This document shows, one piece after another, positions 1 through 64,000 of a stretch of DNA of 64,000 nt. How positions within the stretch are numbered: the first letter of the stretch is position 1; every line of letters begins with the position of its first letter. The notes under the pieces were generated by a model, which had not been told where the DNA came from, did not search any database, and was given only the letters and a program-made list of their open reading frames with translations. The position numbers were made by a program, and so were the translations under genes. The stretch comes from Arcobacter sp. (lineage in GTDB: Bacteria > Campylobacterota > Campylobacteria > Campylobacterales > Sulfurimonadaceae): contig JAGXFN010000015.1 in NCBI GenBank assembly GCA_024637195.1, forward strand, positions 62,001 through 126,000. The letters run 5' to 3'.

Positions 1-951
1 AAAGGTGTGGGGGAGTCTGCAGTCGAATCAATTTTAGAGGTGAGAGAAAGCGCTCCCTTCAGTGACTTTAAAGATTTTGTCAACAGAATAGAACCGCAAA
101 AAGTCAATAAGCGCGTTTTAGAATCGATTATAAAGTCAGGCGGATTTGACCGTTTCAAATACTCGCGTCGCGCACTTTTGGAGCAAATAGAGACGATTAT
201 ACAGACGGCAAAAGACGCGGCAGGCGCACGCAAAAATGCGGTAGGAAGTCTTTTTGGGGATGATGCGGAGATTACAGAAGTCGATCTTAAGCTGAACGAT
301 GCCCCGGAGTTTGATCTTAAGCAGATACTCGAATTTGAGAGGGATACCCTGGGATTTTACGTATCAGGACACCCTCTGGACAGTTATCGTGAAGAGATGG
401 ACCAGCTCGACTATACACTTTCGTCCGAAATAGACAATATCAAAGATGGCTCCACGGCGATTTTTATCGGAAAAGTGGAAGAGATCCAAAAAAAGATCTC
501 CAAAAAAGGAAACCAGTTCGGCATTGTCAGTCTGATGGATTTTCACGGAAATATAGAGGTGATGCTTTTTGCAGACAAGCTTGACCAGCTCGAGGCGATG
601 GAGCTGAACGAACCGGTTGCTTTCAAAGTAAAAGTCACCCATACTGAGATGTTCACACGAATCTCGGTTGTGAAGATATTTACGCTCAAAGAGGTTAAAA
701 AAGAAGCGAAGAAGGTGCAAACGAAGATCATGGAAAAACCGCAAGAGCCTCTGCTTATCACTGTTCGTCTTTCGCGCAACCTCCAACAGCTTGAAGAGCT
801 CTACCGCTTGATCAGACAAAACCCGGGCTCACGTCAAATGAAACTCTGTATCACTTCAAAGCTGCAAAACGTTGTGCTTGATTCGGCAATTCGCGTCGAT
901 AGCAAGATCATACTTGAAATTGAAAAGATGAGCGATGTCAATGTCGCCTGA
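1..951 (+). CDS. dnaE: DNA polymerase III alpha subunit, C-terminal part (5' truncated by window)
   Basis: This is the last 316 codons of the replicative polymerase catalytic subunit. The frame is open from base 1, so the true start lies outside the window. The fragment begins in the helix-hairpin-helix segment (KGVGESAVESI), carries the DnaE motif LGFYVSGHPLD at about fragment residues 116-126, and then an OB-fold of about 80 residues (nt 440-690) of the type that binds single-stranded DNA. The end is a polar tail resembling the tau-binding region. The next gene overlaps its last 17 bases, which suggests co-translation. The identification is firm; only the exact domain borders are approximate. 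Confidence 0.95.
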   Translation, partial: KGVGESAVESILEVRESAPFSDFKDFVNRIEPQKVNKRVLESIIKSGGFDRFKYSRRALLEQIETIIQTAKDAAGARKNAVGSLFGDDAEITEVDLKLNDAPEFDLKQILEFERDTLGFYVSGHPLDSYREEMDQLDYTLSSEIDNIKDGSTAIFIGKVEEIQKKISKKGNQFGIVSLMDFHGNIEVMLFADKLDQLEAMELNEPVAFKVKVTHTEMFTRISVVKIFTLKEVKKEAKKVQTKIMEKPQEPLLITVRLSRNLQQLEELYRLIRQNPGSRQMKLCITSKLQNVVLDSAIRVDSKIILEIEKMSDVNVA

Positions 952-1420
952 GTCGACAATCACAGTTCTAGCGCGCTTGAATGAACTCTTACAAGCGCGC
1001 TATCAAGAGCAAAATGTGAAGGTAAAAAAATTCAGGCAGCTGCAGATGATGTTGCTGCTTCTCTCTTTTTCTGTGGGTATCGTTCTTTTTGTCCTCTACT
1101 CGCCTTCACTCTTTCAGATGGGATATATCCTGATAGGCTTCAACCTTCTTTTTTTTGTCGGATTCAAGCCCCGCTCTTTCTATAGCAAGAAAAATCTTGA
1201 GCAGATCAGGCTGCGTATTGCCGATCTTCAGTCACGGCTAAAACAATTTATAAGTGGCGAAGAGGTGAGTTTTGACGGACAGAAGTGCTCACTTCGCGAA
1301 GAATGGATCTTTGATAAATGGGGTATGCACACAGAAGACAAGCGCATTGACTATGGAGAGTTTTTATATGACAAACATGTCAAAGGTCTTTATATCGAAG
1401 CCTTAAGAAATAAAAAGTAA
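935..1420 (+). CDS. Small conserved membrane protein of unknown function
   Basis: The product is 161 residues. Residues about 37-55 and 62-77 are two hydrophobic helices separated by a very short turn, so it should be a membrane hairpin. A charged helical stretch (about 88-110) and a soluble C-terminal domain follow. The start ATG lies inside the end of dnaE, and a second in-frame ATG six bases later could also serve. I recognise no family. The overlap with dnaE suggests shared transcription but says nothing safe about function. Confidence 0.75.
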   Translation: MSMSPESTITVLARLNELLQARYQEQNVKVKKFRQLQMMLLLLSFSVGIVLFVLYSPSLFQMGYILIGFNLLFFVGFKPRSFYSKKNLEQIRLRIADLQSRLKQFISGEEVSFDGQKCSLREEWIFDKWGMHTEDKRIDYGEFLYDKHVKGLYIEALRNKK

Positions 1421-1432
1421 ACCTTCATCTGC

Positions 1433-1438
1433 TATAAT
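1433..1438 (+). promoter_or_regulatory. Extended -10 promoter element ahead of the ankyrin gene
   Basis: TATAAT preceded by TGC gives an extended -10 (TGCTATAAT), about 80 bases before the chosen ankyrin start. The same TGCTAT form recurs at 16227, 33821 and 35063 in this window. No convincing -35 is visible, as is usual in Campylobacterota. Confidence 0.45.
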
Positions 1439-1518
1439 AAAAGATACTAAAACAGAGCGCAAGGTGTTCCTGTGTTTAAACGATGATATCGTCCTTCTGC
1501 TCGCAAAAAGGGTGTAAA

Positions 1519-2136
1519 ATGCCAGGTTTAAAATTTTTCTTTTCTTTTCTTCTTTTTACGGCACTTATGTCTGCGGACACTCTACATCAGGCCGTAAAAG
1601 ATATAAACGAGCCTAAAGTGCACCAGCTTGTTGAGGCCGGTGCTGATGTCAACGCAGTGGATCTAAAGGGAAGAACCCCGCTTCATCTCGCAGCACCCAT
1701 CGGCCGCCTCTCTCTTGTACAGTATCTTGTTGCGCAGGGAGCAGATATCCATCTTAGAGACAATGCGCACAAGACGCCTCTGGTCTATGCTATTGAAAAA
1801 AACCATATTAAAGTAATCATTTATTTAAGCGAAGAAACAAGAAAATACAAGGCAGAAGTGAAGACCGATCTTTTCAGTGCAGTCAGGACGGGAGATATCG
1901 AACAGGTTAAGCTGTTTTTGCAAAGCGTTGATGTCAACAGCACAAACAAGGATGGGAAAACAGCCCTGCATATCGCCTGCGAGTACGCAAGAGGAGCCAT
2001 CGTAAAGCTTTTGCTCAGCGCTAAAATCGACAAGAGTATACACGATGATGACGGACGGGATGCCCTCAATTATGCTAAACTTTCGGGAAATAAAAAAATT
2101 ATAGAATATTTACAGGATGCCAATGCAACAAAGTGA
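1519..2136 (+). CDS. Periplasmic ankyrin-repeat protein
   Basis: The product is about 205 residues, beginning with a signal peptide: a lysine, then a phenylalanine/leucine-rich core, with likely cleavage after the small residues near MSAD. About five ankyrin repeats follow, with typical motifs GRTPLHLAA and GKTALHIAC and repeated GADV/GADI turns. Ankyrin repeats bind other proteins, so an export-linked protein-protein role is likely, but no partner is shown. I chose the ATG at 1519 because the signal peptide starts there; the frame is open back to another ATG at 1483. It overlaps the aminopeptidase gene by 20 bases. Confidence 0.82.
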   Translation: MPGLKFFFSFLLFTALMSADTLHQAVKDINEPKVHQLVEAGADVNAVDLKGRTPLHLAAPIGRLSLVQYLVAQGADIHLRDNAHKTPLVYAIEKNHIKVIIYLSEETRKYKAEVKTDLFSAVRTGDIEQVKLFLQSVDVNSTNKDGKTALHIACEYARGAIVKLLLSAKIDKSIHDDDGRDALNYAKLSGNKKIIEYLQDANATK

Positions 2137-3379
2137 ATTCAATGATGGGGTTTTAGAGTTTTTAAAGGAGTCGCCTACGCCGTTTCATGCGACAAAAAAT
2201 ATATCAAGCCGTTTGGAAGAAGCAGGGTTTATACGGCTGAATGAAGCAAATCGCTGGAATCTTAGCGCAGGCAGCAGGTATTATCTGACGCGCAACGACT
2301 CGTCAATAATCGCGTTTATCTACGGGCAGGAGGATATTGCCGAAACGGGTATAGCTATGGTAGGCGCGCATACCGACAGTCCCTGTTTAAAACTCAAGCC
2401 CAATGCGCTTACCCATAAAAAAAGCTACATTCAGCTTGGTGTAGAAGTCTACGGCGGGGCACTTCTTCATCCCTGGTTTGACCGAGATCTCTCTCTTGCA
2501 GGACGGCTCAGCGGTCTAAACGAGAAGGGAGAGCTGATCCACCCTCTCATTGATTTTAAGTCCGCGATTGCGACGATCCCTTCTTTGGCGATCCATCTGG
2601 ACAGAGATGCCAATACAGCCCACTCGATCAATGCACAGACGGATATTCCTCCGATTGTGATGCAGAGTGAGGAGGGGTGCTCTTTTGAGGAGATCTTGTG
2701 CAAACAGAGCGGACTCACGGAAGTACTGGATTTCGAACTTCTATTTTACGATACGCAGCCCCCTGCCTTTATCGGACTGCACAAGGAATTCTTAGCCTCG
2801 GCACGTTTGGACAACCTTCTCAGCTGCTATGTCGGCCTCAACGCGATCACGCATGCATCTACGCATAAGAGCGCACTATTGATCTGTTCGGACCATGAAG
2901 AGGTCGGAAGCAATTCGACCTCTGGCGCTGCCGGACCTTTCTTGGAGATGTTTCTGAAAAGGGTTGTTCCGGATCACGAAGCCTATGCTCGCATGATCGA
3001 CGCTTCGATGATGATCTCAGCAGACAATGCGCACGGACTGCATCCGAACTTCGAGGCCAAACACGATGAAAACCACGGTCCGATTCTCAACCGTGGTCCC
3101 GTTATCAAACTCAATGCAAACCAGCGCTATGCCAGTAACTCGCAGACGGTCTCAATGTTCAAACTCCTGTGCAAACAAAGTGGTGTGCCTTATCAGAGTT
3201 TTGTGACACGTACAGATGCGGGATGCGGCTCAACGATAGGTCCGATCACAGCAACACGTATCGGCGTCAAAACGCTCGATATCGGTCTTCCCACTTTTGC
3301 GATGCATTCGATACGCGAGCTTGCCGGTGATAAGGATGCCCATATGCTTTATAGAGTTTTAACGCACTACTTCTCTTGA
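2117..3379 (+). CDS. apeB: M18 family aminopeptidase (aspartyl aminopeptidase type)
   Basis: This is a cytoplasmic zinc aminopeptidase of about 420 residues, the normal length for M18. The metal-binding motifs are all visible: GAHTDSPCLKLKP near residue 80, DHEEVGS near 260, SADNAHG near 305, and MHSIRELAG near the C-terminus, which together supply the His, Asp and Glu ligands. The family removes N-terminal residues, often acidic ones, from peptides as large dodecamers. The gene starts within the end of the ankyrin gene. An ATG six bases downstream is an alternative start. The gene symbol follows the family and is less certain than the family itself. Confidence 0.9.
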   Translation: MPMQQSEFNDGVLEFLKESPTPFHATKNISSRLEEAGFIRLNEANRWNLSAGSRYYLTRNDSSIIAFIYGQEDIAETGIAMVGAHTDSPCLKLKPNALTHKKSYIQLGVEVYGGALLHPWFDRDLSLAGRLSGLNEKGELIHPLIDFKSAIATIPSLAIHLDRDANTAHSINAQTDIPPIVMQSEEGCSFEEILCKQSGLTEVLDFELLFYDTQPPAFIGLHKEFLASARLDNLLSCYVGLNAITHASTHKSALLICSDHEEVGSNSTSGAAGPFLEMFLKRVVPDHEAYARMIDASMMISADNAHGLHPNFEAKHDENHGPILNRGPVIKLNANQRYASNSQTVSMFKLLCKQSGVPYQSFVTRTDAGCGSTIGPITATRIGVKTLDIGLPTFAMHSIRELAGDKDAHMLYRVLTHYFS

Positions 3380-3744
3380 TCTTTTAACAAGGAGGGGACT
3401 TTCGTGTTTTTTGCAGAGAGTTCTTGAAAATGTTTAAACTCACGCATAAGTGTATCTCTGTGCTCTTGTAAAAGCCTCTGTACCTCTTCTTTGGCATCAT
3501 CAATTTTCTGTAAATGCTCATTCTCCATGTCGGTTAGTTTGGCGAGATAAGCCTTAAAGAACTCCTTGTCCTGCGTAAGCAAGACGATGTCTTCTCTCGG
3601 TGCCCATTTTCGTTTGATGTCGGGTTTTTCGCCAAATTCAAAGATGATGTTTTTGTTTTTGGTTGAAAGTATGTATTTGGGCACCTGGTAGGAGATAAAA
3701 TGCTTATCCGCGGAGTCGTGAAGGATCTGAATCACATAATACAT
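3367..3744 (-). CDS. Conserved hypothetical protein with C-terminal coiled coil
   Basis: The product is 125 residues with no signal peptide or membrane segment. The N-terminal half looks like a small beta-rich domain. Residues about 65-112 are strongly charged and helical with heptad-like spacing (DMENEHLQKIDDAKEEVQ), suggesting a coiled coil. Its stop lies 13 bases inside the 3' end of the convergent aminopeptidase gene. It is just downstream of the sensor kinase on the same strand, so the two may share a transcript. I recognise no family. Confidence 0.7.
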   Translation of the reverse strand: MYYVIQILHDSADKHFISYQVPKYILSTKNKNIIFEFGEKPDIKRKWAPREDIVLLTQDKEFFKAYLAKLTDMENEHLQKIDDAKEEVQRLLQEHRDTLMREFKHFQELSAKNTKVPSLLKDQEK

Positions 3745-3754
3745 TGTTCTCCTC

Positions 3755-5143
3755 CTACTGCTTTTCTATACTCAGGGTAAAACGCGCTCCGTCTTTTGTG
3801 TTTTGGGCGCTGAGTTTTCCATGATGTTTTTGCGCGATCTGTAGGCTCATATAAAGGCCAATTCCTGTGCCCTTTTTATTGTCTTTTGTCGTCACGTTGG
3901 GTTTGAATATGTCTTTTATGATGTTTTCAGGGATGCCGCCTGCATTGTCGACGATCTGCAAGATGATATGCTGTGGCGTCTCATTAAAACCGATAGCGAC
4001 CACGCGTTTTTCTATACTGTTCTCATTAAAAGCATCTTTTGAATTGTTGATCAGGTTTAAGAGTAGGTGCTTGAATTCGTTCTCGTAACCGAGGATTTGG
4101 ACATCTTTTTGCTCTTTTTGCTGTATCTCGATGTTGTTATTGATCAGTTCATCTTTGAGCAGGACCCGGACAGAGTCGATGCTGGCTTTTAAAGAGAAGG
4201 GTTTGATCTCCTTAGTCGGACGAAAAAAGTTTCTAAACTCGCTGAGTGTTGTCGTCATATGTTCGATCTGAAGATGGATGATATCGCTCATCTCATTGAT
4301 CTCTTGTGATTTTTGCATGCTGATCTTTTCGGGATCACACTTGATCAGGTCAGCTGCTATAGAGATGGCATTTAAGGGCTGTTTCCACTGGTGCGCAATC
4401 GCATCGACCATCTCGCCCATGGCAGCGAGACGTGACTGTTCTTTTAAGAGTGCATCTTTTTGCGAGACATTCTCCATCTCTTCTTGCACGCGCTTTTCCA
4501 GGCGCTCTTTATACTGGTCAAGTTTCCAGTGGGCATTTTTAAGCTCTGCTGTGCGCTCATCAACTTTTTCTTCAAGTGTTTCTGCCAGTTTTGCAAGCTT
4601 TTGTGTCTCACGTCTGAGACGTACTCTTGAGAGTTTCATGCTGAAAACATAATAGCCCAGAAGCAAGATGATGATCGCCTGTATCAGCATAAGCTGGAAG
4701 AGTTCGTAGGTGCTTAACTGAAGTTTTGTCTGCTTGAAAATATGCGCAGCCAAGACAAGAAGATTATAAACAGCTATCCAATAAAGAGCAGTTTTGTAAG
4801 GGCGCAGCAAAATGGCGGGAATAGGGTAGATAACCAGGAATATCACGGCCTCAAGTGCACTCGGCGTTGTGGCAAAGCCCGTAAAAAAGAACAGAAGAGA
4901 AAAGCCGAGGGTGACATTGGTGAGGACAGAAACATCTACGCTGTTACGAAGGACGAGTACGCCGATCAAAACACTAAAAAGAGAGAGTATAAGTCCAACA
5001 CTTGCATCCATGATATTGTGCAAAAAATAGTTCAGACTTCCCAAAATAATACCGGAGAGAAAGGTGGTTATCAGCAAGATAAGCAACATCTTTGACTCAT
5101 CAGTATGGGCATTGGAAAAAAAAGAGTAAGTTCTTTTGATCAC
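3755..5143 (-). CDS. Membrane sensor histidine kinase
   Basis: The product is 462 residues. Six or seven hydrophobic helices occupy residues about 17-170, with no large periplasmic loop, so the signal is probably sensed in or at the membrane. A coiled coil (about 172-235) leads to a HisKA domain with the phospho-acceptor in IAHQWKQPLN, a form common in Sulfurimonas relatives. The ATPase domain has the N-box NLINNSKDAF, DNAGGIPE and GTGIGLYMS. All catalytic boxes are present. No response regulator gene is adjacent, so it is an orphan kinase here. The signal and output are unknown. Confidence 0.9.
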   Translation of the reverse strand: MIKRTYSFFSNAHTDESKMLLILLITTFLSGIILGSLNYFLHNIMDASVGLILSLFSVLIGVLVLRNSVDVSVLTNVTLGFSLLFFFTGFATTPSALEAVIFLVIYPIPAILLRPYKTALYWIAVYNLLVLAAHIFKQTKLQLSTYELFQLMLIQAIIILLLGYYVFSMKLSRVRLRRETQKLAKLAETLEEKVDERTAELKNAHWKLDQYKERLEKRVQEEMENVSQKDALLKEQSRLAAMGEMVDAIAHQWKQPLNAISIAADLIKCDPEKISMQKSQEINEMSDIIHLQIEHMTTTLSEFRNFFRPTKEIKPFSLKASIDSVRVLLKDELINNNIEIQQKEQKDVQILGYENEFKHLLLNLINNSKDAFNENSIEKRVVAIGFNETPQHIILQIVDNAGGIPENIIKDIFKPNVTTKDNKKGTGIGLYMSLQIAQKHHGKLSAQNTKDGARFTLSIEKQ

Positions 5144-5333
5144 GCGCTGCCTTGTGTTTTAGTATTGTAATATTAACTAAAAAATAGATGAATCTGCTTA
5201 ATCTGTTATAAGAATTTATTTAATTAAGAGGATGGGTAAAAATGAAATTTTTTAAAAATAGCATGCGAATGATTTAATTTAAAAATATTAAAAACGCGTT
5301 ATACTTGCTGTGATTATCTTAAAAAAGAGACCT

Positions 5334-6326
5334 ATGCCAGAAAATAATGATGAGATTTTAGAACAACTTCAGATGCTGATTTCGCAGACCTACAAGGTCG
5401 AAGAAGAGTATAAGACCCTGCGCAGCTCCTATAACCACCTCCAAGGCACGATAGAAAACCTAATTGAATTTTTGCCCAATGCCCTTTGGGTCATCTTTAA
5501 AAGTGGAGAGATCTTTACCCAAAACTCCCGCGCGAAAGAGCTGTCGCGTTTATTGGACGTGATGGACTGGGAAAACAGCGATTATGAGATCAATTTCGAA
5601 GAGCAGAGTTACCTGATAAAAATCAGCAGCTACAAGGACAAGATACTTGTCTCTGCCACTGATATTACCGAGCAAAAACGCAAAGAGAACCTGGCTACCA
5701 TGGGACAGATGGCGGCACATCTCTCCCACGAGATACGAAATCCCATAGGCTCGATTTCGCTGTTGACATCAACGCTGATGAAGCGGGTAAAGCTGGAAAA
5801 CAAGCCGATTGTTTTAGAAATCCAAAAATCGGTTTATCGCATCGAGCGCATTATTAAGGCGACATTGATGTTTTCCAAAGGTGTGCAGGCGGTAAGTTCT
5901 TCTTTGAAATGGAGTGATATTCTTGAAGATATAGAACTTGCCATCGGCTACTACTCCTATAGCAAGGAGATACGCTTTGAGTTTCCCAACGGTGATTTTG
6001 AGATCGAGGGTGATATTGATCTGCTCTCTATGCTCTTCACAAATTTCATCTTCAATGCGATCGATGCCATAGAAGAGGATGAAAACGATGAGGGCGAGGT
6101 AAGCATCACTTATGAAGACGAGGGTGCATTTCACCTTTTCAGAGTCTATGACTCAGGTCTGGCCATAGAAAATAGAAAAGCGCTTTTTCAAGCCTTCAAA
6201 AGTACAAAAGAGAAAGGTAACGGGCTGGGCCTGGTCCTCTCAGCGCAGATAGCTCAAGCGCATGGAGGCGAGGTCTCCTTGTTTGAAGGGGATCGGAAAT
6301 GTTTTGAAATCCGACTGGGGAAATAG
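5334..6326 (+). CDS. flgS: Flagellar two-component sensor kinase FlgS
   Basis: This is a soluble histidine kinase of 330 residues. The N-terminus (QTYKVEEEYKTLRSSYNHLQG, then IEFLPNALWV) matches the PAS-like sensor part of epsilonproteobacterial FlgS. The H-box is HLSHEIRNPIGSISLL, followed by the N-box FNAIDAIEED and G-box GNGLGLVLS. In Helicobacter and Campylobacter FlgS senses the flagellar export apparatus and phosphorylates FlgR, which activates sigma-54 rod and hook genes. There is no membrane segment, as expected. I chose ATG 5334; the frame also opens at a GTG at 5310. The partner flgR is not in the window. Confidence 0.85.
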   Translation: MPENNDEILEQLQMLISQTYKVEEEYKTLRSSYNHLQGTIENLIEFLPNALWVIFKSGEIFTQNSRAKELSRLLDVMDWENSDYEINFEEQSYLIKISSYKDKILVSATDITEQKRKENLATMGQMAAHLSHEIRNPIGSISLLTSTLMKRVKLENKPIVLEIQKSVYRIERIIKATLMFSKGVQAVSSSLKWSDILEDIELAIGYYSYSKEIRFEFPNGDFEIEGDIDLLSMLFTNFIFNAIDAIEEDENDEGEVSITYEDEGAFHLFRVYDSGLAIENRKALFQAFKSTKEKGNGLGLVLSAQIAQAHGGEVSLFEGDRKCFEIRLGK

Positions 6327-6342
6327 ACTCCTCCAGTCGGAT
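6309..6342 (+). terminator. Hairpin overlapping the end of flgS
   Basis: A perfect 10-base stem (ATCCGACTGG / CCAGTCGGAT) with a 14-base loop spans the flgS stop codon and is followed by TTTAT. The stem is strong but the T-run is short, so termination is likely rather than proven. Confidence 0.5.
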
Positions 6343-6409
6343 TTATAAACATCGCTACGGCTTGTTTTGAAATCAGAGTAAGTGCGAATAAATTTAAATA
6401 TCAGGATGA

Positions 6410-7606
6410 ATGATGTGGAAATGGCTGGAAAAAAGCAGAGGTATCAAAAATGATCTTTTAAATTTTAAAGATGAACCCCTCTCAAGTCTCTCGGTGGTTT
6501 TGTTGATTATCCTGGATATTTTTATCTTTACCAATGTGATGATAGGCGTCAACGGCGAAACGGCAAAGGTGCCGAAGCCTGCTTATTATTATCCAAGCGA
6601 GTGCAGCAGACATTTTAACGATCTTCAAACGAACTACAAAGGCTTTGAGTCCTCCTCATACCGAAACACGTACGCCTCTCACCTGCGCCCTCATCTAAGT
6701 CAACAGTGCCAAGAGCTGGAAAAAATCATAAAGGGTCTCAGGTCAGACGAGGCTTACACGCTAAACCTCAAATCCTTGTACACCATACAGAGCAGGCAAA
6801 AACAGAATAAGGCGCGTCTCGAGCAGCTCACCACACAGTACAACACCCGCCTTTTTGAAAGTATTGCCCAGATGCCGAACAATAAAAAGCTTCACGATGC
6901 CAAAGGGGAGTATGATGCGCTGAATCTGGACAACGCAAATCTGGAAAAAGAGCTGAAGGCGCTTCCTTCTGTCACTGCTTTGGCCGGGTATAAGGCCTAC
7001 GAAGCGTATATTGAAAGCAATAAAGCCTCCTTTATACAGGCTGAAAAATCCTATGCGTTTTGGCAGCCTTTCAAGGCTTACGGGCATATGCTGATCTTTA
7101 TTCTTCCGCTTCTGCTTCTTTTTGGATTTTTATACCGATGGAGCAAAGGTAAAGAACTGCGCCAGGAGAACTACAACCCTGTCGTAAAGATCATCTCCGC
7201 ACACATCGGACTGATATTGGTGCTTCCGCTGGTCTGGTACACGCTGTCGCTGCTCTATCATGTCTTGCCGAAGACGATTTTGAAAAATCTTGTAGAGTTC
7301 TTGGTCGAGATAGGGCTGATCTCACTCTTAAACTATCTCGCGATATTTTTGGTCGTACTCTTTTTTGGGGGATTGATCTACTTCATACAGAAAAGAACAC
7401 ATAGGCAGAAACAGACGGTGAGCTATAGCAAGAACCGACAAAAACTCATCTCCTGGTCACAATGTTTTGAATGCGAGTATAAGATAGACTATGCGAAGGC
7501 GCACTGTCCCTTTTGCGGGGTGGGCCTGCACGAGGTTTGCTCAGCATGTCAAAAAGAGACAAACCTGCATGAGCGTTTCTGTTCGCATTGCGGAAAAGAA
7601 AAATAG
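6410..7606 (+). CDS. Membrane protein with C-terminal double zinc ribbon
   Basis: The product is 398 residues. One membrane helix lies at about 25-46, then a long helical, probably extracytoplasmic domain (about 50-220, rich in Gln/Leu/Glu), then three helices at about 226-243, 262-283 and 298-328. The C-terminus holds two CxxC-x-CxxC type zinc ribbons (CFEC, CPFC, CSAC, CSHC). The ribbon tail should be cytoplasmic. The architecture is clear, but I recognise no named function. The start ATGATG follows a TCAGGA ribosome-binding site, so the second ATG is equally possible. Confidence 0.78.
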   Translation: MMWKWLEKSRGIKNDLLNFKDEPLSSLSVVLLIILDIFIFTNVMIGVNGETAKVPKPAYYYPSECSRHFNDLQTNYKGFESSSYRNTYASHLRPHLSQQCQELEKIIKGLRSDEAYTLNLKSLYTIQSRQKQNKARLEQLTTQYNTRLFESIAQMPNNKKLHDAKGEYDALNLDNANLEKELKALPSVTALAGYKAYEAYIESNKASFIQAEKSYAFWQPFKAYGHMLIFILPLLLLFGFLYRWSKGKELRQENYNPVVKIISAHIGLILVLPLVWYTLSLLYHVLPKTILKNLVEFLVEIGLISLLNYLAIFLVVLFFGGLIYFIQKRTHRQKQTVSYSKNRQKLISWSQCFECEYKIDYAKAHCPFCGVGLHEVCSACQKETNLHERFCSHCGKEK

Positions 7607-7615
7607 TCTGCTGTT

Positions 7616-8131
7616 CTACTCTTGAATGATGTCAAATTCTTTGGGGATTTTCGGTGTGAACAGACTCTGCTCCATCGGGCGGTTCTGTTTTTGTTTGCTA
7701 AAGCGGATCTGCACCTTGTTCTCAAGCGGGTCGGTATATAAGAGTGCCTCGATAACACCGTCTGTCTCTTTGAGCGTAAAAGAGATGTTTTTGTAGTTCG
7801 CTTTGTAGTGGTTCTTGTCAACGATCTCTGCAGAGGCGAGAATACCGAAAAAGTCGATCTCTCCCTCTAGCTTCTTGATGATAGCCTGTTCAAGCTCAGG
7901 CTCAACGATTACTGCAAACTTGCTGTTAACATAGATCTTTTTATTGATCGGATCATTGTAAAGCCATAAGACCGAATTGGGGCGTTTGGCGTGCATTGTA
8001 CCTCTATACGTCAGTGTCTTGTTCTCTTCGTCGGTGATCGTCTGAACAAAATCGGCTTCAAAATTTTGAATATTCTCCCCGAAGGCAAAGAGCGAACTCA
8101 TAAGCACTGTAAAAACAAAAAAGTATTTCAT
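7616..8131 (-). CDS. lolA: Outer-membrane lipoprotein carrier protein LolA
   Basis: The product is 171 residues with a signal peptide (about 1-18, ending near FAFGE). The mature part begins with the LolA pattern of an aromatic residue and FVQTI (NFEADFVQTI), then YRGTMHAKRPNSVLW and an ISFTLKE segment typical of the incomplete beta-barrel. LolA is the periplasmic chaperone that takes lipoproteins from LolCDE to the outer membrane. A LolC/E-type permease gene lies 2.7 kb away, beyond secA, so the two halves of the pathway are near each other. The gene is divergent from secA. Confidence 0.85.
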   Translation of the reverse strand: MKYFFVFTVLMSSLFAFGENIQNFEADFVQTITDEENKTLTYRGTMHAKRPNSVLWLYNDPINKKIYVNSKFAVIVEPELEQAIIKKLEGEIDFFGILASAEIVDKNHYKANYKNISFTLKETDGVIEALLYTDPLENKVQIRFSKQKQNRPMEQSLFTPKIPKEFDIIQE

Positions 8132-8238
8132 AATATTTCCTTTGTGTAAAAAAGAAGTTTACCGTTTTCCGACTTTCAGGTGATTGAATCGCGCACTACA
8201 GCAGACGAAAGCCTCTTTTAGGATGATCATAGATTTAA

Positions 8239-8244
8239 TATGAT
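8239..8244 (+). promoter_or_regulatory. Candidate -10 element of secA
   Basis: TATGAT lies about 65 bases ahead of the secA start in the gap between lolA and secA. No clear -35 accompanies it. Confidence 0.35.
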
Positions 8245-8309
8245 AAAATCGGCCAATTTTAAACAGGGGTTTTTTTTGAAACACCCTAAACCATACAAAG
8301 TAGGTGTAT

Positions 8310-10880
8310 ATGCTTCAACGGATGCTAGGTAAAGTATTTGGAACAAAAAATGATCGTGAACTTAAAAAATATGAACGTCGTGTAAAGCAGATCAATGATC
8401 TCGAGCCAAAATATGAAAAGCTCAATGATGAAGAACTAAAAGATGCGTTTAATACTATCAAAGTTTCTGTACTGAGTGAAGAAAAGCGTCTGGATGATGT
8501 CTTGGTCGACTCCTTTGCTATAACACGCGAAGCAAGCCGACGTGTGCTTGGAATGCGTCATTTTGATGTGCAGCTTGTCGGCGGTATGGTGCTACATGAG
8601 GGGCGCATAGCCGAGATGAAGACAGGGGAGGGGAAAACTCTGGTTGCGACTCTGGCCGTTATTCTCAACGCGATGAAGTCCAAGGGAGTGCATGTCGTTA
8701 CGGTTAATGACTATCTTGCCCAGCGTGATGCGGGCGAGATGAGTGCACTTTATGCATTCTTGGGCTATAGCACGGGTGTTGTTTTGGAAACAGAGTATGA
8801 TCCTGCCATCAAACGCCAGCAGTATCTAAGTGACATCACTTATGGGACGAACAACGAGTTCGGTTTTGACTACCTGCGCGACAATATGTCCTATTCAAGA
8901 GAGCAGATGGTCCAGCGCGAACACGCTTTTGTCATTGTGGATGAGGTGGATTCTATTCTTATTGATGAGGCGCGTACCCCGCTTATCATTTCCGGTCCAA
9001 CCAACCGCAAAGTCGCAAACTATGCCAAGGCTGACAGTGTTGCCAAGGCGCTGCTCAAAGATGAGCACTTCAGCGTCGATGAGAAGGACCGTGTGATCTT
9101 GATCACCGAAGAAGGAATCGCAAAGGCAGAAGAGCTTTTTGAGGTTGAAAACCTGTACAGTCCTCAAAATGCAGAACTCTCACACTATCTGGACAATGCG
9201 CTTAAGGCGAACTATCTTTTTGAAACGGATGTGGATTATGTCCTGCGCGATGGCGAAGTCGTTATCGTTGATGAGTTTACCGGACGTCTTAGCGAAGGAC
9301 GCCGTTATTCAGAGGGGCTGCACCAGGCTTTGGAGGCAAAAGAGAAGGTCACCATCAAAGAAGAGACGCAAACACTGGCTGATATCACCTTTCAGAACTA
9401 CTTCAGGATGTACGACAAGCTTGCGGGGATGACGGGTACGGCACAGACCGAAGCGACCGAGTTTGCACAAATCTACAGCCTTGACGTTGTTTCTATCCGA
9501 ACAAACCTCCCGGTAAACCGTGAAGATCTCAACGACCTTATCTACAAGACCGAACTTGAAAAATTTGAAGCGGTGATGCTGAAGGTAAAAGAGCTCAATA
9601 CCAAAGGACAGCCGGTGCTTATCGGTACGGCCTCGATCGAAAAGTCAGAAGCGCTGCACGCCTTCTTGGCGAAGGCGAAGATCCCCCACACGGTCTTGAA
9701 TGCAAAACAGCATGCCCAAGAGGGTGAGATCATTAAAAATGCAGGACAGAAGGGCGCAGTGACGATCGCTACCAATATGGCCGGACGTGGGGTCGACATC
9801 AAGATCACAAATGAGGTCAAGGCCCTCGGTGGACTTTACATCATCGGTACAGAGCGTCATGAAAACCGCCGTATCGACAACCAACTGCGCGGGCGTTCAG
9901 GCCGACAGGGCGACCCAGGAACCAGCCAGTTCTATCTGAGCCTTGAAGACAACCTTCTTCGTATATTCGGCTCAGACAGGATCAAAACGATCATGGAGCG
10001 TCTGGGTGTCGAAGACGGCGAATACATCGAATCACGCATGGTGACGCGCGCTGTAGAAAAAGCGCAGAAAAAAGTCGAAACGATGCACTTTGAAGGGCGA
10101 AAGCAGATCGTCGAGTATGATGATGTCGCCAATGAACAAAGAAAGATCGTCTACAAGTTCAGAAATGATATCTTGAATCCGGCCTATGATATTGACAAAA
10201 AAGTGGACAGTATCCGAGCTGAGTATGTTGTCGGTACCCTTATGAACTGCGACATCTTTGACGGACAGAGCAGCGAGGACTTCAATTTGGAAAAACTCTC
10301 TTTGCTTTTCAAAGAAGAGATCAACCAAGATATAGAGACAGAGACGCTGCACAACAAAGAATACGAAGAACTTGGTACGTACCTCACAAACACGATCAAA
10401 CACGCATATGACGAGAAGATGTCCGTGCTTGATGATGAGATTCGTCTGGCCGTTGAGCGTGAGATCTTCTTGAAGACCCTGGACCAAACTTGGCGTGATC
10501 ACCTTTACCAGATGGACACGATGAAAACAGGTATCCGTCTGCGCGCGTATAACCAAAAAGACCCATTGGTCGAGTTTAAAAAAGAGTCCTACAACCTCTT
10601 CTCGGAACTGGTAGAGTCGATCAAGTTCGAAACGATTAAGATGCTTCAGATCATTCAGTTTAAAGCAGCAGAAGAGGAGGCGGAAGCCTTGGTGGAGCAG
10701 CGCGAAATGCAAAAGCGCCAAGATGAGATGAACATGCACCTCTCACATGAAGAAAACCCTGTGTTTGACAAGAAAGTCGCACGTAATGATCCCTGTCCCT
10801 GCGGTTCTGGCAAAAAATACAAGAATTGCTGTGGGTTGAGCGGTCCTAAAAAAGGGGCATTGGCTCAGGACAACGCGTGA
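8310..10880 (+). CDS. secA: Preprotein translocase ATPase SecA
   Basis: This motor drives unfolded proteins through SecYEG using ATP. The length of about 856 residues is normal. The Walker A is [13 protein letters not shown], the DEAD-like box is [21 protein letters not shown] marks the start of the second nucleotide-binding fold, and [10 protein letters not shown] and [12 protein letters not shown] are intact. The C-terminus carries the zinc-binding SEC-C motif [14 protein letters not shown] prefer ATG 8310, six bases inside the open frame that begins with GTG 8304, because an AGG lies five bases upstream. The permease gene downstream overlaps by 4 bases. Confidence 0.97.
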
Positions 10881-12079
10881 ACAACTCTCTTGTAAAATAT
10901 ATGGTAAGGCGATATCTTCGCTTTGACCAGGACCAACCTTTTATCTTTCTCTCGGCACTTTTGGCTTTTTTGGGCATTCTTCTGGGTGTCATGGTGCTTA
11001 TTATTGCCATGGCGCTGATGAATGGTTTTGATGCTGAGTTTAGAAAAAAACTCACCGTGATGAATTACCCCTTGACTATTGTTCCAAAGTTTTACGGTTC
11101 GGTTGACAAGCCTCTATACGATGATCTCAGATCAAACTTTTCGCAAATGGCCTTCAGCCCTTATGTTGCCTCTCCTGTTATTGCGCGAAGAGGCTCGACG
11201 ATGGAGGGCGGTTATCTCTTTGGCGTGGATCTCAAGGCCGAAGCCAAGGCAAACGCTGTGATCGCCAAGGCTACAGAGGGTAAAAGCTTTGAAAAATTTG
11301 ATGTTATCGTCGGCAAGACACTCTTTGACGAACTCTATCTGAGTGAGCATGAGCGCTTGATGTATATCTTCACTCAGGCGGAACCGGGCGGACTTACCCT
11401 GACCCCGAAGATCAAGCGATTTAAGGTGAACGGTTATTTTGATTCCGGTCTCTCTGCCTATGACAAGGCTTATCATTATACCTCCCTGTCTGCTCTTCAG
11501 ACGATTATGAACCTGCCAAAGAGTCAATACGACGGGATACATATCTATTCTGAAAACCCGCATCAAGATATCAAGATACTCAAAGCCTTTCTGCCCGATA
11601 CGGTGCGCATAAAAGGCTGGTGGGAGGATAATGTCTCTTTCTTCTCTGCGCTAGAGCTGGAGAAGCATGCTCTTTTCATTGTGTTGATGCTGATTATCTT
11701 GATTGCCGCGGTCAACATCATCTCTTCACTTTTGATGACGGTAATGAATCGCCGCAGCGAGATTGCTCTTTTTATCTCTTTGGGTGCGAGCGAGACTGAG
11801 GTAAAGAAGATCTTTTTATACCTTGGTGTGATCATCGGTATAAGCGGTATCATCGCCGGAACGATTCTGGGACTAAGCGGCTTGTGGGTGCTTTCAAGCT
11901 TTGACATCATCTCCCTGCCTGCAGATGTCTACGGGACCTCGCGTCTACCTTTGAAACTTTCGGTAATAGACTTCGTTTCTATTATCGTGGGTGCCTTTGT
12001 CATCGTTGTCCTTTCCGCATGGTACCCGGCCAAGAAAGCAGCGCAGGTCGATGTGCTCAATGTGTTGAGAAACGAATAA
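10877..12079 (+). CDS. lolC: LolC/LolE-type lipoprotein-releasing ABC permease
   Basis: This inner-membrane permease of 400 residues has the MacB/FtsX layout: one helix at about 22-48, a large periplasmic domain, then three helices in the last 140 residues. The stretch [19 protein letters not shown] is the coupling region typical of LolC/E and FtsX proteins. With the ATPase LolD it would extract lipoproteins from the inner membrane and hand them to LolA. It starts at a GTG overlapping the secA stop by 4 bases, so it is translationally coupled to secA. Whether it is a C- or E-type or a single fused-role subunit cannot be told here. Confidence 0.85.
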
Positions 12080-12107
12080 ACAGACGGAGTTTTTCCCGCG
12101 TAAAGAG

Positions 12108-15100
12108 CTATTTGCTTGAATTGCTCTCTTTACTCTCAAAGAGATCGAAGATCTTGAAGGGGAGGGTGATAGTGCGCTTGATGATGTTGTAGGGTGCTAC
12201 GATAATGCTCTTGGCTACGGCACTTTCGACCTTAGGATCGCTCAAGTCGCCATGTACTCTTACAGTAGTAGAAACGGTCTCATCGCCAAAGATAAGGTAG
12301 CCGATAAGAGGGATGTTCTTCGCTGCGCTTCCGATTTCTGTTTTCACCTCCATCAGCAGATCAATGCTGTCCTTATCCAGATCAGATTCACCCTCCGCTG
12401 TGATAGTGAGCTCTTTTGAGTCGATCTTTGTACCCTTGATAGTGATCTTATTATTGTCGAAAACGAACTGTGAATACATTTCGCTGACCTTGAGCCCTCT
12501 TTTGGAGTAGCCGGGGACGGAAAAGGTGACCAATGAGGGGATAGTATTGAAAAAAGCAAGGGCGTTGTTCAAGACGGTGTAATCTTTGATAGTGGTATTG
12601 TCTATTCGTGTCACCCCTTCAAACTGATCAAAATTTCCCTGCCCCATAAAAGAGAGAACACCGCCTTGGAAGGTTGAAAACTTGAATAGCTGGTTCATAA
12701 AGGTATCGTCAAGCTCACGGCCGAAAACAGAGAAGTCATTCCCCTGGCTTTCAAACAAAATACCGCCATTCTTGTAGACAAGTTCTGCATGGATGGCCGA
12801 AGGTATGATGTCGATATTGATGCTGTCTGAAATGATCTTTCGCTGCGAGTCGCCCAGGATGAGTGTGCACCCCTTTGTCTTCACTTTCAGCTCCATTGTC
12901 CCCTTTTCCTCGCTATTGTTGATGAGTTTGAGATAATCCCGAATGGGGAAAAGGTTGAACTCGATATTTGAAGCAGTGACTCTGCCTTTTTCGCGGTAAA
13001 CCAGGTCAAGCTGATCGTTGATGCGAAGCGTGGCCGTCTTGTTTTGATAATCGCCTTTGATGGTGTACTCTTTTACCTCTTTGTTGTTTTTTGAAAGCAG
13101 GGGATGAAAATCTTTGATGCGTATATCCACACCAAGATGCTCACCGATAAGGGTTAGATTGGCACGACCGGCTTTGATGTCATACCGCTGCATCAGGCCC
13201 GAATAGGGGTAAATTTTTGAGAACTCTTTTATATCAAGGTCAAGGTTCCCCTCCTGGTCTACGACAGCATGCACCGCGTAGCTGTTGATATCAAGATAGT
13301 GCTTGTCCAGACGTTTTTCATACAAAAGCTCAAAGGACGGATCGATATAAAGGTATTTTTCTGAGATAAATCTGCTCTTTTCAAGCTGAAATCTCGCCTT
13401 TTGAGAACCTAAATGATGGCGCATAGAGATCTGTGCAGAAAAATCATCATCAAAAGCGATCCCGGTAGAATTTAACTCCGCATAATCATCTTTAAAATGA
13501 AGGCGTGCCGGCTTAAGTACGATATTGTGTTTGTTTAGCACAAAAGCTGTTTCGGATGGCAAGGTTAAAAGGGTCTTGTTGTCTGCGTGCTTCAGTGTCA
13601 GCGCAAGTCTTTTCTCTTTCGCCCTAAACTCAATGTCTTTGCCTTTGTAGTGCAGGCCGCTAAGGCTTATATTAAGATCTGCGAGGCCCTCTTTTGGATC
13701 AAAATATCCTTTAATACTTGCATCGGCGAGATTTTCAGCATGAAGGGTAAGCGCCTTTATGTAAGCCTTGGAGCTGAACTTTAGAGGGAAGAAGAACCTG
13801 TTGGCGTCAAGCGTGAGTATCTGCTCATTTAAAGCCCAGCGTGTTTTTGCAAAGCTTAGAGTTTGCGAGTTTTTTGAAAATTGCAGCTGTAGTCTAGTCG
13901 CCGGGCTCAGAAGTTTTAGCTGCATCTGCTTGGAGAGGTCAAGCCCAAGCTTTTCTATGTCAAAGAAAAAAGTTCCCCTAAGCTCATGCAGGTCAATATT
14001 CCCGTTGAGTTTAGTTGAGAGTATCTCTTGATACGCCACATCAGCAGTATCAATACTTAAGTAGTTTTTATGGAGTCTGATGGCGGTATTTTTTATGCTG
14101 TAGTCGACGCCGGCAAAGATGATATCAGAGTCTTTGATGAAGAACTCTCCCGAAGCAGAGGCTGCTTCTGTTTCTAGATCAACATTGATTTTGAGATGGG
14201 CATCCGTAGTGCCGCTTTTTTGCAGCACAGGCAAAGGGATATTGTAAGCATTGACTATATCAACGATATCCTGCTCCAGCCTTGTTTTTGTATTGAGATC
14301 AACCTCAAGGCGCGTTTGTCCTTTTGAAAAATCGATGTTGACCTGACCGTTTTCTACAATATGATCATTGTAACTGATATCCGTAGAGCTTATCGTTAAA
14401 AGACTTTTTGAAAAATAAGCATCAGCCTCTTTTGCTATGAGGGGCGAGAGCGATTCATTAAAGGTGTAGGCGAGATCTTTTTCATGTGCATGCAAGAAGA
14501 GGGTGTCGAGGACCTTTTTCGGATCGTGATAGTCATAGATGCCTTTTGCCAAGAGAAGTTGATAGCTTGAGGCCCGGTTGTACTCTACGATCCATTTTGA
14601 GATACCTTTTTTGAGTCCAAAGAGATCAACAACAGGCGCCAGGTCTGCAATCACATCCGAAGAGGCGGTAAAAGCAAGGAGATTTCCATTGCCTTTGGCA
14701 TAAAGCTCGATATTGGCTGAGTTATCTGCAGTGACGGTAGCATGTGCGTAGTTTATCTCATCTTTGAAATCAACAACAGCGTTTGAGCGGATAGAGATTT
14801 TGCTTGGTTTATGCCTGAAGTAAGGCATATCCACAATAAAGAAATCATCATACACCCGATAGTTCAGAACAGCTTCTATCGCATCGCTTTTTATATGAAG
14901 ACTGTTATCTTCAACCTTCTGTGCCGAGTCTTTGTAACTAAAGGTAACTCTAAAATCGTCAATGTTTAATTCTTCTATAACAAATGACCGGAAGCTTTTA
15001 CGGGCAAAGTTGATGATGGGATGAAGTCTTAAAACTTTTTCCGGGGAAGAGATCTCTTCTTGGGTGTTACCTAAGGACACATCTATCCGTTTGGCATGGA

Positions 15101-15290
15101 AGATAAGCTTTTTATCAAGTTTGATGTATAATTGCTCTGCTTTAAATTGAGGCAAAACAATCTTTTCAACTGAAAAACCATACGACAAAAGAGCATAAAG
15201 AATGACACTAATAGAAAAAATAAAAGCAAAAAAACTATATATAGCAAACTGGATTTTTGAGATCATATTGCTTATTGTACTGCTCTTCAT
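12108..15290 (-). CDS. Giant AsmA/DUF3971-like envelope protein
   Basis: The product is about 1,060 residues with one N-terminal membrane helix (about 15-40), followed by a very long, repetitive beta-rich periplasmic part. The last 150 residues (from LSFMGQGNFDQFEGVTRID on) match the AsmA_2/DUF3971 C-terminal type found in YhdP and TamB-like lipid-transport proteins. Those proteins form bridge-like tubes for phospholipid transport between membranes, and a similar role is plausible. The start could be the ATG at 15290 or the one at 15266; both leave the helix intact. The 5' end lies antisense to the start of mltG. Confidence 0.8.
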   Translation of the reverse strand: MKSSTISNMISKIQFAIYSFFAFIFSISVILYALLSYGFSVEKIVLPQFKAEQLYIKLDKKLIFHAKRIDVSLGNTQEEISSPEKVLRLHPIINFARKSFRSFVIEELNIDDFRVTFSYKDSAQKVEDNSLHIKSDAIEAVLNYRVYDDFFIVDMPYFRHKPSKISIRSNAVVDFKDEINYAHATVTADNSANIELYAKGNGNLLAFTASSDVIADLAPVVDLFGLKKGISKWIVEYNRASSYQLLLAKGIYDYHDPKKVLDTLFLHAHEKDLAYTFNESLSPLIAKEADAYFSKSLLTISSTDISYNDHIVENGQVNIDFSKGQTRLEVDLNTKTRLEQDIVDIVNAYNIPLPVLQKSGTTDAHLKINVDLETEAASASGEFFIKDSDIIFAGVDYSIKNTAIRLHKNYLSIDTADVAYQEILSTKLNGNIDLHELRGTFFFDIEKLGLDLSKQMQLKLLSPATRLQLQFSKNSQTLSFAKTRWALNEQILTLDANRFFFPLKFSSKAYIKALTLHAENLADASIKGYFDPKEGLADLNISLSGLHYKGKDIEFRAKEKRLALTLKHADNKTLLTLPSETAFVLNKHNIVLKPARLHFKDDYAELNSTGIAFDDDFSAQISMRHHLGSQKARFQLEKSRFISEKYLYIDPSFELLYEKRLDKHYLDINSYAVHAVVDQEGNLDLDIKEFSKIYPYSGLMQRYDIKAGRANLTLIGEHLGVDIRIKDFHPLLSKNNKEVKEYTIKGDYQNKTATLRINDQLDLVYREKGRVTASNIEFNLFPIRDYLKLINNSEEKGTMELKVKTKGCTLILGDSQRKIISDSINIDIIPSAIHAELVYKNGGILFESQGNDFSVFGRELDDTFMNQLFKFSTFQGGVLSFMGQGNFDQFEGVTRIDNTTIKDYTVLNNALAFFNTIPSLVTFSVPGYSKRGLKVSEMYSQFVFDNNKITIKGTKIDSKELTITAEGESDLDKDSIDLLMEVKTEIGSAAKNIPLIGYLIFGDETVSTTVRVHGDLSDPKVESAVAKSIIVAPYNIIKRTITLPFKIFDLFESKESNSSK

Positions 15291-16164
15291 TTATTATCTA
15301 GCCCAGCCTCTTCAAACCTCTAAGGTGCTATATGTGCCCTCGGGGTCAATAAGTGCGATTATAACACATCTACAGGCAAAAAATATTACGCTTAGCTCTG
15401 CAGACCGCATATTTCTAAGATTGATAGGAATGCCGCAGCAGGGATGGATATATATGGGTGAGACTGAGATGACGCATGGGGACTTTCTTTATAAACTGAC
15501 ACGGTCCAAGGCGGCCATGAAACAGGTGACGCTGATTCCGGGCGAAACAAGCTATCAATTCTCCATTCAGCTCGCTAATGAGTTGGGCTTGAACGCACAG
15601 AAGCTGTACGAAGAGTTTAGTACCTTGGCACACTACAAAGAGGGAGCACTGGTACCGGACACCTATAATCTGCCCTTAGGTATAGACGAAAGAAGAGCTG
15701 CTCTGCATCTTCTGCGCGCTTCTTATGAGCGTCATAAGGCCTGGTCAGAAAAGATATTCGGTACCTATAATAAAAAAAGTTGGCAAAGATATCTCGTGAT
15801 CGCTTCTGTAATCCAAAAAGAAGCGGCCAACAAAGAGGAGATGCCTATTATCGCCTCGGTTATCTATAACCGTTTGAAGCGGGGCATGAAGCTGCAGATG
15901 GACGGAACCTTGAATTATGGAAAATACTCGCACCATAAGATCACATCGCAGCGAATTCGTCAAGACACGAGCCAATATAATACCTACAAGTATAAAGGCT
16001 TGCCGCCTCAACCTGTATGCAATGTCGAGCTGGACGCCATCAAAGCGGCAATCTTCCCCGGCAAAACGGAATACCTTTATTTTATGAAGGGCAAAAATGG
16101 CAGGCATGACTTCTCGCGTTACTATTCTACACATTTAAGCAATATACATAGTGCTACAAAATGA
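15202..16164 (+). CDS. mltG: Endolytic murein transglycosylase MltG
   Basis: The product is 320 residues with one N-terminal membrane helix (about 17-36) and a periplasmic YceG domain. The catalytic glutamate sits in VIQKEAANKEEMP, and the family motifs RLKRGMKLQMDGT and GLPPQPVCN are intact. MltG cuts nascent glycan strands and helps set their length. The start at 15202 lies inside the 5' coding region of the divergent AsmA-like gene, and the helix coded from it cannot be dispensed with, so the overlap is real on either start choice of the neighbour. Confidence 0.92.
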   Translation: MTLIEKIKAKKLYIANWIFEIILLIVLLFIYYLAQPLQTSKVLYVPSGSISAIITHLQAKNITLSSADRIFLRLIGMPQQGWIYMGETEMTHGDFLYKLTRSKAAMKQVTLIPGETSYQFSIQLANELGLNAQKLYEEFSTLAHYKEGALVPDTYNLPLGIDERRAALHLLRASYERHKAWSEKIFGTYNKKSWQRYLVIASVIQKEAANKEEMPIIASVIYNRLKRGMKLQMDGTLNYGKYSHHKITSQRIRQDTSQYNTYKYKGLPPQPVCNVELDAIKAAIFPGKTEYLYFMKGKNGRHDFSRYYSTHLSNIHSATK

Positions 16165-16226
16165 AACAAATAGAAAAAAGCTCTGCATTATAATTGCTAT
16201 TAGTGCACAAAAAAATCTTAAAGTGC

Positions 16227-16232
16227 TATGAT
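16227..16232 (+). promoter_or_regulatory. idh: Extended -10 promoter element of idh
   Basis: TGC followed by TATGAT lies about 35 bases before the idh ATG. A second TATAAT at 16189-16194 could be an additional upstream start. Neither has a clear -35. Confidence 0.4.
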
Positions 16233-16265
16233 TTTGGAATATAAAAATGAACCAGAAGGAACATC

Positions 16266-18440
16266 ATGTCTAAAATTATTTGGTCAGTTATTGACGAGGC
16301 TCCAGCTTTGGCAACTTACTCGCTTTTACCTATCGTTAGAGCGTTTACTAAGGCAGCAGGCATAGAAGTGGCTACGAGTGATATCTCACTTGCAGGTAGA
16401 GTTTTGGCTGCTATGGGATTAGCTAAGGACGAGTTGTCTGAATTAGGCGAAGTCGTATTGCAAGATGATGCCAACATCATCAAACTTCCAAACGTCTCTG
16501 CATCTGTCGGTCAGTTGAAAGATTGTATCGCGGAACTTCAGGCTCAAGGCTATGATATTCCAGACTTTCCTGAAAATCCGGCAAATGATGAAGAAAAAGC
16601 TACCAGAGCTAAATACAACGTCTGTTTAGGTTCTGCCGTTAACCCAGTGCTTCGTGAAGGTAACTCCGATCGTCGTGCAGCAGCAGCCGTTAAGAAGTTT
16701 GCTCAAAAGAACCCACACAAACTTAAGCCTTTTTCTGAAAATTCCAAGGCGTATGTTGCGCATATGGAAGGAAATGGCGATTTCTACGGTAACGAAAAAT
16801 CAGTTACTATGAAAAAGAACCAAAAAGTTGCTATTGCGCTTAATGGAAAAGAATTGGCAAGTATCGATGCCCTTGACAAAGAGATCCTAGACGGTACGTA
16901 TATGTCCGTAAAAGCCTTAAGAGCGTTTATCCAAAAAACTATTGATGATGCAAGAGCAAAAGGTGTTTTATGGTCAATCCATCTTAAAGCAACTATGATG
17001 AAGATCTCTGACCCGATTATGTTCGGTCATGCTTTTGAAGTCTTCTTCCAGGATGTGTTTACCAAGTATGCCGATACATTCGCAGCGCTAAAAGTAAACC
17101 CAAACCAGGGTATGAGTGATTTAGAGAAGAAGATCAAAGGTCACGCTAAAGAAGCAGAGATCAAAGCAGCCTTCCAAGCGGTAGTTGATTCTGACAACCC
17201 GCAGATCGCTATGGTCGATTCTGACAAAGGTACGACTAACTTCAACGCGTCAAATGATGTTATTATTGATGCTTCAATGCCGGTTGTTGTACGTGAAGGC
17301 GGTAAGCAGTGGAATAGAAAAGGTGACGCGATAGAATGTGTTGCTGTCGTTCCTGACAGCACATATGCAATGTTCCATGCTGAGATGGTAGCTGATTGTG
17401 TTAAAAACGGTCAGTATAATGTATCTACAATGGGGAATGTCGCAAACGTTGGTCTAATGGCACAAAAAGCTGAAGAGTATGGTTCTCATCCGACTACATT
17501 TGAACTTGCAGAAGCTGGCAAGGTTACTGTAACTGCTGAAGACGGAACAGAGCTTATGGCATTTGACTGTGAAGCCGGTGATATCTGGAGAATGTCTCGT
17601 GTTAAAGACATCCCGATCAAAGACTGGGTTCGTTTGGCAGTTGAGCGTGCTCGCCTTACAGGCAATCCGGCAGTATTTTGGTTGGATAAAAACCGTGCCC
17701 ACGATGCTGAGATGATCAAAAAAGTTAATGAGTACTTAAAAGATCACGATACATCAGGCTTAGATATGCCGATCATGAACGTAACTGATGCTACTCGTTA
17801 CACAAATGCACGAGTACGTGAAAGCAAAGATACTATCTCTGTAACAGGTAACGTTCTTCGTGATCACTTGACAGACATGTACCCGATCTTAGAGCTTGGA
17901 ACATCTGCGAAGATGCTTTCTATCGTTCCATTGTTGGCAGGCGGCGGTCTGTATGAGACTGGTGCGGGCGGTTCTGCTCCTAAGCATGTTGACCAATTCT
18001 TGGCTGAGGGTCACCTTCGTTGGGATTCACTTGGTGAGATCTTGGCACTGGCAGAGTCTTTACGTTTTATCGGTAACAAAAAATCTGATGACAAAGTAAA
18101 AGCACTAACGGTTGCTTTGGATGTTGCTAATGATGCTTACCTTGATAACAACAAAGAGCCATCACGCAAATGCTGTGAGCCGGACAACAAAGCGTCTCAC
18201 TTCTATGTAGCTCAGTACTGGGCCAAAGCACTTGCTGAAGGTAAGAACGCTGAACTCGCTGCCAAGTTTGCACCTGTTGCAAAAGCATTGATTGAAAACG
18301 AAGACAAGATCATGGCTGAACTTTTGGCTTCTGAAGGTTCACCTAAAGACATTGGCGGCTACTTCCACCCGGATGCGGCCAAAACAGAAAAAGCGATGCG
18401 CCCTTCTGCCACGCTAAACGCTATCATCGACAGCATCTAA
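16266..18440 (+). CDS. idh: Monomeric NADP-dependent isocitrate dehydrogenase
   Basis: This 724-residue enzyme belongs to the monomeric IDH type, which is about twice the length of ordinary dimeric IDH. Typical stretches are LPNVSASVGQLKDCIAELQ, GSAVNPVLREGNSDRRAA and LGTSAKMLSIVPLLAGGG. It interconverts isocitrate and 2-oxoglutarate plus CO2. In Campylobacterota with a reductive TCA cycle this step can run towards carboxylation, after 2-oxoglutarate is made by the Kor enzyme encoded 7 kb downstream. A GAAGGA ribosome-binding site precedes the ATG, and a strong terminator follows, so it is transcribed on its own. Confidence 0.96.
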   Translation: MSKIIWSVIDEAPALATYSLLPIVRAFTKAAGIEVATSDISLAGRVLAAMGLAKDELSELGEVVLQDDANIIKLPNVSASVGQLKDCIAELQAQGYDIPDFPENPANDEEKATRAKYNVCLGSAVNPVLREGNSDRRAAAAVKKFAQKNPHKLKPFSENSKAYVAHMEGNGDFYGNEKSVTMKKNQKVAIALNGKELASIDALDKEILDGTYMSVKALRAFIQKTIDDARAKGVLWSIHLKATMMKISDPIMFGHAFEVFFQDVFTKYADTFAALKVNPNQGMSDLEKKIKGHAKEAEIKAAFQAVVDSDNPQIAMVDSDKGTTNFNASNDVIIDASMPVVVREGGKQWNRKGDAIECVAVVPDSTYAMFHAEMVADCVKNGQYNVSTMGNVANVGLMAQKAEEYGSHPTTFELAEAGKVTVTAEDGTELMAFDCEAGDIWRMSRVKDIPIKDWVRLAVERARLTGNPAVFWLDKNRAHDAEMIKKVNEYLKDHDTSGLDMPIMNVTDATRYTNARVRESKDTISVTGNVLRDHLTDMYPILELGTSAKMLSIVPLLAGGGLYETGAGGSAPKHVDQFLAEGHLRWDSLGEILALAESLRFIGNKKSDDKVKALTVALDVANDAYLDNNKEPSRKCCEPDNKASHFYVAQYWAKALAEGKNAELAAKFAPVAKALIENEDKIMAELLASEGSPKDIGGYFHPDAAKTEKAMRPSATLNAIIDSI

Positions 18441-18457
18441 GTTTAAAAGAGCATAAT

Positions 18458-18487
18458 CAAGAGCTTCGGCTCTTGTTTTGTTTTTTT
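18458..18487 (+). terminator. Rho-independent terminator of idh
   Basis: A 7-base stem (CAAGAGC / GCTCTTG) with a stable TTCG tetraloop is followed by a T-rich run. It ends 47 bases after the idh stop. Confidence 0.9.
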
Positions 18488-18561
18488 CAGCTGACCTGAG
18501 GGCTAGCTGGAAAAGACAAAAGTCTTTAAGTTCAATAATCAATGTTCGGCCTGTCTTGATG

Positions 18562-18567
18562 TATACT
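18562..18567 (+). promoter_or_regulatory. Candidate -10 of the mdh-fumC-sucCD operon
   Basis: TATACT lies 72 bases ahead of mdh, downstream of the idh terminator. There is no convincing -35, so this is a weak call. Confidence 0.3.
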
Positions 18568-18638
18568 TAATCGTTGTGTGCTAGCACGTACCATTTAAGT
18601 GTATTAAGAAGGTAAAGAACGTTACAGAAGGAAAAAAA

Positions 18639-19598
18639 ATGCATAAACATGGAAAAAGAGTCGCAATAATCGGTGCAGGCAACGTAGGGTCCACGGTTGC
18701 CTACTCACTTGCGATGCAGGGTGCTTGCCACGAGATTATTTTAAGAGACAACAAGATCGAGATCGCAAAGGGCAAGGCGCTTGATATGTCTCAAGCCGCT
18801 TCGGCTATCCGTTCTCATACCGTTGTCAGTGTGGCCGAATCAATGGCTCAAGTGACAAACTGCGATGTTGTCGTTGTGACTGCCGGAAGTCCGCGTCTTC
18901 CGGGGATGAGCCGTGATGATCTTTTAATGATCAATGCGAAAATCACCCGAGAAGTACTCCGTGACATCAAAAAATACTCTCCCGATGCGATTGTCATTAT
19001 GGTTTCAAATCCGCTTGATGCGATGACCTATGTTGCGATCAAAGAGTCCGGCTTCGATAGAAACCGTGTCCTGGGCATGGCGGGGATCTTGGACTCTTCG
19101 CGTATGGCCTCTTTTATCCAGGAAAAACTCGGCTACGGCGGCGGACAGATCCGTGCTTCAGTCATGGGCGGACACGGAGACGATATGGTACCTCTTCCTC
19201 GTTATTCTACTGTTGCCGGTGTGCCTTTGACGGATGTACTTACCCATGCCGAGATCGACGAGATCGTTCAGCGTACACGCCTAGGCGGCGCGGAAATCGT
19301 CACCTATCTTCAGACCGGTTCGGCCTACTATGCACCGGGCAAAGCAACGACTATTATGGTTGATGCGATCTTGAAAGACACGAAGCAGATTCATCCCTGT
19401 GCAGTCTTGCTAGATGGCGAATACGGCTATAGCGATGTTGTTTCGGGCGTGCCAATTATGATCGGGGCAAACGGCTGTGAAAAGATTATCGAAGTTACGC
19501 TCAACGATATAGAAAAAAAGATGTTTAAAAAGTCTGTTGATTCTGTTCAAACTTTGATCGATACCTTGAATGAAAATAAATTTTTTGAAGGAGAGTAA
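18639..19598 (+). CDS. mdh: NAD-dependent malate dehydrogenase
   Basis: The product is 319 residues of the lactate/malate dehydrogenase fold. The nucleotide-binding glycine motif is [13 protein letters not shown], the mobile loop contains [14 protein letters not shown] with the substrate-binding arginines, and the catalytic histidine is in [12 protein letters not shown]. The arginine in the loop and the sequence type favour malate over lactate. It converts oxaloacetate and malate, a step of the (reductive) TCA cycle. It begins the fumC-sucC-sucD run with short gaps. Confidence 0.93.
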
Positions 19599-19599
19599 T

Positions 19600-20991
19600 A
19601 TGGGTTTTCGTACTGAAAAAGACACCATGGGTGAGATCAAGGTACCTGAAAATGCCTATTGGGCTGCTCAGACACAACGCTCGATAGAAAACTTTGCCAT
19701 AGGCGAAGAGACCATGCCGTATGAGATCACACGCGCGTTCTCTTACTTGAAAAAGGCCGTGGCCCTGGTCAACAAAGACCTGGGAAAGCTTGATGCTAAA
19801 AAAGCAGAAGCAATAGCGCAGGCAGCGGATGATATGCTCAGCGGCAAACTCGACGGGAACTATCCTCTTGTTGTATGGCAGACAGGCTCCGGCACGCAGT
19901 CAAACATGAACAACAACGAAGTTCTGGCCAACCGTGCGACAGAGATCCTTGGTGGTGACTTCAGAAAAGAGAAACTGGTCCATCCAAATGATGATGTCAA
20001 CAAATCCCAGTCTTCAAACGACACTTATCCGACAGCGCTTCATGTGGCTTCGGTTATCGCTGTAGAAGAGCGCCTTCTTCCGGCTATAGCAAAGTTGAAA
20101 GCGACCTTGATCGATAAAAGCGCCAAGTTCGAGTCTATCGTCAAGATCGGCCGTACCCACCTTCAAGATGCCACGCCTATCACTCTGGGTCAAGAGATCA
20201 GCGGTTGGGTAGAGATGCTGAACAAGTGTGAAAAAATGGCCAAGACTGCACTTGAGCCTGTCCGTGAACTTGCCCTTGGCGGTACAGCAGTCGGTACAGG
20301 CCTGAACGCACACCCTGAACTGGGCGAGCGCGTTGCTGCAAAACTGACAGAACTGACAGGGCACGACTTTATTACGGCTCCGAACAAGTTTCACGCCTTG
20401 ACATCGCATGATGCCCTGGTCTTTGCCCACGGTGCACTCAAAGCACTCGCGGCAGACATGATGAAGATCGCCAATGATGTCCGCTGGTTGGCATCTGGTC
20501 CGCGCTGCGGAATCGGCGAGATCGAGATTCCTGAGAACGAGCCGGGTTCATCTATCATGCCGGGCAAGGTAAACCCTACTCAGGCTGAAGCGGTGACGAT
20601 GGTCACCTGTCAGGTCTTCGGAAATGATGTTGCTATTTCTATGGGCGCATCTCAGGGGAATTTCCAGCTGAATGTCTTCAAGCCGGTCATTGCCTACAAC
20701 TTCTTGCAGTCTGTTCGTCTTTTGGCTGACTCTATCACCTCGTTCAATGACCACTGTGCCGTTGGAATCGAGCCGGTAGCGGAGAAGATTGATCACTTTT
20801 TGCACAACTCATTGATGCTGGTTACGGCGCTTAACCCGTATATTGGGTATGAGAATGCTGCAAAGATCGCCAAAACAGCCCACGCTGAAAAGTCAACGCT
20901 CAAAGCGACGGCCGTGAAGCTTGGACTTTTAACAGAAGAAGAGTTTGATAAATACGTCGTCCCAGAAGATATGATCGCACCTAAAGCATAA
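19600..20991 (+). CDS. fumC: Class II fumarate hydratase
   Basis: The product is 463 residues, the usual size. The family signature [17 protein letters not shown] is present, as are [15 protein letters not shown] and [16 protein letters not shown], which build the active site. It interconverts fumarate and malate and needs no iron-sulphur cluster, unlike class I enzymes. I chose ATG 19600, preceded by AAGGAGAG; the frame is open 30 bases further into mdh. It lies between mdh and sucC, so three consecutive rTCA steps are encoded together. Confidence 0.96.
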
Positions 20992-21015
20992 AACTTAAAC
21001 TTAGAAGGAGAGTTA

Positions 21016-22185
21016 ATGAATATTCACGAATATCAGGCAAAACAGATTTTCAAAAAATACGGTGTTCCGACACCCCGAGGTATTATTGCAAGTACTCCTG
21101 CTCAAGCTGCAGTCAATGCATCAGAGCTAGGCGGCGATGTCTGGGTGGTAAAAGCTCAGATCCATGCCGGTGGACGCGGTCTAGGCGGCGGCGTAAAGCT
21201 GGCCCGTTCTATTGATGAAGTGAGAACACTGGCTTCTGAGATCTTGGGGATGACCCTGGTAACACACCAGACCGGTCCTGAGGGAAAACTTGTTCAAAAA
21301 GTCTACATCGAAGAGGGTGCGGATATAAAAGCCGAGCTTTATCTCGGTGTTGTACTTGACCGCGCAAAAGAGATGCCGGTTATTATGGCTTCTACTGAGG
21401 GTGGTATGGACATTGAGACTGTCGCTGAAAATACGCCGGAAAAGATCATCAAGGTTGCTGTCGATCCGGCTATCGGCTTTCAGGGTTTCCACGGCCGTGA
21501 ACTGGCATTTGGGCTAGGTCTTCCTAAAGAAGAGCAGGGCAAGTTTATCAAGTTTGCCGCAGCACTTTATAAGGTCTATATGGAAAACGATGCAGAGATG
21601 ATCGAGATCAATCCATTGATAAAAACAGCTTCGGGCGACTTTATGGCACTTGACGGAAAAATGGGCTTTGACGACTCTGCACTGGGACGTCACCCGGAAA
21701 TCGAAGATATGCGTGATATCTCTGAAGAAGATGCTGATGAGCGCGAAGCGGCACAGTATGGTCTTTCGTACATCTCTCTTGACGGCGAGATCGGCTGTAT
21801 GGTTAACGGTGCAGGTCTTGCGATGGGAACTATGGACACGATCAACTATATGGGCGGAACACCGGCAAACTTTTTGGATGTTGGCGGCTCTGCCAATGCA
21901 CAGACCGTTGCCAAGGGCTTTGAGATAATTCTTAAGAACCCTAAGGTAAAAGCGATCTTTGTCAACATCTTTGGCGGTATCGTCCGTTGTGACCGTATTG
22001 CCAACGGTATTCTTGAAGCGACAAAGCTTACGGATGTTAATGTTCCGGTCATCGTTCGTCTTGACGGAACAAATGCTCCTGAAGCGGCAGAGATTCTTAA
22101 AAATGCAAATATTTCTAACATTATCGTAGCGACAGATCTAGGTGATGGTGCGGCAAAAGCCGTAGCAGCAGCAAAGGGAGAATAG
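21016..22185 (+). CDS. sucC: Succinyl-CoA synthetase beta subunit
   Basis: The product is 389 residues with the ATP-grasp domain at the N-terminus (MNIHEYQAKQIFKKYGVP, then KAQIHAGGRGLGGGVKLA) and the CoA-ligase domain at the C-terminus (GGTPANFLDVGGSA, FVNIFGGIVRCDRIA). It forms a complex with SucD and interconverts succinate and succinyl-CoA with ATP. In the reductive direction it supplies succinyl-CoA to the Kor enzyme encoded downstream. A GAAGGAGAG site lies before the ATG. Confidence 0.97.
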   Translation: MNIHEYQAKQIFKKYGVPTPRGIIASTPAQAAVNASELGGDVWVVKAQIHAGGRGLGGGVKLARSIDEVRTLASEILGMTLVTHQTGPEGKLVQKVYIEEGADIKAELYLGVVLDRAKEMPVIMASTEGGMDIETVAENTPEKIIKVAVDPAIGFQGFHGRELAFGLGLPKEEQGKFIKFAAALYKVYMENDAEMIEINPLIKTASGDFMALDGKMGFDDSALGRHPEIEDMRDISEEDADEREAAQYGLSYISLDGEIGCMVNGAGLAMGTMDTINYMGGTPANFLDVGGSANAQTVAKGFEIILKNPKVKAIFVNIFGGIVRCDRIANGILEATKLTDVNVPVIVRLDGTNAPEAAEILKNANISNIIVATDLGDGAAKAVAAAKGE

Positions 22186-22188
22186 TAG

Positions 22189-23064
22189 ATGTCAATTTTA
22201 GTAAACAAAGATACCAAGGTTATCGTTCAGGGCTTTACAGGAAAAGAGGGTTCTTTCCATGCGGAGCAGTGTCTTGCTTATGGAACAAAAATCGTCGGCG
22301 GTGTAACACCCAACAAGGGCGGTCAAGAACACCTTGGCCAGCCTGTTTTTAACACAGTAAAAGAAGCAGTCGAGACTACGGGTGCAACAGTTTCTATGAT
22401 CTTCGTTCCGCCGGCCTTTGTTGCTGATGCGGTAATGGAAGCGGCTGACGCAGGGATCGATCTTGCGGTCATCATCACTGAAGGTGCGCCGGTACGCGAC
22501 ATGCAAGCGGCTAAGGCCTACGCGACAAAACATAACATGAAGACAATCGGACCGAACTGCCCTGGTATCATCACGGCAGAAGAGTGCAAGATCGGTATTA
22601 TGCCGGGGATGATCTTCAAAAAAGGGAATGTCGGTCTGATCTCAAAATCAGGTACATTGACCTACGAGGGCGCGAATCAGGTTGTCAAAGAAGGCTTTGG
22701 GATTTCAACTGCAGTTGGTATTGGCGGGGATCCGATCATCGGTCTTTCTTACAAACAACTGCTTCCGATGTTTGAAGCCGACCCTGATACGCACTGTATC
22801 GTTATGATTGGTGAGATCGGCGGTGACCTTGAGATACAGGCTGCTGCTTATATTAAAGATCATATTACTAAGCCAGTGGTTGCTTTTATCGCCGGTCAGA
22901 CAGCGCCTAAGGGCAAGCGTATGGGTCATGCGGGCGCCATTATCTCAGGTTCTGCGGGTACTGCTGCTGAGAAAATGGCTGCACTAGAAGCTGCCGGTGT
23001 AACAGTAGTTGTATCCCCGGCTGAGATTGGAAAAGCAGTTACCAAGGCAATGGCAAAGAAGTAA
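22189..23064 (+). CDS. sucD: Succinyl-CoA synthetase alpha subunit
   Basis: The product is 291 residues, starting three bases after sucC. The N-terminal CoA-binding Rossmann motif is [12 protein letters not shown], the phosphohistidine is in [13 protein letters not shown], and [20 protein letters not shown] is conserved. It carries the catalytic histidine and CoA site, while SucC carries the ATP site. Length and motifs are normal. Confidence 0.97.
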
Positions 23065-23120
23065 TATAGAGTTTTTAGGTCGCTCATATCCGCGGTGGCG
23101 GATGTGCTTCAACAGTCAAA

Positions 23121-23144
23121 AAAGCCCTCCTAACGGAGGGCTTT
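23121..23144 (+). terminator. Bidirectional-type terminator after sucD
   Basis: A perfect 10-base stem (AAAGCCCTCC / GGAGGGCTTT) has a TAAC loop. The A/T parts lie within the stem itself and no long T-run follows. Confidence 0.7.
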
Positions 23145-23370
23145 GAGAATGTTGAAGTTGGCCTCTTGTGTGAGCCTCGAAAGGTTACAAGTATCTTTAA
23201 AGACGAAGCGTTAGCAGCACACTTTATTACGACTTTAAGAAAACTAGGTTATTCTCTCGCCAGCAAACCCTAGGAAAAGTGGATTCGACTGGACTTAATG
23301 CCAAGAGCTTTGCTTCTTGTGCACTAAGAAAGTTTAGTTTAGTAAACGATAATTAATTTTAGGAGAATAT
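23145..23370 (+). other. Leader region upstream of the kor operon
   Basis: No open frame of interest is present in these 226 bases between the sucD terminator and korD. There are short inverted repeats (a CAAGAGC / GCTTCTTG pair near 23302-23322 and a CTAGG / CCTAG pair near 23248-23275). The kor ribosome-binding site (AGGAG) and probably its promoter are here. I cannot assign a riboswitch class. Confidence 0.35.
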
Positions 23371-23721
23371 ATGATAACAAGTGGAATGATTGAATTCACA
23401 GGGGCACCTGTCTGGATCAACAGAGACAACTGTAAAGCATGTGATATCTGTGTATCAGTATGTCCATCGGGTGTATTAGGAATGAGATATGACTCTACAT
23501 CAACTTTGGGGGCAATGATCTCCATTGATAATCCGGATTCATGTATTGGTTGTAATGACTGCGAACTAAACTGTCCTGACTTTGCTATTTACGTGGCAAG
23601 CAAGGAAGATCTGTCGTCAGTCAACAAAAAGTTTGCAAAACTTACAGATGAAGCAAAAGAACGTCAAGAGAAGATTGTTGCAAACAATTATATGTCTTTA
23701 GACCAGCAGGGAGTTAAATAA
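23371..23721 (+). CDS. korD: 2-oxoglutarate:ferredoxin oxidoreductase, delta (ferredoxin-like) subunit
   Basis: The product is 116 residues with two 4Fe-4S motifs, CKACDICVSVCPSG near residue 24 and CIGCNDCELNCPD near 57. It passes electrons between ferredoxin and the TPP subunit. The order delta-alpha-beta-gamma is that of the oorDABC operon of Helicobacter and Campylobacter. In an rTCA organism the complex reductively carboxylates succinyl-CoA to 2-oxoglutarate. The stop shares one base with the korA start (TAATG). Confidence 0.94.
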   Translation: MITSGMIEFTGAPVWINRDNCKACDICVSVCPSGVLGMRYDSTSTLGAMISIDNPDSCIGCNDCELNCPDFAIYVASKEDLSSVNKKFAKLTDEAKERQEKIVANNYMSLDQQGVK

Positions 23722-24875
23722 TGTCAGATACAAGAGAAGTAATATCAAGTGGTAACCACTTAGCCGCACTCGCTGCTGCTGATGCTGGATGTAGATTTAT
23801 GGGTGGTTATCCAATTACACCTTCATCAGAAGTCATTGAACAAATGTCTGATCTTTTACCAGCTCGCGGTGGTTCTTGTATTCAGATGGAAGATGAGATA
23901 GCTGCAGTTGCTGCTGCAGTTGGTGCTGGTATGGCTGGACATAGAACATTGACAGCGACTTCAGGCCCTGGTATTTCATTAAAAGCAGAAAACCTTGGTC
24001 TTGCACAAATGTGTGAAGTTCCATTGGTTGTTGTAAACGTTATGCGTGGTGGTCCATCAACTGGTCTTCCAACACGTGTATCTCAAGGTGATGTTCGTCA
24101 AGCGAAAAACCCATCTCATGGTGATTACCGTTCAATCACTTTATGTGCCGGTAATCTATCTGAATGTTATACAGAAGTTGTACGTGCATTCAACTTAGCC
24201 GATCGTTTCATGCAGCCTGTATTTGTATTGCTTGATGAGACTATCGGTCACATGCATGGTAAAGCAATACTTCCAACTGAAGAAGTTGTTAAAGCTGGTA
24301 TTGTTCCACGTAAACAATTTACTGGACCTGCTGAAGATTACCATCCTTATGAGTGTGAGTCAGATCAACCAGCGGTACTTAATCCAATGTTTACAGGTTA
24401 CCGTTACCACTTTACAGGTCTTCACCATGATAAAAATGGTTTCCCGACTGAGGAAATCGAGACATGTCGTAAACTGATCCAACGTCTTGAAGACAAGGTT
24501 ATGTTACACACAGATGAACTTGAACTAAATGAAGAGTTTATGCTTGATGACATGACGGGTGAAGAGGGCGAAGTTCTTATTATCGCTTATGGTTCTGTTT
24601 CTCTTGCTGCGAAAGAGTCTATTCGCCATTTACGTGCTGCAGGTATCAAAGCGGGTCTTTTCCGTCCACTTACACTATGGCCTTCTCCAGAGAAATCTAT
24701 CAGAAAATATACTGATATGATAAAAAATGTTCTTTGTGTTGAGCTAAACATCAGACAATATACTGAAGAAGTGGAGCGCGTTTCATCTAGACTTGATATC
24801 GAAGGTCTGTTCAAAGTAAATGGTCGTCCAATTTCTCCACATGAAATTGTAAGTAAAGTAAAAGAGGTATTCTAA
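23721..24875 (+). CDS. korA: 2-oxoglutarate:ferredoxin oxidoreductase, alpha subunit
   Basis: The product is 384 residues of the pyruvate/2-oxoacid oxidoreductase alpha family. The motif GGYPITPSSEVIE near residue 28 and the stretch TLTATSGPGISLKAENLG are diagnostic. This subunit forms part of the CoA/substrate site against KorB. It sits in a four-gene operon with 1-9 base spacing. Codon use in the kor genes is T-ending and noticeably AT-richer than in fumC-sucCD next door. Confidence 0.95.
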   Translation: MSDTREVISSGNHLAALAAADAGCRFMGGYPITPSSEVIEQMSDLLPARGGSCIQMEDEIAAVAAAVGAGMAGHRTLTATSGPGISLKAENLGLAQMCEVPLVVVNVMRGGPSTGLPTRVSQGDVRQAKNPSHGDYRSITLCAGNLSECYTEVVRAFNLADRFMQPVFVLLDETIGHMHGKAILPTEEVVKAGIVPRKQFTGPAEDYHPYECESDQPAVLNPMFTGYRYHFTGLHHDKNGFPTEEIETCRKLIQRLEDKVMLHTDELELNEEFMLDDMTGEEGEVLIIAYGSVSLAAKESIRHLRAAGIKAGLFRPLTLWPSPEKSIRKYTDMIKNVLCVELNIRQYTEEVERVSSRLDIEGLFKVNGRPISPHEIVSKVKEVF

Positions 24876-24876
24876 G

Positions 24877-25734
24877 ATGGCATTTAATTATGATAAGTAT
24901 TTAAGACTAGAAAAAATGCCAACACTTTGGTGTTGGGGTTGTGGTGATGGTGTTATTCTTAAGGCATTCGTTCGTGCTGTTGAAAAACTAGGAATTAACC
25001 AAGACGACATTTGTGTTGTCTCTGGTATCGGTTGTTCAGGACGTTTCAGCTCTTATGTTGATTTCAATACTGTTCATACTACTCATGGCCGTACAGTTGC
25101 ATTTGCAACAGGTATTAAAATGATGCACCCTGATAAGATTGTTGTTTGTGTTGCCGGTGATGGTGATGCACTTGCTATTGGTGGTAATCATACTATCCAT
25201 GGTGCTCGTAGAAATATTGATATGACACTGATCATTATCAATAACTTTATCTATGGTCTTACAAATTCACAAACGTCTCCGACTACACCTCAGGGTATGT
25301 GGACTGTTACTCAAAAAGTGGGTAATATTGATCCTACTTTTGATGCGTGTGCTTTAGGTATCGCTTCAGGTGCTTCTTTTGTTGCACGTGAGAGTATGCT
25401 TGACCCTAAAAAACTTGAGAAAATTTTTGTTAAGGCTATGGAGCATAGAGGTTTCTCTTTCCTTGATATCCTTTCTAACTGTCACATTAACCTTGGTCGC
25501 AAGAACAAGATGGTTTCTGCTATGGATAACCTTAACTGGATTGACAGTATTACTATGCCTGTCAAGAAGTATGATGCACTTCCAGAAGAAGAAAAGCTTA
25601 ACATCTTCCCAACCGGTATCTTAAAAGAAGATAAGACGGTTAGAGAATATTGTGATATGTATCAAGATATTATCGATGCACACCAGGGTAAACGTAGTAA
25701 AATTACGCAAGATGACTTTGAGAAAAAAATATAA
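24877..25734 (+). CDS. korB: 2-oxoglutarate:ferredoxin oxidoreductase, beta (TPP-binding) subunit
   Basis: The product is 285 residues. The cluster-binding cysteines begin at LWCWGCGDG, with others at GIGCSGR and further on. The thiamine diphosphate motif is GDGDALAIGGNHTIH followed by the conserved NN about 30 residues later (IIINNFIYGLTNSQTSPTT). It holds TPP and the catalytic 4Fe-4S cluster. It starts one base after korA ends. Confidence 0.95.
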   Translation: MAFNYDKYLRLEKMPTLWCWGCGDGVILKAFVRAVEKLGINQDDICVVSGIGCSGRFSSYVDFNTVHTTHGRTVAFATGIKMMHPDKIVVCVAGDGDALAIGGNHTIHGARRNIDMTLIIINNFIYGLTNSQTSPTTPQGMWTVTQKVGNIDPTFDACALGIASGASFVARESMLDPKKLEKIFVKAMEHRGFSFLDILSNCHINLGRKNKMVSAMDNLNWIDSITMPVKKYDALPEEEKLNIFPTGILKEDKTVREYCDMYQDIIDAHQGKRSKITQDDFEKKI

Positions 25735-25743
25735 GGATAGCTG

Positions 25744-26304
25744 ATGAGTAAAACATTAATGAGATTTACGGGTGTTGGTGGTCAAGGTGTTCTTCTTGCT
25801 GGTGAAATTTTTGCAGCTGCAAAAATTGCAAGTGGCGGAGAAGGCCTAAAGACAGCAACATATACATCACAAGTTCGTGGTGGACCAACCGTTGTTGATA
25901 TTCAACTGGATGATCAAGAAATTTATTACCCATATGCAAATGATGGTGAAATCGGCTTTATGCTTTCAGTTGCAGATGTTTCTTATAACTCATTCAAAGA
26001 TGGTGTCCAACCTGGCGGAACAATTGTTGTTGATCCTAACCTTGTTCACCCAACAGATGAGGATAGAAAAACTTGGAAGATTTATGAGATTCCAATTATT
26101 ACTATCGCGAAAGAAGAAGTAGGAAATGTAATTACTCAATCAGTTGTTGCACTTGCTATCGCAAATACTATGATGAATGCTGTTGACAAGAAAATCCTTG
26201 TTGATACTATGCTTTCAAAAGTACCTGAGAAGGTTCACGCTGCTAACTTAATAGCTTATGACCTAGGTGAAAAATACGCCAAAGAAGCTATGGAAAAAAG
26301 ATAA
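25744..26304 (+). CDS. korC: 2-oxoglutarate:ferredoxin oxidoreductase, gamma subunit
   Basis: The product is 186 residues with the family start FTGVGGQGVLLAGEIFA and the stretch YTSQVRGGPTVVDIQL. This subunit completes the KorDABC complex. The gene is last in the operon; its stop codon is inside the stem of the terminator that follows. Confidence 0.95.
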   Translation: MSKTLMRFTGVGGQGVLLAGEIFAAAKIASGGEGLKTATYTSQVRGGPTVVDIQLDDQEIYYPYANDGEIGFMLSVADVSYNSFKDGVQPGGTIVVDPNLVHPTDEDRKTWKIYEIPIITIAKEEVGNVITQSVVALAIANTMMNAVDKKILVDTMLSKVPEKVHAANLIAYDLGEKYAKEAMEKR

Positions 26305-26322
26305 AGAACCTTTAGGTTCTTT
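26303..26322 (+). terminator. Terminator of the kor operon
   Basis: An 8-base stem (AAAGAACC / GGTTCTTT) with a TTTA loop begins in the korC stop codon. The T-tract is the stem's own 3' end followed by ATT. Confidence 0.7.
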
Positions 26323-26387
26323 ATTCGACTCTACCCTCCATCACATACAAACCTTCCCATATATTAGACTTCTTACCTATCTTCTAG

Positions 26388-26393
26388 TATAAT
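26388..26393 (+). promoter_or_regulatory. Candidate -10 of the 147-residue protein gene
   Basis: TATAAT lies 28 bases ahead of the ATG at 26421, downstream of the kor terminator, so the gene is probably transcribed alone. Confidence 0.4.
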
Positions 26394-26420
26394 TTTAAAA
26401 ATTTAACACAGAGAATTATT

Positions 26421-26864
26421 ATGCAAAATCAAGAAATGTTAAAAACCCAAAAGTGGTTAAGCGTTGAAGAAATCAACGATAACTTAAAGGGTGTAGAATT
26501 CATTCTTATGGCTGCACCAACAATGGACAACGATGCATCAACTCCTATTCATTTTACGCTCTATCTAAATACTCAAGAGTTGCTTCCTGATGAGATCGTT
26601 TCTAAGGTATTTGACAAGTTTTGTGATGATTACAAGATCACCAAGGTGCGAGATATGATCAACGGTCTGCTTCCGGTCGCTTTTGCTTTAAATGACAGAG
26701 ATACCGCCATGCCTTTGCTCTTTCTAGATGGGAGAGAGAATGAGTCTGAACTTGAATACATACACTTATATGTTTTTGATTTTGAGGGCAATGCGAAAGA
26801 GTTTAAAGAGTGTAAGACCGAATCAAAGACAGGCTGGACATACTCCTATAGTTCTGATGACTAA
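26421..26864 (+). CDS. Conserved hypothetical protein
   Basis: The product is 147 residues, acidic and soluble, with no signal or membrane segment. It appears to be a single alpha/beta domain (WLSVEEINDNLKGVEFILMA at the start, EYIHLYVFDFEGNAKEF near the end). I do not recognise a family. It is flanked by the kor terminator and the rnpB promoter, so it is an independent unit. Confidence 0.75.
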   Translation: MQNQEMLKTQKWLSVEEINDNLKGVEFILMAAPTMDNDASTPIHFTLYLNTQELLPDEIVSKVFDKFCDDYKITKVRDMINGLLPVAFALNDRDTAMPLLFLDGRENESELEYIHLYVFDFEGNAKEFKECKTESKTGWTYSYSSDD

Positions 26865-26868
26865 TAGG

Positions 26869-26896
26869 TTGTTCTTTATGAAGATTATCCTATAAT
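26869..26896 (+). promoter_or_regulatory. rnpB: rnpB promoter
   Basis: TTGTTC (26869-26874) and a perfect TATAAT (26891-26896) are separated by 16 bases. Transcription would begin near 26902-26904, which is where the 5' strand of the rnpB P1 helix starts. Confidence 0.75.
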
Positions 26897-26901
26897 CACG
26901 C

Positions 26902-27230
26902 CTATGGTATAGCAACGGCAGCTTGCGTTCGCAAGAGGAAAGTCCGGGCTGCTGTGAGACAGGGTTCCATCTAACGGATGGCCATGGTAACATGAGGGAA
27001 AGTGCAACAGAAAACGTACCGCCTGTTCTTCGGAGCAGGTAAGGGTGAAAAGGCGGGGTAAGAGCCCACCAGTCCTGCTAGCAATGGCCGGAGCTTGAAA
27101 ACCCAACCCGCAGCAAGAAGCAATTGGTTACAGTCTCACAATGTAATGCTTCGCTAAAGCGTTATAGTAATATAGCGTTTAGATGAATTGTCGTTTAAAT
27201 ACAGAACCCGGCTTATAGCTGTGCCATACT
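26902..27230 (+). ncRNA. rnpB: RNase P RNA component
   Basis: This is the catalytic RNA that trims tRNA 5' leaders. The conserved elements are visible: GAGGAAAGTCCGGGCT near the 5' end, ACAGAAAACGTACCG, GGTAAGGGTGAAAAGG, and ACAGAACCCGGCTTATAG near the 3' end. An 11-base P1 helix closes the molecule, pairing 26903-26913 with 27218-27228, with two G-U pairs. The prophage integrase gene ends two bases beyond, so the 3' strand of P1 may be phage-supplied sequence. Confidence 0.95.
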
Positions 27231-27245
27231 TCTTAAACGCCTTGT
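27211..27245 (+). other. Probable prophage attachment site (attL) in the rnpB 3' end
   Basis: The integrase stop codon lies at 27233, directly after the rnpB P1 helix, the usual arrangement when a tyrosine integrase inserts into the 3' end of an RNA gene and restores it. The duplicate copy (attR) would be at the other prophage end, which is outside the window, so the core cannot be delimited here. Confidence 0.45.
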
Positions 27246-28354
27246 TTTAGGGCTTTATTTACTGTCTCTTTCTCAACTGTAGCGGTATTGTAGCGGAAGA
27301 GAGAAAAATCAGGTCCTAAATCAATGTTCTTGACATTGATAATACTTGCATAATGTTCCAGTGTGATCTTTGGGCTTGAGTGTCCAAGCAAACCGGCAAG
27401 CTCGTTTATGCTTACAACGTTTTCTTTTAGCATAAACGTCGCGAATGTATGGCGTGTGCAATACATCTTAAACCTTCTTACACCACTTTTTTCCAAAATA
27501 TTCAACCAAAAGTATCTCAACTTAAGCGCGTCATCGATGTCTCCAAAGATGAACAGCTGCTTTGGATCTTGAAACTTTTTTACTTCATCAAGCAGATAAG
27601 CCGGGTAGGGAACTTTTCTCAGGGCGTTGTTTGTCTTTCCTGATCCGAGCATCCCCTTTGTCCTGGTCCGCCTGATGTGGATGAAACCGTCATCCTTGAA
27701 GTCACCGATCTGCAGTCCCAATATCTCGCTGACGCGCATACCTGTGTTAAATGCGATCATCAGGTACGGTACCATCACACCGGTGGCCGCATCCATGATC
27801 TTTGTGACTTCATCGCGTAAGAAGTACTGCACATCTTTTCTGACGTCCTGCTTGAGCTTGATGCTTAGTGCCGGATTGAAGCTTATCACACCGTCATCAA
27901 CGGCAAGCTCGAACACCTCTTTGATGCAGCTCTTGTATGCGCCTTTTGATTTAGACAGCATATCAAGTGAATTAAGATACTGTTTTACTTCCAGCCGGGT
28001 GATCGAATCGATCTCGCGTCCTTTGAAGTGCTCTATCGCTCTGAGCCAGTAGCCTTTCTTCAGATGGTACGTCTTGTTGCTGTCTCTGTGTTCTAAAAAT
28101 ATACGGCCGTAGTGATCAAATGTCTTAGGCTTTTTCTTGTATATCTCACCTGTAGCGATCTTCATGTCAAGTTTTGGAATGATCTGTTCGGTAACTATTT
28201 TTATATTTTGAGGAGTGTTTTTCAGCTTCGCAGATTTCAGGAATCTCTTTCCCTCAACGTAGTAGCTAAGCCAGATAGTCTTTCCTCTGATATAGTAGCT
28301 AGTCATCTTCTTGGTACTCCTTTTGGGAGTAACAGTCTTACTGTGCGTTGACAT
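27233..28354 (-). CDS. int: Tyrosine integrase
   Basis: The product is 373 residues. It has an N-terminal arm-binding type domain, a SAM-like core-binding domain (about 85-165) and a catalytic domain. The first catalytic arginine is in NTGMRVSEILGL, the second arginine in YCTRHTFATFML, and the C-terminus has GHSSPKITLEHYASI with the His and nucleophilic Tyr. The position normally written HxxR reads YCTR, so the first histidine is a tyrosine. It catalyses insertion and excision of the prophage, very probably at rnpB. An AAAAAGG site lies before the ATG. Confidence 0.95.
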   Translation of the reverse strand: MSTHSKTVTPKRSTKKMTSYYIRGKTIWLSYYVEGKRFLKSAKLKNTPQNIKIVTEQIIPKLDMKIATGEIYKKKPKTFDHYGRIFLEHRDSNKTYHLKKGYWLRAIEHFKGREIDSITRLEVKQYLNSLDMLSKSKGAYKSCIKEVFELAVDDGVISFNPALSIKLKQDVRKDVQYFLRDEVTKIMDAATGVMVPYLMIAFNTGMRVSEILGLQIGDFKDDGFIHIRRTRTKGMLGSGKTNNALRKVPYPAYLLDEVKKFQDPKQLFIFGDIDDALKLRYFWLNILEKSGVRRFKMYCTRHTFATFMLKENVVSINELAGLLGHSSPKITLEHYASIINVKNIDLGPDFSLFRYNTATVEKETVNKALKQGV

Positions 28355-28416
28355 AATAGCACCTTTTTATTTAAGTGATTTGGTATGGGTGAGTTGATTT
28401 AGGAAGGGGGTTGTAG

Positions 28417-28635
28417 TTAAGAGACGAGGAATGCATCTAGATCGAAGTCGACGTTATCGTCCCCGGCTGATACTTTTTCTATCTTTGCATAGAACTCATC
28501 AGGGTCTACGAACACCCTGGTGAACCCTGGCTTTTTATATTTTGTGAGCTCCCCATTTTTAAGCATAGCTTGAATAGAGGATGGGTCAATGCCGACATCT
28601 TCGGCGAGTTTTTGTATGGTCTGAACTCTATTCAT
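28417..28635 (-). CDS. Small DNA-binding protein, candidate excisionase
   Basis: The product is 72 residues. The N-terminal half reads as a MerR/AlpA-like helix-turn-helix (TIQKLAEDVGIDPSSIQAML), and the C-terminal tail is acidic. The size and position directly upstream of int suit an excisionase or recombination directionality factor, but no diagnostic residues prove it. I chose ATG 28635, preceded by AAAGGA, over a TTG at 28650. Confidence 0.65.
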   Translation of the reverse strand: MNRVQTIQKLAEDVGIDPSSIQAMLKNGELTKYKKPGFTRVFVDPDEFYAKIEKVSAGDDNVDFDLDAFLVS

Positions 28636-28668
28636 GGGTGTTCCTTTCAAGGGATTAGTATAATAAGG

Positions 28669-29268
28669 TTAATGGCAAATATGCTTTAAGATATCAGATG
28701 CTTTGTCAACATGGTCAACAGCTCTTTGGATATCTTTACATTGTTTTTTACATGGGTTTAGTTTCTGCTTGGCAACAACTGCTTTACCAAGTTCTATTAA
28801 GTAGATTTCTTCAATAGAGTAGGGTCGTTGAATACGTTGTTGGTCTAGACGATATTCCAGAGTTTTAACTTTCCAACGAAGTGTCTCAAGTTCGCCTTTC
28901 ATTTCGATCTGCTTGTTCTTGTAGCGAGTGTTGGCTGCTTTTATTGAAGAGTTCTTTCGTGGATTTACTATGTAGTCTTCAGCCCAGTCTCTGAACTTCT
29001 TAGCTTGTTCTGATTTTATGAAGAAGCCTAAGCGGACTATGCCTTTTTTAGTCCAAAAGATAATCTTTTGCTTGCCGCCCTTGGTCTGAACTTCTAGTCG
29101 AACCCAATGTTTTCCTTCTTCAAGTTCATCTTTATGGTCGTTCTTATGTGTAGCGAGGGTGTGAGGTTTTATCCCATATCCTAAAGCAACTTCTTTATTT
29201 GATAATAAAAACTCATGTTCTTGGTTTTCAACTAAGTGTAAGTTATGGTCTTGGAAAATGATACTCAT
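28669..29268 (-). CDS. Bro-N/antirepressor-like phage protein
   Basis: The product is 199 residues. Residues about 15-95 resemble the Bro-N or phage antirepressor type domain, ending in the typical WTKKGIVRLGFFIKSEQAKK followed by FRDWAEDYI. A coiled-coil stretch (about 105-145) and a Cys-containing tail follow. Such proteins bind DNA or repressors and can trigger lytic growth. The 120-base gap upstream contains a palindrome and two near-identical 15-mers, probably its control region. The antirepressor role is inference. Confidence 0.6.
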   Translation of the reverse strand: MSIIFQDHNLHLVENQEHEFLLSNKEVALGYGIKPHTLATHKNDHKDELEEGKHWVRLEVQTKGGKQKIIFWTKKGIVRLGFFIKSEQAKKFRDWAEDYIVNPRKNSSIKAANTRYKNKQIEMKGELETLRWKVKTLEYRLDQQRIQRPYSIEEIYLIELGKAVVAKQKLNPCKKQCKDIQRAVDHVDKASDILKHICH

Positions 29269-29291
29269 GCTAATCCCCTATGCTAATTAAT

Positions 29292-29307
29292 ATACGATAA
29301 TTCGTAT
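29292..29307. repeat. Palindrome upstream of the antirepressor-like gene
   Basis: ATACGA and TCGTAT form a perfect dyad around TAAT, 24 bases before the start of the antirepressor-like gene. It has the form of an operator for a dimeric regulator. Confidence 0.45.
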
Positions 29308-29322
29308 TAATAATGGGATTAT

Positions 29323-29368
29323 ATAAGAATTTTCATACTATGTCAAGTAATTAATAAGAATATTCATA
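29323..29368. repeat. Two 15-base direct repeats, 31 bases apart
   Basis: ATAAGAATTTTCATA (29323-29337) and ATAAGAATATTCATA (29354-29368) differ at one base and are about three helical turns apart. The second is centred on the palindrome GAATATTC. They lie in an AT-rich gap upstream of the antirepressor-like gene and are likely regulator sites. Confidence 0.45.
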
Positions 29369-29402
29369 AAATAAATATACTTTAATTCAGATAATCTAAT
29401 TA

Positions 29403-29429
29403 AAGGGTATCGGTAATTCTGATACCCTT
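29403..29429 (-). terminator. Terminator after the HTH protein gene
   Basis: A perfect 9-base stem (AAGGGTATC / GATACCCTT) with a 9-base loop starts at the stop codon of the 194-residue gene and is followed, on the minus strand, by TAATTAG. It would separate the upstream nuclease operon from the antirepressor-like gene. Confidence 0.7.
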
Positions 29430-30012
29430 ATAGTTCACTAGCTATTTTGTAAGCTTCTTTAAAAACATAAAGTTTTTGTTTCAACTCTTTATTTTCAATA
29501 AGAAGCTTCAATGCAAGTTCGGTCATCTTAGGGATATTTCCTTTAGCCCAGTCAGATACAGATGCTGGGCTAACTTCCAATTTCTCAGCTAACTCTTTTT
29601 GAGTTATTCCAAGTTCTTTGCATGTAGCTTTTACGATATTTTGTTCTTCAATTTTATTTAGTAAGTATTTAGCCTGATCTTTCAATTCCTTAGTTTGTTT
29701 GACAGCTCCTTCTAGATAATCTCTATACCCATGCTCAGATAACCAGTGTAGTACCTCGTCTTCTGCGATAATCCAATTTTTATCTTCAAGTAGATTCGCG
29801 ATTACTTCATCTCGATAATCTATAACAACGGATCCTTGTAAATTTTCAAAACCAATTGCCTTACCTAATATAATCCATGCAAGACGTCTTGAGCCTTCTC
29901 CTTTGTATCCCCATCCCAAAGTAGTACTTGATTCTAGAAGTTCGCCATTACAAGTTACAACGGGGTCTTTACCTTCAGTAATAGAACCTTTAAAAACTTT
30001 TATATCTTTCAT
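29428..30012 (-). CDS. Two-domain protein: DUF6166-like plus XRE-type HTH
   Basis: The product is 194 residues. The first 90 resemble the small DUF6166-type domain (GWGYKGEGSRRLAWIIL is the telling stretch). After a linker helix, residues about 130-170 form an XRE helix-turn-helix (LGITQKELAEKLEVSPASVS), and a helical tail ends the protein. It probably binds DNA. Its start shares one base with the thermonuclease stop (TAATG), so the two are co-translated. The target is unknown. Confidence 0.65.
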   Translation of the reverse strand: MKDIKVFKGSITEGKDPVVTCNGELLESSTTLGWGYKGEGSRRLAWIILGKAIGFENLQGSVVIDYRDEVIANLLEDKNWIIAEDEVLHWLSEHGYRDYLEGAVKQTKELKDQAKYLLNKIEEQNIVKATCKELGITQKELAEKLEVSPASVSDWAKGNIPKMTELALKLLIENKELKQKLYVFKEAYKIASEL

Positions 30013-30467
30013 TATTTACACCAATCCTTTGTTTTAGTTCCACCGTCATAACTGACAGCAAGCTGTGAGTTGATAAGCTTAGAAGCCAAGCTCTCATTAT
30101 CAATATATACATCAGCTACGATACGAAAGTATTTACCACGCTTCATGTTGCGAAGCTCAATTTTCTTTCCAGCACGCAGAGCTGCTACAGTTATCTGCTT
30201 TGCTTTACGAGCTAAGTCTTTTTCTTGTTGGCACTTGCCTCTCATCTCAGGAGTATCAATACCGTTTACCCTAATTCCTATTCGATAACCCAAGAGATCT
30301 GGATAGTCTTTAATATTTACTCTGAAGGTATCACCATCATAGATGCTTGTTATCTCCGATACAAGAGCTATCCCATAGTTTTTGTTGGCTAATGATTCAG
30401 CATGACAAAAGGAGGTAACTAGGATGACTAAAATTAATATAACACGGATTTGTAAAATAATCTTCAT
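30012..30467 (-). CDS. Exported thermonuclease (SNase-like) family protein
   Basis: The product is about 151 residues with a signal peptide (hydrophobic core ILQIRVILILVILVTSF, cleavage after CHA). The mature part is the staphylococcal-nuclease fold: SIYDGDTFRVNI carries a metal-binding Asp, GIDTPEMRGKC the catalytic Arg loop, and a C-terminal Lys/Arg-rich strand follows. It would cut DNA or RNA in the periplasm or outside the cell. I chose ATG 30467 because GAAGG lies 10 bases upstream; the frame opens at 30482. An exported nuclease next to a membrane protein gene in the accessory arm suggests a cargo gene. Confidence 0.8.
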   Translation of the reverse strand: MKIILQIRVILILVILVTSFCHAESLANKNYGIALVSEITSIYDGDTFRVNIKDYPDLLGYRIGIRVNGIDTPEMRGKCQQEKDLARKAKQITVAALRAGKKIELRNMKRGKYFRIVADVYIDNESLASKLINSQLAVSYDGGTKTKDWCK

Positions 30468-30487
30468 ATCATTTACCTTCATTAGAT

Positions 30488-31195
30488 TTATTGTTTAAAA
30501 TCCATTTTGTATTCTTTATTTATATATGTGAACAAATCAATCGCTCCATCTTTTGTTTGTTCCATATAGTTCATTACTTTATCTGCTTCATTCGTGTTAA
30601 GATGCTTTCGCCCTTTATATTTGAATAATTCAAGTAATATCCCCGTCATTGGACGTTTCATCTCTGATACCTTCTTGTACAACTCTTTATAAAGGTTTGA
30701 TGTTATGTTTGGGTTGTTAAGCTCAGCATGTTTTTTTTCAATAAGTTCGTATAGGGGGTCCAGATAATTATTAAGGTTACTTTTTTGAACTTCTAGAATA
30801 ATAGAGGCAACCTCATTTGCTTGATCATGGAGATATAATATATTTCTTCTAAGTGCGGTCTTTGTTTCTTCTTCTTTATGGCTTTGTGCTTGCTTGATTG
30901 ATTTTATCATAGCAATAGAAGCCATGAATGCAGAAATTAATATAGCAAAGGCTGAGAACAATGCAATTCTACTCGTCGGAACATTCGCAATTAGAAGGAG
31001 TATTATTAATATTGTAAAAGCTCCAATACCCCACAACATAATTAAGGACATTGTGGTCAAGTCTTTATTTTTGAAAGCTGTTTTAATAAAATCAATTTGC
31101 ATAGTGTGAACATCTTTGTAGTATTCAGATATGTTCTGTAATATGTAATGGAGTGAAAGAAGAATGGCACAAATGATTATTAATTGTAAAATCAT
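30488..31195 (-). CDS. Membrane protein of unknown function
   Basis: The product is 235 residues with a first hydrophobic helix at about 3-20, two strong helices at about 50-72 and 78-98, and then a long soluble helical domain rich in charged residues. It lies immediately before the exported nuclease gene on the same strand (20-base gap). The layout, a membrane hairpin plus cytoplasmic domain, is seen in several effector and exclusion proteins, but I do not recognise a family. Confidence 0.65.
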   Translation of the reverse strand: MILQLIIICAILLSLHYILQNISEYYKDVHTMQIDFIKTAFKNKDLTTMSLIMLWGIGAFTILIILLLIANVPTSRIALFSAFAILISAFMASIAMIKSIKQAQSHKEEETKTALRRNILYLHDQANEVASIILEVQKSNLNNYLDPLYELIEKKHAELNNPNITSNLYKELYKKVSEMKRPMTGILLELFKYKGRKHLNTNEADKVMNYMEQTKDGAIDLFTYINKEYKMDFKQ

Positions 31196-31292
31196 AATAG
31201 TCCTTGGTTTGAATTTCTTATATATATGTAAAAAATATAATTTAAAATTAAACTAAATTATATTAAATTATTTTAAAATAGTACACACAATT

Positions 31293-31342
31293 TTCGTTTA
31301 AATCATAAGTTTGTGTGCATTCTTCGTTTAAATCACAAGTTT
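31293..31342. repeat. 20-base tandem direct repeat with 30-base period
   Basis: TTCGTTTAAATCATAAGTTT (31293-31312) recurs at 31323-31342 with one change (CAT to CAC). A CACACAA / TTGTGTG inverted repeat (31284-31290, 31311-31317) encloses the first copy. They lie in the gap between the minigene operon and the 235-residue gene. Confidence 0.55.
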
Positions 31343-31359
31343 TCGTAGTCTTTCAGTAA

Positions 31360-31518
31360 TTATCCAACTTGCTGCGCGATATAATCCAAGTCACTGTCTT
31401 CAATATAGTTGCACCCTTTTTCAAGCCCTATCAGGTACCACTCATTGGTTTTATCATCCCATTGCCCTAAGGTCATCTCACCAAGGTATTGGACCCAGTA
31501 AAAGCCTGGCCTTCTCAT
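31360..31518 (-). CDS. Small phage protein (52 residues)
   Basis: The product starts MRRPGFYWVQYLGEMTLGQW and has several tryptophans and tyrosines in a compact, probably beta-rich domain. It is typical of small phage proteins of the 'YWVxY..EW.VG.W' kind, but I claim no function. Its ATG overlaps the previous stop as ATGA. It is the last gene of the leftward minigene operon. Confidence 0.7.
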   Translation of the reverse strand: MRRPGFYWVQYLGEMTLGQWDDKTNEWYLIGLEKGCNYIEDSDLDYIAQQVG

Positions 31519-31769
31519 GCTATTCTCTTTTGTATTCCAAGCAAGAAGTCCTTGATCAGATAAAGCTGCTCGTTCATCTTGTCTCCCATCTGGTTTTTAG
31601 TGTAGATCAAGAGTCTTGTATCTATCGCCATAAGGATATCATCAACGTAATAGCCGTTTGAGTTCTTTGTCTTCTCAAGACCGTATTTTTTGAGCCTTGA
31701 AAACTTGCTGTGAAGCTGCTGGCTTTTTATGTTCAGCTTTTTGCTCAAGTCATTGATATATACGATCAC
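31515..31769 (-). CDS. Small putative DNA-binding protein
   Basis: The product is 84 residues. The first 30 (VYINDLSKKLNIKSQQLHSK) look like a helix-turn-helix of a phage regulator, and the remainder is helical. It starts with GTG overlapping the stop of the 38-residue gene (GTGA), so translation is coupled. The function is inferred only from the HTH-like start. Confidence 0.55.
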   Translation of the reverse strand: MIVYINDLSKKLNIKSQQLHSKFSRLKKYGLEKTKNSNGYYVDDILMAIDTRLLIYTKNQMGDKMNEQLYLIKDFLLGIQKRIA

Positions 31770-31882
31770 GATGCATCCTTTTGCTTAAGCAGCTCTCTGA
31801 TCTCTTTGTCCGTGTAGGGCTTTCCGTTGATCAGGACGGTATCTACCTGGCCAATGGCTCGGCCTTTGAAGAAGCCGGTCAT
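31766..31882 (-). CDS. Very small phage protein (38 residues)
   Basis: The product starts MTGFFKGRAIGQVDTVLING and ends in a charged helix. Support comes from position: it fits exactly between two genes with a 4-base overlap at each end (ATGA at its start, GTGA at its end), an arrangement unlikely by chance. Confidence 0.55.
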   Translation of the reverse strand: MTGFFKGRAIGQVDTVLINGKPYTDKEIRELLKQKDAS

Positions 31883-32139
31883 TTTATGTATCCCATTTTT
31901 TTGGCAGCGTTGATGTTTCTTGGATCTACGGTCTTATGTGCCATCGGCAGCACCAGGGAAAAGGACTCTTTAAAAGTCTCTTTGTCGAGCGCCCTGGGAG
32001 TATTGTTTTCGTCGTGGAAGTAGACGATGGGCAGTTCTTGGGTGTAGTCGGTGCGGTCTACCCAGACGGTGTTGCCCTTTTGGTTTATGAAAGGGTGGGC
32101 GGTCAGGCATGCGGTTTCGAATTCTAATTCGCTTATCAT
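31879..32139 (-). CDS. Small phage protein (86 residues)
   Basis: The product starts MISELEFETACLTAHPFINQ and is a compact soluble protein with no recognised family. A strong AAGGAAA ribosome-binding site precedes the ATG, and its stop overlaps the next gene. Confidence 0.6.
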   Translation of the reverse strand: MISELEFETACLTAHPFINQKGNTVWVDRTDYTQELPIVYFHDENNTPRALDKETFKESFSLVLPMAHKTVDPRNINAAKKMGYIK

Positions 32140-32152
32140 GCTGTTTCCTTTT

Positions 32153-32323
32153 TTAATAGCTTGAAGAGATGTCGGAAGTGTCCCCGTTCTCTACCATGGC
32201 CTGGTCACGCCCACGTCCGTACTTCTTGTTGAGCTTGTCAACGGCTTCTTCTTTTACTTCCGGGAGTGCGAGTGAGACCTGTATGTTTACGAGTTCTTTT
32301 TCATAGTTGTCCATGCTCATCAT
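32153..32323 (-). CDS. Small phage protein (56 residues)
   Basis: The product starts MMSMDNYEKELVNIQVSLAL and is acidic and helical. Its ATG overlaps the stop of the upstream gene (ATGA). The frame is open far upstream, but those codons are the shadow of the 125-residue gene, so the short form is preferred. Confidence 0.55.
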   Translation of the reverse strand: MMSMDNYEKELVNIQVSLALPEVKEEAVDKLNKKYGRGRDQAMVENGDTSDISSSY

Positions 32324-32697
32324 GAAGCCTTTATCGCGTGGAAGAGCTCTTCGGCGTTGAAATTGTTCTGCTCTGTGTAGGCCTTTATCGCATCTGCTTT
32401 TGCCATCTCGCAGAGGGCTATGAGCTGGCCTTTGGTGATGTTGATCGGCTCGTTGTCCTTGATGGAGTTGAACTGTTTTTGCAGTTTGGTTTTTTCTGAC
32501 ATGGGTTTTTCCTTTTTGGTTATGCCGAGCTGGTGCCAGACTGTGTTTAGTTTTTGGGTGTAGTAGGCGGCGGCTTCGGCTTTTGGCATTCGCTGGGGGA
32601 TGCCTGTCGGTACTGCGTTCTCGAAGTGGAACAGCCGGCTGGACTCGGCATAGACTTCTTGCTTTTTCTCGAACCACACCTCGCCGTGCGTGCTCAT
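32320..32697 (-). CDS. Phage protein (125 residues) with internal start
   Basis: The product starts MSTHGEVWFEKKQEVYAESS. The C-terminal 60 residues (from MSEKTKLQKQFNSIKDNEP) form a distinct helical domain with its own ATG at 32502 preceded by AAGGA, so a shorter second product is possible. An upstream in-frame ATG at 32754 would overlap the previous gene by 26 bases and is less likely. The function is unknown. Confidence 0.6.
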   Translation of the reverse strand: MSTHGEVWFEKKQEVYAESSRLFHFENAVPTGIPQRMPKAEAAAYYTQKLNTVWHQLGITKKEKPMSEKTKLQKQFNSIKDNEPINITKGQLIALCEMAKADAIKAYTEQNNFNAEELFHAIKAS

Positions 32698-32728
32698 GGC
32701 AGCGCCGCTTCTCTGCGGGCGGTCACTG

Positions 32729-32896
32729 TCAGTTTTTGTGCATGTAGAAGTCATCGATCACGTAGTCGTCGCGGTTGGTGTAGTCTTCTTTTCGTTTTTT
32801 GGCGTAGTATTTTACGACCAAGGCGACGAAGATCAGGGCGAGGCACAGGAGGAATACACCCCATCTAAACATGTCCAGCGTTATAAAGTCAGTCAT
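32729..32896 (-). CDS. Single-pass membrane miniprotein (55 residues)
   Basis: The product starts MTDFITLDMFRWGVFLLCLA. Residues about 12-29 form one membrane helix, followed by the positively charged YYAKKRKEDY and a polar tail. It overlaps the previous gene by 8 bases. Its likely topology is N-out/C-in. It could be a membrane regulator of the phage, but nothing shows what it does. Confidence 0.6.
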   Translation of the reverse strand: MTDFITLDMFRWGVFLLCLALIFVALVVKYYAKKRKEDYTNRDDYVIDDFYMHKN

Positions 32897-33041
32897 TTTT
32901 TATCCCTATGCGGCTTTTGAAGAGGGCCAGCTGCTTGACGGCGTCGGCTATCTTGATGGGTCTGTGCTCGGGCGCGGACAACTTGAGGCGAAGGAACTCA
33001 TGCTCGAGTTCGGCGGTCGATCTTGCTATAGCACGTACCAT
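32889..33041 (-). CDS. Small basic phage protein (50 residues)
   Basis: The product starts MVRAIARSTAELEHEFLRLK, helical and basic. A GGGGG tract lies just before the ATG, and the gene overlaps the membrane miniprotein by 8 bases. No family is recognised. Confidence 0.5.
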   Translation of the reverse strand: MVRAIARSTAELEHEFLRLKLSAPEHRPIKIADAVKQLALFKSRIGIKND

Positions 33042-33160
33042 CCTGACCCCCTGTGCAGAAGGTCTTCTGTGATGTCGGTCTTACATGGTTTAAACAAGAT
33101 CCTGAACTTTTTGCGCATGGTCGAGGGGGCGAAGGCCCGGCGTTTCCTTTTTGTGTACAT
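33026..33160 (-). CDS. Possible small basic protein (44 residues)
   Basis: The product starts MYTKRKRRAFAPSTMRKKFR and is very basic at its N-terminus. A good ribosome-binding site (AAGGAAA, 5 bases before ATG) supports it, but it overlaps the 33090-33242 frame by 71 bases, so only one of the two may be used. Confidence 0.4.
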   Translation of the reverse strand: MYTKRKRRAFAPSTMRKKFRILFKPCKTDITEDLLHRGSGWYVL

Positions 33161-33242
33161 AGGCTTTCCTTGATATGAATATTGACTGGCTCGTGACGTT
33201 CGGGGCCTCGTCGAGCAGGCCGCGTTTAAGAGGCTTTTTCAT
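33090..33242 (-). CDS. Possible small protein (50 residues)
   Basis: The product starts MKKPLKRGLLDEAPNVTSQS. It begins with an ATGA overlap on the preceding stop, the same coupling used elsewhere in this operon. It overlaps the 44-residue frame in another phase. Confidence 0.45.
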   Translation of the reverse strand: MKKPLKRGLLDEAPNVTSQSIFISRKAYVHKKETPGLRPLDHAQKVQDLV

Positions 33243-33457
33243 CTGTCTGTCAGAAAGGAGCACAGACGTCTTTTAATATCTTTTCCGTCCTCATTCTCAT
33301 ACAGAGAGGTCGAAAAAGATGGTGCCTTGTCCTTTGCCCACCCCCCTTCAAATACTTGGATGCTAATAGCATCTACATGACCTGAAAAATCGCATATGAC
33401 ATGATGATCGGTAATGTCGTTTATCAGCTTACATAGTGCGAACAGTTCTAAAAACAT
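33239..33457 (-). CDS. Small phage protein (72 residues)
   Basis: The product starts MFLELFALCKLINDITDHHV and is a soluble alpha/beta protein with no recognised family. AAAGGAG lies six bases before the ATG, which decides this start over an ATG at 33490 in the same frame. Confidence 0.6.
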   Translation of the reverse strand: MFLELFALCKLINDITDHHVICDFSGHVDAISIQVFEGGWAKDKAPSFSTSLYENEDGKDIKRRLCSFLTDR

Positions 33458-33496
33458 CGGCTCTCCTTTTCTTTGTGATATACTTTTCATCTACTT

Positions 33497-33568
33497 TTAC
33501 AAAATCTGTTCGGCGAGCTGCTCTAGCAGCTCTTCGAACTTATCCCATTTGTTTTTTATGTATTTCAT
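33497..33568 (-). CDS. Possible 23-residue peptide
   Basis: MKYIKNKWDKFEELLEQLAE then three more residues: an amphipathic helix. The purine run GGGAAAAAG precedes its ATG. Two even shorter frames (18 residues each) lie upstream between here and the tRNA. It is too short to be sure. Confidence 0.25.
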   Translation of the reverse strand: MKYIKNKWDKFEELLEQLAEQIL

Positions 33569-33713
33569 CTTTTTCCCGTTAAACGTTTTATGAAATACCT
33601 GTTGGTATCTCAACAAAAAGTTTCAGATCATACTTCGCTTTCATAACGCCGCCAGATGAGTAAAGGAAGCTTGCGATAGGTATGGTCTCTTTTTCATAGG
33701 GAGAATGTTAGGG

Positions 33714-33787
33714 TGGGGACTGCAGGATTCGAACCTGCGACCTTAGATGTACAAAATCTACGCTCTGACCAACTGAGCTAAGCCCCC
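33714..33787 (-). tRNA. tRNA-Thr, anticodon UGU
   Basis: All four arms pair: acceptor GGGGGCT/AGTCCCC (one G-U), D-stem GCTC/GAGC, anticodon stem TAGAT/ATCTA with loop TTTGTAC (anticodon TGT at loop positions 34-36, A37), and T-stem GCAGG/CCTGC with TTCGAAT. The length is 74 with discriminator A. CCA is not encoded; the bases after the discriminator read CCC. It would decode ACA and wobble codons. It lies at the head of the leftward minigene operon in the prophage. Confidence 0.88.
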
Positions 33788-33820
33788 GTTAAATTATTAT
33801 TTACGGTGGAACCCTTCTGC

Positions 33821-33826
33821 TATAAT
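33821..33826 (+). promoter_or_regulatory. Extended -10 promoter of the membrane protein/41-mer pair
   Basis: TGCTATAAT lies 56 bases before the ATG at 33882. It is enclosed by an inverted repeat (GGAACCCTT at 33807-33815 and AAGGGCTCC at 33848-33856, one mismatch), which could be an operator. Confidence 0.5.
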
Positions 33827-33881
33827 GATGTTGACAAACCAAAACAAAAGGGCTCCATAATAAACATGTGGAGAAGTGAAT

Positions 33882-34565
33882 ATGGGGTATCGAGAAAAAC
33901 AACGTGAAAGTTCAAACAAGATTACTGCCGATTATGAGGATAATTTAAAATTGCACTATGAGGCAGTACGAAAAGAATTAGATATATTGATCGGATCCAC
34001 AATGCCTCACCAGTTTAATGTGATAAAGACATTACTGTGGCTTAACATTGTTTTTATTGGTATTTCTATTAAAATAATGGAGGATGGTGCTTCTTTATGG
34101 TTTACAGTACCATTTTTTATCGTTTCTGCGGGTAGCATATTTTCTTCACTCATAGGAATGCGGTCTGGAAGGTATGTCCACTATGGCGTTCCTGGGAAAG
34201 TATCATTTATGAGTAAGACCCCCGATGGAAGATGGGCAAAGTCCAATGGTTTGGTTTCGATGCTGTATGAGGCTCAACGCGCAGTACGATATAATGGAAT
34301 CAATATCATTAGGAGATCCAAACTGATAAGACAATCAAGTGGATTAACATTATTGACGCTTGCCTCACTTTTAGCTTTGTCTACGCATACAACATTTTAT
34401 TACAAGGAGAGCTGTCCTGAGCCATTACAAAATACTTTAGTGTCAAATAAGAAAATGTTTCATTATGATAATGCAATGTTTGCATTGCCTGATAACCTAA
34501 AGGTATATAAAAGACGTATTCTTGAAGACTATATACCAGGTACTAATATTAAAAAGAATAGATAA
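33882..34565 (+). CDS. Prophage membrane protein of unknown function
   Basis: The product is 227 residues. An N-terminal charged helix (about 5-35) is followed by a membrane hairpin (about 50-67 and 75-93), a soluble stretch, a third hydrophobic helix (about 152-168) and a C-terminal domain. It has its own promoter and is AT-rich like a cargo gene. A GGAG site eight bases before ATG 33882 decides the start over the GTG at 33876. Its position beside the immunity region suggests superinfection exclusion or defence, but this is inference. I recognise no family. Confidence 0.7.
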   Translation: MGYREKQRESSNKITADYEDNLKLHYEAVRKELDILIGSTMPHQFNVIKTLLWLNIVFIGISIKIMEDGASLWFTVPFFIVSAGSIFSSLIGMRSGRYVHYGVPGKVSFMSKTPDGRWAKSNGLVSMLYEAQRAVRYNGINIIRRSKLIRQSSGLTLLTLASLLALSTHTTFYYKESCPEPLQNTLVSNKKMFHYDNAMFALPDNLKVYKRRILEDYIPGTNIKKNR

Positions 34566-34582
34566 AAAAATAAGGTAAACAC

Positions 34583-34708
34583 ATGTCATCAAACAATAAG
34601 AAGCCTATTCAGCCCGTTGTAAAACCAAGCGACTATGGTAAAAGATCAAATGATGCAAAGCCTATAAAGCCAAAAGCATCAAGAGATATCAATTCAAGTA
34701 AAAAGTAA
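34583..34708 (+). CDS. 41-residue basic, proline-rich small protein
   Basis: The product starts MSSNNKKPIQPVVKPSDYGK and ends SSKK; it is rich in Lys, Pro, Ser and Asn and probably unstructured. AAGG lies eight bases before the ATG, and it follows the membrane protein gene by 17 bases, so the two form an operon. A hairpin begins at its stop codon. No family is recognised. Confidence 0.55.
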   Translation: MSSNNKKPIQPVVKPSDYGKRSNDAKPIKPKASRDINSSKK

Positions 34709-34722
34709 GCCATCTGGCTTAC
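34705..34722 (+). terminator. Hairpin after the 41-mer gene
   Basis: A perfect 7-base stem (GTAAGCC / GGCTTAC) with an ATCT loop starts in the stop codon. There is no T-run, so it may be a weak terminator or an RNA-stabilising end. Confidence 0.45.
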
Positions 34723-35005
34723 TCATCAAGCAACCATAAAGTCATAGTTAATAAAAACCAGAAAAACCATACATCCATTTACTTTCCTTTGTGCTCTTAG
34801 TGCCGTGCGAACACGACACCTTAGAACATTCAACTGCACATTTATTCCAGCGTCCGTTGACGACGCTTCCCGCTTCCGCTCGAATATGTACGGGGATCAT
34901 TTGAAAACGGCCTCTTATTTACCTGCGAGAGCTGCCGCTGAAAAGTCAAAAAACACTCCAATCCTTATCCCGATTCTTTGGCCGGGATGGATTGGATTTG
35001 AAAAT

Positions 35006-35020
35006 GATACTATCTGTGTC
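35006..35020. promoter_or_regulatory. Repressor operator copy, upstream site at sce7726
   Basis: GATACTATCTGTGTC fits the dyad GAYAC-N5-GTRTC. It is the exact reverse complement of the site at 39116-39130 beside the Cro-like gene. Confidence 0.7.
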
Positions 35021-35040
35021 ATTAAAGCAAACTTAATAAA

Positions 35041-35055
35041 GACACATTTAGTATC
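35041..35055. promoter_or_regulatory. Repressor operator copy, promoter-proximal site at sce7726
   Basis: GACACATTTAGTATC has the same dyad form, and its centre is 35 bases from the centre of the upstream copy. It covers the -35 position of the promoter whose -10 is at 35063, so binding would block transcription. Confidence 0.7.
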
Positions 35056-35062
35056 ATTATGC

Positions 35063-35068
35063 TATACT
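35063..35068 (+). promoter_or_regulatory. Extended -10 promoter of the sce7726 gene
   Basis: TGC followed by TATACT; the -35-like AAGACA at 35039-35044 lies 18 bases upstream within the operator. Confidence 0.55.
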
Positions 35069-35104
35069 TTTAAAAATTTAATATTGAGGAATGGAGATTG
35101 CTTA

Positions 35105-35782
35105 ATGCAGAGTATGACAGAAGCAGACAAGATCAAGATTGCATTATTTAAAAAGATAGCCAAAGAAATTAAGGGGAATTACATCGCCGTTCCGGAAGTG
35201 TCTTTACCTGGAAGTGTCGCAGATATGTTGGTCACAAATGGTGATATTCATATTTATGAGATTAAATCAAAGGCTGATTCATTATCTCGTATAAAAAAAC
35301 AAATAGAGAGCTATAAAAAACATGCTCACCGTGTTACAATAGTTGCAGATAGCAAGTTTATTCAAAAGCTTAAAGAAGCACCTTATATGGAAGGAGTAGG
35401 GCTTATTGAAGTAACAAGCCGTTATCAGCTTAATTCTATAGATGAAGCTTATAAGAATAATAATGTTTATTCTGAAAATTACTTGGCATATTGGGCGCCG
35501 ATTGAAATAAGAGAAACACTTAGAGGTTTCCCTGGGTGGTACAAGTATGATACTTCAGAGGCTAAGGCAAAATTACTTGATCTACTATCTGAAGATGAAC
35601 TAAGGCGCTTGACAATTTTTAGAATTAAGCAAAAATATGAGGAAGAATTCTGGAAGCGTATGGATATGATTGAAAGTAAAGGGTTTAAAGAAGCTCTTAG
35701 CTCACGGTTTGATGATTTAGGTAAATTACGTATTACTCCACTACTTGATATTCCAGTTTATGTATTTAGAGAGTTTTTTTAA
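35105..35782 (+). CDS. sce7726 family protein, PD-(D/E)XK nuclease-like
   Basis: The product is 225 residues. Near the N-terminus VPEVSLPGSVADMLV is followed by IYEIKSKADSLSRIKKQI: a Glu, an Asp and an ExK in the spacing of a PD-(D/E)XK nuclease core, and also the hallmark of the sce7726 family. The C-terminal half is helical and unassigned. It is probably a DNA or RNA endonuclease, but activity is inference. GGAG lies eight bases before ATG 35105. The promoter carries two copies of the phage operator. The stop overlaps the stop of the convergent beta-family gene by 4 bases; sce7726 genes are commonly paired with sce7725/beta-type genes. Confidence 0.78.
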   Translation: MQSMTEADKIKIALFKKIAKEIKGNYIAVPEVSLPGSVADMLVTNGDIHIYEIKSKADSLSRIKKQIESYKKHAHRVTIVADSKFIQKLKEAPYMEGVGLIEVTSRYQLNSIDEAYKNNNVYSENYLAYWAPIEIRETLRGFPGWYKYDTSEAKAKLLDLLSEDELRRLTIFRIKQKYEEEFWKRMDMIESKGFKEALSSRFDDLGKLRITPLLDIPVYVFREFF

Positions 35783-37155
35783 AGCCTTGCTATTGTGACA
35801 CCATTATGTTTCATACACTGTGTCTTTGCTTTAGCTAAACCCATAGATTCTATTGTGTATAGGCATGCGCATGCCTCACAGTGCTCAGGATCAAGATAAG
35901 ATTTGTCAACCTTGTCATCTTTTATATAAAATTCTAATAGATGATTCATTGATTTCTTTGTTGACTGTGTACCACGTTCTGATTCCACTTTTACCTTGTA
36001 AATACATATTTTTTTAGCATCTTTATTTTGTAAAAGATAGAGCGATGCATTAGGTATCATTCCGGGGATAAAAGATGTGGCAGTATTTCTGTCGTAGCCA
36101 CAATAATCTGCAAACCATATATTTTTAATGTTGTGTCTCTGCAGTCGTAAATACCCTGATAGAGCTATATTTTCGAAGTAATTATCGCCATATTCTCTTT
36201 TGATATTTTCATAATCTGCACTCTCTTTGGCATATATTATTTGTGGGATATGACCACGTTTTTGTAAAGAGTTTAGTATAGAGATTTCTTTGCCCTCTTT
36301 TATACCGTTGAATTCAAGAATGATATAGCTTTTATCTAAAAGAGATGTGAAAGGATCAAGGTAGGAACTGATGTGAGTATGAAAGTTTTCCATGTTCATA
36401 ACTCTAAATACAATAGTGCCGAAATGTTCTAAAATTGTTTTTACAAAGAAAAGGTAATTGCTGTCAGCTGGGGTAGATGTGTCTATTCTACAAGTTGGAA
36501 TGATGGGAAGGCATGCAAATAGTTTCTTATAGTGAAATATCTTTTCTTCTGCAGAGGCAGGAGTATATATTTCGTCTGGAAGATCTGGTTTATTGGGGGA
36601 CTTTCTTTTTTTATTTCGTATTGACTTTATTTCATCCCGATGCGCTCTATTCCTCATTATCTCTAGATCATAAAGATCAAGGAAATGTGGCTTAAGAAAG
36701 TTGTCTTTTCTATATTTTTGTATGTCACCATCCTTTCGAACATCGATAAGTGGATAGATAGTCTTATTTGCATTGTTATGCACGGCATCAATGATAGTAA
36801 AAATTGTGTCTGTATATTTTAATATAGGGGTGTAGGTAGGCATAAACCCACGCGTAAATGGAGAATGGTTGTTATGCTCATCAACTTCAATAGATGGAAG
36901 AATTGGAAGTGTGGGAACAGATGATGAAAGTATGTAGTCTATTCCAAATAGGTTAAATGAGGTATTTAATTCATAATCTATCTTGTCGTGTGTAAAGTTA
37001 AAGGTTGTTCGTGATGTTGCGCCAATAGGTGTAGCTGAACTGAGGTTAGGAGGGGATAAAATACCATGGAATATGGTGGTTCCCTCGAGAATCACTCTAA
37101 CGCGTGTGTCATTATAACTCGCTACCTGTATCATTTTTTGAATAATTTTGTGCAT
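35779..37155 (-). CDS. Beta-family (sce7725-like) protein
   Basis: The product is 458 residues, soluble. Residues about 104-140 (YTPILKYTDTIFTIIDAVHN, then PLIDVRKDGD) match the opening of beta-family proteins, which normally read YxPxLK..x..A..PLxE. A TIM-barrel-like body with alternating strands and helices follows, and the last 50 residues carry the cysteine cluster CEACAC and a further Cys. Here there are about 100 extra residues before the usual start. The function of the family is unknown; members accompany sce7726 proteins in mobile DNA. It is the last gene in the leftward unit with the repressor. Confidence 0.65.
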   Translation of the reverse strand: MHKIIQKMIQVASYNDTRVRVILEGTTIFHGILSPPNLSSATPIGATSRTTFNFTHDKIDYELNTSFNLFGIDYILSSSVPTLPILPSIEVDEHNNHSPFTRGFMPTYTPILKYTDTIFTIIDAVHNNANKTIYPLIDVRKDGDIQKYRKDNFLKPHFLDLYDLEIMRNRAHRDEIKSIRNKKRKSPNKPDLPDEIYTPASAEEKIFHYKKLFACLPIIPTCRIDTSTPADSNYLFFVKTILEHFGTIVFRVMNMENFHTHISSYLDPFTSLLDKSYIILEFNGIKEGKEISILNSLQKRGHIPQIIYAKESADYENIKREYGDNYFENIALSGYLRLQRHNIKNIWFADYCGYDRNTATSFIPGMIPNASLYLLQNKDAKKICIYKVKVESERGTQSTKKSMNHLLEFYIKDDKVDKSYLDPEHCEACACLYTIESMGLAKAKTQCMKHNGVTIARL

Positions 37156-37162
37156 ATTACCC

Positions 37163-37918
37163 CTACTGTAAGTCGTTGTTGATTTTTGAACTAAACAGTA
37201 AACCGTATTTTTTAAGACTAATCTCTAAAACAGGAGTTGACACGTGAAAAAATTTTTTTATCAGTGTTGCTGAGATACTTTGATTGTCTGGGATACGTTC
37301 AAGAAGTCTTTCCAAAATAGCTCTTGGTACGAGAAGTTGTCCGGCAAATTCATTTGCCTCTGCTTCTATTGTGTTGGTCGTAGTGGTATTTCTTGCCGCT
37401 TGCATGACAGGTTGATAGTTTGTACTATTTGTCGGTAATGCTGAACCGCCTATATGCTCATCTATAAAGACCGAGTCAATGCCAGTTGAAAAATGTACAA
37501 AAACATGTCCAAGTTCATGAGCAATTGTAAACTTATCTCGTACAGGCTGAGTTGCCTTATAGGTTATTCTAATAGTTTCTCCATCAAATTCACATTTACC
37601 TATATCGCCTTGAAGATCATAATTTTGGTCTATTTTAAACCCAAAATATTCCGCTATATAAAAAGGATCTATTGGTCCAAAGTGCTCTTTAGTATAGATA
37701 AGTTCTATGATATCAGCAGGTGATGTAATGTGTTGTGGTACAGTTTCTTTAAAAGATTCGATAATGATTTTTTGTTTTTTTTTCATAAGATTTGAAAGTA
37801 GTTGATTATCTTGATTGTATATAAACCGCATTAGTTTGTCACTACCTGGATTTTCTATCTGTTCAAGTAGCTGTTTAGTGTCATGTATCTGTTCATTGAT
37901 ATTTTGTAGCTCAGTCAT
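37163..37918 (-). CDS. ImmA/IrrE family metallo-endopeptidase
   Basis: The product is 251 residues. The zinc-peptidase motif is FTIAHELGHVFVHF at about residue 128, with a downstream Glu in EAEANEFAGQLLVPRAIL as third ligand; both are complete. The first 60 residues are a helical extension. Family members cleave phage or ICE repressors (ImmA of ICEBs1) or act as stress regulators (IrrE). In this operon, downstream of the repressor gene, it could process the repressor or a partner protein. The following beta-family gene starts 7 bases later, and its own start overlaps the DUF6932 gene by 8 bases. Confidence 0.88.
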   Translation of the reverse strand: MTELQNINEQIHDTKQLLEQIENPGSDKLMRFIYNQDNQLLSNLMKKKQKIIIESFKETVPQHITSPADIIELIYTKEHFGPIDPFYIAEYFGFKIDQNYDLQGDIGKCEFDGETIRITYKATQPVRDKFTIAHELGHVFVHFSTGIDSVFIDEHIGGSALPTNSTNYQPVMQAARNTTTTNTIEAEANEFAGQLLVPRAILERLLERIPDNQSISATLIKKFFHVSTPVLEISLKKYGLLFSSKINNDLQ

Positions 37919-38387
37919 GTGTAATCTCTATCAACCCTTTTGGGTTTGCGTTACGGTCTCGTCCAAACCATTTACGCCAGTAATCTATATGCTTCTGTAT
38001 TGTATCATAGTGTTCATGATCCGCTGGGACAACAACAACAATATAGCCATCAATATTGTACTTTCGTTTTGTCTCACCTACTGAATGGTTCATGTCAAAT
38101 AGGGCCAGATGATCGTCTAGGTCAGAAATATCGATGAAGTTAACAACATCAATATCTGATGGATTTGGCTTTAGAGTGGTAAAACTACCATCCATCCATT
38201 GCTTGAGAGGATGGCTTAGACAAGCATTTAAGTCAGCGTTATAGCGTTCAAACTCCTGCCATCTTTTTCTTCGTATATTTGTGTCATTAAGTTGTAACAC
38301 AAATTCTTGTTCACATTCTTGTAGCGTAAGTGGGATAAGTGCATAAGGGATTGGATTTTTGTATTCATCAAAACTTACTTTTTTCAA
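37911..38387 (-). CDS. DUF6932-like, nucleotidyltransferase-fold protein
   Basis: The product is 158 residues. The central motif WMDGSFTTLKPNPSDIDVV has the G-S-x9-D-x-D pattern of minimal nucleotidyltransferases and matches the DUF6932 type (usually WIDGSF.T....P.DID). The C-terminus KGLIEI also fits that family. Residual catalysis, for example nucleotide addition to a protein or tRNA, is possible but unproven. It starts at a TTG placed directly after the repressor stop codon (TAATTG), so it depends on translation of the repressor. It overlaps the ImmA/IrrE gene. Confidence 0.65.
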   Translation of the reverse strand: MKKVSFDEYKNPIPYALIPLTLQECEQEFVLQLNDTNIRRKRWQEFERYNADLNACLSHPLKQWMDGSFTTLKPNPSDIDVVNFIDISDLDDHLALFDMNHSVGETKRKYNIDGYIVVVVPADHEHYDTIQKHIDYWRKWFGRDRNANPKGLIEITHD

Positions 38388-39032
38388 TTATTCGCCCACA
38401 AGTCTTAATCGTGCTGCACGGTTATTGAACTTGAGCTTGTTTACGGCCACGACCTTGACGAGTTTGAGGGCGTCCATCTCGTCATCGTCTATGCGGAGGA
38501 TGCGGGCCTTGAAGTCCGGGGATGAGTTGTAGGGCTTGAGGGAGATGATGCCCGCCTCTTCGTTTCGCACGAAGACCTTGACGGCGCTCTCACCGTGGAG
38601 GGTGTAGTGAACCATGTCGCCGTGCTGCACCTGGGCCGATGGATTGCATATGATCTCATCACCGTCCTCGATGTCGGGGGCCATGGAGTCGCCGCTAGCT
38701 ATGACGCAGTAGAGATCGGCGGCGAAGTTGTCGCCGTTGTAATAGCAGAAGCGCCCCTTCTGATCATGGCTTACCTCAGTAGATCCGCAGGACGCCGTTC
38801 CGACTACGGGGATTCTTGCCACAGGAATGGTTTCGTGATCGTTAAATAAATCTTCTACTCCAACCTTCAACACAGCAGCTAAGGCCTTTATACGCTTATC
38901 ATCTTTCGGCCAACGTATGCCGTTTGACCAATTTGTTACAGCTGATCTCGTTATCCCTAATTTTTCTGATATTTCAGCTGCAGTGATATTATTTTGTTTC
39001 ATATATTTTTTAAGATTATCGGCAAAAGCCAT
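38388..39032 (-). CDS. LexA/CI-type phage repressor (HTH + S24 peptidase)
   Basis: The product is 214 residues. The N-terminal XRE helix-turn-helix is ITAAEISEKLGITRSAVTNW. The C-terminal S24 self-cleavage domain has the catalytic serine in ASGDSMAPDIEDGDEI and the lysine in GESAVKVFV. The expected cleavage site is the Cys-Gly in VGTASCGSTEV, as in UmuD, rather than the Ala-Gly of LexA and lambda CI. RecA-stimulated self-cleavage would induce the prophage. Three operators lie between it and the Cro-like gene; one covers its own -10, implying autoregulation. Confidence 0.92.
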   Translation of the reverse strand: MAFADNLKKYMKQNNITAAEISEKLGITRSAVTNWSNGIRWPKDDKRIKALAAVLKVGVEDLFNDHETIPVARIPVVGTASCGSTEVSHDQKGRFCYYNGDNFAADLYCVIASGDSMAPDIEDGDEIICNPSAQVQHGDMVHYTLHGESAVKVFVRNEEAGIISLKPYNSSPDFKARILRIDDDEMDALKLVKVVAVNKLKFNNRAARLRLVGE

Positions 39033-39057
39033 TATTAAATACCTTTATTCACATATT

Positions 39058-39072
39058 GATACTAATTGTATC
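39058..39072. promoter_or_regulatory. Operator O1 (perfect dyad) over the repressor -10
   Basis: GATACTAATTGTATC is a perfect GATAC-N5-GTATC palindrome. The minus-strand hexamer TACAAT (39065-39070), a good -10 for the repressor gene, lies within it. Confidence 0.75.
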
Positions 39073-39081
39073 TTCATATAT

Positions 39082-39096
39082 GACACAGTGAGTATC
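39082..39096. promoter_or_regulatory. Operator O2 in the repressor/Cro intergenic region
   Basis: GACACAGTGAGTATC, same dyad, centred 24 bases from O1. Confidence 0.72.
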
Positions 39097-39115
39097 ATAT
39101 TAAGCAATAATTAAA

Positions 39116-39130
39116 GACACAGATAGTATC
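39116..39130. promoter_or_regulatory. Operator O3 next to the Cro-like gene
   Basis: GACACAGATAGTATC, centred 34 bases from O2 and ending eight bases before the Cro-like ATG, so it must cover that gene's promoter. Confidence 0.72.
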
Positions 39131-39138
39131 ATTACCGC

Positions 39139-39363
39139 ATGAACACTATTAAAAATGCACTCAACACAATTTATGCCCCGTCATCGGTAAGGGCAATCCT
39201 TAACGGAAAACGACGGCCTGTCCTCGAAAAGGCTATAGAGTTGAGAGACAAATTTTCTATTCCAGTTGATGCTTGGATGGATATTAAGTCTTATATAAAG
39301 AATGATACAAAAGAAGCTGCTTCACAATCTAATACAAATCCAGAAAAAAAGGTATCCGCATGA
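39139..39363 (+). CDS. Cro-like regulator
   Basis: The product is 74 residues. The first 40 form an abbreviated HTH (IYAPSSVRAILNGKRRPVLE), and the tail is polar. It is divergent from the repressor across a three-operator region, the classical Cro position, and probably competes for the same operators. No ribosome-binding site precedes the ATG, which is eight bases from O3, so the message is likely leaderless or nearly so. Its stop overlaps the next start by 4 bases. Confidence 0.7.
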   Translation: MNTIKNALNTIYAPSSVRAILNGKRRPVLEKAIELRDKFSIPVDAWMDIKSYIKNDTKEAASQSNTNPEKKVSA

Positions 39364-39863
39364 GCGATTACACGCAAAACAAAGCACCAAAAGACACCCA
39401 GTTCTGCAAAATATTAAAAAGATCCATCAACCTTGACAGAAAAAGACAGGAGTTCAGCTGGGACGATGCAGCTAACGAGCTGGGGCTCAACGGCGGCACG
39501 CTTGAGAACAAGCTAAAACCGGCCATGCCGACAAGCGACATCACGATCAGCGAGTTTATCCACTTCATGGAGCTGTCTGCAGACTACGATGCGCTTGAGT
39601 ACCTTGCCAAAAAGTTTGACCTTGCCCTGATCCCAAAAAGTCAGGCAGAGGCAAAGGCTTGCGACGTTAACACACTGGTAGATATAGCGAGCATAGAGAA
39701 CAGCGACGTGTTTAGAGTCGTAAAGACTGCCATGGCAGACGGTGTGATTACGGAGGAAGAGAAAGCCGCGATCTTAAAAGAGATCGACGAGGCAGAGAAG
39801 GCAAATGCACTTTTAAAAGACAAGGTGCTGCACCTGGCATCTTCCGAGCTGAAAAAGGACTAG
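39360..39863 (+). CDS. CII-like phage regulatory protein
   Basis: The product is 167 residues. The N-terminal part (FSWDDAANELGLNGGTLENK, then FIHFMELSADYDALEYLAKK) resembles the phage regulatory protein CII / CP76 type, with a helix-turn-helix and a helical body. A charged helical tail follows (ITEEEKAAILKEIDEAEKAN). In other phages such proteins steer the lysis-lysogeny choice. It is the second gene of the rightward early operon. Confidence 0.65.
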   Translation: MSDYTQNKAPKDTQFCKILKRSINLDRKRQEFSWDDAANELGLNGGTLENKLKPAMPTSDITISEFIHFMELSADYDALEYLAKKFDLALIPKSQAEAKACDVNTLVDIASIENSDVFRVVKTAMADGVITEEEKAAILKEIDEAEKANALLKDKVLHLASSELKKD

Positions 39864-39865
39864 AA

Positions 39866-40147
39866 ATGGCAACCGTCAAGTTTAAGAAAGACTCAATACC
39901 GTATACCATCCACGTCTATCTAAGTGCAGGCAACTCGCTGACGCATGACGAGGCCTACGATAACCTCAAGGTCCGCTATCTTTCCCAGCGGATCGCTGAT
40001 CTTAAGATCAAGTTTGAAGAGGCTGGGGTTACTGGGCACATCCTTGTGCTGGATGAGGCAAACGCTCGAGGGAATACGCATGCACGCTACTTCTACAAAG
40101 ACTGTGGGTGTGAGCATGAGGGTAAATTTGGGGTAAGGGTTTACTAA
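39866..40147 (+). CDS. Small winged-helix protein
   Basis: The product is 93 residues. LSAGNSLTHDEAYDNLKVRY followed by LSQRIADLKIKFEEAGV is the pattern of the phage HTH_39 type winged helix, which reads 'sit-and-order' then 'L..RI..L...G'. It probably binds DNA in early regulation. It starts two bases after the CII-like gene. Confidence 0.55.
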   Translation: MATVKFKKDSIPYTIHVYLSAGNSLTHDEAYDNLKVRYLSQRIADLKIKFEEAGVTGHILVLDEANARGNTHARYFYKDCGCEHEGKFGVRVY

Positions 40148-40375
40148 GCCTGCATCCTTGATGCCTACCGTTCTGTTTCCTTCGGGAGATAGATCGTGGG
40201 CACCGATGGTTTAAACGTCCTGGCAGACACCATCGATACTCTTCAAAAACGTGCACAAAAGTACACTCGACATTGTACCACAGTGCTTTCAACTATTATC
40301 GAAAAGGGTGGGTCGCGTTGGTGGTTCTTGGCTTCCCTCCCTCCTTTTTCAATGATGCAGGAACCAAGGCTTAAG

Positions 40376-40732
40376 ATGGGTAATAATAATAATGATCTCA
40401 CAATCGACATGGAGCGCGCCGTACTTTCGAGCGTGCTGCATGCTGAGATGTTTGACGAGTGCCGCGGCATTCAGAGCGTTGACCTTGACCGCGATGTGTT
40501 CGCGTTCGGGTTTCATAAGAACGTGGTTGATGTCATAAACGCGCTTCGCGACAAGAAACGCCGCACCGACGATCTCACTGTGCACCTGGTCATGCAGCGC
40601 AACCGCATTGACAATGAAGAGTCTTTTTTAAGCATCTTATCTGCGAATCCTTTTTCTTCTCTCGATATGTTTAAACACTATGTGTCGCAGCTGCATGAAG
40701 AGACAGTTAAATCCCAATGGACTCGACTGTGA
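40376..40732 (+). CDS. DnaB-type helicase, N-terminal domain protein
   Basis: The product is 118 residues. DMERAVLSSVLHAEMFDECR, FGFHKNVVDVINALRDKKR and DDLTVHLVMQRN match the N-terminal collar domain of DnaB. The ATPase half is in the next frame, starting inside its last 16 bases, so the helicase is split or frameshifted. The frame is open back to a GTG at 40196 that also has a GGGAG site; the added 60 residues do not look like DnaB, so I prefer ATG 40376. Function would require assembly with the C-terminal protein. Confidence 0.75.
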   Translation: MGNNNNDLTIDMERAVLSSVLHAEMFDECRGIQSVDLDRDVFAFGFHKNVVDVINALRDKKRRTDDLTVHLVMQRNRIDNEESFLSILSANPFSSLDMFKHYVSQLHEETVKSQWTRL

Positions 40733-41709
40733 AGCGGTTTGACGAACTAGAAGGCATCAATCAGCGCCTTGCGAATGAGATAGGACGGGCGGAACGTGAC
40801 AAAGACTACCAAACCGGCATAGCACTCAAACGCGAATATCACATGAACAAGATAGAGATGCTGGATCTGCTTGAGGGCACCCAGGGACAAGATGAGGGAG
40901 TTTCTCTCACTCAGGCTATAGCAGAGATGCAGGCGATGCCGTTTCGTCCAAAATACGCCACTGGCGTTGATGTGGTGGACAATCATTTTGAGGGTGGGTT
41001 TGAGGACTCACAACTCATTATGCTCGGCGGGGAGAAAGGGGCGGGTAAAACTGCTTTTGCGCTGCAGATGATCTACAACATCGCTAACGGGCATCCGGCG
41101 GTGTTTTACAGTTATGAGATGCCGGTGTGGAAGATGGCGCAGAGAGCTGTCAAGTCACACCTAACAAGCGGGCAGACGGATCGCATCATCCTTGTCGGAG
41201 CCGGGCGTGACATAGATCAGCTTGAGAAGTCTATACGATCACATGCTGCGATGGGGCGAAAGTTCTTTGGGGTTGACTCGTTGATGAAGATCACCAACAA
41301 GCGCAATGCAGGAAAACGCAATGAGCAGATCAGCGACATTACTGACCGTTTGGCTGCGCTGGCTATCGAACTGGGGCTTCTGATCGTGCTGATCGTCCAG
41401 GTGGCCAAGGCCGACCTTCAGAGTGGGCACATGGCGGTCAAGGGCAGCGGTGACGCGGACTATGATGCGGACATCATGCTCTTCTTTGTCAAGGACAAGG
41501 CGCAGATCGATAAGCGTGATCTGATCTGTGAGAAAAACAGGCAGAACGGTGTCGAGTTTAAAGAAGCCGTCTACGTTGACAAGGAGAGCGTCATAATGTA
41601 CTCGATGGGCAGTGCACGGGCGCCGGTGACCATTCATTATGAAGATGCGCCAGAAGGTAAAAAAGAGAATATGGGCATGAGCAACAAGATCGAGGCGGTA
41701 CTGATATGA
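40717..41709 (+). CDS. dnaB: DnaB-type replicative helicase, C-terminal RecA-like domain
   Basis: The product is 330 residues. The Walker A is GGEKGAGKTAFALQM, Walker B is near IELGLLIVLIVQ, and VFYSYEMPVWKMAQR is the conserved region after strand 2. The N-terminal 60 residues supply the linker helix that in intact DnaB follows the collar domain. It unwinds DNA at the phage fork. It overlaps the N-terminal protein gene by 16 bases and the next gene by 4. Confidence 0.88.
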   Translation: MDSTVKRFDELEGINQRLANEIGRAERDKDYQTGIALKREYHMNKIEMLDLLEGTQGQDEGVSLTQAIAEMQAMPFRPKYATGVDVVDNHFEGGFEDSQLIMLGGEKGAGKTAFALQMIYNIANGHPAVFYSYEMPVWKMAQRAVKSHLTSGQTDRIILVGAGRDIDQLEKSIRSHAAMGRKFFGVDSLMKITNKRNAGKRNEQISDITDRLAALAIELGLLIVLIVQVAKADLQSGHMAVKGSGDADYDADIMLFFVKDKAQIDKRDLICEKNRQNGVEFKEAVYVDKESVIMYSMGSARAPVTIHYEDAPEGKKENMGMSNKIEAVLI

Positions 41710-42620
41710 GTCACATTAAAATAATAGCCGGGGATAAGAACGTCATTAGCTTTCGACCGGAGTTAAAAGGGTTTTTTAAGAGCACGAATGCGGCTATCTT
41801 GTTGCAGCAGATCATCTACTGGAGTGACAAGAACGATGGGTCATTTTATAAGTTTGTTGAGCCGTGTGATCATGACAAATATAAGGTCGGTGACAGCTGG
41901 TGCGAGGAGCTTTATTTCTCTCGTAAAGAGTTCGTCAATGCTATGGCAAAACTTAAAGAATATGATCTTGTGAGTACTAAAATCAACATGGAGCGCGTGA
42001 CGTATTATACGCTCAACATTGAAGCTACTGAAGCAATTTTATCCTCCATCTATGGTGACGAAACCACAGTACAAAAGGGAAATTACATAACGAGACAAAG
42101 GGACGTTATGCAACGAGACAAAGGGACGTTAGATATAGGATCAGACAGTAACTTTGCAGAGACTACTACAGAGAAGAAGAGCACGTCATCTTCGAACGAA
42201 ACGACAATTACCAGCATGGCAGAAGACGGTGAGTTTAATGCAAATTATTCTGAGCTGAGAATGGGCAGTCAGAGTAAATTTCTTGGAGGTAAAGAGACTT
42301 CTTTCAAGGCATACCTCGGGGTGAAGAAGTTTGTCAACATTAAGATCATCGCCTTTGCTTACAAGCAGTACAGCCGCGGGGTTGCCGACGGTGGTAAGGT
42401 AGTGGGGCTTGGGACCTTCATCGATAATGAAATGTTCCTTGGATTTATGCCGGAGCATTGTGCGGTCGAGCTGGGCGGGGTGATGACACTTGGCAAACGC
42501 AGCGGCGGGATGTTCTACCCGAACGAGGGAGAGGCTATGCGACTAGACGACGAGACCTTTGTGAAGATGCTGCATGGCGGGAAGATCAAGTTCCAGGCTG
42601 ATAAGTTGAGGGAGATTTAG
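41706..42620 (+). CDS. Phage replication protein with winged-helix start (initiator/loader type)
   Basis: The product is 304 residues. Residues about 25-110 (AAILLQQIIYWSDKNDGSFY, CEELYFSRKEFVNAM, KLKEYDLVSTKI) form the winged-helix module of phage replication initiators. A low-complexity Ser/Thr/Glu linker (about 140-170) leads to a C-terminal helical domain that probably contacts the helicase. Its place right after dnaB supports an origin-binding or helicase-loading role, comparable to lambda O/P, but the exact role is inferred. Confidence 0.7.
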   Translation: MSHIKIIAGDKNVISFRPELKGFFKSTNAAILLQQIIYWSDKNDGSFYKFVEPCDHDKYKVGDSWCEELYFSRKEFVNAMAKLKEYDLVSTKINMERVTYYTLNIEATEAILSSIYGDETTVQKGNYITRQRDVMQRDKGTLDIGSDSNFAETTTEKKSTSSSNETTITSMAEDGEFNANYSELRMGSQSKFLGGKETSFKAYLGVKKFVNIKIIAFAYKQYSRGVADGGKVVGLGTFIDNEMFLGFMPEHCAVELGGVMTLGKRSGGMFYPNEGEAMRLDDETFVKMLHGGKIKFQADKLREI

Positions 42621-42621
42621 G

Positions 42622-43203
42622 GTGGAGGTTGATTTCAAACTAAGCGGGTTGGATCGGTTGGTATTGGCACTGGATGCTAAGCTCACGAAGAAAGTGGTGA
42701 ACCGCACACTCAACAATCTGATCGACCGGGGTACCACTGCAGGAAAAAAGAAAGTCAGAGAGAAATACAATATCAAAGCAAAAAACCTTGGGAGATATAT
42801 TAAGGGCAAGAAGTCAAATCCAAACAGTCTCGAGGCATCCATCAGTGTCAATACTAGGACCGTATCCCTTTTTAACTTTATCAACGCTGGCAATATTAAA
42901 AGCAAACTGGGGGCGACTAGGAGAGGCAGAACCCCAGTCAAGGTAAAGATCATACGAACGGCAGGGGCTCACAAACTTAGTCATGCGTTCGTTATGATTG
43001 GAAAAGGTGGGAACATTGGTATCTTTGAGAATGTGCGCGGGGTTAAAACAAGCTCCGGCAAGAATAAAATCAAGCGACTAAATACGGTCGGACCGAGCAA
43101 GATGTTTGAGTCCGAAGGGGTGCCGATAATGCAGAAATATATCGATGATAACGCCGCCCGTATCTTCAAGCAGAACTTCAATTTTTATATAAGGAGCAAG
43201 TGA
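42622..43203 (+). CDS. Minor tail protein Z-like (GPZ family)
   Basis: The product is 193 residues, basic. KVVNRTLNNLIDRGTTAGKK followed by VREKYNIKAKNL is the typical opening of prophage minor tail protein Z, and the C-terminus MQKYIDDNAARIFKQNF fits too. In lambda, Z acts late in tail assembly. Here it is placed between replication and packaging genes, not among tail genes. It starts with GTG preceded by GGAG. Confidence 0.65.
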   Translation: MEVDFKLSGLDRLVLALDAKLTKKVVNRTLNNLIDRGTTAGKKKVREKYNIKAKNLGRYIKGKKSNPNSLEASISVNTRTVSLFNFINAGNIKSKLGATRRGRTPVKVKIIRTAGAHKLSHAFVMIGKGGNIGIFENVRGVKTSSGKNKIKRLNTVGPSKMFESEGVPIMQKYIDDNAARIFKQNFNFYIRSK

Positions 43204-43204
43204 G

Positions 43205-43351
43205 ATGATGCCCCAGCCAAATAAATGGGTCCTTCTAGAACAACCAACCAGACAAGGGGCTGCGACTCTCGAAAAGCGCGTAGTTTTGGGGTTTCAAACT
43301 CACTCAACTTTTTACGGGATACAAAAGTTGACTCAACAAATTCAAGCATGA
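43205..43351 (+). CDS. Small protein of unknown function (48 residues)
   Basis: The product starts MMPQPNKWVLLEQPTRQGAA; polar, no membrane segment. AGGAG lies eight bases before the ATG, and it fits tightly between the GPZ-like and terminase genes. No family is recognised. Confidence 0.5.
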   Translation: MMPQPNKWVLLEQPTRQGAATLEKRVVLGFQTHSTFYGIQKLTQQIQA

Positions 43352-43361
43352 AAGATAGATA

Positions 43362-44060
43362 ATGGAACACCTGATAACCGCTTCGGAATGCTGCAAGAAA
43401 CTTGGATCAGATCTTGGATATGTCTGCAAAAAAGACTACTTCTCAAAACTTGTATCTGAGGGTAAATTTACAACACACAAAAAACCGAACAGCCCAAAGA
43501 AGTGGTTTAAGTATGAAGAGGTCGAGGCGGTTGTTAAGACCTTCGCCCGGGTAGCCCAGGCGGAAGCGGCTCCTGTTATAGCACAAGAGAAGTCCGGGCT
43601 CTTTGGGCAGGTGGGCAAGTTCTCCTCTGTGGCAGACATGAGTAAAGAAGAGATCCAGGCTCGCTTTGAGGCGGAAGCTGCAGCACTCAGAGAAGCGAGG
43701 GAGCAGGCGGCAGCTGCAGGCGTTGACATAGCGAACCCGATCAACAAGGACGAAGAGGCAGAGGACGGCATAGAGTTCTTTGGCAAGACGCTCAATGGGG
43801 TCAAGATACAAAAAGAGTTCTGGCTCGGAAAAAAAGCAGAGATCGAATACAAGCGACAGATGAATGAGGTGGTCAGCATCGAGGAGGTGAACAGAAACGC
43901 CTTCGAGGTCGCCCGCCTTGTCCGTGACAGCCTGGGGGGAATGTCTGCGCGCTTGACTTCCATGCTGATCACTGAAGATGATCCTCACGTCATCCGCACG
44001 CTCATCGACGAGGAGGTGAACCGAACGCTCACTTCTGTAAGTGAGTCGATCTATGGTTAA
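43362..44060 (+). CDS. Terminase small subunit (Nu1-like)
   Basis: The product is 232 residues. The N-terminus (LITASECCKKLG) resembles the Nu1-type DNA-binding module, an Ala/Glu-rich coiled coil lies at about 105-130, and the C-terminal half (FWLGKKAEIEYKRQMNEVVS and EEVNRNAFEVARLVRDSLG) matches the DUF1441/terminase small subunit type. It would recognise the packaging site and bring the large subunit. The large-subunit gene starts inside its end. Confidence 0.75.
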   Translation: MEHLITASECCKKLGSDLGYVCKKDYFSKLVSEGKFTTHKKPNSPKKWFKYEEVEAVVKTFARVAQAEAAPVIAQEKSGLFGQVGKFSSVADMSKEEIQARFEAEAAALREAREQAAAAGVDIANPINKDEEAEDGIEFFGKTLNGVKIQKEFWLGKKAEIEYKRQMNEVVSIEEVNRNAFEVARLVRDSLGGMSARLTSMLITEDDPHVIRTLIDEEVNRTLTSVSESIYG

Positions 44061-45927
44061 TCCGTACATCGATGGTTTTGCGCGGGGACTAAAGCCTGAC
44101 CCTTATCTATTCATCGATGAGTGGGCTGACAGGTTTAGAAAGCTGCCAAAAGGTGCCAGTGCCGAAGCTGGGCAGTACCGAACTGACCGCATGCCCTACC
44201 TCCGCCCACTCATGCGCGCACTCAGCCCGCAAAGCAAGTTCCAGCAGATTAAAGCGATTAAGGGAACACAGCTCGGGTTTTCAGAAGCTGGGCTTAACGC
44301 CGCAATGTACTACATGGACATCGTGCCTACCTCACAGCTGACGATCTTGCCGACTGAGTCACTTACCAAGGGACACAGTACAAAGAAGCTCACGCCCTCT
44401 CTGCGTGACATGCCACACCTCGCCAACAAGATCAAGCCAGGCAAGACAAAGGATGACATCGGAGAACTCTTCGACAAGACATACGACGGCGGATCGCTCA
44501 AGCTCGCATGGTCTTTTTCCCCTGCAAACTTCCGCTCGCTGTCTTGCCGTTTTGTATCGATGGATGACGTGGACGGTTTCCCTCTAAACATAGAGGGGGA
44601 GGGGAGCCCGCTCGATCTTGGAAAAAAGAGAACAGACGCATTCGGCGTACTTCGAAAGATCTACATCAACTCAACACCTACCAAAGAGGGCGAGTCAAAT
44701 ATTGAAGAGGAGTTCGCGGACAGCGATCAGCGGCACTATTACATGCCATGTCCGTCCTGCACGCCCAGAGAGATCGAACTACAGACCCGCGAAAACATGG
44801 TCCTCTTCGAAAAAGACAACTTCGTTTTTGACTATGACAAAGAGACTTACACGCTGCTTGGGGATGTGCAGTTTTGCTGTCCTCACTGCGGCACACTGAC
44901 GCCAGAAAGCAAAAAGACATGGATGATGAGCGCCGCGTCCGGTGCGCGTGATATCCCTCATAATGAGGGCCATATTCATTTCGGAATACGCGTGCCTTCT
45001 TACTACTCTCCGGTCGGGTTTTTGAGCTGGAACGACATCTTTCGCGAGATGCTTTCGGCAAAGAAGCTGATGAAAACAGGTGACAATCGAAAGATGAAAA
45101 CCTGGGTTAACACCCGCGACGCAAAAGTGTGGGAAGAGCAGTCAACGTCAGTCAATGTCGACAACCTCCCAGCCCGAAAAGAGGAGTACGGTGCAGAAGT
45201 CCCGGAAGGAGTCCTCGTGCTCTCCGCAGGCGTGGATACACAAGATGACCGTTTTGAAGTTGAAACAGTTGGCTATGGCAAAGACGGCGAGACGTGGAGC
45301 ATTGACTATGAGATCATCAACGGCGATCCGAACACGCCTGAAGCGCGTGCGGCTTTGGCCGCGTATCTGAACAAAACATTTGTCTGCCATGACGGCGCAA
45401 CAATGAAGATATATGCAAAAGGAGTCGACACTGGAGGACACAGACAAAAAGCCGTCTATGCGTTTTGCAAACCCCGCTTTGTGCAGCGCGTTTATGCGCT
45501 CAAGGGATCGAGCACGGTGAACGCTCCGTTTATAAACAAGCGTGCAAGCAAGAACAAAAAAACTGGAACAAATTTATTTTTGATAGGAGTAAACGTAGGT
45601 AAAGATGAGATATATGCAAACTTGGAGATCACAGAAGAGGGCCCGAACTACATGCATTTTCCAAATAAGCCAGCCTATAGCGACGAGTATTTCAAGCAGC
45701 TGACCGCGGAAAAGCGTGACAAAAAGACGGGTATATGGACGAAGAAGCGACATAGAAATGAGGCGGTTGACTGCCGAAACTATGCAAATGCATCCTTGCA
45801 GCTCGCAGGTATAGACGAGCAGGTTCTAAACATGGGCCGCCGTTTTGGAATAGTTTCGGCGGGAACGTCGACGGGAGTTATGAAAAAAAGCCAGGGCAGA
45901 AGAACATTATCAAGGGGATCAAGATGA
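44053..45927 (+). CDS. Terminase large subunit, GpA family
   Basis: The product is 624 residues of the lambda GpA type: packaging ATPase plus endonuclease. KAIKGTQLGFSEAGLNAAMY is the region corresponding to the Walker A-like motif, FRSLSCRFVSMDDVDGFP the Walker B region, CPSC...CPHCG a zinc-finger-like insertion, and LSAGVDTQDDRFEVE the nuclease domain opening. It fills the procapsid with DNA. I prefer ATG 44053, overlapping the Nu1-like stop by 8 bases, to GTG 44041. Confidence 0.92.
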   Translation: MVNPYIDGFARGLKPDPYLFIDEWADRFRKLPKGASAEAGQYRTDRMPYLRPLMRALSPQSKFQQIKAIKGTQLGFSEAGLNAAMYYMDIVPTSQLTILPTESLTKGHSTKKLTPSLRDMPHLANKIKPGKTKDDIGELFDKTYDGGSLKLAWSFSPANFRSLSCRFVSMDDVDGFPLNIEGEGSPLDLGKKRTDAFGVLRKIYINSTPTKEGESNIEEEFADSDQRHYYMPCPSCTPREIELQTRENMVLFEKDNFVFDYDKETYTLLGDVQFCCPHCGTLTPESKKTWMMSAASGARDIPHNEGHIHFGIRVPSYYSPVGFLSWNDIFREMLSAKKLMKTGDNRKMKTWVNTRDAKVWEEQSTSVNVDNLPARKEEYGAEVPEGVLVLSAGVDTQDDRFEVETVGYGKDGETWSIDYEIINGDPNTPEARAALAAYLNKTFVCHDGATMKIYAKGVDTGGHRQKAVYAFCKPRFVQRVYALKGSSTVNAPFINKRASKNKKTGTNLFLIGVNVGKDEIYANLEITEEGPNYMHFPNKPAYSDEYFKQLTAEKRDKKTGIWTKKRHRNEAVDCRNYANASLQLAGIDEQVLNMGRRFGIVSAGTSTGVMKKSQGRRTLSRGSR

Positions 45928-46109
45928 GCAAAGAATACAAGACGCTTCTAAGAGCAAAAGTTGATATAAATATCATGAATGTCATCGAAATTATCAAAAA
46001 CAACAAAAGCACCGAAGAAACCGGCGTGATCTTGAAGATGTTGCTTATGGAGAGCCCGACTTTTGCCCGAGAATATGAGAATACCCTGCGATTTTTAGGA
46101 AAAGTTTAA
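45924..46109 (+). CDS. Small hypothetical phage protein (61 residues)
   Basis: The product starts MSKEYKTLLRAKVDINIMNV; helical and soluble. It overlaps the terminase stop by 4 bases (ATGA) and ends just before an unusual non-coding gap. No family is recognised. Confidence 0.6.
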   Translation: MSKEYKTLLRAKVDINIMNVIEIIKNNKSTEETGVILKMLLMESPTFAREYENTLRFLGKV

Positions 46110-46219
46110 TATTTTTATGCGGTTTTGCCAGAACCCGCAGACAAAAATAGTGAGAATTTCCCCTCTTTTACCGTAAAAAATCAGTAAATTTACAAATTTT
46201 AAACAAATTTTTAACAGTC

Positions 46220-46252
46220 TTTTTTGAGTATTTTTAAACAAAACTCAAAAAA
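46220..46252 (+). repeat. A/T-tract hairpin
   Basis: TTTTTTGAGT and ACTCAAAAAA form a perfect 10-base stem around a 13-base loop. It could act as a bidirectional terminator. Confidence 0.5.
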
Positions 46253-46317
46253 ACAGCTTTTTTGCCCCCTTATTTGCGTATTCCGATAGTGCTAGCAAAA
46301 AAGAGGACTCTATGCAT

Positions 46318-46348
46318 AGACACCACTTTTGGTGTCTTTCTTTATTTT
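46318..46348 (+). terminator. Rho-independent terminator between terminase and head genes
   Basis: A 7-base stem (AGACACC / GGTGTCT) with an ACTTTT loop is followed by the T-rich run TTCTTTATTTT. It would end transcription from the packaging genes or attenuate entry into the head genes. Confidence 0.75.
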
Positions 46349-46394
46349 CTCGATTTTGCGAAACTTGCAGCACTTAAAATTTGGAGATGCGATT

Positions 46395-46631
46395 TTGGCA
46401 CAGACACTCGCTCAGCAACTAACAGAGATACAAGATTCACTGTCAGCAGCGCGCAAGGCCATATCTTACAAGCAGGGCGACAGGGAGCTCACGCGTTCAT
46501 ATAACCTGCTTCTCTCCGAAAAGAAACAAATCCTATCTCAGATTGCAATCCACGGCAGCGAATACATCGAAGGCCAGAACGTCCTTCCTGCAAGACGCGG
46601 GCCTGTCTTCAAAAAAGCAGTGTGGAAATGA
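46395..46631 (+). CDS. Head-tail joining protein, gpW-like
   Basis: The product is 78 residues. AQTLAQQLTEIQDSLSAARK followed by KQGDRELTRSYNLLLSEKK is the helix-hairpin-helix arrangement of lambda gpW, which closes the filled head below the portal. It starts with TTG, with GGAG eight bases upstream; the longer ATG-started frame would cross the terminator and is rejected. The stop overlaps the portal ATG (ATGA). Confidence 0.75.
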   Translation: MAQTLAQQLTEIQDSLSAARKAISYKQGDRELTRSYNLLLSEKKQILSQIAIHGSEYIEGQNVLPARRGPVFKKAVWK

Positions 46632-48184
46632 ACAAAAAACCGACTGTACACATGAACATTCTTGACCGTGCCATCATGGCCATCAGCCCAGAGCAGGGGA
46701 TTAAGCGCGTACAGTCAAAAATGAAATATCAGGCGCTTGCCTCGGGCGGCTACATCGGCGCAGACAGCTCCCGCCGTGCAATGCGCTCGGCCAACACCGT
46801 CGCCGGCTCTTCGGATACTGACGATCTCCCCTCTTTGAAAAACCTTCGCGCTATCAGCCGTGATCTCTACCGCAACGCCCCTATCGTTCGCGGTGCCATT
46901 GACACCATGCGTTTTAATATCGTCGGTGCCGGGCTCACTGTCCAGTCGCAGATAGATCACGAGTTTCTCGGGCTCTCACTAGAAGCCGCTCATGTCTGGG
47001 AAAACAAGGCTGAACGAATTTTTAAATTTTGGGCCGAGTCGGACAATGCAGACGTTGAGAGATCATCTAATTTTTACGAGTTGCAGACTATCGCACTCAT
47101 CGGCATGCTCACTAGCGGCGATATCTTCGCAGCACTGCCTTACATCTCGCGCAAAAACTCTTCCTTTTCACTTGCCGTCCAGCTCATCGAAGCGGACAGA
47201 TGCTGCAATCCGAACGGTAATATGGACTCTGCAGAAATAGCGGGCGGCATAGAATTTGACGCCCTTGGAACTCCAGAATTTTACCATTTCACAAAATCCC
47301 ACCCTGGCGGGAATGTTTACAAAAATGAATGGACAAAGGTGCCGGTCTTTGGAAAAAGCGGCCGCCGAAACATCATCCATCTTTTTGAGAAGTCACGCCC
47401 AGGACAGAAGCGCGGACTTTCCATTTTGGCACCGATCATCGAGCCGCTCAAGCAGCTTACCGACTACACCCACGCCGAACTCACCGCCGCGGTGGTCAGC
47501 GGTCTTTTTACTGTTTTTATCAAAACCGAAAGCGGAGAGATACCGATGGGCGTTGAAGAGAGCGGCATCACTAACGACACCGACGAGATCAACCTCGAAG
47601 CGGGCGCGGTCATAGGACTGCGCGAGGGAGAGTCTGTGGAGACGGCCAACCCAAATCGACCGAACACGGCTTTTGATCCGTTCACGCAGGCTATTTTGAA
47701 ACAGATCGGCGCGGCGCTTAACCTGCCTTTTGAAGTATTAATGAAGCATTTTAGCTCTTCATACTCCGCGTCCCGCGCGGCACTTCTCGAAGCGTGGAAA
47801 ATGTTTCGTACACGCCGCACCGTCTTCGCGCAGAAGTTTACTCAGCCGGTTTATGAAGCCCTGCTCACCGAAGCTGTATTACTGGGCTACCTAGACGCCC
47901 CAGGTTTCATCGAGGACCCCATGATCCGCCGAGCGTATTGCGGTGCTTCGTGGAACGGCCCGGCACAGGGTCAACTTAACCCGGTCCAAGAGACCAAGGC
48001 CGCAACAATGCGCGTAGAGGAAGGTTTTAGCACTCGCACAAAAGAGGCTGCCGAGATGAACGGAACCGACTTCGACCAGAACGCAAAACGCGCCGAGACA
48101 GAAACAGCACAGCTCCACGCTTCGGGGCTCGTGATCTTGAAAAACGCACTGGTCATCGACCAGGCAAAAGAAGGAAAACAATGA
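46628..48184 (+). CDS. Portal protein, lambda family
   Basis: The product is 518 residues. SRDLYRNAPIVRGAIDTMRFNIVG and SRRAMRSA-type segments, LIEADRC, IIHLFEKSRPGQKRGLSIL and LPFEVLMKHFSSSYSASRAAL are typical of lambda gpB portals. It forms the twelve-subunit channel for DNA. The C-terminus overlaps the protease gene by 4 bases. Confidence 0.92.
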   Translation: MNKKPTVHMNILDRAIMAISPEQGIKRVQSKMKYQALASGGYIGADSSRRAMRSANTVAGSSDTDDLPSLKNLRAISRDLYRNAPIVRGAIDTMRFNIVGAGLTVQSQIDHEFLGLSLEAAHVWENKAERIFKFWAESDNADVERSSNFYELQTIALIGMLTSGDIFAALPYISRKNSSFSLAVQLIEADRCCNPNGNMDSAEIAGGIEFDALGTPEFYHFTKSHPGGNVYKNEWTKVPVFGKSGRRNIIHLFEKSRPGQKRGLSILAPIIEPLKQLTDYTHAELTAAVVSGLFTVFIKTESGEIPMGVEESGITNDTDEINLEAGAVIGLREGESVETANPNRPNTAFDPFTQAILKQIGAALNLPFEVLMKHFSSSYSASRAALLEAWKMFRTRRTVFAQKFTQPVYEALLTEAVLLGYLDAPGFIEDPMIRRAYCGASWNGPAQGQLNPVQETKAATMRVEEGFSTRTKEAAEMNGTDFDQNAKRAETETAQLHASGLVILKNALVIDQAKEGKQ

Positions 48185-48975
48185 GCAGCATAATGCAGAC
48201 TCTCTCCAGTCAACCCTGGATGATGATGCCGGACAGACTCGAGCTGATGGCGCAGATATCAAAACGCGAGCACGAAGTCGAAGCACTTGCCGCGCGCATC
48301 GGAAAACCTCTTGACAACACGCGCACCGTCGAGACAAGAGGAAGTATCGCGATCATCCCGGTTATCGGCGGCATCTATCGCTACGCCAACATGTTCACCG
48401 AGATATGCGGCGACACTTCGACCCAGGTACTCGCCACCGACATCACCGCGGCACTTGAAAACCCGGCTATCTCTCACATCGTTCTCAAAGTCGACAGCCC
48501 TGGCGGTCAAGCCTCCGGCATAGCCGAACTGGCCGAACTGATCCGAAAAGCCAGCGCGACAAAACCTGTGATCGGCTATGTCGATGACCTTGCCGCTTCT
48601 GCCGGTTACTGGATTGTAAGTGCCTGTGACCACATCGCTGCCTCAAAAACAGCGATGGTCGGAAGCATCGGCGCAGTGTATTCTTTTCGTCTCTTTGACG
48701 ACGGCAGCGAGAAGATCGAGATCGTTTCGTCTGTAAGTCCGAAAAAGCGCCCCGACATCAAAGAGGATGCGGGGCGCACTCAGATTCAAGCCTGGGCGGA
48801 CAAGCTCGGCGAGATCTTTGTTGAAGATGTTGCTAAAAATAGAGGTGTCACCAGAGCCGAAGTAATGGAAAAGTTCGGACAAGGTGATCTGCTCATCGGC
48901 GACGACGCCTTAAAAGCCGGAATGGTCGATGAAATCACAACATTTGAGGCGCTTATTTCGGCGCTTCAATCTTAA
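48181..48975 (+). CDS. Capsid maturation protease, S49/SppA-like
   Basis: The product is 264 residues. The catalytic serine sits in DLAASAGYWIVSACD, VDSPGGQASG is the family motif, and a lysine at the conserved distance follows. This is the lambda gpC type protease that trims the head scaffold. In lambda, C and the scaffold Nu3 share a frame; here the scaffold-like protein is a separate downstream gene. Confidence 0.88.
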   Translation: MSSIMQTLSSQPWMMMPDRLELMAQISKREHEVEALAARIGKPLDNTRTVETRGSIAIIPVIGGIYRYANMFTEICGDTSTQVLATDITAALENPAISHIVLKVDSPGGQASGIAELAELIRKASATKPVIGYVDDLAASAGYWIVSACDHIAASKTAMVGSIGAVYSFRLFDDGSEKIEIVSSVSPKKRPDIKEDAGRTQIQAWADKLGEIFVEDVAKNRGVTRAEVMEKFGQGDLLIGDDALKAGMVDEITTFEALISALQS

Positions 48976-48989
48976 ATTAGGAGATAGAC

Positions 48990-49496
48990 ATGATGTACAA
49001 AGACACCGATATCACCGTCGTGATGATTCAGGAGAGTTTCCCTGACGTCGCTGCGAGTATTGTAGCGGCAGCCGCCGTTTCCCCTTCGATTTCAGCGGAG
49101 TCGCTGAGAGAGAGCCACCCCGACATCGTCGCCGCATTCATGAACGAAGGACGTTCTGAGGCGAGCATAGAGGTAGCGGCGGCAGTAGAAGCCGACAGAG
49201 AAAGGGTTTTGACGATTCAGGCTATGGCGCGCCCTGGATATGAGAACATTATCAGCGCAGCAGTTGCCGATTCCGGCACTACGCCCGACCAGGTGAAGAT
49301 CCAGCTCTTCGATGCGATGCAGGGCACGACCGCTTCGGCGCACGCCTTGCACAAAGAAGACGGAAAAGAGTTAGGCACAACGCTGGCGCAACTTAGCGGC
49401 GGGTCTGCGGAGGGCGGCGAAGAAGCCATCCCTGCAGACGTACAAGCGGAGGACTCCATGGAAGCCGCCGGCAAAAAAAGCAGAGGAGAAAAATAA
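48990..49496 (+). CDS. Probable head scaffold protein
   Basis: The product is 168 residues, Ala/Glu/Ser-rich and acidic, mostly helical with no folded-domain signature, as scaffolds often are. It lies between the protease and decoration genes, where lambda has Nu3. The role is inferred from position and composition. GGAG precedes the ATGATG start. Confidence 0.55.
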   Translation: MMYKDTDITVVMIQESFPDVAASIVAAAAVSPSISAESLRESHPDIVAAFMNEGRSEASIEVAAAVEADRERVLTIQAMARPGYENIISAAVADSGTTPDQVKIQLFDAMQGTTASAHALHKEDGKELGTTLAQLSGGSAEGGEEAIPADVQAEDSMEAAGKKSRGEK

Positions 49497-49856
49497 ATGT
49501 TAGTAGATACTTATGTACCGGACAATTTAATTGCCGGCGAGACATCACTGGTCACGGACGCCGTGACAGTAGCTTCGAGCGCAGCACTTAAGCGCGGCGC
49601 GGTTCTTGGACAGATCACCGTGGGCGGGAAGTTTCTTCTTTCGGCTTCGGCCGCTACAGATGGAAGCGAAACGCCTTATGCCGTCTTGGCAGAGGACTGT
49701 AATGCATCGGCCGGCGACGTTACGAGCGTAGCGGTTTATATCAAAGGTGAGTTTAACGCGAACGTGTTGAGCTTCGGAACAGGACACACGGCAGCGACAA
49801 CAAAAGCCGCACTTCGTGACGTCGGAATCTTAATCAAATCAGCAGTAGGAGCGTAA
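49497..49856 (+). CDS. Head decoration protein D
   Basis: The product is 119 residues. The opening YVPDNLIAGE, then TVASSAALKRGAVLG and YAVLAEDCNASAGD, match the lambda gpD family, trimers that stabilise the expanded capsid. It begins right after the scaffold stop codon. Confidence 0.88.
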   Translation: MLVDTYVPDNLIAGETSLVTDAVTVASSAALKRGAVLGQITVGGKFLLSASAATDGSETPYAVLAEDCNASAGDVTSVAVYIKGEFNANVLSFGTGHTAATTKAALRDVGILIKSAVGA

Positions 49857-49858
49857 TT

Positions 49859-50878
49859 ATGAGCATTTATTCAACTAAGGCAATGGCCAAAGCAATGCGC
49901 CAGGACAAGCCAGCCGGCACGTTCTTGATGGATCTTCTTTTTAGCAAGGTAGATCCAAAGATCGGCATGACGGTCACGATCGATATCATCAAGGGAAAAC
50001 GCCGGATGGCTCCTTTTCAGACGCCTCGCGTCGAGGGCGCACTGGTAGAAAAGCTTGGCCACTCTACCCGCGAATACACTCCGGCTTACATCAAGCCGAA
50101 GCAGGAGTTGACAGCATCCAGTGTTGTTGATGACCGCATCGCAGGTGACAACGAGTACTCCATGACATCTCCGCAAGAGCGCGAAGCTATCGCACTTGCT
50201 TCTCAGCTTAACGATCTTGAAAACATGATCATCCGCCGCGAAGAGTGGATGTGTGCGCAGCAGCTAGTAAATGGCTATGTTGATGTTATTGGAAAGGGTG
50301 TAAATTATCGCATCGATCTTGGTATGGAAGCTTCTCACAAGATCACGGTCAGCCCGGTCTGGTCTGAAGCGGCAACGGCAACACCAAAAGCAGACATCGG
50401 CGACGCGGTCAAGCTTATTTCCAAAGACGCCGGCATCTCTGCAAACGTTCTTTTGGGTAACAGCTCAACCATAGAAGAGATGCTAAGCACAACCGAAATG
50501 AAAGAGATGCTCAATACTCGACGTCTTGACCTCGGACTGATCGCACCTGAGCAGTTTGGCGAAAATGCTACTTACTACGGCGATATCGTTGTTCAAGGCA
50601 AGCGTTTGCAGGTCTGGTCTTATGATGAGTGGTTCGAAGACGAGAACGGCACAGAACAGCCGATGATCCCGAACGACAAGATCGTCGTCACGTCCACAAA
50701 CGCCGATTTCCGCCGCCATTACGGCGCTATCAAAGACAAAAAAGCAGGCTGGGCTTCGGTTCCTCGTTTCCCAAAAGTCTGGGATGTTGAAGATCCTTCT
50801 ATCACATGGATTATGGTCCAGTCCGCGCCGCTTCCTGCTGCCCACCAGATTGACGCTATCGTCGTTCTTTCGGTTTAA
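49859..50878 (+). CDS. Major capsid protein E
   Basis: The product is 339 residues of the lambda gpE family (HK97 fold). RMAPFQTPRVEGALVEKLGH, LNDLENMIIRREEWMCAQQL and the C-terminal PNDKIVVTSTNADFRRHYGA are characteristic. It builds the icosahedral shell. It starts two bases after gene D. Confidence 0.93.
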   Translation: MSIYSTKAMAKAMRQDKPAGTFLMDLLFSKVDPKIGMTVTIDIIKGKRRMAPFQTPRVEGALVEKLGHSTREYTPAYIKPKQELTASSVVDDRIAGDNEYSMTSPQEREAIALASQLNDLENMIIRREEWMCAQQLVNGYVDVIGKGVNYRIDLGMEASHKITVSPVWSEAATATPKADIGDAVKLISKDAGISANVLLGNSSTIEEMLSTTEMKEMLNTRRLDLGLIAPEQFGENATYYGDIVVQGKRLQVWSYDEWFEDENGTEQPMIPNDKIVVTSTNADFRRHYGAIKDKKAGWASVPRFPKVWDVEDPSITWIMVQSAPLPAAHQIDAIVVLSV

Positions 50879-50888
50879 GGAGTAGCTG

Positions 50889-51338
50889 ATGAAAAAAGGT
50901 GAAAAAATCATCACGGTAACTTCCGTAAAAATCGACGGCTCTCTTCGTCTGCCGGGCACCGTGCTCGAAGTCGGCAAAGAGATTGGTATCAAAGAAGCCA
51001 ATCGCTTTTTTGAAAACGATGCGGTCAAACACCACTTTGAAAACGAAGGAGATCAGGGCATGGACACAGCGCAGCTTGCCGGACTCGAAGATCTTTCGTC
51101 TTTGAAGGTCTCGGAATTAAAAAATGTGTGCGAGTACCTTGGACTCGAAGGTTTTTCGAGCATGAATAAGCCTGATCTTATTGTGCTGATCGAAGAGTCT
51201 CGCAAAGAAGAGGGATCGGCTTTTGACGATATGGACGAGGAAGAACTCCGCGCCCTGGCAGAAGAAGAGGGTCTCGACATCCCAGAAGACGCAACAACCG
51301 AAGCTATCCGTGCGATAGTAGAAGCGGCGTTCAACTAA
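50889..51338 (+). CDS. Head-associated protein with tandem SAP/Rho-N-like motifs
   Basis: The product is 149 residues. The first 50 form a small beta domain (ITVTSVKIDGSLRLPGTVLE). Then two helix-extended-helix motifs of SAP/Rho-N type follow (LSSLKVSELKNVCEYLGLEG and DMDEEELRALAEEEGLDIPE). Position after the capsid gene matches lambda FI, which helps packaging; the two motifs may bind DNA or terminase. The role is inferred. Confidence 0.55.
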   Translation: MKKGEKIITVTSVKIDGSLRLPGTVLEVGKEIGIKEANRFFENDAVKHHFENEGDQGMDTAQLAGLEDLSSLKVSELKNVCEYLGLEGFSSMNKPDLIVLIEESRKEEGSAFDDMDEEELRALAEEEGLDIPEDATTEAIRAIVEAAFN

Positions 51339-51339
51339 G

Positions 51340-51660
51340 ATGAACTTCAAAGAGCAGTGCCTGGCAGACCTGGACGCTGTGTTTTTCAATGATACCGAGT
51401 TCACCCTGCCGGCAACGCTCAATGGCGTAGGGCTGTCCGTATTTTTTGACTTGGACCGCGACGTCATGTTTTCGGGCAGCAGCGGGATGGATACAAATGT
51501 AGCCGCCGCAACGCCTACCGTCACCTGCAAACGCTCGGATGCTATAGCAGCTGAGTTTGGAGATACGGTCATAGTAAACAATATGACTTATTACATCATC
51601 GACATCGATCCGCCAAACGACGGGACGGTCAAGATTTATCTTAGTGAGGACCAGCCATGA
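51340..51660 (+). CDS. Head-tail joining protein (FII-like)
   Basis: The product is 106 residues. The end (GDTVIVNNMTYYIIDIDPPN, then DGTVKIYLSED) is the pattern of head-tail joining proteins, which carry a small beta barrel. It occupies the lambda FII position and starts one base after the previous stop. Confidence 0.6.
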   Translation: MNFKEQCLADLDAVFFNDTEFTLPATLNGVGLSVFFDLDRDVMFSGSSGMDTNVAAATPTVTCKRSDAIAAEFGDTVIVNNMTYYIIDIDPPNDGTVKIYLSEDQP

Positions 51661-52085
51661 GCCGCCGTCAAGAGATCGTCGACATCCTAATGCTTCGCCT
51701 TAAGGCAATCAGCATTGTAAACGGATATGCAAACGACCTCGTGACTGTGGACGAATGGCGCGCCTCCAAGGTTAATGAAAAAGAGATGCCTGCACTTATC
51801 CTGCGTGACACCTCCAGCTCAGTCGGCAACCGCGCCAGCGGCTCATCGGATCATACTGTGCAGATCGAGATCGACGTCCTTGTCAGCGACAAGTCAACGA
51901 CAATGGCAAAACTTAGAACAATCCTCGCCGACGTGCTCAAAGCTGTCGGCGCAGAAAGCGATGACCTGCCTGAGCATCGCACCTATGAGGGTGACGAAAT
52001 TTTGGCAGAACATCAAGACCACCTGTACGGTGGAGCACGCATGAAATTCACGGTCGTTTACGACACACCAAGCTGGGAGATATAA
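51657..52085 (+). CDS. Tail completion / terminator-like protein
   Basis: The product is 142 residues. RQEIVDILMLRLKAI at the start and HTVQIEIDVLVSD in the middle resemble tail terminator proteins that cap the tail tube. The 4-base overlap with the joining gene and place before the baseplate genes support a connector or terminator role. No unique motif proves it. Confidence 0.55.
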   Translation: MSRRQEIVDILMLRLKAISIVNGYANDLVTVDEWRASKVNEKEMPALILRDTSSSVGNRASGSSDHTVQIEIDVLVSDKSTTMAKLRTILADVLKAVGAESDDLPEHRTYEGDEILAEHQDHLYGGARMKFTVVYDTPSWEI

Positions 52086-52087
52086 AG

Positions 52088-52675
52088 ATGCATACTGCCG
52101 AAATACTGCGCAAAATAAACAACCTTATCTCCATTGGCACAGTGACTGAGTCCAAGAGCGAGCAGGGTCTATCTCTTGCCCGGGTGAAGATACTCGAGCG
52201 AGTGACGGACTTCCTGCCCGTGGCGCAGAGTTCAAACAGCTTCAAGACCAAAGCTTCTCCTGTGCGTGTTGGCGAGCAGGTGCTTGTCTTCTCGCCGTAT
52301 GGTGAGGGAGACAGCGGGATTATCTTCGGCGCCATCTTCAATAAGGGGCAAAAAGAGCCCGTCGGCGCAAATGATACGACCGAGATCACGGAGTATGAAG
52401 ATGGAACGCGTATCAGCTACGATAGTGAAGTGAAAGAGCTCAAAATCCAAGCGGCAGGAAAAGTCACAATCATATGTGCTACGGCGACTATTACCGCAGA
52501 TGCTGTCGAAGTTACGAGCGGTAGTGCCAAAGTTACTGCAGACGCTGTGACTGTGGATAGCGCCAGCATCGATCTTGGAATAGGGGGTACCGGCGTTGTG
52601 ACAGGAGAATCTATCTGCCCGTTTACCGGTTCTCCGCACTCTGATGTATCAACAAATACAAGGAGCAAGAAATGA
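52088..52675 (+). CDS. Baseplate assembly protein V (spike)
   Basis: The product is 195 residues. An OB-like N-terminal domain (VRVGEQVLVFSPYGEGDSGI) is followed by a repetitive Thr/Val/Ala beta-helix (from about residue 120), the layout of P2 gpV, the membrane-piercing spike. It overlaps gene W by 4 bases. Confidence 0.88.
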   Translation: MHTAEILRKINNLISIGTVTESKSEQGLSLARVKILERVTDFLPVAQSSNSFKTKASPVRVGEQVLVFSPYGEGDSGIIFGAIFNKGQKEPVGANDTTEITEYEDGTRISYDSEVKELKIQAAGKVTIICATATITADAVEVTSGSAKVTADAVTVDSASIDLGIGGTGVVTGESICPFTGSPHSDVSTNTRSKK

Positions 52676-52983
52676 CCCAAGAACTCACCGTCCTCGACTC
52701 TATCCGCCGCATTTTATCCACTCCTCTGGGTAGCCGCGTGATGATGCCCGCCTACGGCTCGCTTCTCTTCGAGCTGGTTGATCAGAGTGTGGATGATGAG
52801 TGGGTGCTTGACGCCATCCGCTATGTTAGTGAAGCTATCGAGACGAACGAGCCGCGCTGCATTTTAAAAAAAGTGAAGATAAACACCGCAGACACAGCGA
52901 CTTTCGTGATCGAGTACAAAGAGGGCGAGGTCGAAAATACAGCCCTTATCCCTTTCGAGGAGGTAGCCGATGCAGCTGCTTGA
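52672..52983 (+). CDS. Baseplate wedge protein W (gp25-like)
   Basis: The product is 103 residues. ILSTPLGSRVMMPAYGSLLF and AIRYVSEAIETNEPRCIL are the hallmarks of the gpW/gp25 baseplate family. It links the tube-spike hub to the wedge. It overlaps gene J by 14 bases. Confidence 0.9.
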   Translation: MTQELTVLDSIRRILSTPLGSRVMMPAYGSLLFELVDQSVDDEWVLDAIRYVSEAIETNEPRCILKKVKINTADTATFVIEYKEGEVENTALIPFEEVADAAA

Positions 52984-54076
52984 TCTGCCAGCACCCGAAG
53001 TCCTCGAGCTCTTTAGTTTCGAGACGATAAAAGCGCGAAAACTTGCCCGCGTCATTGAGATCATGAAGGCCAAAGACATCGCCTACGTTCCGAGCGAAAG
53101 CGACGACTTAATGACTATGATCGAGGCCGATGCTTATGACGAGATGCTGATGCGTACCCGGATCAACAACGCCGTCAAGTCTCAGCTTCTTGCCTTTGCC
53201 AAAAAAGCCGACCTTGATCATCTCGGCACTTCACGGTACGGCGTACCGCGCCTTAAGGGTTCGCGCCCTTATGCGCTCTTTTCGTTTGCGCTCTCTGCCG
53301 CCAGGACTACGAGTACTACCCTCCTTAATGGGCTCAAATTAGGTGACGGAAAAGCCGCTATCGCTCTGCTTCTCGCAGACGTTGTAATCCCTGCTGGAAG
53401 TCTTAGTGCTACCGGCATGGTAGAGTTGCAGGAGTTTACTGAGTCAAGTGTATTGAAGACCGAGTCTATCTTGACCCCGCTTCCCTATGTCGCATCTACA
53501 ACGCAGAGCGAAGCTTTTCACTCGGGCGCAGATGCAGAGGACGATGACAAATACCGCGAGCGCATCTGGCTCAGCCGCGAAATGAAGAGCACGGCTGGGT
53601 CCATGCTGACCTACAAGTACTTTGCAAAAACAGCAGATGCCCGTATCTCCGAAGTCGAACTCATCGATGACGAGGCAGGCGTAGTGAAAGTCTATCTTCT
53701 CTCAAACACAGGCGCGGCGGACCAGGTTATGATCGACCGGGTCAATGCTGTTCTGAGTAAAGAAGAGATCCGCCCACTGACCGATGACGTCCAGGTGAGT
53801 TCGGCGACCATAGTCGATGTTATCCTAACGGCCGAGATCGTTCTTTACGATCTCACCTATGAGGCAGGTGTGCGCGCTCTTATCGAAGCCGCTGTCGCTG
53901 AGAACACTATGATCTTCGGGCGCAGCTTGAGCCTCTCTAAGATCTATGGACTTCTTGAGAGCGAGCAGGTCAAAGACGTGATCCTCACAGCACCAGTAGA
54001 TCCGGTTACGCTCTTGAAAAATGAGGTGATAAACATTTCGGCCCTCAATCTTACTTTCACGGGAGCTGCAACATGA
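52970..54076 (+). CDS. Baseplate protein J
   Basis: The product is 368 residues of the Mu gp47/P2 gpJ family. AKKADLDHLGTSRYGVPRLKG near residue 80 and DDKYRERIWLSREMKSTAGS near 190 are typical. It forms the main wedge of the baseplate. It overlaps gene I by 4 bases. Confidence 0.9.
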   Translation: MQLLDLPAPEVLELFSFETIKARKLARVIEIMKAKDIAYVPSESDDLMTMIEADAYDEMLMRTRINNAVKSQLLAFAKKADLDHLGTSRYGVPRLKGSRPYALFSFALSAARTTSTTLLNGLKLGDGKAAIALLLADVVIPAGSLSATGMVELQEFTESSVLKTESILTPLPYVASTTQSEAFHSGADAEDDDKYRERIWLSREMKSTAGSMLTYKYFAKTADARISEVELIDDEAGVVKVYLLSNTGAADQVMIDRVNAVLSKEEIRPLTDDVQVSSATIVDVILTAEIVLYDLTYEAGVRALIEAAVAENTMIFGRSLSLSKIYGLLESEQVKDVILTAPVDPVTLLKNEVINISALNLTFTGAAT

Positions 54077-54678
54077 GTCTTCTGCCTGCATATATGAGCG
54101 AGCCATGGAAGGCATACGAGGTCATGTCGTTTGAGGACCGTGCTAACATGAGTCTGGCGCTGTTAAAAGCCTCTCCGGAACTTTGTGCCACGGCTGTTCT
54201 GCCATTTTTGGCGTGGGAAGTGGACGTGGACATCTCCGGACTGAGCGAAGCCATTTCGAGAAAAGCCATCCGCGCCGCATACGACGCGATGAAATATGCC
54301 GGAACTGCCCGTGCCCTGATCGGCCCGGTTGAAGCACTCAGCAGCACGGTAGACGTGGTAGAGTGGTTTGACTATGCCGGGCTCCCTTTCCATTTCCGCG
54401 TAGAAATAAACGCAAGCGAAGAGGGGCTCAGCTCCGCGCTGATAACTAAACTTGAACAAACAGCTATGAAACAAAAGAACGCACGGAGCGTGCTCGAGAA
54501 TATAAAGATCAGCATGCTCAGCCGCGCGACGATGTGCCACGCGGCCTCAGTTCAGAGCGGCGAGAATGGAACGGTTTACCCATATTTTCCAGGCCCGATT
54601 TTGATCTCTACCGTGCAATACCTGGCTGCCGCACACCACGCGGTCGAAACAACAATCATCTATCCACAAGGAGCGTAA
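54073..54678 (+). CDS. Tail protein I (baseplate wedge)
   Basis: The product is 201 residues. PFLAWEVDVDISGLSEAISR is the signature of the P2 gpI family, with KAIRAAYDAMKYAGTARALI next. It joins the baseplate wedge to tail fibres. The last 50 residues are a small extension. Confidence 0.88.
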   Translation: MSLLPAYMSEPWKAYEVMSFEDRANMSLALLKASPELCATAVLPFLAWEVDVDISGLSEAISRKAIRAAYDAMKYAGTARALIGPVEALSSTVDVVEWFDYAGLPFHFRVEINASEEGLSSALITKLEQTAMKQKNARSVLENIKISMLSRATMCHAASVQSGENGTVYPYFPGPILISTVQYLAAAHHAVETTIIYPQGA

Positions 54679-54681
54679 AAA

Positions 54682-55764
54682 GTGTTTTATACAATTTTGA
54701 CAGATATCGGAAAAGCAAAGATTGCCAACGCCACAGCGCTTGGCACGGTAGTACAGCTGACGCACATAGCGGTGGGCGACGGAAACGGGGTCGAAATCGT
54801 CCCCGATGAGACGGATAATATCCTCACGAACGAAGTGTGGCGCGCTGCGCTCAATAGTATTGATGTTGATTTGGTAAACCCTGACTGGATAGTCGCGGAA
54901 GGGTACATCCCCTCGACCGACGGAGGTTTTACCGTTCGTGAAGTAGGATTGTTTGACGTGGCCGGTGACATGATCGCTATAGGAAGCTACCCGGATACTT
55001 ACAAGCCTACATTGGCAAGCGGATCGGCCAAAGACCTTTACATCAAGGTCATTATCGAAGTCAGCAATGCCGGTACGGTTGAGCTAAAGATTGATCCTGC
55101 AGTCGTGCTTGCAAGCAGAGGTTTTACAGACGCTACTTATTTAAAGAAGGATGGTGCACAAACAAAAACAGGAACCCTCACCCTTGAGAGCAGCCCTATA
55201 ATCCCCAACCCGACAGCAGATCAACACCCAGCCTCAAAAATCTACGTTGATAGTAGAACTCCAACAGGACTAATAGCTATGTGGAGCGGATTAGTCACAG
55301 CTATACCTACTGGATGGTTTTTATGTAATGGAGCCAATGGAACACCAGACTTAAGAGGAAGATTCGTTTATGGTGCAAGTATAAATGGTGATGTAGGAGT
55401 TACAGGAGGTAGTGCTGATGCCGTTGTTGTTTCGCACACGCACACTGGTCCATCGCACACACACTCTACGCCAAATCACTCGCACACAGCAAGTTCTAAT
55501 ACGACTGGTGACCACACCCACACTATTCCGCTTTATGGGAATTTAGCAAGTGTTACAGCAAACCCTGCTAGTTCAAGTGCCGCATATAGTCAAACAAGAG
55601 CAAGTGGGACAGCAGGAGCACACTCTCACACAATTACGGTGAACAGTGGAGGCGGTGGAACAACAGGAGTTTCAGGAACTGCTGCAACGGGCTCAACTGG
55701 GGTATCTGGCACTGGTGCAAATTTACCTCCATACATGAAACTTGCCTACATTATGAAGGCCTAA
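54682..55764 (+). CDS. Tail fibre protein with collar-like, His-rich tip
   Basis: The product is 360 residues, starting with GTG. The N-terminal 150 residues are the conserved fibre attachment domain (YTILTDIGKAKIANATALGT, FTVREVGLFDVAGDMIAIGS). After a short trimer-type linker, residues about 192-225 form a tail-collar motif (GWFLCNGANGTPDLRGRFVYG). The tip has at least five H-x-H groups (SHTHTGPSHTH, HSHT, DHTHT, HSHT), which in T4 fibres bind iron along the trimer axis. DNA for the tip is AT-richer than for the base, a sign of module exchange. Confidence 0.88.
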   Translation: MFYTILTDIGKAKIANATALGTVVQLTHIAVGDGNGVEIVPDETDNILTNEVWRAALNSIDVDLVNPDWIVAEGYIPSTDGGFTVREVGLFDVAGDMIAIGSYPDTYKPTLASGSAKDLYIKVIIEVSNAGTVELKIDPAVVLASRGFTDATYLKKDGAQTKTGTLTLESSPIIPNPTADQHPASKIYVDSRTPTGLIAMWSGLVTAIPTGWFLCNGANGTPDLRGRFVYGASINGDVGVTGGSADAVVVSHTHTGPSHTHSTPNHSHTASSNTTGDHTHTIPLYGNLASVTANPASSSAAYSQTRASGTAGAHSHTITVNSGGGGTTGVSGTAATGSTGVSGTGANLPPYMKLAYIMKA

Positions 55765-55765
55765 G

Positions 55766-55993
55766 ATGGAAACAATAAACATAAAGATAAAGGATGGAAA
55801 CGTCTCAATAGAATCTGACTGCTCACACGAGAGCCTATTTAATGCCCTCACCGTGTTCACAGCATCGGTAGCTATGAACAGCTCGGACACTTTAGACGAG
55901 CTGGTTGAGACTATAAAAATTAATGCTTTATCCATTATAGAAAATAGTTATTTGACAGTAATAAAAAAAGAAGGAGAGCCGAATGACATTTAA
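55766..55993 (+). CDS. Small hypothetical protein after the tail fibre
   Basis: The product is 75 residues, starting METINIKIKDGNVSIESDCS; acidic and helical. It starts one base after the fibre and overlaps the next gene by 11 bases. It shares the AT-rich composition of the fibre tip and was probably exchanged with it. No family is recognised. Confidence 0.6.
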   Translation: METINIKIKDGNVSIESDCSHESLFNALTVFTASVAMNSSDTLDELVETIKINALSIIENSYLTVIKKEGEPNDI

Positions 55994-56483
55994 TGATATA
56001 AAAACACTAACCTATGTTGGAAATACTATGATAATTAATGGTGTGGAATTTCAAATTCCAACAACTCTTAACTCAGATATCTCAGCAGTTCAATACCACA
56101 AAGGCAGAACAGTTCTTGAAGAGCCATTGATGGTTACGGCGGATAATGTGAAATATCAGTATGCAATAGATGAGTGGGTTGAAGCAAAAAGAGTAAGTGG
56201 ATTACCGCCGGTAGTTACGCAGGAAGATATTAACGTGGCGACCTCGAATGCTATACAAAATATGCTTGATACAAAAGCACGGAATTTTAGATATGACGAT
56301 ATCAATTCAATAGGCAAGTATCTTGGATATGACAATGTGTTCAGAGCTCAATGCGAAAGCCTCGGTCAATGGGCTGCGAACTGTTGGACACTTGCTGGAC
56401 AGATTGAGGCTGATGTATTGAATAAAGTTAGGCCAATGCCTACTGTAGCAGAAGTATTGGCGGAGATGCCAGCTTATGTCTGA
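55983..56483 (+). CDS. Probable tail fibre assembly-type protein
   Basis: The product is 166 residues. Residues about 95-166 (TKARNFRYDDINSIGKYLGY, then QCESLGQWAANCWTLAGQIE) are typical of small proteins encoded just after phage fibres. The role as fibre chaperone or accessory tip is inferred from position. AT-rich like the fibre tip. Confidence 0.55.
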   Translation: MTFNDIKTLTYVGNTMIINGVEFQIPTTLNSDISAVQYHKGRTVLEEPLMVTADNVKYQYAIDEWVEAKRVSGLPPVVTQEDINVATSNAIQNMLDTKARNFRYDDINSIGKYLGYDNVFRAQCESLGQWAANCWTLAGQIEADVLNKVRPMPTVAEVLAEMPAYV

Positions 56484-56580
56484 TAAGAAAGACCTGTGCG
56501 CTTGGTTTCCTGAGACTTGGAGAGGTGTTGATATAAGTGGATGTTGCGAACGACAGAAGAATGAGGACGGGCTGTTATGA
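56476..56580 (+). CDS. Cysteine-containing miniprotein (34 residues)
   Basis: The product starts MSDKKDLCAWFPETWRGVDI and ends soon after a CC pair. It overlaps the previous gene by 8 bases and the DUF1353 gene by 4 (ATGA), so it fits the operon at both ends. The three cysteines could bind a metal. Confidence 0.5.
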   Translation: MSDKKDLCAWFPETWRGVDISGCCERQKNEDGLL

Positions 56581-56921
56581 AAATCCTAACTCTCGAACCA
56601 ACCCAAGGGAATCGCTACCGGCTGCTCGCCCCGTTCAGATACAAAAACGTGCAGGTTCCCGCCGGCTTTGTAACAAACGGGGCAAATATCCCACGGCTGC
56701 TATGGAGTATCTGGCCGCCAAATAAAAGCGACTTTATGAAAGCGGTTGTCATACATGACTATCTCTGTGATAGAGGAAAGTATGCTTTGGCTGATCAGCT
56801 TTTTAAAGAGGCACTTCAGGCGGCAGGAGCATCCAAATTCACCGTTTGGCTGTTCTATACATCGGTGGACATGTACCACCGCATCAAATATCCATCCCAT
56901 TATAAAAGGAGTTTCTCATGA
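56577..56921 (+). CDS. DUF1353 family phage protein
   Basis: The product is 114 residues. VPAGFVTNGANIPRLLWSIWPP and AVVIHDYLCD are diagnostic of DUF1353, found in tail regions of many phages. The fold carries a possible metal or catalytic site (His-Asp in IHDYLCD), but the function is unknown. It overlaps the sheath gene by 4 bases. Confidence 0.85.
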   Translation: MKILTLEPTQGNRYRLLAPFRYKNVQVPAGFVTNGANIPRLLWSIWPPNKSDFMKAVVIHDYLCDRGKYALADQLFKEALQAAGASKFTVWLFYTSVDMYHRIKYPSHYKRSFS

Positions 56922-58051
56922 GTAAAAACAGAGGCGTCGTAGTTGACGTAGTAAGCACGGGCGCACGCCCGATAAGTGTATCTAGTACCATCCCTTTGGC
57001 GCTCGTTCTAACAGCAGATGCCGGCGTAACTGCCGGAACGCACTATTTTGATAGTGTCAAATCAGCCCTTGCCGATGTAGGTTTTGCGGCGGCTACGGGG
57101 GGAAACCTTCTTAAGTATCTCAAGTTCGGTGAAGACAAGTACGGCCTGGTCGTTCCTCTTATCGTTTCCGTGGCACATGTGGATGTTGATCCGGCTATTG
57201 AAAAGTCAAATGTGATCACAGCGGTCAATGCTCTTGCAACAGCACCTTCGCTTTATGGTCTGCGTCCGGACATCATCGGGGTGGGTGATTATGCCGCCGA
57301 CATCGATGTACAAAACGCTATCGTTGCGAACTGTGACAAGCTGAAGGCGCGTGCTTTTGTTGGTCTTGATGCGGTAGATAATGCTGACGCTATCACGAAA
57401 CGCGGTCTTCTTGGAAGCCGTCGCATCACGCCGGTCTTTACAAACCTTATGGACTGGAACACAGTTGCCAGTGCGACAGACGAGTACTCCGCATCTATCG
57501 TACTGGCCTATCTTCGCGCCTCAATCGATGGAAGCAAGGATATCGGCTACAGCTATAGCATCTCTAACCGTGTTATCCCGGCAAGCGGTGTAAAAGTCAA
57601 CCGTGAGTTCTTGGCAGGTTTTCAAGATGAGACAGATCCGCTTAATGATGAGCAGATCACATCGTTCATTAATTACTCCGGCATCCGCACCTGGAACTAC
57701 CAGACATGCGATATCGATGCCATGTGGCAGGATGCCCGCCGTGTCCGCATCTTTGACCTTGCAAGCTTTGCAGTCATCGACGGGATCATGTGGGCAGTCG
57801 ACAAAGACCTGGCAGCACTTGACGCGGCACTTGACTCGCTTCGCGCATTTATGGCGTCTCTTGTCGGGGCTGATGTTATGTTGGGCTTCAACGTCTATCT
57901 TGACAAGGACCGCACGACACCGACGGCCATCACAAACGGGGAGTTCTACTTCACTATTGAAGCTCAAGAGACTCCAAGCCCCGCACTTATCAAAGTGACA
58001 TTCGACCGCGTTGACGCTTATTCAAGCGTTGTATATGAACGATTAGCATAA
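56918..58051 (+). CDS. Contractile tail sheath protein FI
   Basis: The product is 377 residues of the P2 FI family. RPISVSSTIPLALVLTADAG at the start and the C-terminal LASFAVIDGIMWAVDKDLAA are typical. It polymerises around the tube and contracts on infection. Its presence makes the phage a myovirus. Confidence 0.93.
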   Translation: MSKNRGVVVDVVSTGARPISVSSTIPLALVLTADAGVTAGTHYFDSVKSALADVGFAAATGGNLLKYLKFGEDKYGLVVPLIVSVAHVDVDPAIEKSNVITAVNALATAPSLYGLRPDIIGVGDYAADIDVQNAIVANCDKLKARAFVGLDAVDNADAITKRGLLGSRRITPVFTNLMDWNTVASATDEYSASIVLAYLRASIDGSKDIGYSYSISNRVIPASGVKVNREFLAGFQDETDPLNDEQITSFINYSGIRTWNYQTCDIDAMWQDARRVRIFDLASFAVIDGIMWAVDKDLAALDAALDSLRAFMASLVGADVMLGFNVYLDKDRTTPTAITNGEFYFTIEAQETPSPALIKVTFDRVDAYSSVVYERLA

Positions 58052-58062
58052 GGAGCTGAAAA

Positions 58063-58548
58063 ATGGCAACACGTAAATTACCATCACGACTAAAAGAAGT
58101 TAACCTGTTTGTTGACGGTTTCGGGTTTTTGGGAACCGTGGAGAGTTTGTCTCCTCCAAACCCGAAAACTAAAAAAGAGGTTCAAAATGGGCAGCACATG
58201 GACACTGGAATGCTTGAACCTATGGAGTTCGAAGCTGAGCTCAATATTATGAATATGATCATCTACAAAGAGATGGCAAAGCTTCAGAAGGCGAAGCTTA
58301 AGGGGAAAGGGTCTTATCAGGAAGACGGCGCCAATAAAGCTGCAGTCATCACTCTGGCTGGCCCGCTCGACATCGACGCCGACCCGTGGAAAAGCGGAGA
58401 CACGATGAAAGTTAAAGTTAAAATGTATGTGAACGTCTATAACCTGCAGCTAGACGGTCAGGAAGTTATCGACATCGATCTTCCGAATTACATCGCAAAA
58501 ATCGGCGGCACCGATATCTATGCATCGGTCCGCTCGGCGGTGCAGTGA
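58063..58548 (+). CDS. Tail tube protein FII
   Basis: The product is 161 residues. LPSRLKEVNLFVDGFGFLGT, then MDTGMLEPMEFEAELN, are typical of P2 FII. It builds the inner tube below the sheath. AAGGAG precedes the ATG. Confidence 0.92.
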   Translation: MATRKLPSRLKEVNLFVDGFGFLGTVESLSPPNPKTKKEVQNGQHMDTGMLEPMEFEAELNIMNMIIYKEMAKLQKAKLKGKGSYQEDGANKAAVITLAGPLDIDADPWKSGDTMKVKVKMYVNVYNLQLDGQEVIDIDLPNYIAKIGGTDIYASVRSAVQ

Positions 58549-58709
58549 TGAAGGTTCTAGCCACGCACTATATCTGCATCAAGGACAAGACAGGTAAAGA
58601 TCTGCTTGTGCTGCGCACCGGCGACGAGAAATCGCTAAACAAAAAAGAGACCGAGCTTCTTGAAAAAGAGGCCTCCGGAAAATTTAAAATAATCGAGGAC
58701 GAAAAATGA
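58548..58709 (+). CDS. Small tail-region protein (53 residues)
   Basis: The product starts MKVLATHYICIKDKTGKDLL; a small basic alpha/beta protein. Its ATG shares its A with the tube stop (TGATG), and its stop overlaps the next ATG, so it is coupled at both ends. No family is recognised. Confidence 0.6.
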   Translation: MKVLATHYICIKDKTGKDLLVLRTGDEKSLNKKETELLEKEASGKFKIIEDEK

Positions 58710-58936
58710 GCAAAGAAATCAAACTATCTGGTGGCAAAGTAGTGAATATGCGCGCGCCGAAAGTGCGCGACATGATGTTGGTTAAAGACATCTCGAACGA
58801 TACCGACCGCGAGATCGCGCTCATCGGGAACCTGACAGAGAAGACACAGGAAGAGCTGTATGAGCTTGATCTTTCGGACTATGTTGTCCTGCAAAAAGCG
58901 TTTATTGCTTTTCAATCTGCCGGGTTGAAGATATAG
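58706..58936 (+). CDS. Tail assembly chaperone (P2 E-like)
   Basis: The product is 76 residues. KVVNMRAPKVRDMMLVKDIS and LIGNLTEKTQEELYELDLSD match the tail assembly chaperone family encoded between tube and tape-measure genes. It is expected to fold the tape measure with the help of a second form. In P2 the second form (E+E') arises by a -1 frameshift, and the small frame that follows is in the -1 phase. Confidence 0.8.
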   Translation: MSKEIKLSGGKVVNMRAPKVRDMMLVKDISNDTDREIALIGNLTEKTQEELYELDLSDYVVLQKAFIAFQSAGLKI

Positions 58937-58950
58937 TCCGAAGCTGCGCG

Positions 58951-59052
58951 ATGATCGGCCACTGGCTTCACTTTAGCTACGGCGACCAGATGGAGATGGA
59001 AGTTTCAGTCTGGGAGATGTTTTTGGCGGAGACGGTCGCGATGGCTAAGTAA
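58951..59052 (+). CDS. GpE'-like small tail protein
   Basis: The product is 33 residues, starting MIGHWLHFSYGDQMEMEVSV. An HW near the start, then a Met and a Trp ten residues on, match the P2 GpE family pattern (FHW...M...EL..W). It may be translated alone or as a -1 frameshift extension of the chaperone: the -1 frame is open backwards through the chaperone's end. No classical slippery heptamer is obvious. Confidence 0.6.
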   Translation: MIGHWLHFSYGDQMEMEVSVWEMFLAETVAMAK

Positions 59053-59230
59053 TCAAGAGAGTCTTAACAGACCCGGCGACCCCCGCAACAAAGACGATTA
59101 TAAAAGTAAGAAGCCCCAGAAATGGGTCAAGCAAAAACCCGAAGACGGCAAGGACAGCCGCGGCCAAGATTGTGCCGACAAGTCCAACAAAAAAGAGTAG
59201 TGCTGATCTGAGCGGATAGAGTCTGTTCAT
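59045..59230 (-). CDS. Antisense two-helix membrane protein in the tail operon
   Basis: The product is 61 residues, starting MNRLYPLRSALLFFVGLVGT. Two hydrophobic helices (about 9-30 and 35-55) follow an arginine-containing N-terminus. It runs against the tail operon, in the only large gap there. On its strand TATAAT lies six bases before the ATG, so a message would be almost leaderless. It may be an independently expressed cargo gene; it could also be chance. Confidence 0.45.
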   Translation of the reverse strand: MNRLYPLRSALLFFVGLVGTILAAAVLAVFGFLLDPFLGLLTFIIVFVAGVAGSVKTLLIT

Positions 59231-59257
59231 ATCATTATTATATCACAGGAGCAACAG

Positions 59258-61114
59258 ATGGATAAGATGTTTACACTCGGAGTCGTTCTAAGCGCGACAG
59301 ATATGCTTTCCCCTGTGATGGGCCGGGCAAATGCAAGCGTCGGCAAACTAGCAACGAAGATCCAGGCTGTAAGCGGGAAAATGGCTATCGCAGGGACTGC
59401 TGCATACGGTGCAGGGCGCGCGATGCTCTCCTCTGTGATGGACACGGTCAACGCCTACAATATGCTCGCGCAGGCGCAGGGTGAGATCGCTTCACTCGGT
59501 ATAGGCGCGGCAGGCATCGACGCTATTACGAAGAGTGCAAAAGAGTTTTCGAGCCAGTTCGCAGGAACCTCCGCACCAGACTTTATAAAAGCGTCCTACG
59601 ACATCAAATCCGGTATCTCTACACTATCTGACACGGCGGTCGGAGAATTTACAAAGATGGCCGCGATGACCGGTGCTGCGACCAAATCAACAACGGCCGA
59701 GATGACAAAGCTCTTCGCACTCGGACACGGAATCTTCCGAAAAGACTTCGGCGACGACGTGCAGTTTGCAACACAGTTCAGCGGGGCCATCTCGGGCGCA
59801 GTCCAGGCATTTAGAACTGATGGTGCAGACCTCACTCAAGGGCTCTCGAACATCGGAGCAGCGGCCGCATCAATGGGAATTACACTTGCAGAAGAGCTAT
59901 CAATTATTGGTGTAGCGAAAGGCTCTTTTGATAGTGCCAGCGAAGCTGCTACGGGCTACCGAGCGTTTCTAGACAACGTAGGAAAAGCACAAGGCAAGCT
60001 CGGCATCGAGTTCACTGACAGCGCGGGCAAGATGCTCCCTATGGTTGAGATCTTACAGCGCATTCAAGACAATGTCGGAGACTTGAGTGTAGTTGAAAAC
60101 TCGGACATGCTCAAAGAAGCCTTTGGATCAGCCGAAGCGGTCAAGATTATAAAGAGCCTAATCGACAAAAAGGAAGATCTTACCTCGGCCCAAAAGACGT
60201 TAAATTCACACATGAAAAATGGCACGAAGCTCACGACCGAGATGGCGCTGGCTATGAACAAGGGCAAAGAGTTTGAGATAATGAGCGAGCAGTTCACAAA
60301 CCTCTCAAGCACTATTGGAGAAATGTTCGCACCGGCTGTCTCTTCGGTAGCTATTGTAGTAGGGGATATGGTAACTAGCATCTCAGAATGGACGAGCGAG
60401 AACAAAACCGCAGCAAAGGTCATCGGCTACACCGTCGGAGGACTCGGCGCGCTTCTCACAGTTGTGGGTGCGATACTCATCCCTGTCGCAGCAATCGGCA
60501 TGGCGATGCCTATGCTCGCCGCAGGGTTTACGATAGTCAGCGTTGCAATAGCGTTTATGGGAACCGCACTGGCGACAGTTGGAAAAATATTTTTGATGAA
60601 CCCTATAGGGTTGATCATAACGGGGATTGGCCTTGCGGCATTGGTTATTTATAAGTATTGGGAGCCTATATCAGGATTTTTCACCGGGCTATGGGAGGGG
60701 GTAAAGGGCATCTTCGGCGCAGCGGCCAACTTCATAGGCTCCATCTTCGACGGGATCTTCAGCTCCATAATGAGCAAGATCGAACTTGTCGGTGGCTGGA
60801 TGAAGACGGCTAGATCGTGGTTTAATTTCTCCGGCGGAGACGCAGAGATGAAATCAGCCTCGGCATCTTCAACAAAGATCACGGCAGTCCCCGCAAAGCA
60901 GATAGCAGGTATCAGTGACACGCCGAAGATTAAGACGATGGCAACGGCAACCGCTGAGGCCGCTTCTATGACTAATACGAACAGCAGCACCAGCTCGGTC
61001 AAGATCGACAAGATCGAGATCAATAACCCCTCCAGCGACGTAGATGTTGTGCGCGCGATAAACCGCGATATTGAGAGCAAGCGCAATCGAAGCTATGAAG
61101 ATCAGGAGATATAA
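59258..61114 (+). CDS. Tail tape measure protein T
   Basis: The product is 618 residues with a TP901-type core near the start (SAKEFSSQFAGTSAPDFIKA, then IKSGISTLSDTAVGEFTKMA). Long helices fill residues about 1-370, hydrophobic segments lie at about 385-470, and an Ala/Ser/Thr-rich tail follows. Its length sets tail length and it probably enters the host membrane on infection. CAGGAG lies before the ATG. Confidence 0.93.
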   Translation: MDKMFTLGVVLSATDMLSPVMGRANASVGKLATKIQAVSGKMAIAGTAAYGAGRAMLSSVMDTVNAYNMLAQAQGEIASLGIGAAGIDAITKSAKEFSSQFAGTSAPDFIKASYDIKSGISTLSDTAVGEFTKMAAMTGAATKSTTAEMTKLFALGHGIFRKDFGDDVQFATQFSGAISGAVQAFRTDGADLTQGLSNIGAAAASMGITLAEELSIIGVAKGSFDSASEAATGYRAFLDNVGKAQGKLGIEFTDSAGKMLPMVEILQRIQDNVGDLSVVENSDMLKEAFGSAEAVKIIKSLIDKKEDLTSAQKTLNSHMKNGTKLTTEMALAMNKGKEFEIMSEQFTNLSSTIGEMFAPAVSSVAIVVGDMVTSISEWTSENKTAAKVIGYTVGGLGALLTVVGAILIPVAAIGMAMPMLAAGFTIVSVAIAFMGTALATVGKIFLMNPIGLIITGIGLAALVIYKYWEPISGFFTGLWEGVKGIFGAAANFIGSIFDGIFSSIMSKIELVGGWMKTARSWFNFSGGDAEMKSASASSTKITAVPAKQIAGISDTPKIKTMATATAEAASMTNTNSSTSSVKIDKIEINNPSSDVDVVRAINRDIESKRNRSYEDQEI

Positions 61115-61480
61115 ATGATACTGAAAATAGCTACTTTCGTCTTCAATCTGAACGATACCGACATCGACAGTATCCAGCACCAGCTGAGCTTCGGCTGGAA
61201 CAGACAGCAGCGTGTTGGCAACCATCAACACACACAGCGCGACGGTCTATGGAGCGAGTCGATCAATTTTGCAGGCAAGCTGGTGATGAAAAGTGTCTCC
61301 TCCCTCAACGACTTCGAGGAGATAGCAAAAAAACAGCTTCCTGTGCGCATAACATTCGGCACCGGCGAGAGCTATCAGGTCACGATAGACAGCCTCAGTC
61401 GTACGAAAAGCGGCTTTTTAAAAGATGGCAAGTATCGCTATCAGGAATACTCGATCTCACTGCAAAGGTATTTCAAATGA
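61115..61480 (+). CDS. Tail protein U
   Basis: The product is 121 residues. FGWNRQQRVGNHQHTQRDG and INFAGKLV are typical of P2 gpU, which helps join the tail to the head or ends the tube. It starts directly after the tape-measure stop. Confidence 0.85.
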   Translation: MILKIATFVFNLNDTDIDSIQHQLSFGWNRQQRVGNHQHTQRDGLWSESINFAGKLVMKSVSSLNDFEEIAKKQLPVRITFGTGESYQVTIDSLSRTKSGFLKDGKYRYQEYSISLQRYFK

Positions 61481-61683
61481 CACAGTACAGACCTCAAGAA
61501 GGCGAACGTCTCGACACGATCATCTTCAAAGCATACGGAAGCCTGGACGCGGACATAGTCGAAAGAGTCATGGATGAAAACAAACACCTCCTCGAGCGCA
61601 CCGTGCTTGTTGCCGGGGACGTTGTATATCTTCCGACTTTTGAGCAGAGCAGCTCAGTATCTACGACGAAAGCGCTCTGGTAA
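61477..61683 (+). CDS. Tail protein X (LysM-like)
   Basis: The product is 68 residues. PQEGERLDTIIFKAYGSLDA and LVAGDVVYLPTF are the P2 gpX pattern with a LysM-like fold that may touch peptidoglycan. The ATG overlaps the U stop by 4 bases. The longer frame back to 61249 is a shadow of gene U. Confidence 0.88.
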   Translation: MTQYRPQEGERLDTIIFKAYGSLDADIVERVMDENKHLLERTVLVAGDVVYLPTFEQSSSVSTTKALW

Positions 61684-62612
61684 TGACACCGATCTTTAAG
61701 ATAGAAGCCAACGGTAAAGACGTCACCGCAGCACTGCAGGCGGACATCGTCTCGATCGCGTTCAGCGATGAAGACGGAAACCAGTCCGACGAGATCACGA
61801 TCAAGGTCGCAGGAGACTTCACCCGGCCGAAATACGAAGACGAACTTAGACTATGGCTAGGCCATAAAGAGACGAGCCTCTTCTTTTGCGGTGCATTTCT
61901 TGTCCAGACAACCGAGCGCGACAGATCGGGCGTGACGATAACAGCCACCGCCGCGGACTTCTCTTCTGCACTGAAGGCTAAGCGTGACACGAGCTATGAA
62001 GAGCTCTCAATTAAAGATGTAGCGGCCATGATAGCAGACCGCCACGCGTTGAAGCTGAAGAGCGACTACGATGACCTGAGCGTAACGCATATCAGTCAGA
62101 CTAAAGAGAGCGACATGGCCTTCTTGAAACGCCTGGCAAGCGAATACAACGGGATCTTCTCGATCAAGAACGGTACTCTCGTGCTGCTCAAGCGCATCGA
62201 GGGAGAAAAGGCCTCCGACACCCTTCCGGTTTACACCCTAAGCGCCGACGAGGTGACGAGCATGAGCATCAAACACGCCAATAAGACGCTCTACCTCTCC
62301 TGCACCGCCAGCTGGCAGGACACAAAGGAGAATGAAGCGAAGTCGATCACAGTCGGCAGCGGAGATCCCATCCTCAAGCTCGATGGCAACTTCAAAACAG
62401 CAGCCGAAGCGCAGGCAAAAGCAGAAGCAAAACTCCAGAAATCAAACCGAGGCACCCGATCCGGATCGATAAGCATGTACGGAAAAGAGATCTATGCAGG
62501 CGGCATCCTGAGACTGAGCGGGGCAGGCGAAGACAACGGCGACTACTCAATCAAGACTGTTTCACATAACTTTTCAAAAGGATGGACGATGAGCATCGAG
62601 ATAGAGAAATGA
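61683..62612 (+). CDS. Tail hub / late control protein D
   Basis: The product is 309 residues. DISQ-type core segments include VTHISQTKESDMAFLKRLAS and the C-terminal KEIYAGGILRLSGAGEDNGD, typical of P2 gpD and Mu gp44 hubs. It forms the baseplate hub above the spike. Its start shares one base with the X stop (TAATG). Confidence 0.9.
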   Translation: MTPIFKIEANGKDVTAALQADIVSIAFSDEDGNQSDEITIKVAGDFTRPKYEDELRLWLGHKETSLFFCGAFLVQTTERDRSGVTITATAADFSSALKAKRDTSYEELSIKDVAAMIADRHALKLKSDYDDLSVTHISQTKESDMAFLKRLASEYNGIFSIKNGTLVLLKRIEGEKASDTLPVYTLSADEVTSMSIKHANKTLYLSCTASWQDTKENEAKSITVGSGDPILKLDGNFKTAAEAQAKAEAKLQKSNRGTRSGSISMYGKEIYAGGILRLSGAGEDNGDYSIKTVSHNFSKGWTMSIEIEK

Positions 62613-62643
62613 GGCTTGCAGAAACTATAAAAAAGGGGAGAAG

Positions 62644-63090
62644 ATGATAACCGAAGGCGCTACTGCAAAGCTTATCTACAACACGGCGGCACTCTGCTTT
62701 AGCGGAACGCTTACATATCTAGGATTGAACGCTGAAGGGTTTTTGCTTTTTGCCTTGTTGATCCTAATCGACTACATAACGGGCGTCGCAAAAGCAAAAG
62801 TTCTGGGTCACTCTATCACGTCAAACCGGATGAAATACGGGATCATCTCGAAGTTATCTCTACTCTTCATTCCGCTAGTCCTTGCGATAGGGGCCAAAGC
62901 AGTGAGTGCGGACTTTGCGACGATCTTGTTTGTCGGCATAAATATCCTTGTGATCTCGGAAGTCTATAGCATCATCGGAAACATCTACTCTATACGCACG
63001 AAAGAAGAGCTGCCCGAGTATGACGTGATCGCTGTCATCGGCCACCGCATCCGAAAAGTGCTGATCAAGTACGGTGAGGAGGGGGTATGA
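62644..63090 (+). CDS. Holin (phage_holin_4 family)
   Basis: The product is 148 residues with hydrophobic helices at about 10-26, 30-48, 72-88 and 93-112. LLILIDYITGVAKAKV is the signature of the toxin-secretion/phage-lysis holin family. It permeabilises the inner membrane to release endolysin. AAAGGGGAG precedes the ATG, and its stop overlaps the spanin gene. Confidence 0.87.
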   Translation: MITEGATAKLIYNTAALCFSGTLTYLGLNAEGFLLFALLILIDYITGVAKAKVLGHSITSNRMKYGIISKLSLLFIPLVLAIGAKAVSADFATILFVGINILVISEVYSIIGNIYSIRTKEELPEYDVIAVIGHRIRKVLIKYGEEGV

Positions 63091-63479
63091 TAGATATTAT
63101 AAAACCCTACCTTCTCTCCGCCATAGCGCTGGCCTTTTTGGCCGCCGGGTATATGGTCTACTCGATCATACAAGATCTCGAAAGCTCCCTGGCATCTCTC
63201 AAATACGAGTACTCTCAGCTCCAGAATAAAAAACTTGCCAGCGATCTCGAAGCGGAACGGTACAAGAAGAGTCTTGATGAGTTCGCGTATGACATCAAGG
63301 TCCAGAATATCGCTTATGAAGCAGCACAAAAAGAGCTTGTAAGATGGAAAGCAGACGCTACACGCTTCGCAAAAATCGAGAAGCACTTGCCTACAAAAAA
63401 GATTATCAAAAGGGGGAATTGTGACGACATTAAAACTTATTTTAATAGCCTTGATGGCATTGATCTTGACAGCTTGTAG
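63087..63479 (+). CDS. Inner-membrane spanin (Rz-like)
   Basis: The product is 130 residues with one N-terminal membrane helix (about 9-26) followed by a long periplasmic coiled coil (about 28-95). This is the i-spanin layout. It would bind the outer-membrane partner encoded by the overlapping next gene and fuse the two membranes in the last step of lysis. Confidence 0.75.
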   Translation: MIDIIKPYLLSAIALAFLAAGYMVYSIIQDLESSLASLKYEYSQLQNKKLASDLEAERYKKSLDEFAYDIKVQNIAYEAAQKELVRWKADATRFAKIEKHLPTKKIIKRGNCDDIKTYFNSLDGIDLDSL

Positions 63480-63660
63480 CCAAAAATGCGAGCCGCAAAC
63501 CCGCTACCTTGACAAGCCGGTGCCTTACCCAGTCCCGGTCCCCTGCAAGATAGAGCCAGTGATCTGCGGCAAGCTAATCGGAAACGCGATACAGAAACAG
63601 GACCAGAGCTTGAAGTGTATAGCACAACTTAGAAGATCAATCGAAGGATGCAGCAAATGA
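63421..63660 (+). CDS. Outer-membrane spanin lipoprotein (Rz1-like)
   Basis: The product is 79 residues, starting with GTG. The signal peptide ends in the lipobox LTAC, and the mature part is proline-rich (DKPVPYPVPVPCK), as in Rz1. It overlaps the i-spanin gene by 59 bases in another frame, the usual Rz/Rz1 arrangement. Three further cysteines could form disulphides. Confidence 0.8.
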   Translation: MTTLKLILIALMALILTACSQKCEPQTRYLDKPVPYPVPVPCKIEPVICGKLIGNAIQKQDQSLKCIAQLRRSIEGCSK

Positions 63661-64000
63661 GCTTATCAAAAGCGCAGTGGGAATTTTTAAAAGATGTTGC
63701 AAAGCTGATAACGTATGCACAAGAGCAGGAGCTTATGCTCACGGGCGGCGAGCTCTGGCGAAGCGATGCGCAGCACGCATTAAATCTCAAAGAGGGAAAG
63801 AGCCAGGCGAAGCACTCGGATCATCAAGACCGCCTGGCGATTGACTTCAATCTTTTTGTCGCCGGGGAAATACAGTGGAGCAAAAACGAGCACTGGGAGA
63901 AACTTGGCAGTTTCTGGAAGTCTCTGCACAGCAGCAATGAGTGGGGCGGAGACTACAAGACACTGCATGATCCCTACCATTTTGCGCGAAAATATAAGAG
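63657..64000 (+). CDS. Endolysin, M15-type peptidase (3' cut by window)
   Basis: The visible 114 codons start MSLSKAQWEFLKDVAKLITY. SDHQDRLAIDFNLF has the HxxxxAxD zinc-binding pattern of M15 peptidases (VanY-like and L-alanyl-D-glutamate types). It would cleave cell-wall peptides during lysis. The ATG overlaps the spanin stop by 4 bases. The frame is still open at the last base, so the C-terminal zinc His is not seen. Confidence 0.85.
   Translation, partial: MSLSKAQWEFLKDVAKLITYAQEQELMLTGGELWRSDAQHALNLKEGKSQAKHSDHQDRLAIDFNLFVAGEIQWSKNEHWEKLGSFWKSLHSSNEWGGDYKTLHDPYHFARKYK

Follow-up and report, generated by a model that had tools for sequence, protein, structure and literature searches.

A candidate Gop-beta-cII relative in a prophage repressor operon, with predicted CI operators upstream of its nuclease-like gene

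Four AT-rich genes lie directly against the repressor gene of a prophage in the stretch of DNA analysed here (the window, 64,000 nucleotides). What do these genes form together, and how are they connected to the lysis-lysogeny switch beside which they are placed? The features of the locus are as follows.

35006..35020, + strand: predicted CI-type operator GATACTATCTGTGTC, upstream of sce7726
35041..35055, - strand: second predicted CI-type operator GATACTAAATGTGTC, overlapping the promoter-like site of sce7726
35105..35782, + strand: gene of an sce7726-family protein, a relative of P4 cII with a predicted nuclease fold; ATG at 35105
35779..37155, - strand: gene of a beta-like protein of 458 aa; 7-bp gap to the M78 gene
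37163..37918, - strand: gene of an M78 (ImmA/IrrE) metallopeptidase; 8-bp overlap with the DUF6932 gene
37911..38387, - strand: gene of a DUF6932 nucleotidyltransferase-like protein; TTG start immediately after the stop of cI (0 bp)
38388..39032, - strand: gene of the CI repressor (HTH and S24 self-cleavage domain), the first gene of the operon; PF00717 6.7e-17, PF01381 4e-9
39058..39130, no strand assigned: predicted cI-cro operator region with sites at 39058 (GATACTAATTGTATC, 1 mismatch), 39082 and 39116
39139..39363, + strand: Cro-like small HTH gene, divergent from cI; weak HTH_3 match

When the coordinates were re-checked, the gene map of the first-pass annotation (positions, strands, the 8-base overlap, the 7-base gap and the overlapping stops) proved to be exact. 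The TAA of sce7726 and the stop codon of the beta-like gene have TTAA in common, which gives a tail-to-tail overlap of 4 bp. A longer sce7726 reading frame starting at 34805 is unsupported. The same annotation had described the cassette as AT-rich and as built into the prophage control region, and both statements hold: the GC content is 35.0%, compared with 50.1% for cI and 49.6% for the remaining prophage to the right, and the cassette adjoins an S24-type cI with a divergent Cro-like gene. The Cro-like product is 42% identical over 55 aa to the product of a gene in L032, and its homologue is the small gene adjoining cI in L028/L032. The prophage begins at or near the integrase gene (27233-28354) and extends past the end of the window. 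A tRNA-Thr gene (tgt) is located at 33712-33787, between the integrase gene and the cassette. Two-TM proteins with SAIAILISAxxAS-like segments are encoded in the matching region of both this prophage (30488-31195, with a weak SLATT-like match) and the prophage in L028 (9356-9997, 10844-11560 and 11600-12472). The IMG/VR record L002 was rejected as an independent case and counted as the same contig, because over 13.4 kb the identity is 100% and the record would start at window base 27233.

Of the family labels assigned on the first pass, DUF6932 (PF22014), M78 (PF06114) and sce7726 (NF033832) were found again by direct profile matches, and beta by profile-profile comparison only. The sce7726 protein matched NF033832 of NCBIfam with an E-value of 2.9e-25 (89 bits, above the cut-off of 70) and the PADLOC model 'cll' with 5.1e-22. 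This model represents cII of Gop-beta-cII, and P4 cII itself scores 3e-113 against it. Phage P4 cII was also recovered by tblastn with sce7726 as query. These matches indicate that sce7726 is a relative of P4 cII and that the two belong to one NCBIfam family. Residues D40, E52xK54, D58 and Q66 were invariant in all of the 12 sce7726/cII proteins aligned, P4 cII among them. The AF2 model of sce7726 (core pLDDT about 90) matched 3dnx (E 4.7e-6), followed by SfsA and NucS/EndoMS. The best match, 3dnx, is an uncharacterised protein that we take to be MmcB-like, and the similarity was moderate (TM-score 0.43 by query length). The model points to a PD-(D/E)XK nuclease fold with an intact D...ExK...Q motif, and the protein is a predicted nuclease; the conserved E52 and K54 lie within this fold, as had been anticipated. 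It had also been suggested that the nuclease is the effector. This is not established, because in the related Gop-beta-cII system the known toxin is the product of the first gene, Gop, with beta as its antitoxin.

The 458-aa protein gave no direct family match in Pfam, NCBIfam, PADLOC or PHROGs, and no match to PF14350 or to PADLOC beta at E<=1. Nothing was retrieved by tblastn against phages and plasmids, and the AF2 model (pLDDT 45.9) was too poor for a fold search. When the six-member beta-like family was compared with six beta/sce7725 proteins by hhalign, a match was obtained (Prob 96.8, E 2.8e-10) in which residues 107-457 of the beta-like protein were aligned against the whole length of beta. 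The tail-to-tail arrangement with sce7726 also supports the beta identity, as does the presence of a bona fide beta in the corresponding sets of prophage L097 and five Campylobacterales genomes. The earlier label was therefore right in substance on the profile-profile match, and the protein appears to be a diverged relative of P4 beta and PD-lambda-2C with an N-terminal extension of about 106 aa. (Weak matches of the beta-like and DUF6932 searches in G043, G449, G481, G005, G006 and similar were left out.) By its cII family and by the beta profile match, the cassette can be classified as a probable divergent, rearranged four-gene relative of the anti-phage system Gop-beta-cII of P4, in line with the defence-type system proposed on the first pass. 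The P4 system gives protection from both lambda and P1, and its Gop protein is toxic when beta is absent (PMC9122126). In P4, gop-beta faces cII, tail-to-tail as in this locus.

The M78 protein matched PF06114 (3.6e-11) and PADLOC capP (3.7e-15), and its profile found CapP 7t5t (3e-10) and IrrE 3dte in the PDB. The HExxH motif and the third ligand are intact, with H134, E135, H138 and E185 invariant in the aligned M78 proteins. An Xre HTH fused to M78 is absent here: the M78 domain was found alone, and the match to PD-Lambda-2_B (E 5e-4) covers the peptidase part only. A peptidase with an intact HExxH in the cI operon might belong to an ImmA-ImmR-like module, in which M78 would cleave CI or another repressor and thereby induce the prophage, and repressor cleavage was the role favoured by the first-pass annotation. 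This reading was demoted because CI itself is a self-cleaving repressor of the S24 type, with an ASCGS cleavage region, the serine of GDSM and the lysine of VKVF, and because the M78 gene accompanies beta/cII in loci without a repressor; we regard it as quite improbable. Since single-stranded DNA activates the related peptidases PprI and CapP (PMC10904395), M78 is a plausible sensor.

The product of the first gene matched PF22014 with 6.2e-29 and PADLOC PDC-M63A with 5.2e-22, and the nucleotidyltransferase motif GSF..DID is kept (G67, S68, D78 and D80 invariant). It resembles Gop in position only, not in sequence. No gene for a Gop-type small TM/coiled-coil toxin lies ahead of beta in this locus, where the slot is occupied by DUF6932. 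DUF6932 fills this slot here and in G085, and elsewhere the same place is taken by a two-TM coiled-coil protein (a TM protein in G502, L028, L030, L031 and five Campylobacterales loci). Since either of the two can stand ahead of an otherwise recurring set, the first gene is best described as an exchangeable slot. MNT-type nucleotidyltransferases are often antitoxin-like, and DUF6932 could be antitoxin-like instead of a toxin. In the coliphages mEpX1 and PhiR30_1 and in Erwinia phage 59, genes for DUF6932 and PDC-M63B lie directly behind cI, in the position of rexAB (L005 3812-5220, L003 3917-5271 and L006 3926-5214), and this place is a recurrent lysogenic-conversion slot. In one native-host test, no defence could be measured for PDC-M63AB, a pair containing DUF6932 (PMC12409345). 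With PADLOC, none of the neighbours tested here matched the PDC-M63B partner.

The first-pass annotation had expected the four-gene set to occur elsewhere. All four genes including DUF6932 were found in G085, behind an integrase gene and near type I restriction genes; in the other loci the first gene is swapped. In G502 a two-TM coiled-coil protein replaces DUF6932. The viral contig L028 has the set with a two-TM protein behind an S24 repressor, the Sulfurimonas MAG L030 has it with a TM gene cut by the contig end, and in L031 the set, again with a two-TM protein, is part of a Tn7-like island that also contains restriction genes. Five Campylobacterales genomes carry cII-TM-M78-beta with a bona fide PF14350 beta, all in the same direction, and prophage L097 carries the same four genes, with a bona fide beta tail-to-tail to cII. 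Altogether the M78-beta-cII set recurred at 12 loci or more. Two layouts were seen, and the contexts, mobile or chromosomal, were of several kinds: genomes of Campylobacterota, a Tn7-like island, an element with an integrase and two further prophages. The cII and beta genes were tail-to-tail in 31 of the 33 loci with both genes and on the same strand in 2, in a tally that consists mostly of viral contigs and omits the five Campylobacterales loci and L057, whose genes are same-direction. Some neighbouring genes were named by eye. In L031 (596-16634) these are TniA/TniB/TniQ-like genes, a C5-methyltransferase gene and restriction and Vsr genes, with the cassette. Four-gene copies of Campylobacterales (L060 6197-8992, L099, L101) lie beside large restriction-modification genes. 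A 376-aa protein adjoining the G502 copy (L022 8701-9831) is DUF4238-like and had no match in PADLOC.

The connection to the repressor was indicated by the operators. The 2.18-Mb genome contains exactly four copies of GATACTNNNTGTGTC, two of them between cI and cro (39082 and 39116) and the other two upstream of sce7726 (35006 and 35041). The four exact copies in the window compare with none in 100 shuffles (expected 0.00). The site at 35041 overlaps a promoter-like AAGACA-18-TATACT (35039-35068); promoter-like matches around this position were no commoner than in shuffles, and the sce7726 promoter is only suggestive. In L028 the palindrome is a different one, AAGTGTAATTNAATTACACTT. Two of its copies adjoin cI and a further two lie ahead of sce7726, with a spacing of 35-36 bp; no other copy was found in the record of 38.6 kb when up to 3 mismatches were allowed. 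The same wiring is thus present with different operator sequences in two prophages sharing only the cro/cI pair and the cassette: in the stretches compared, cro, cI, M78, beta and sce7726 are all that they have in common, and their CI proteins are 31% identical.

In shuffle and permutation tests a shared operator was detected in 2 of the 12 repressor-linked cII loci, this locus and L028, and in none of the other ten, G425/L056 included. Those ten loci rule out CI control of every prophage-borne cII. Operator sharing between cI-cro and the sce7726 promoter is real, but it is not general among repressor-linked loci. Such a low frequency, together with the variable first gene, would fit unrelated morons brought together by chance and without joint function. 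The recurrence of M78-beta-cII over so many loci, layouts and contexts makes this very improbable.

From the shared operators we infer that CI binds to the sites upstream of sce7726, and on the same ground DUF6932, M78 and beta are expected to be on with CI in the lysogen, and the nuclease gene to be off until CI is lost. On this evidence a bacterial immune system seems to be under the direct control of the lysis-lysogeny switch. The first-pass idea that the repressor unit carries control factors, with the nuclease separate, survives in substance, since the nuclease gene has its own putative promoter with repressor operators. The operator pair 35006/35041 is new relative to that annotation, and the regulatory link to CI is the most novel feature of the locus. 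The pair is identical to the one at cro, and with a PD-(D/E)XK fold sce7726 might also be a phage early gene that degrades host DNA or keeps co-infecting DNA out and is run from the early-promoter operators of the phage, the genes of the cI operon being separate morons. However, sce7726 is tail-to-tail with beta outside phages as well (in the Tn7-like island of L031, in the integrase element of G085 and in G502), and the Campylobacter loci with all genes on one strand retain it in the set; this explanation is unlikely.

Our preferred reading, to which we assign a probability of roughly 0.5, is that the cassette is a Gop-beta-cII variant inserted into the immunity operon of a prophage and connected to CI, so that loss of CI aborts infection. 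In the lysogen CI would drive cI-DUF6932-M78-beta, taken as one operon because of the 0 bp gap, as a lysogenic-conversion unit like rexAB behind lambda cI, and would repress the promoter of the sce7726/cII nuclease. DUF6932, with its intact nucleotidyltransferase motif and its Gop position, would be the likely growth-inhibiting component, and beta would keep it in check in the way that P4 beta does with Gop. Because Gop on its own is toxic in P4, the first gene is by this analogy the strongest candidate for the toxin. The M78 peptidase would be the likely sensor or switch. The abortive system PD-lambda-2 includes a protein with an M78 domain and needs its third component, a relative of beta, for defence (PMC9519451), and this pairing supports the idea that M78 and beta act together. 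If CI were inactivated by another phage, by an antirepressor or by DNA damage, the supply of beta would stop and the nuclease promoter would fire, with a transcript running antisense into beta; no strong terminator lies between the genes. The released toxin and/or the nuclease would then abort the infection. That the prophage repressor directly runs an abortive-infection system, with a captured operator pair holding the nuclease off and removal of CI tripping the defence, is put forward tentatively, at somewhat less than an even chance.

If loss of CI arms a toxin, induction of this prophage itself would set the toxin off too, which speaks against the armed-toxin model. In an explanation of the opposite sense, sce7726/cII would be made at prophage induction, and convergent transcription or the product itself would silence the defence operon, sparing the prophage's own lytic cycle. 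The operators, which would put sce7726 on as the cI operon goes off, and the tail-to-tail overlap without a strong terminator are consistent with it. A cII-terminator mutation in P4 reportedly disturbs beta expression, and BstA prophages have a self-suppression element. But if beta is an antitoxin, its silencing frees the toxin rather than silencing it, and cII/beta pairs exist without any CI link; exemption of this kind seems unlikely. With the CI-wired Gop-beta-cII variant as the working model, the locus offers a directly testable case of a lysis-lysogeny repressor controlling a defence nuclease, and makes it testable how prophages stop abortive systems from killing their own induction. It also brings the sce7725/sce7726 pairs, P4 Gop-beta-cII and PD-lambda-2 together in a single modular family, in which the first gene, at the toxin slot, can be exchanged.

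Among known systems, Gop-beta-cII of the satellite phage P4 (Rousset et al. 2022) shares with this cassette an sce7726-family cII, a profile-related beta, the tail-to-tail arrangement, a gene ahead of beta and carriage by a mobile phage element. It differs in that here DUF6932 stands for Gop (TM), an M78 peptidase is added, beta is longer by its N-terminal extension and has diverged too far for Pfam or PADLOC to recognise, and the genes lie within the cI operon, with predicted CI operators on the cII promoter. PD-lambda-2 (Vassallo et al. 2022), a toxin-antitoxin-like abortive defence, likewise has an M78-domain protein beside a beta-related protein; unlike PD-lambda-2, the present locus has DUF6932 as first gene in place of a HigB-like toxin, an M78 without Xre HTH, and cII/sce7726, which is absent from PD-lambda-2. 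The sce7725/sce7726 pair resembles the combination of beta-like and sce7726 proteins, but is a same-strand two-gene pair (e.g. L057), whereas here the two are tail-to-tail and accompanied by M78 and DUF6932. CapH-CapP, ImmA-ImmR and PprI-DdrO have the same M78 metallopeptidase fold with HExxH, but in this locus there is no dedicated HTH substrate gene, the sole HTH neighbour being the S24 self-cleaving CI. The PADLOC candidate PDC-M63 (DUF6932 plus PDC-M63B) is similar in having DUF6932 right behind cI in mEpX1, PhiR30_1 and Erwinia phage 59. The locus is, on these comparisons, a prophage-wired variant of Gop-beta-cII that pairs M78 with beta as PD-lambda-2 does and places DUF6932 behind cI as the PDC-M63 phages do.
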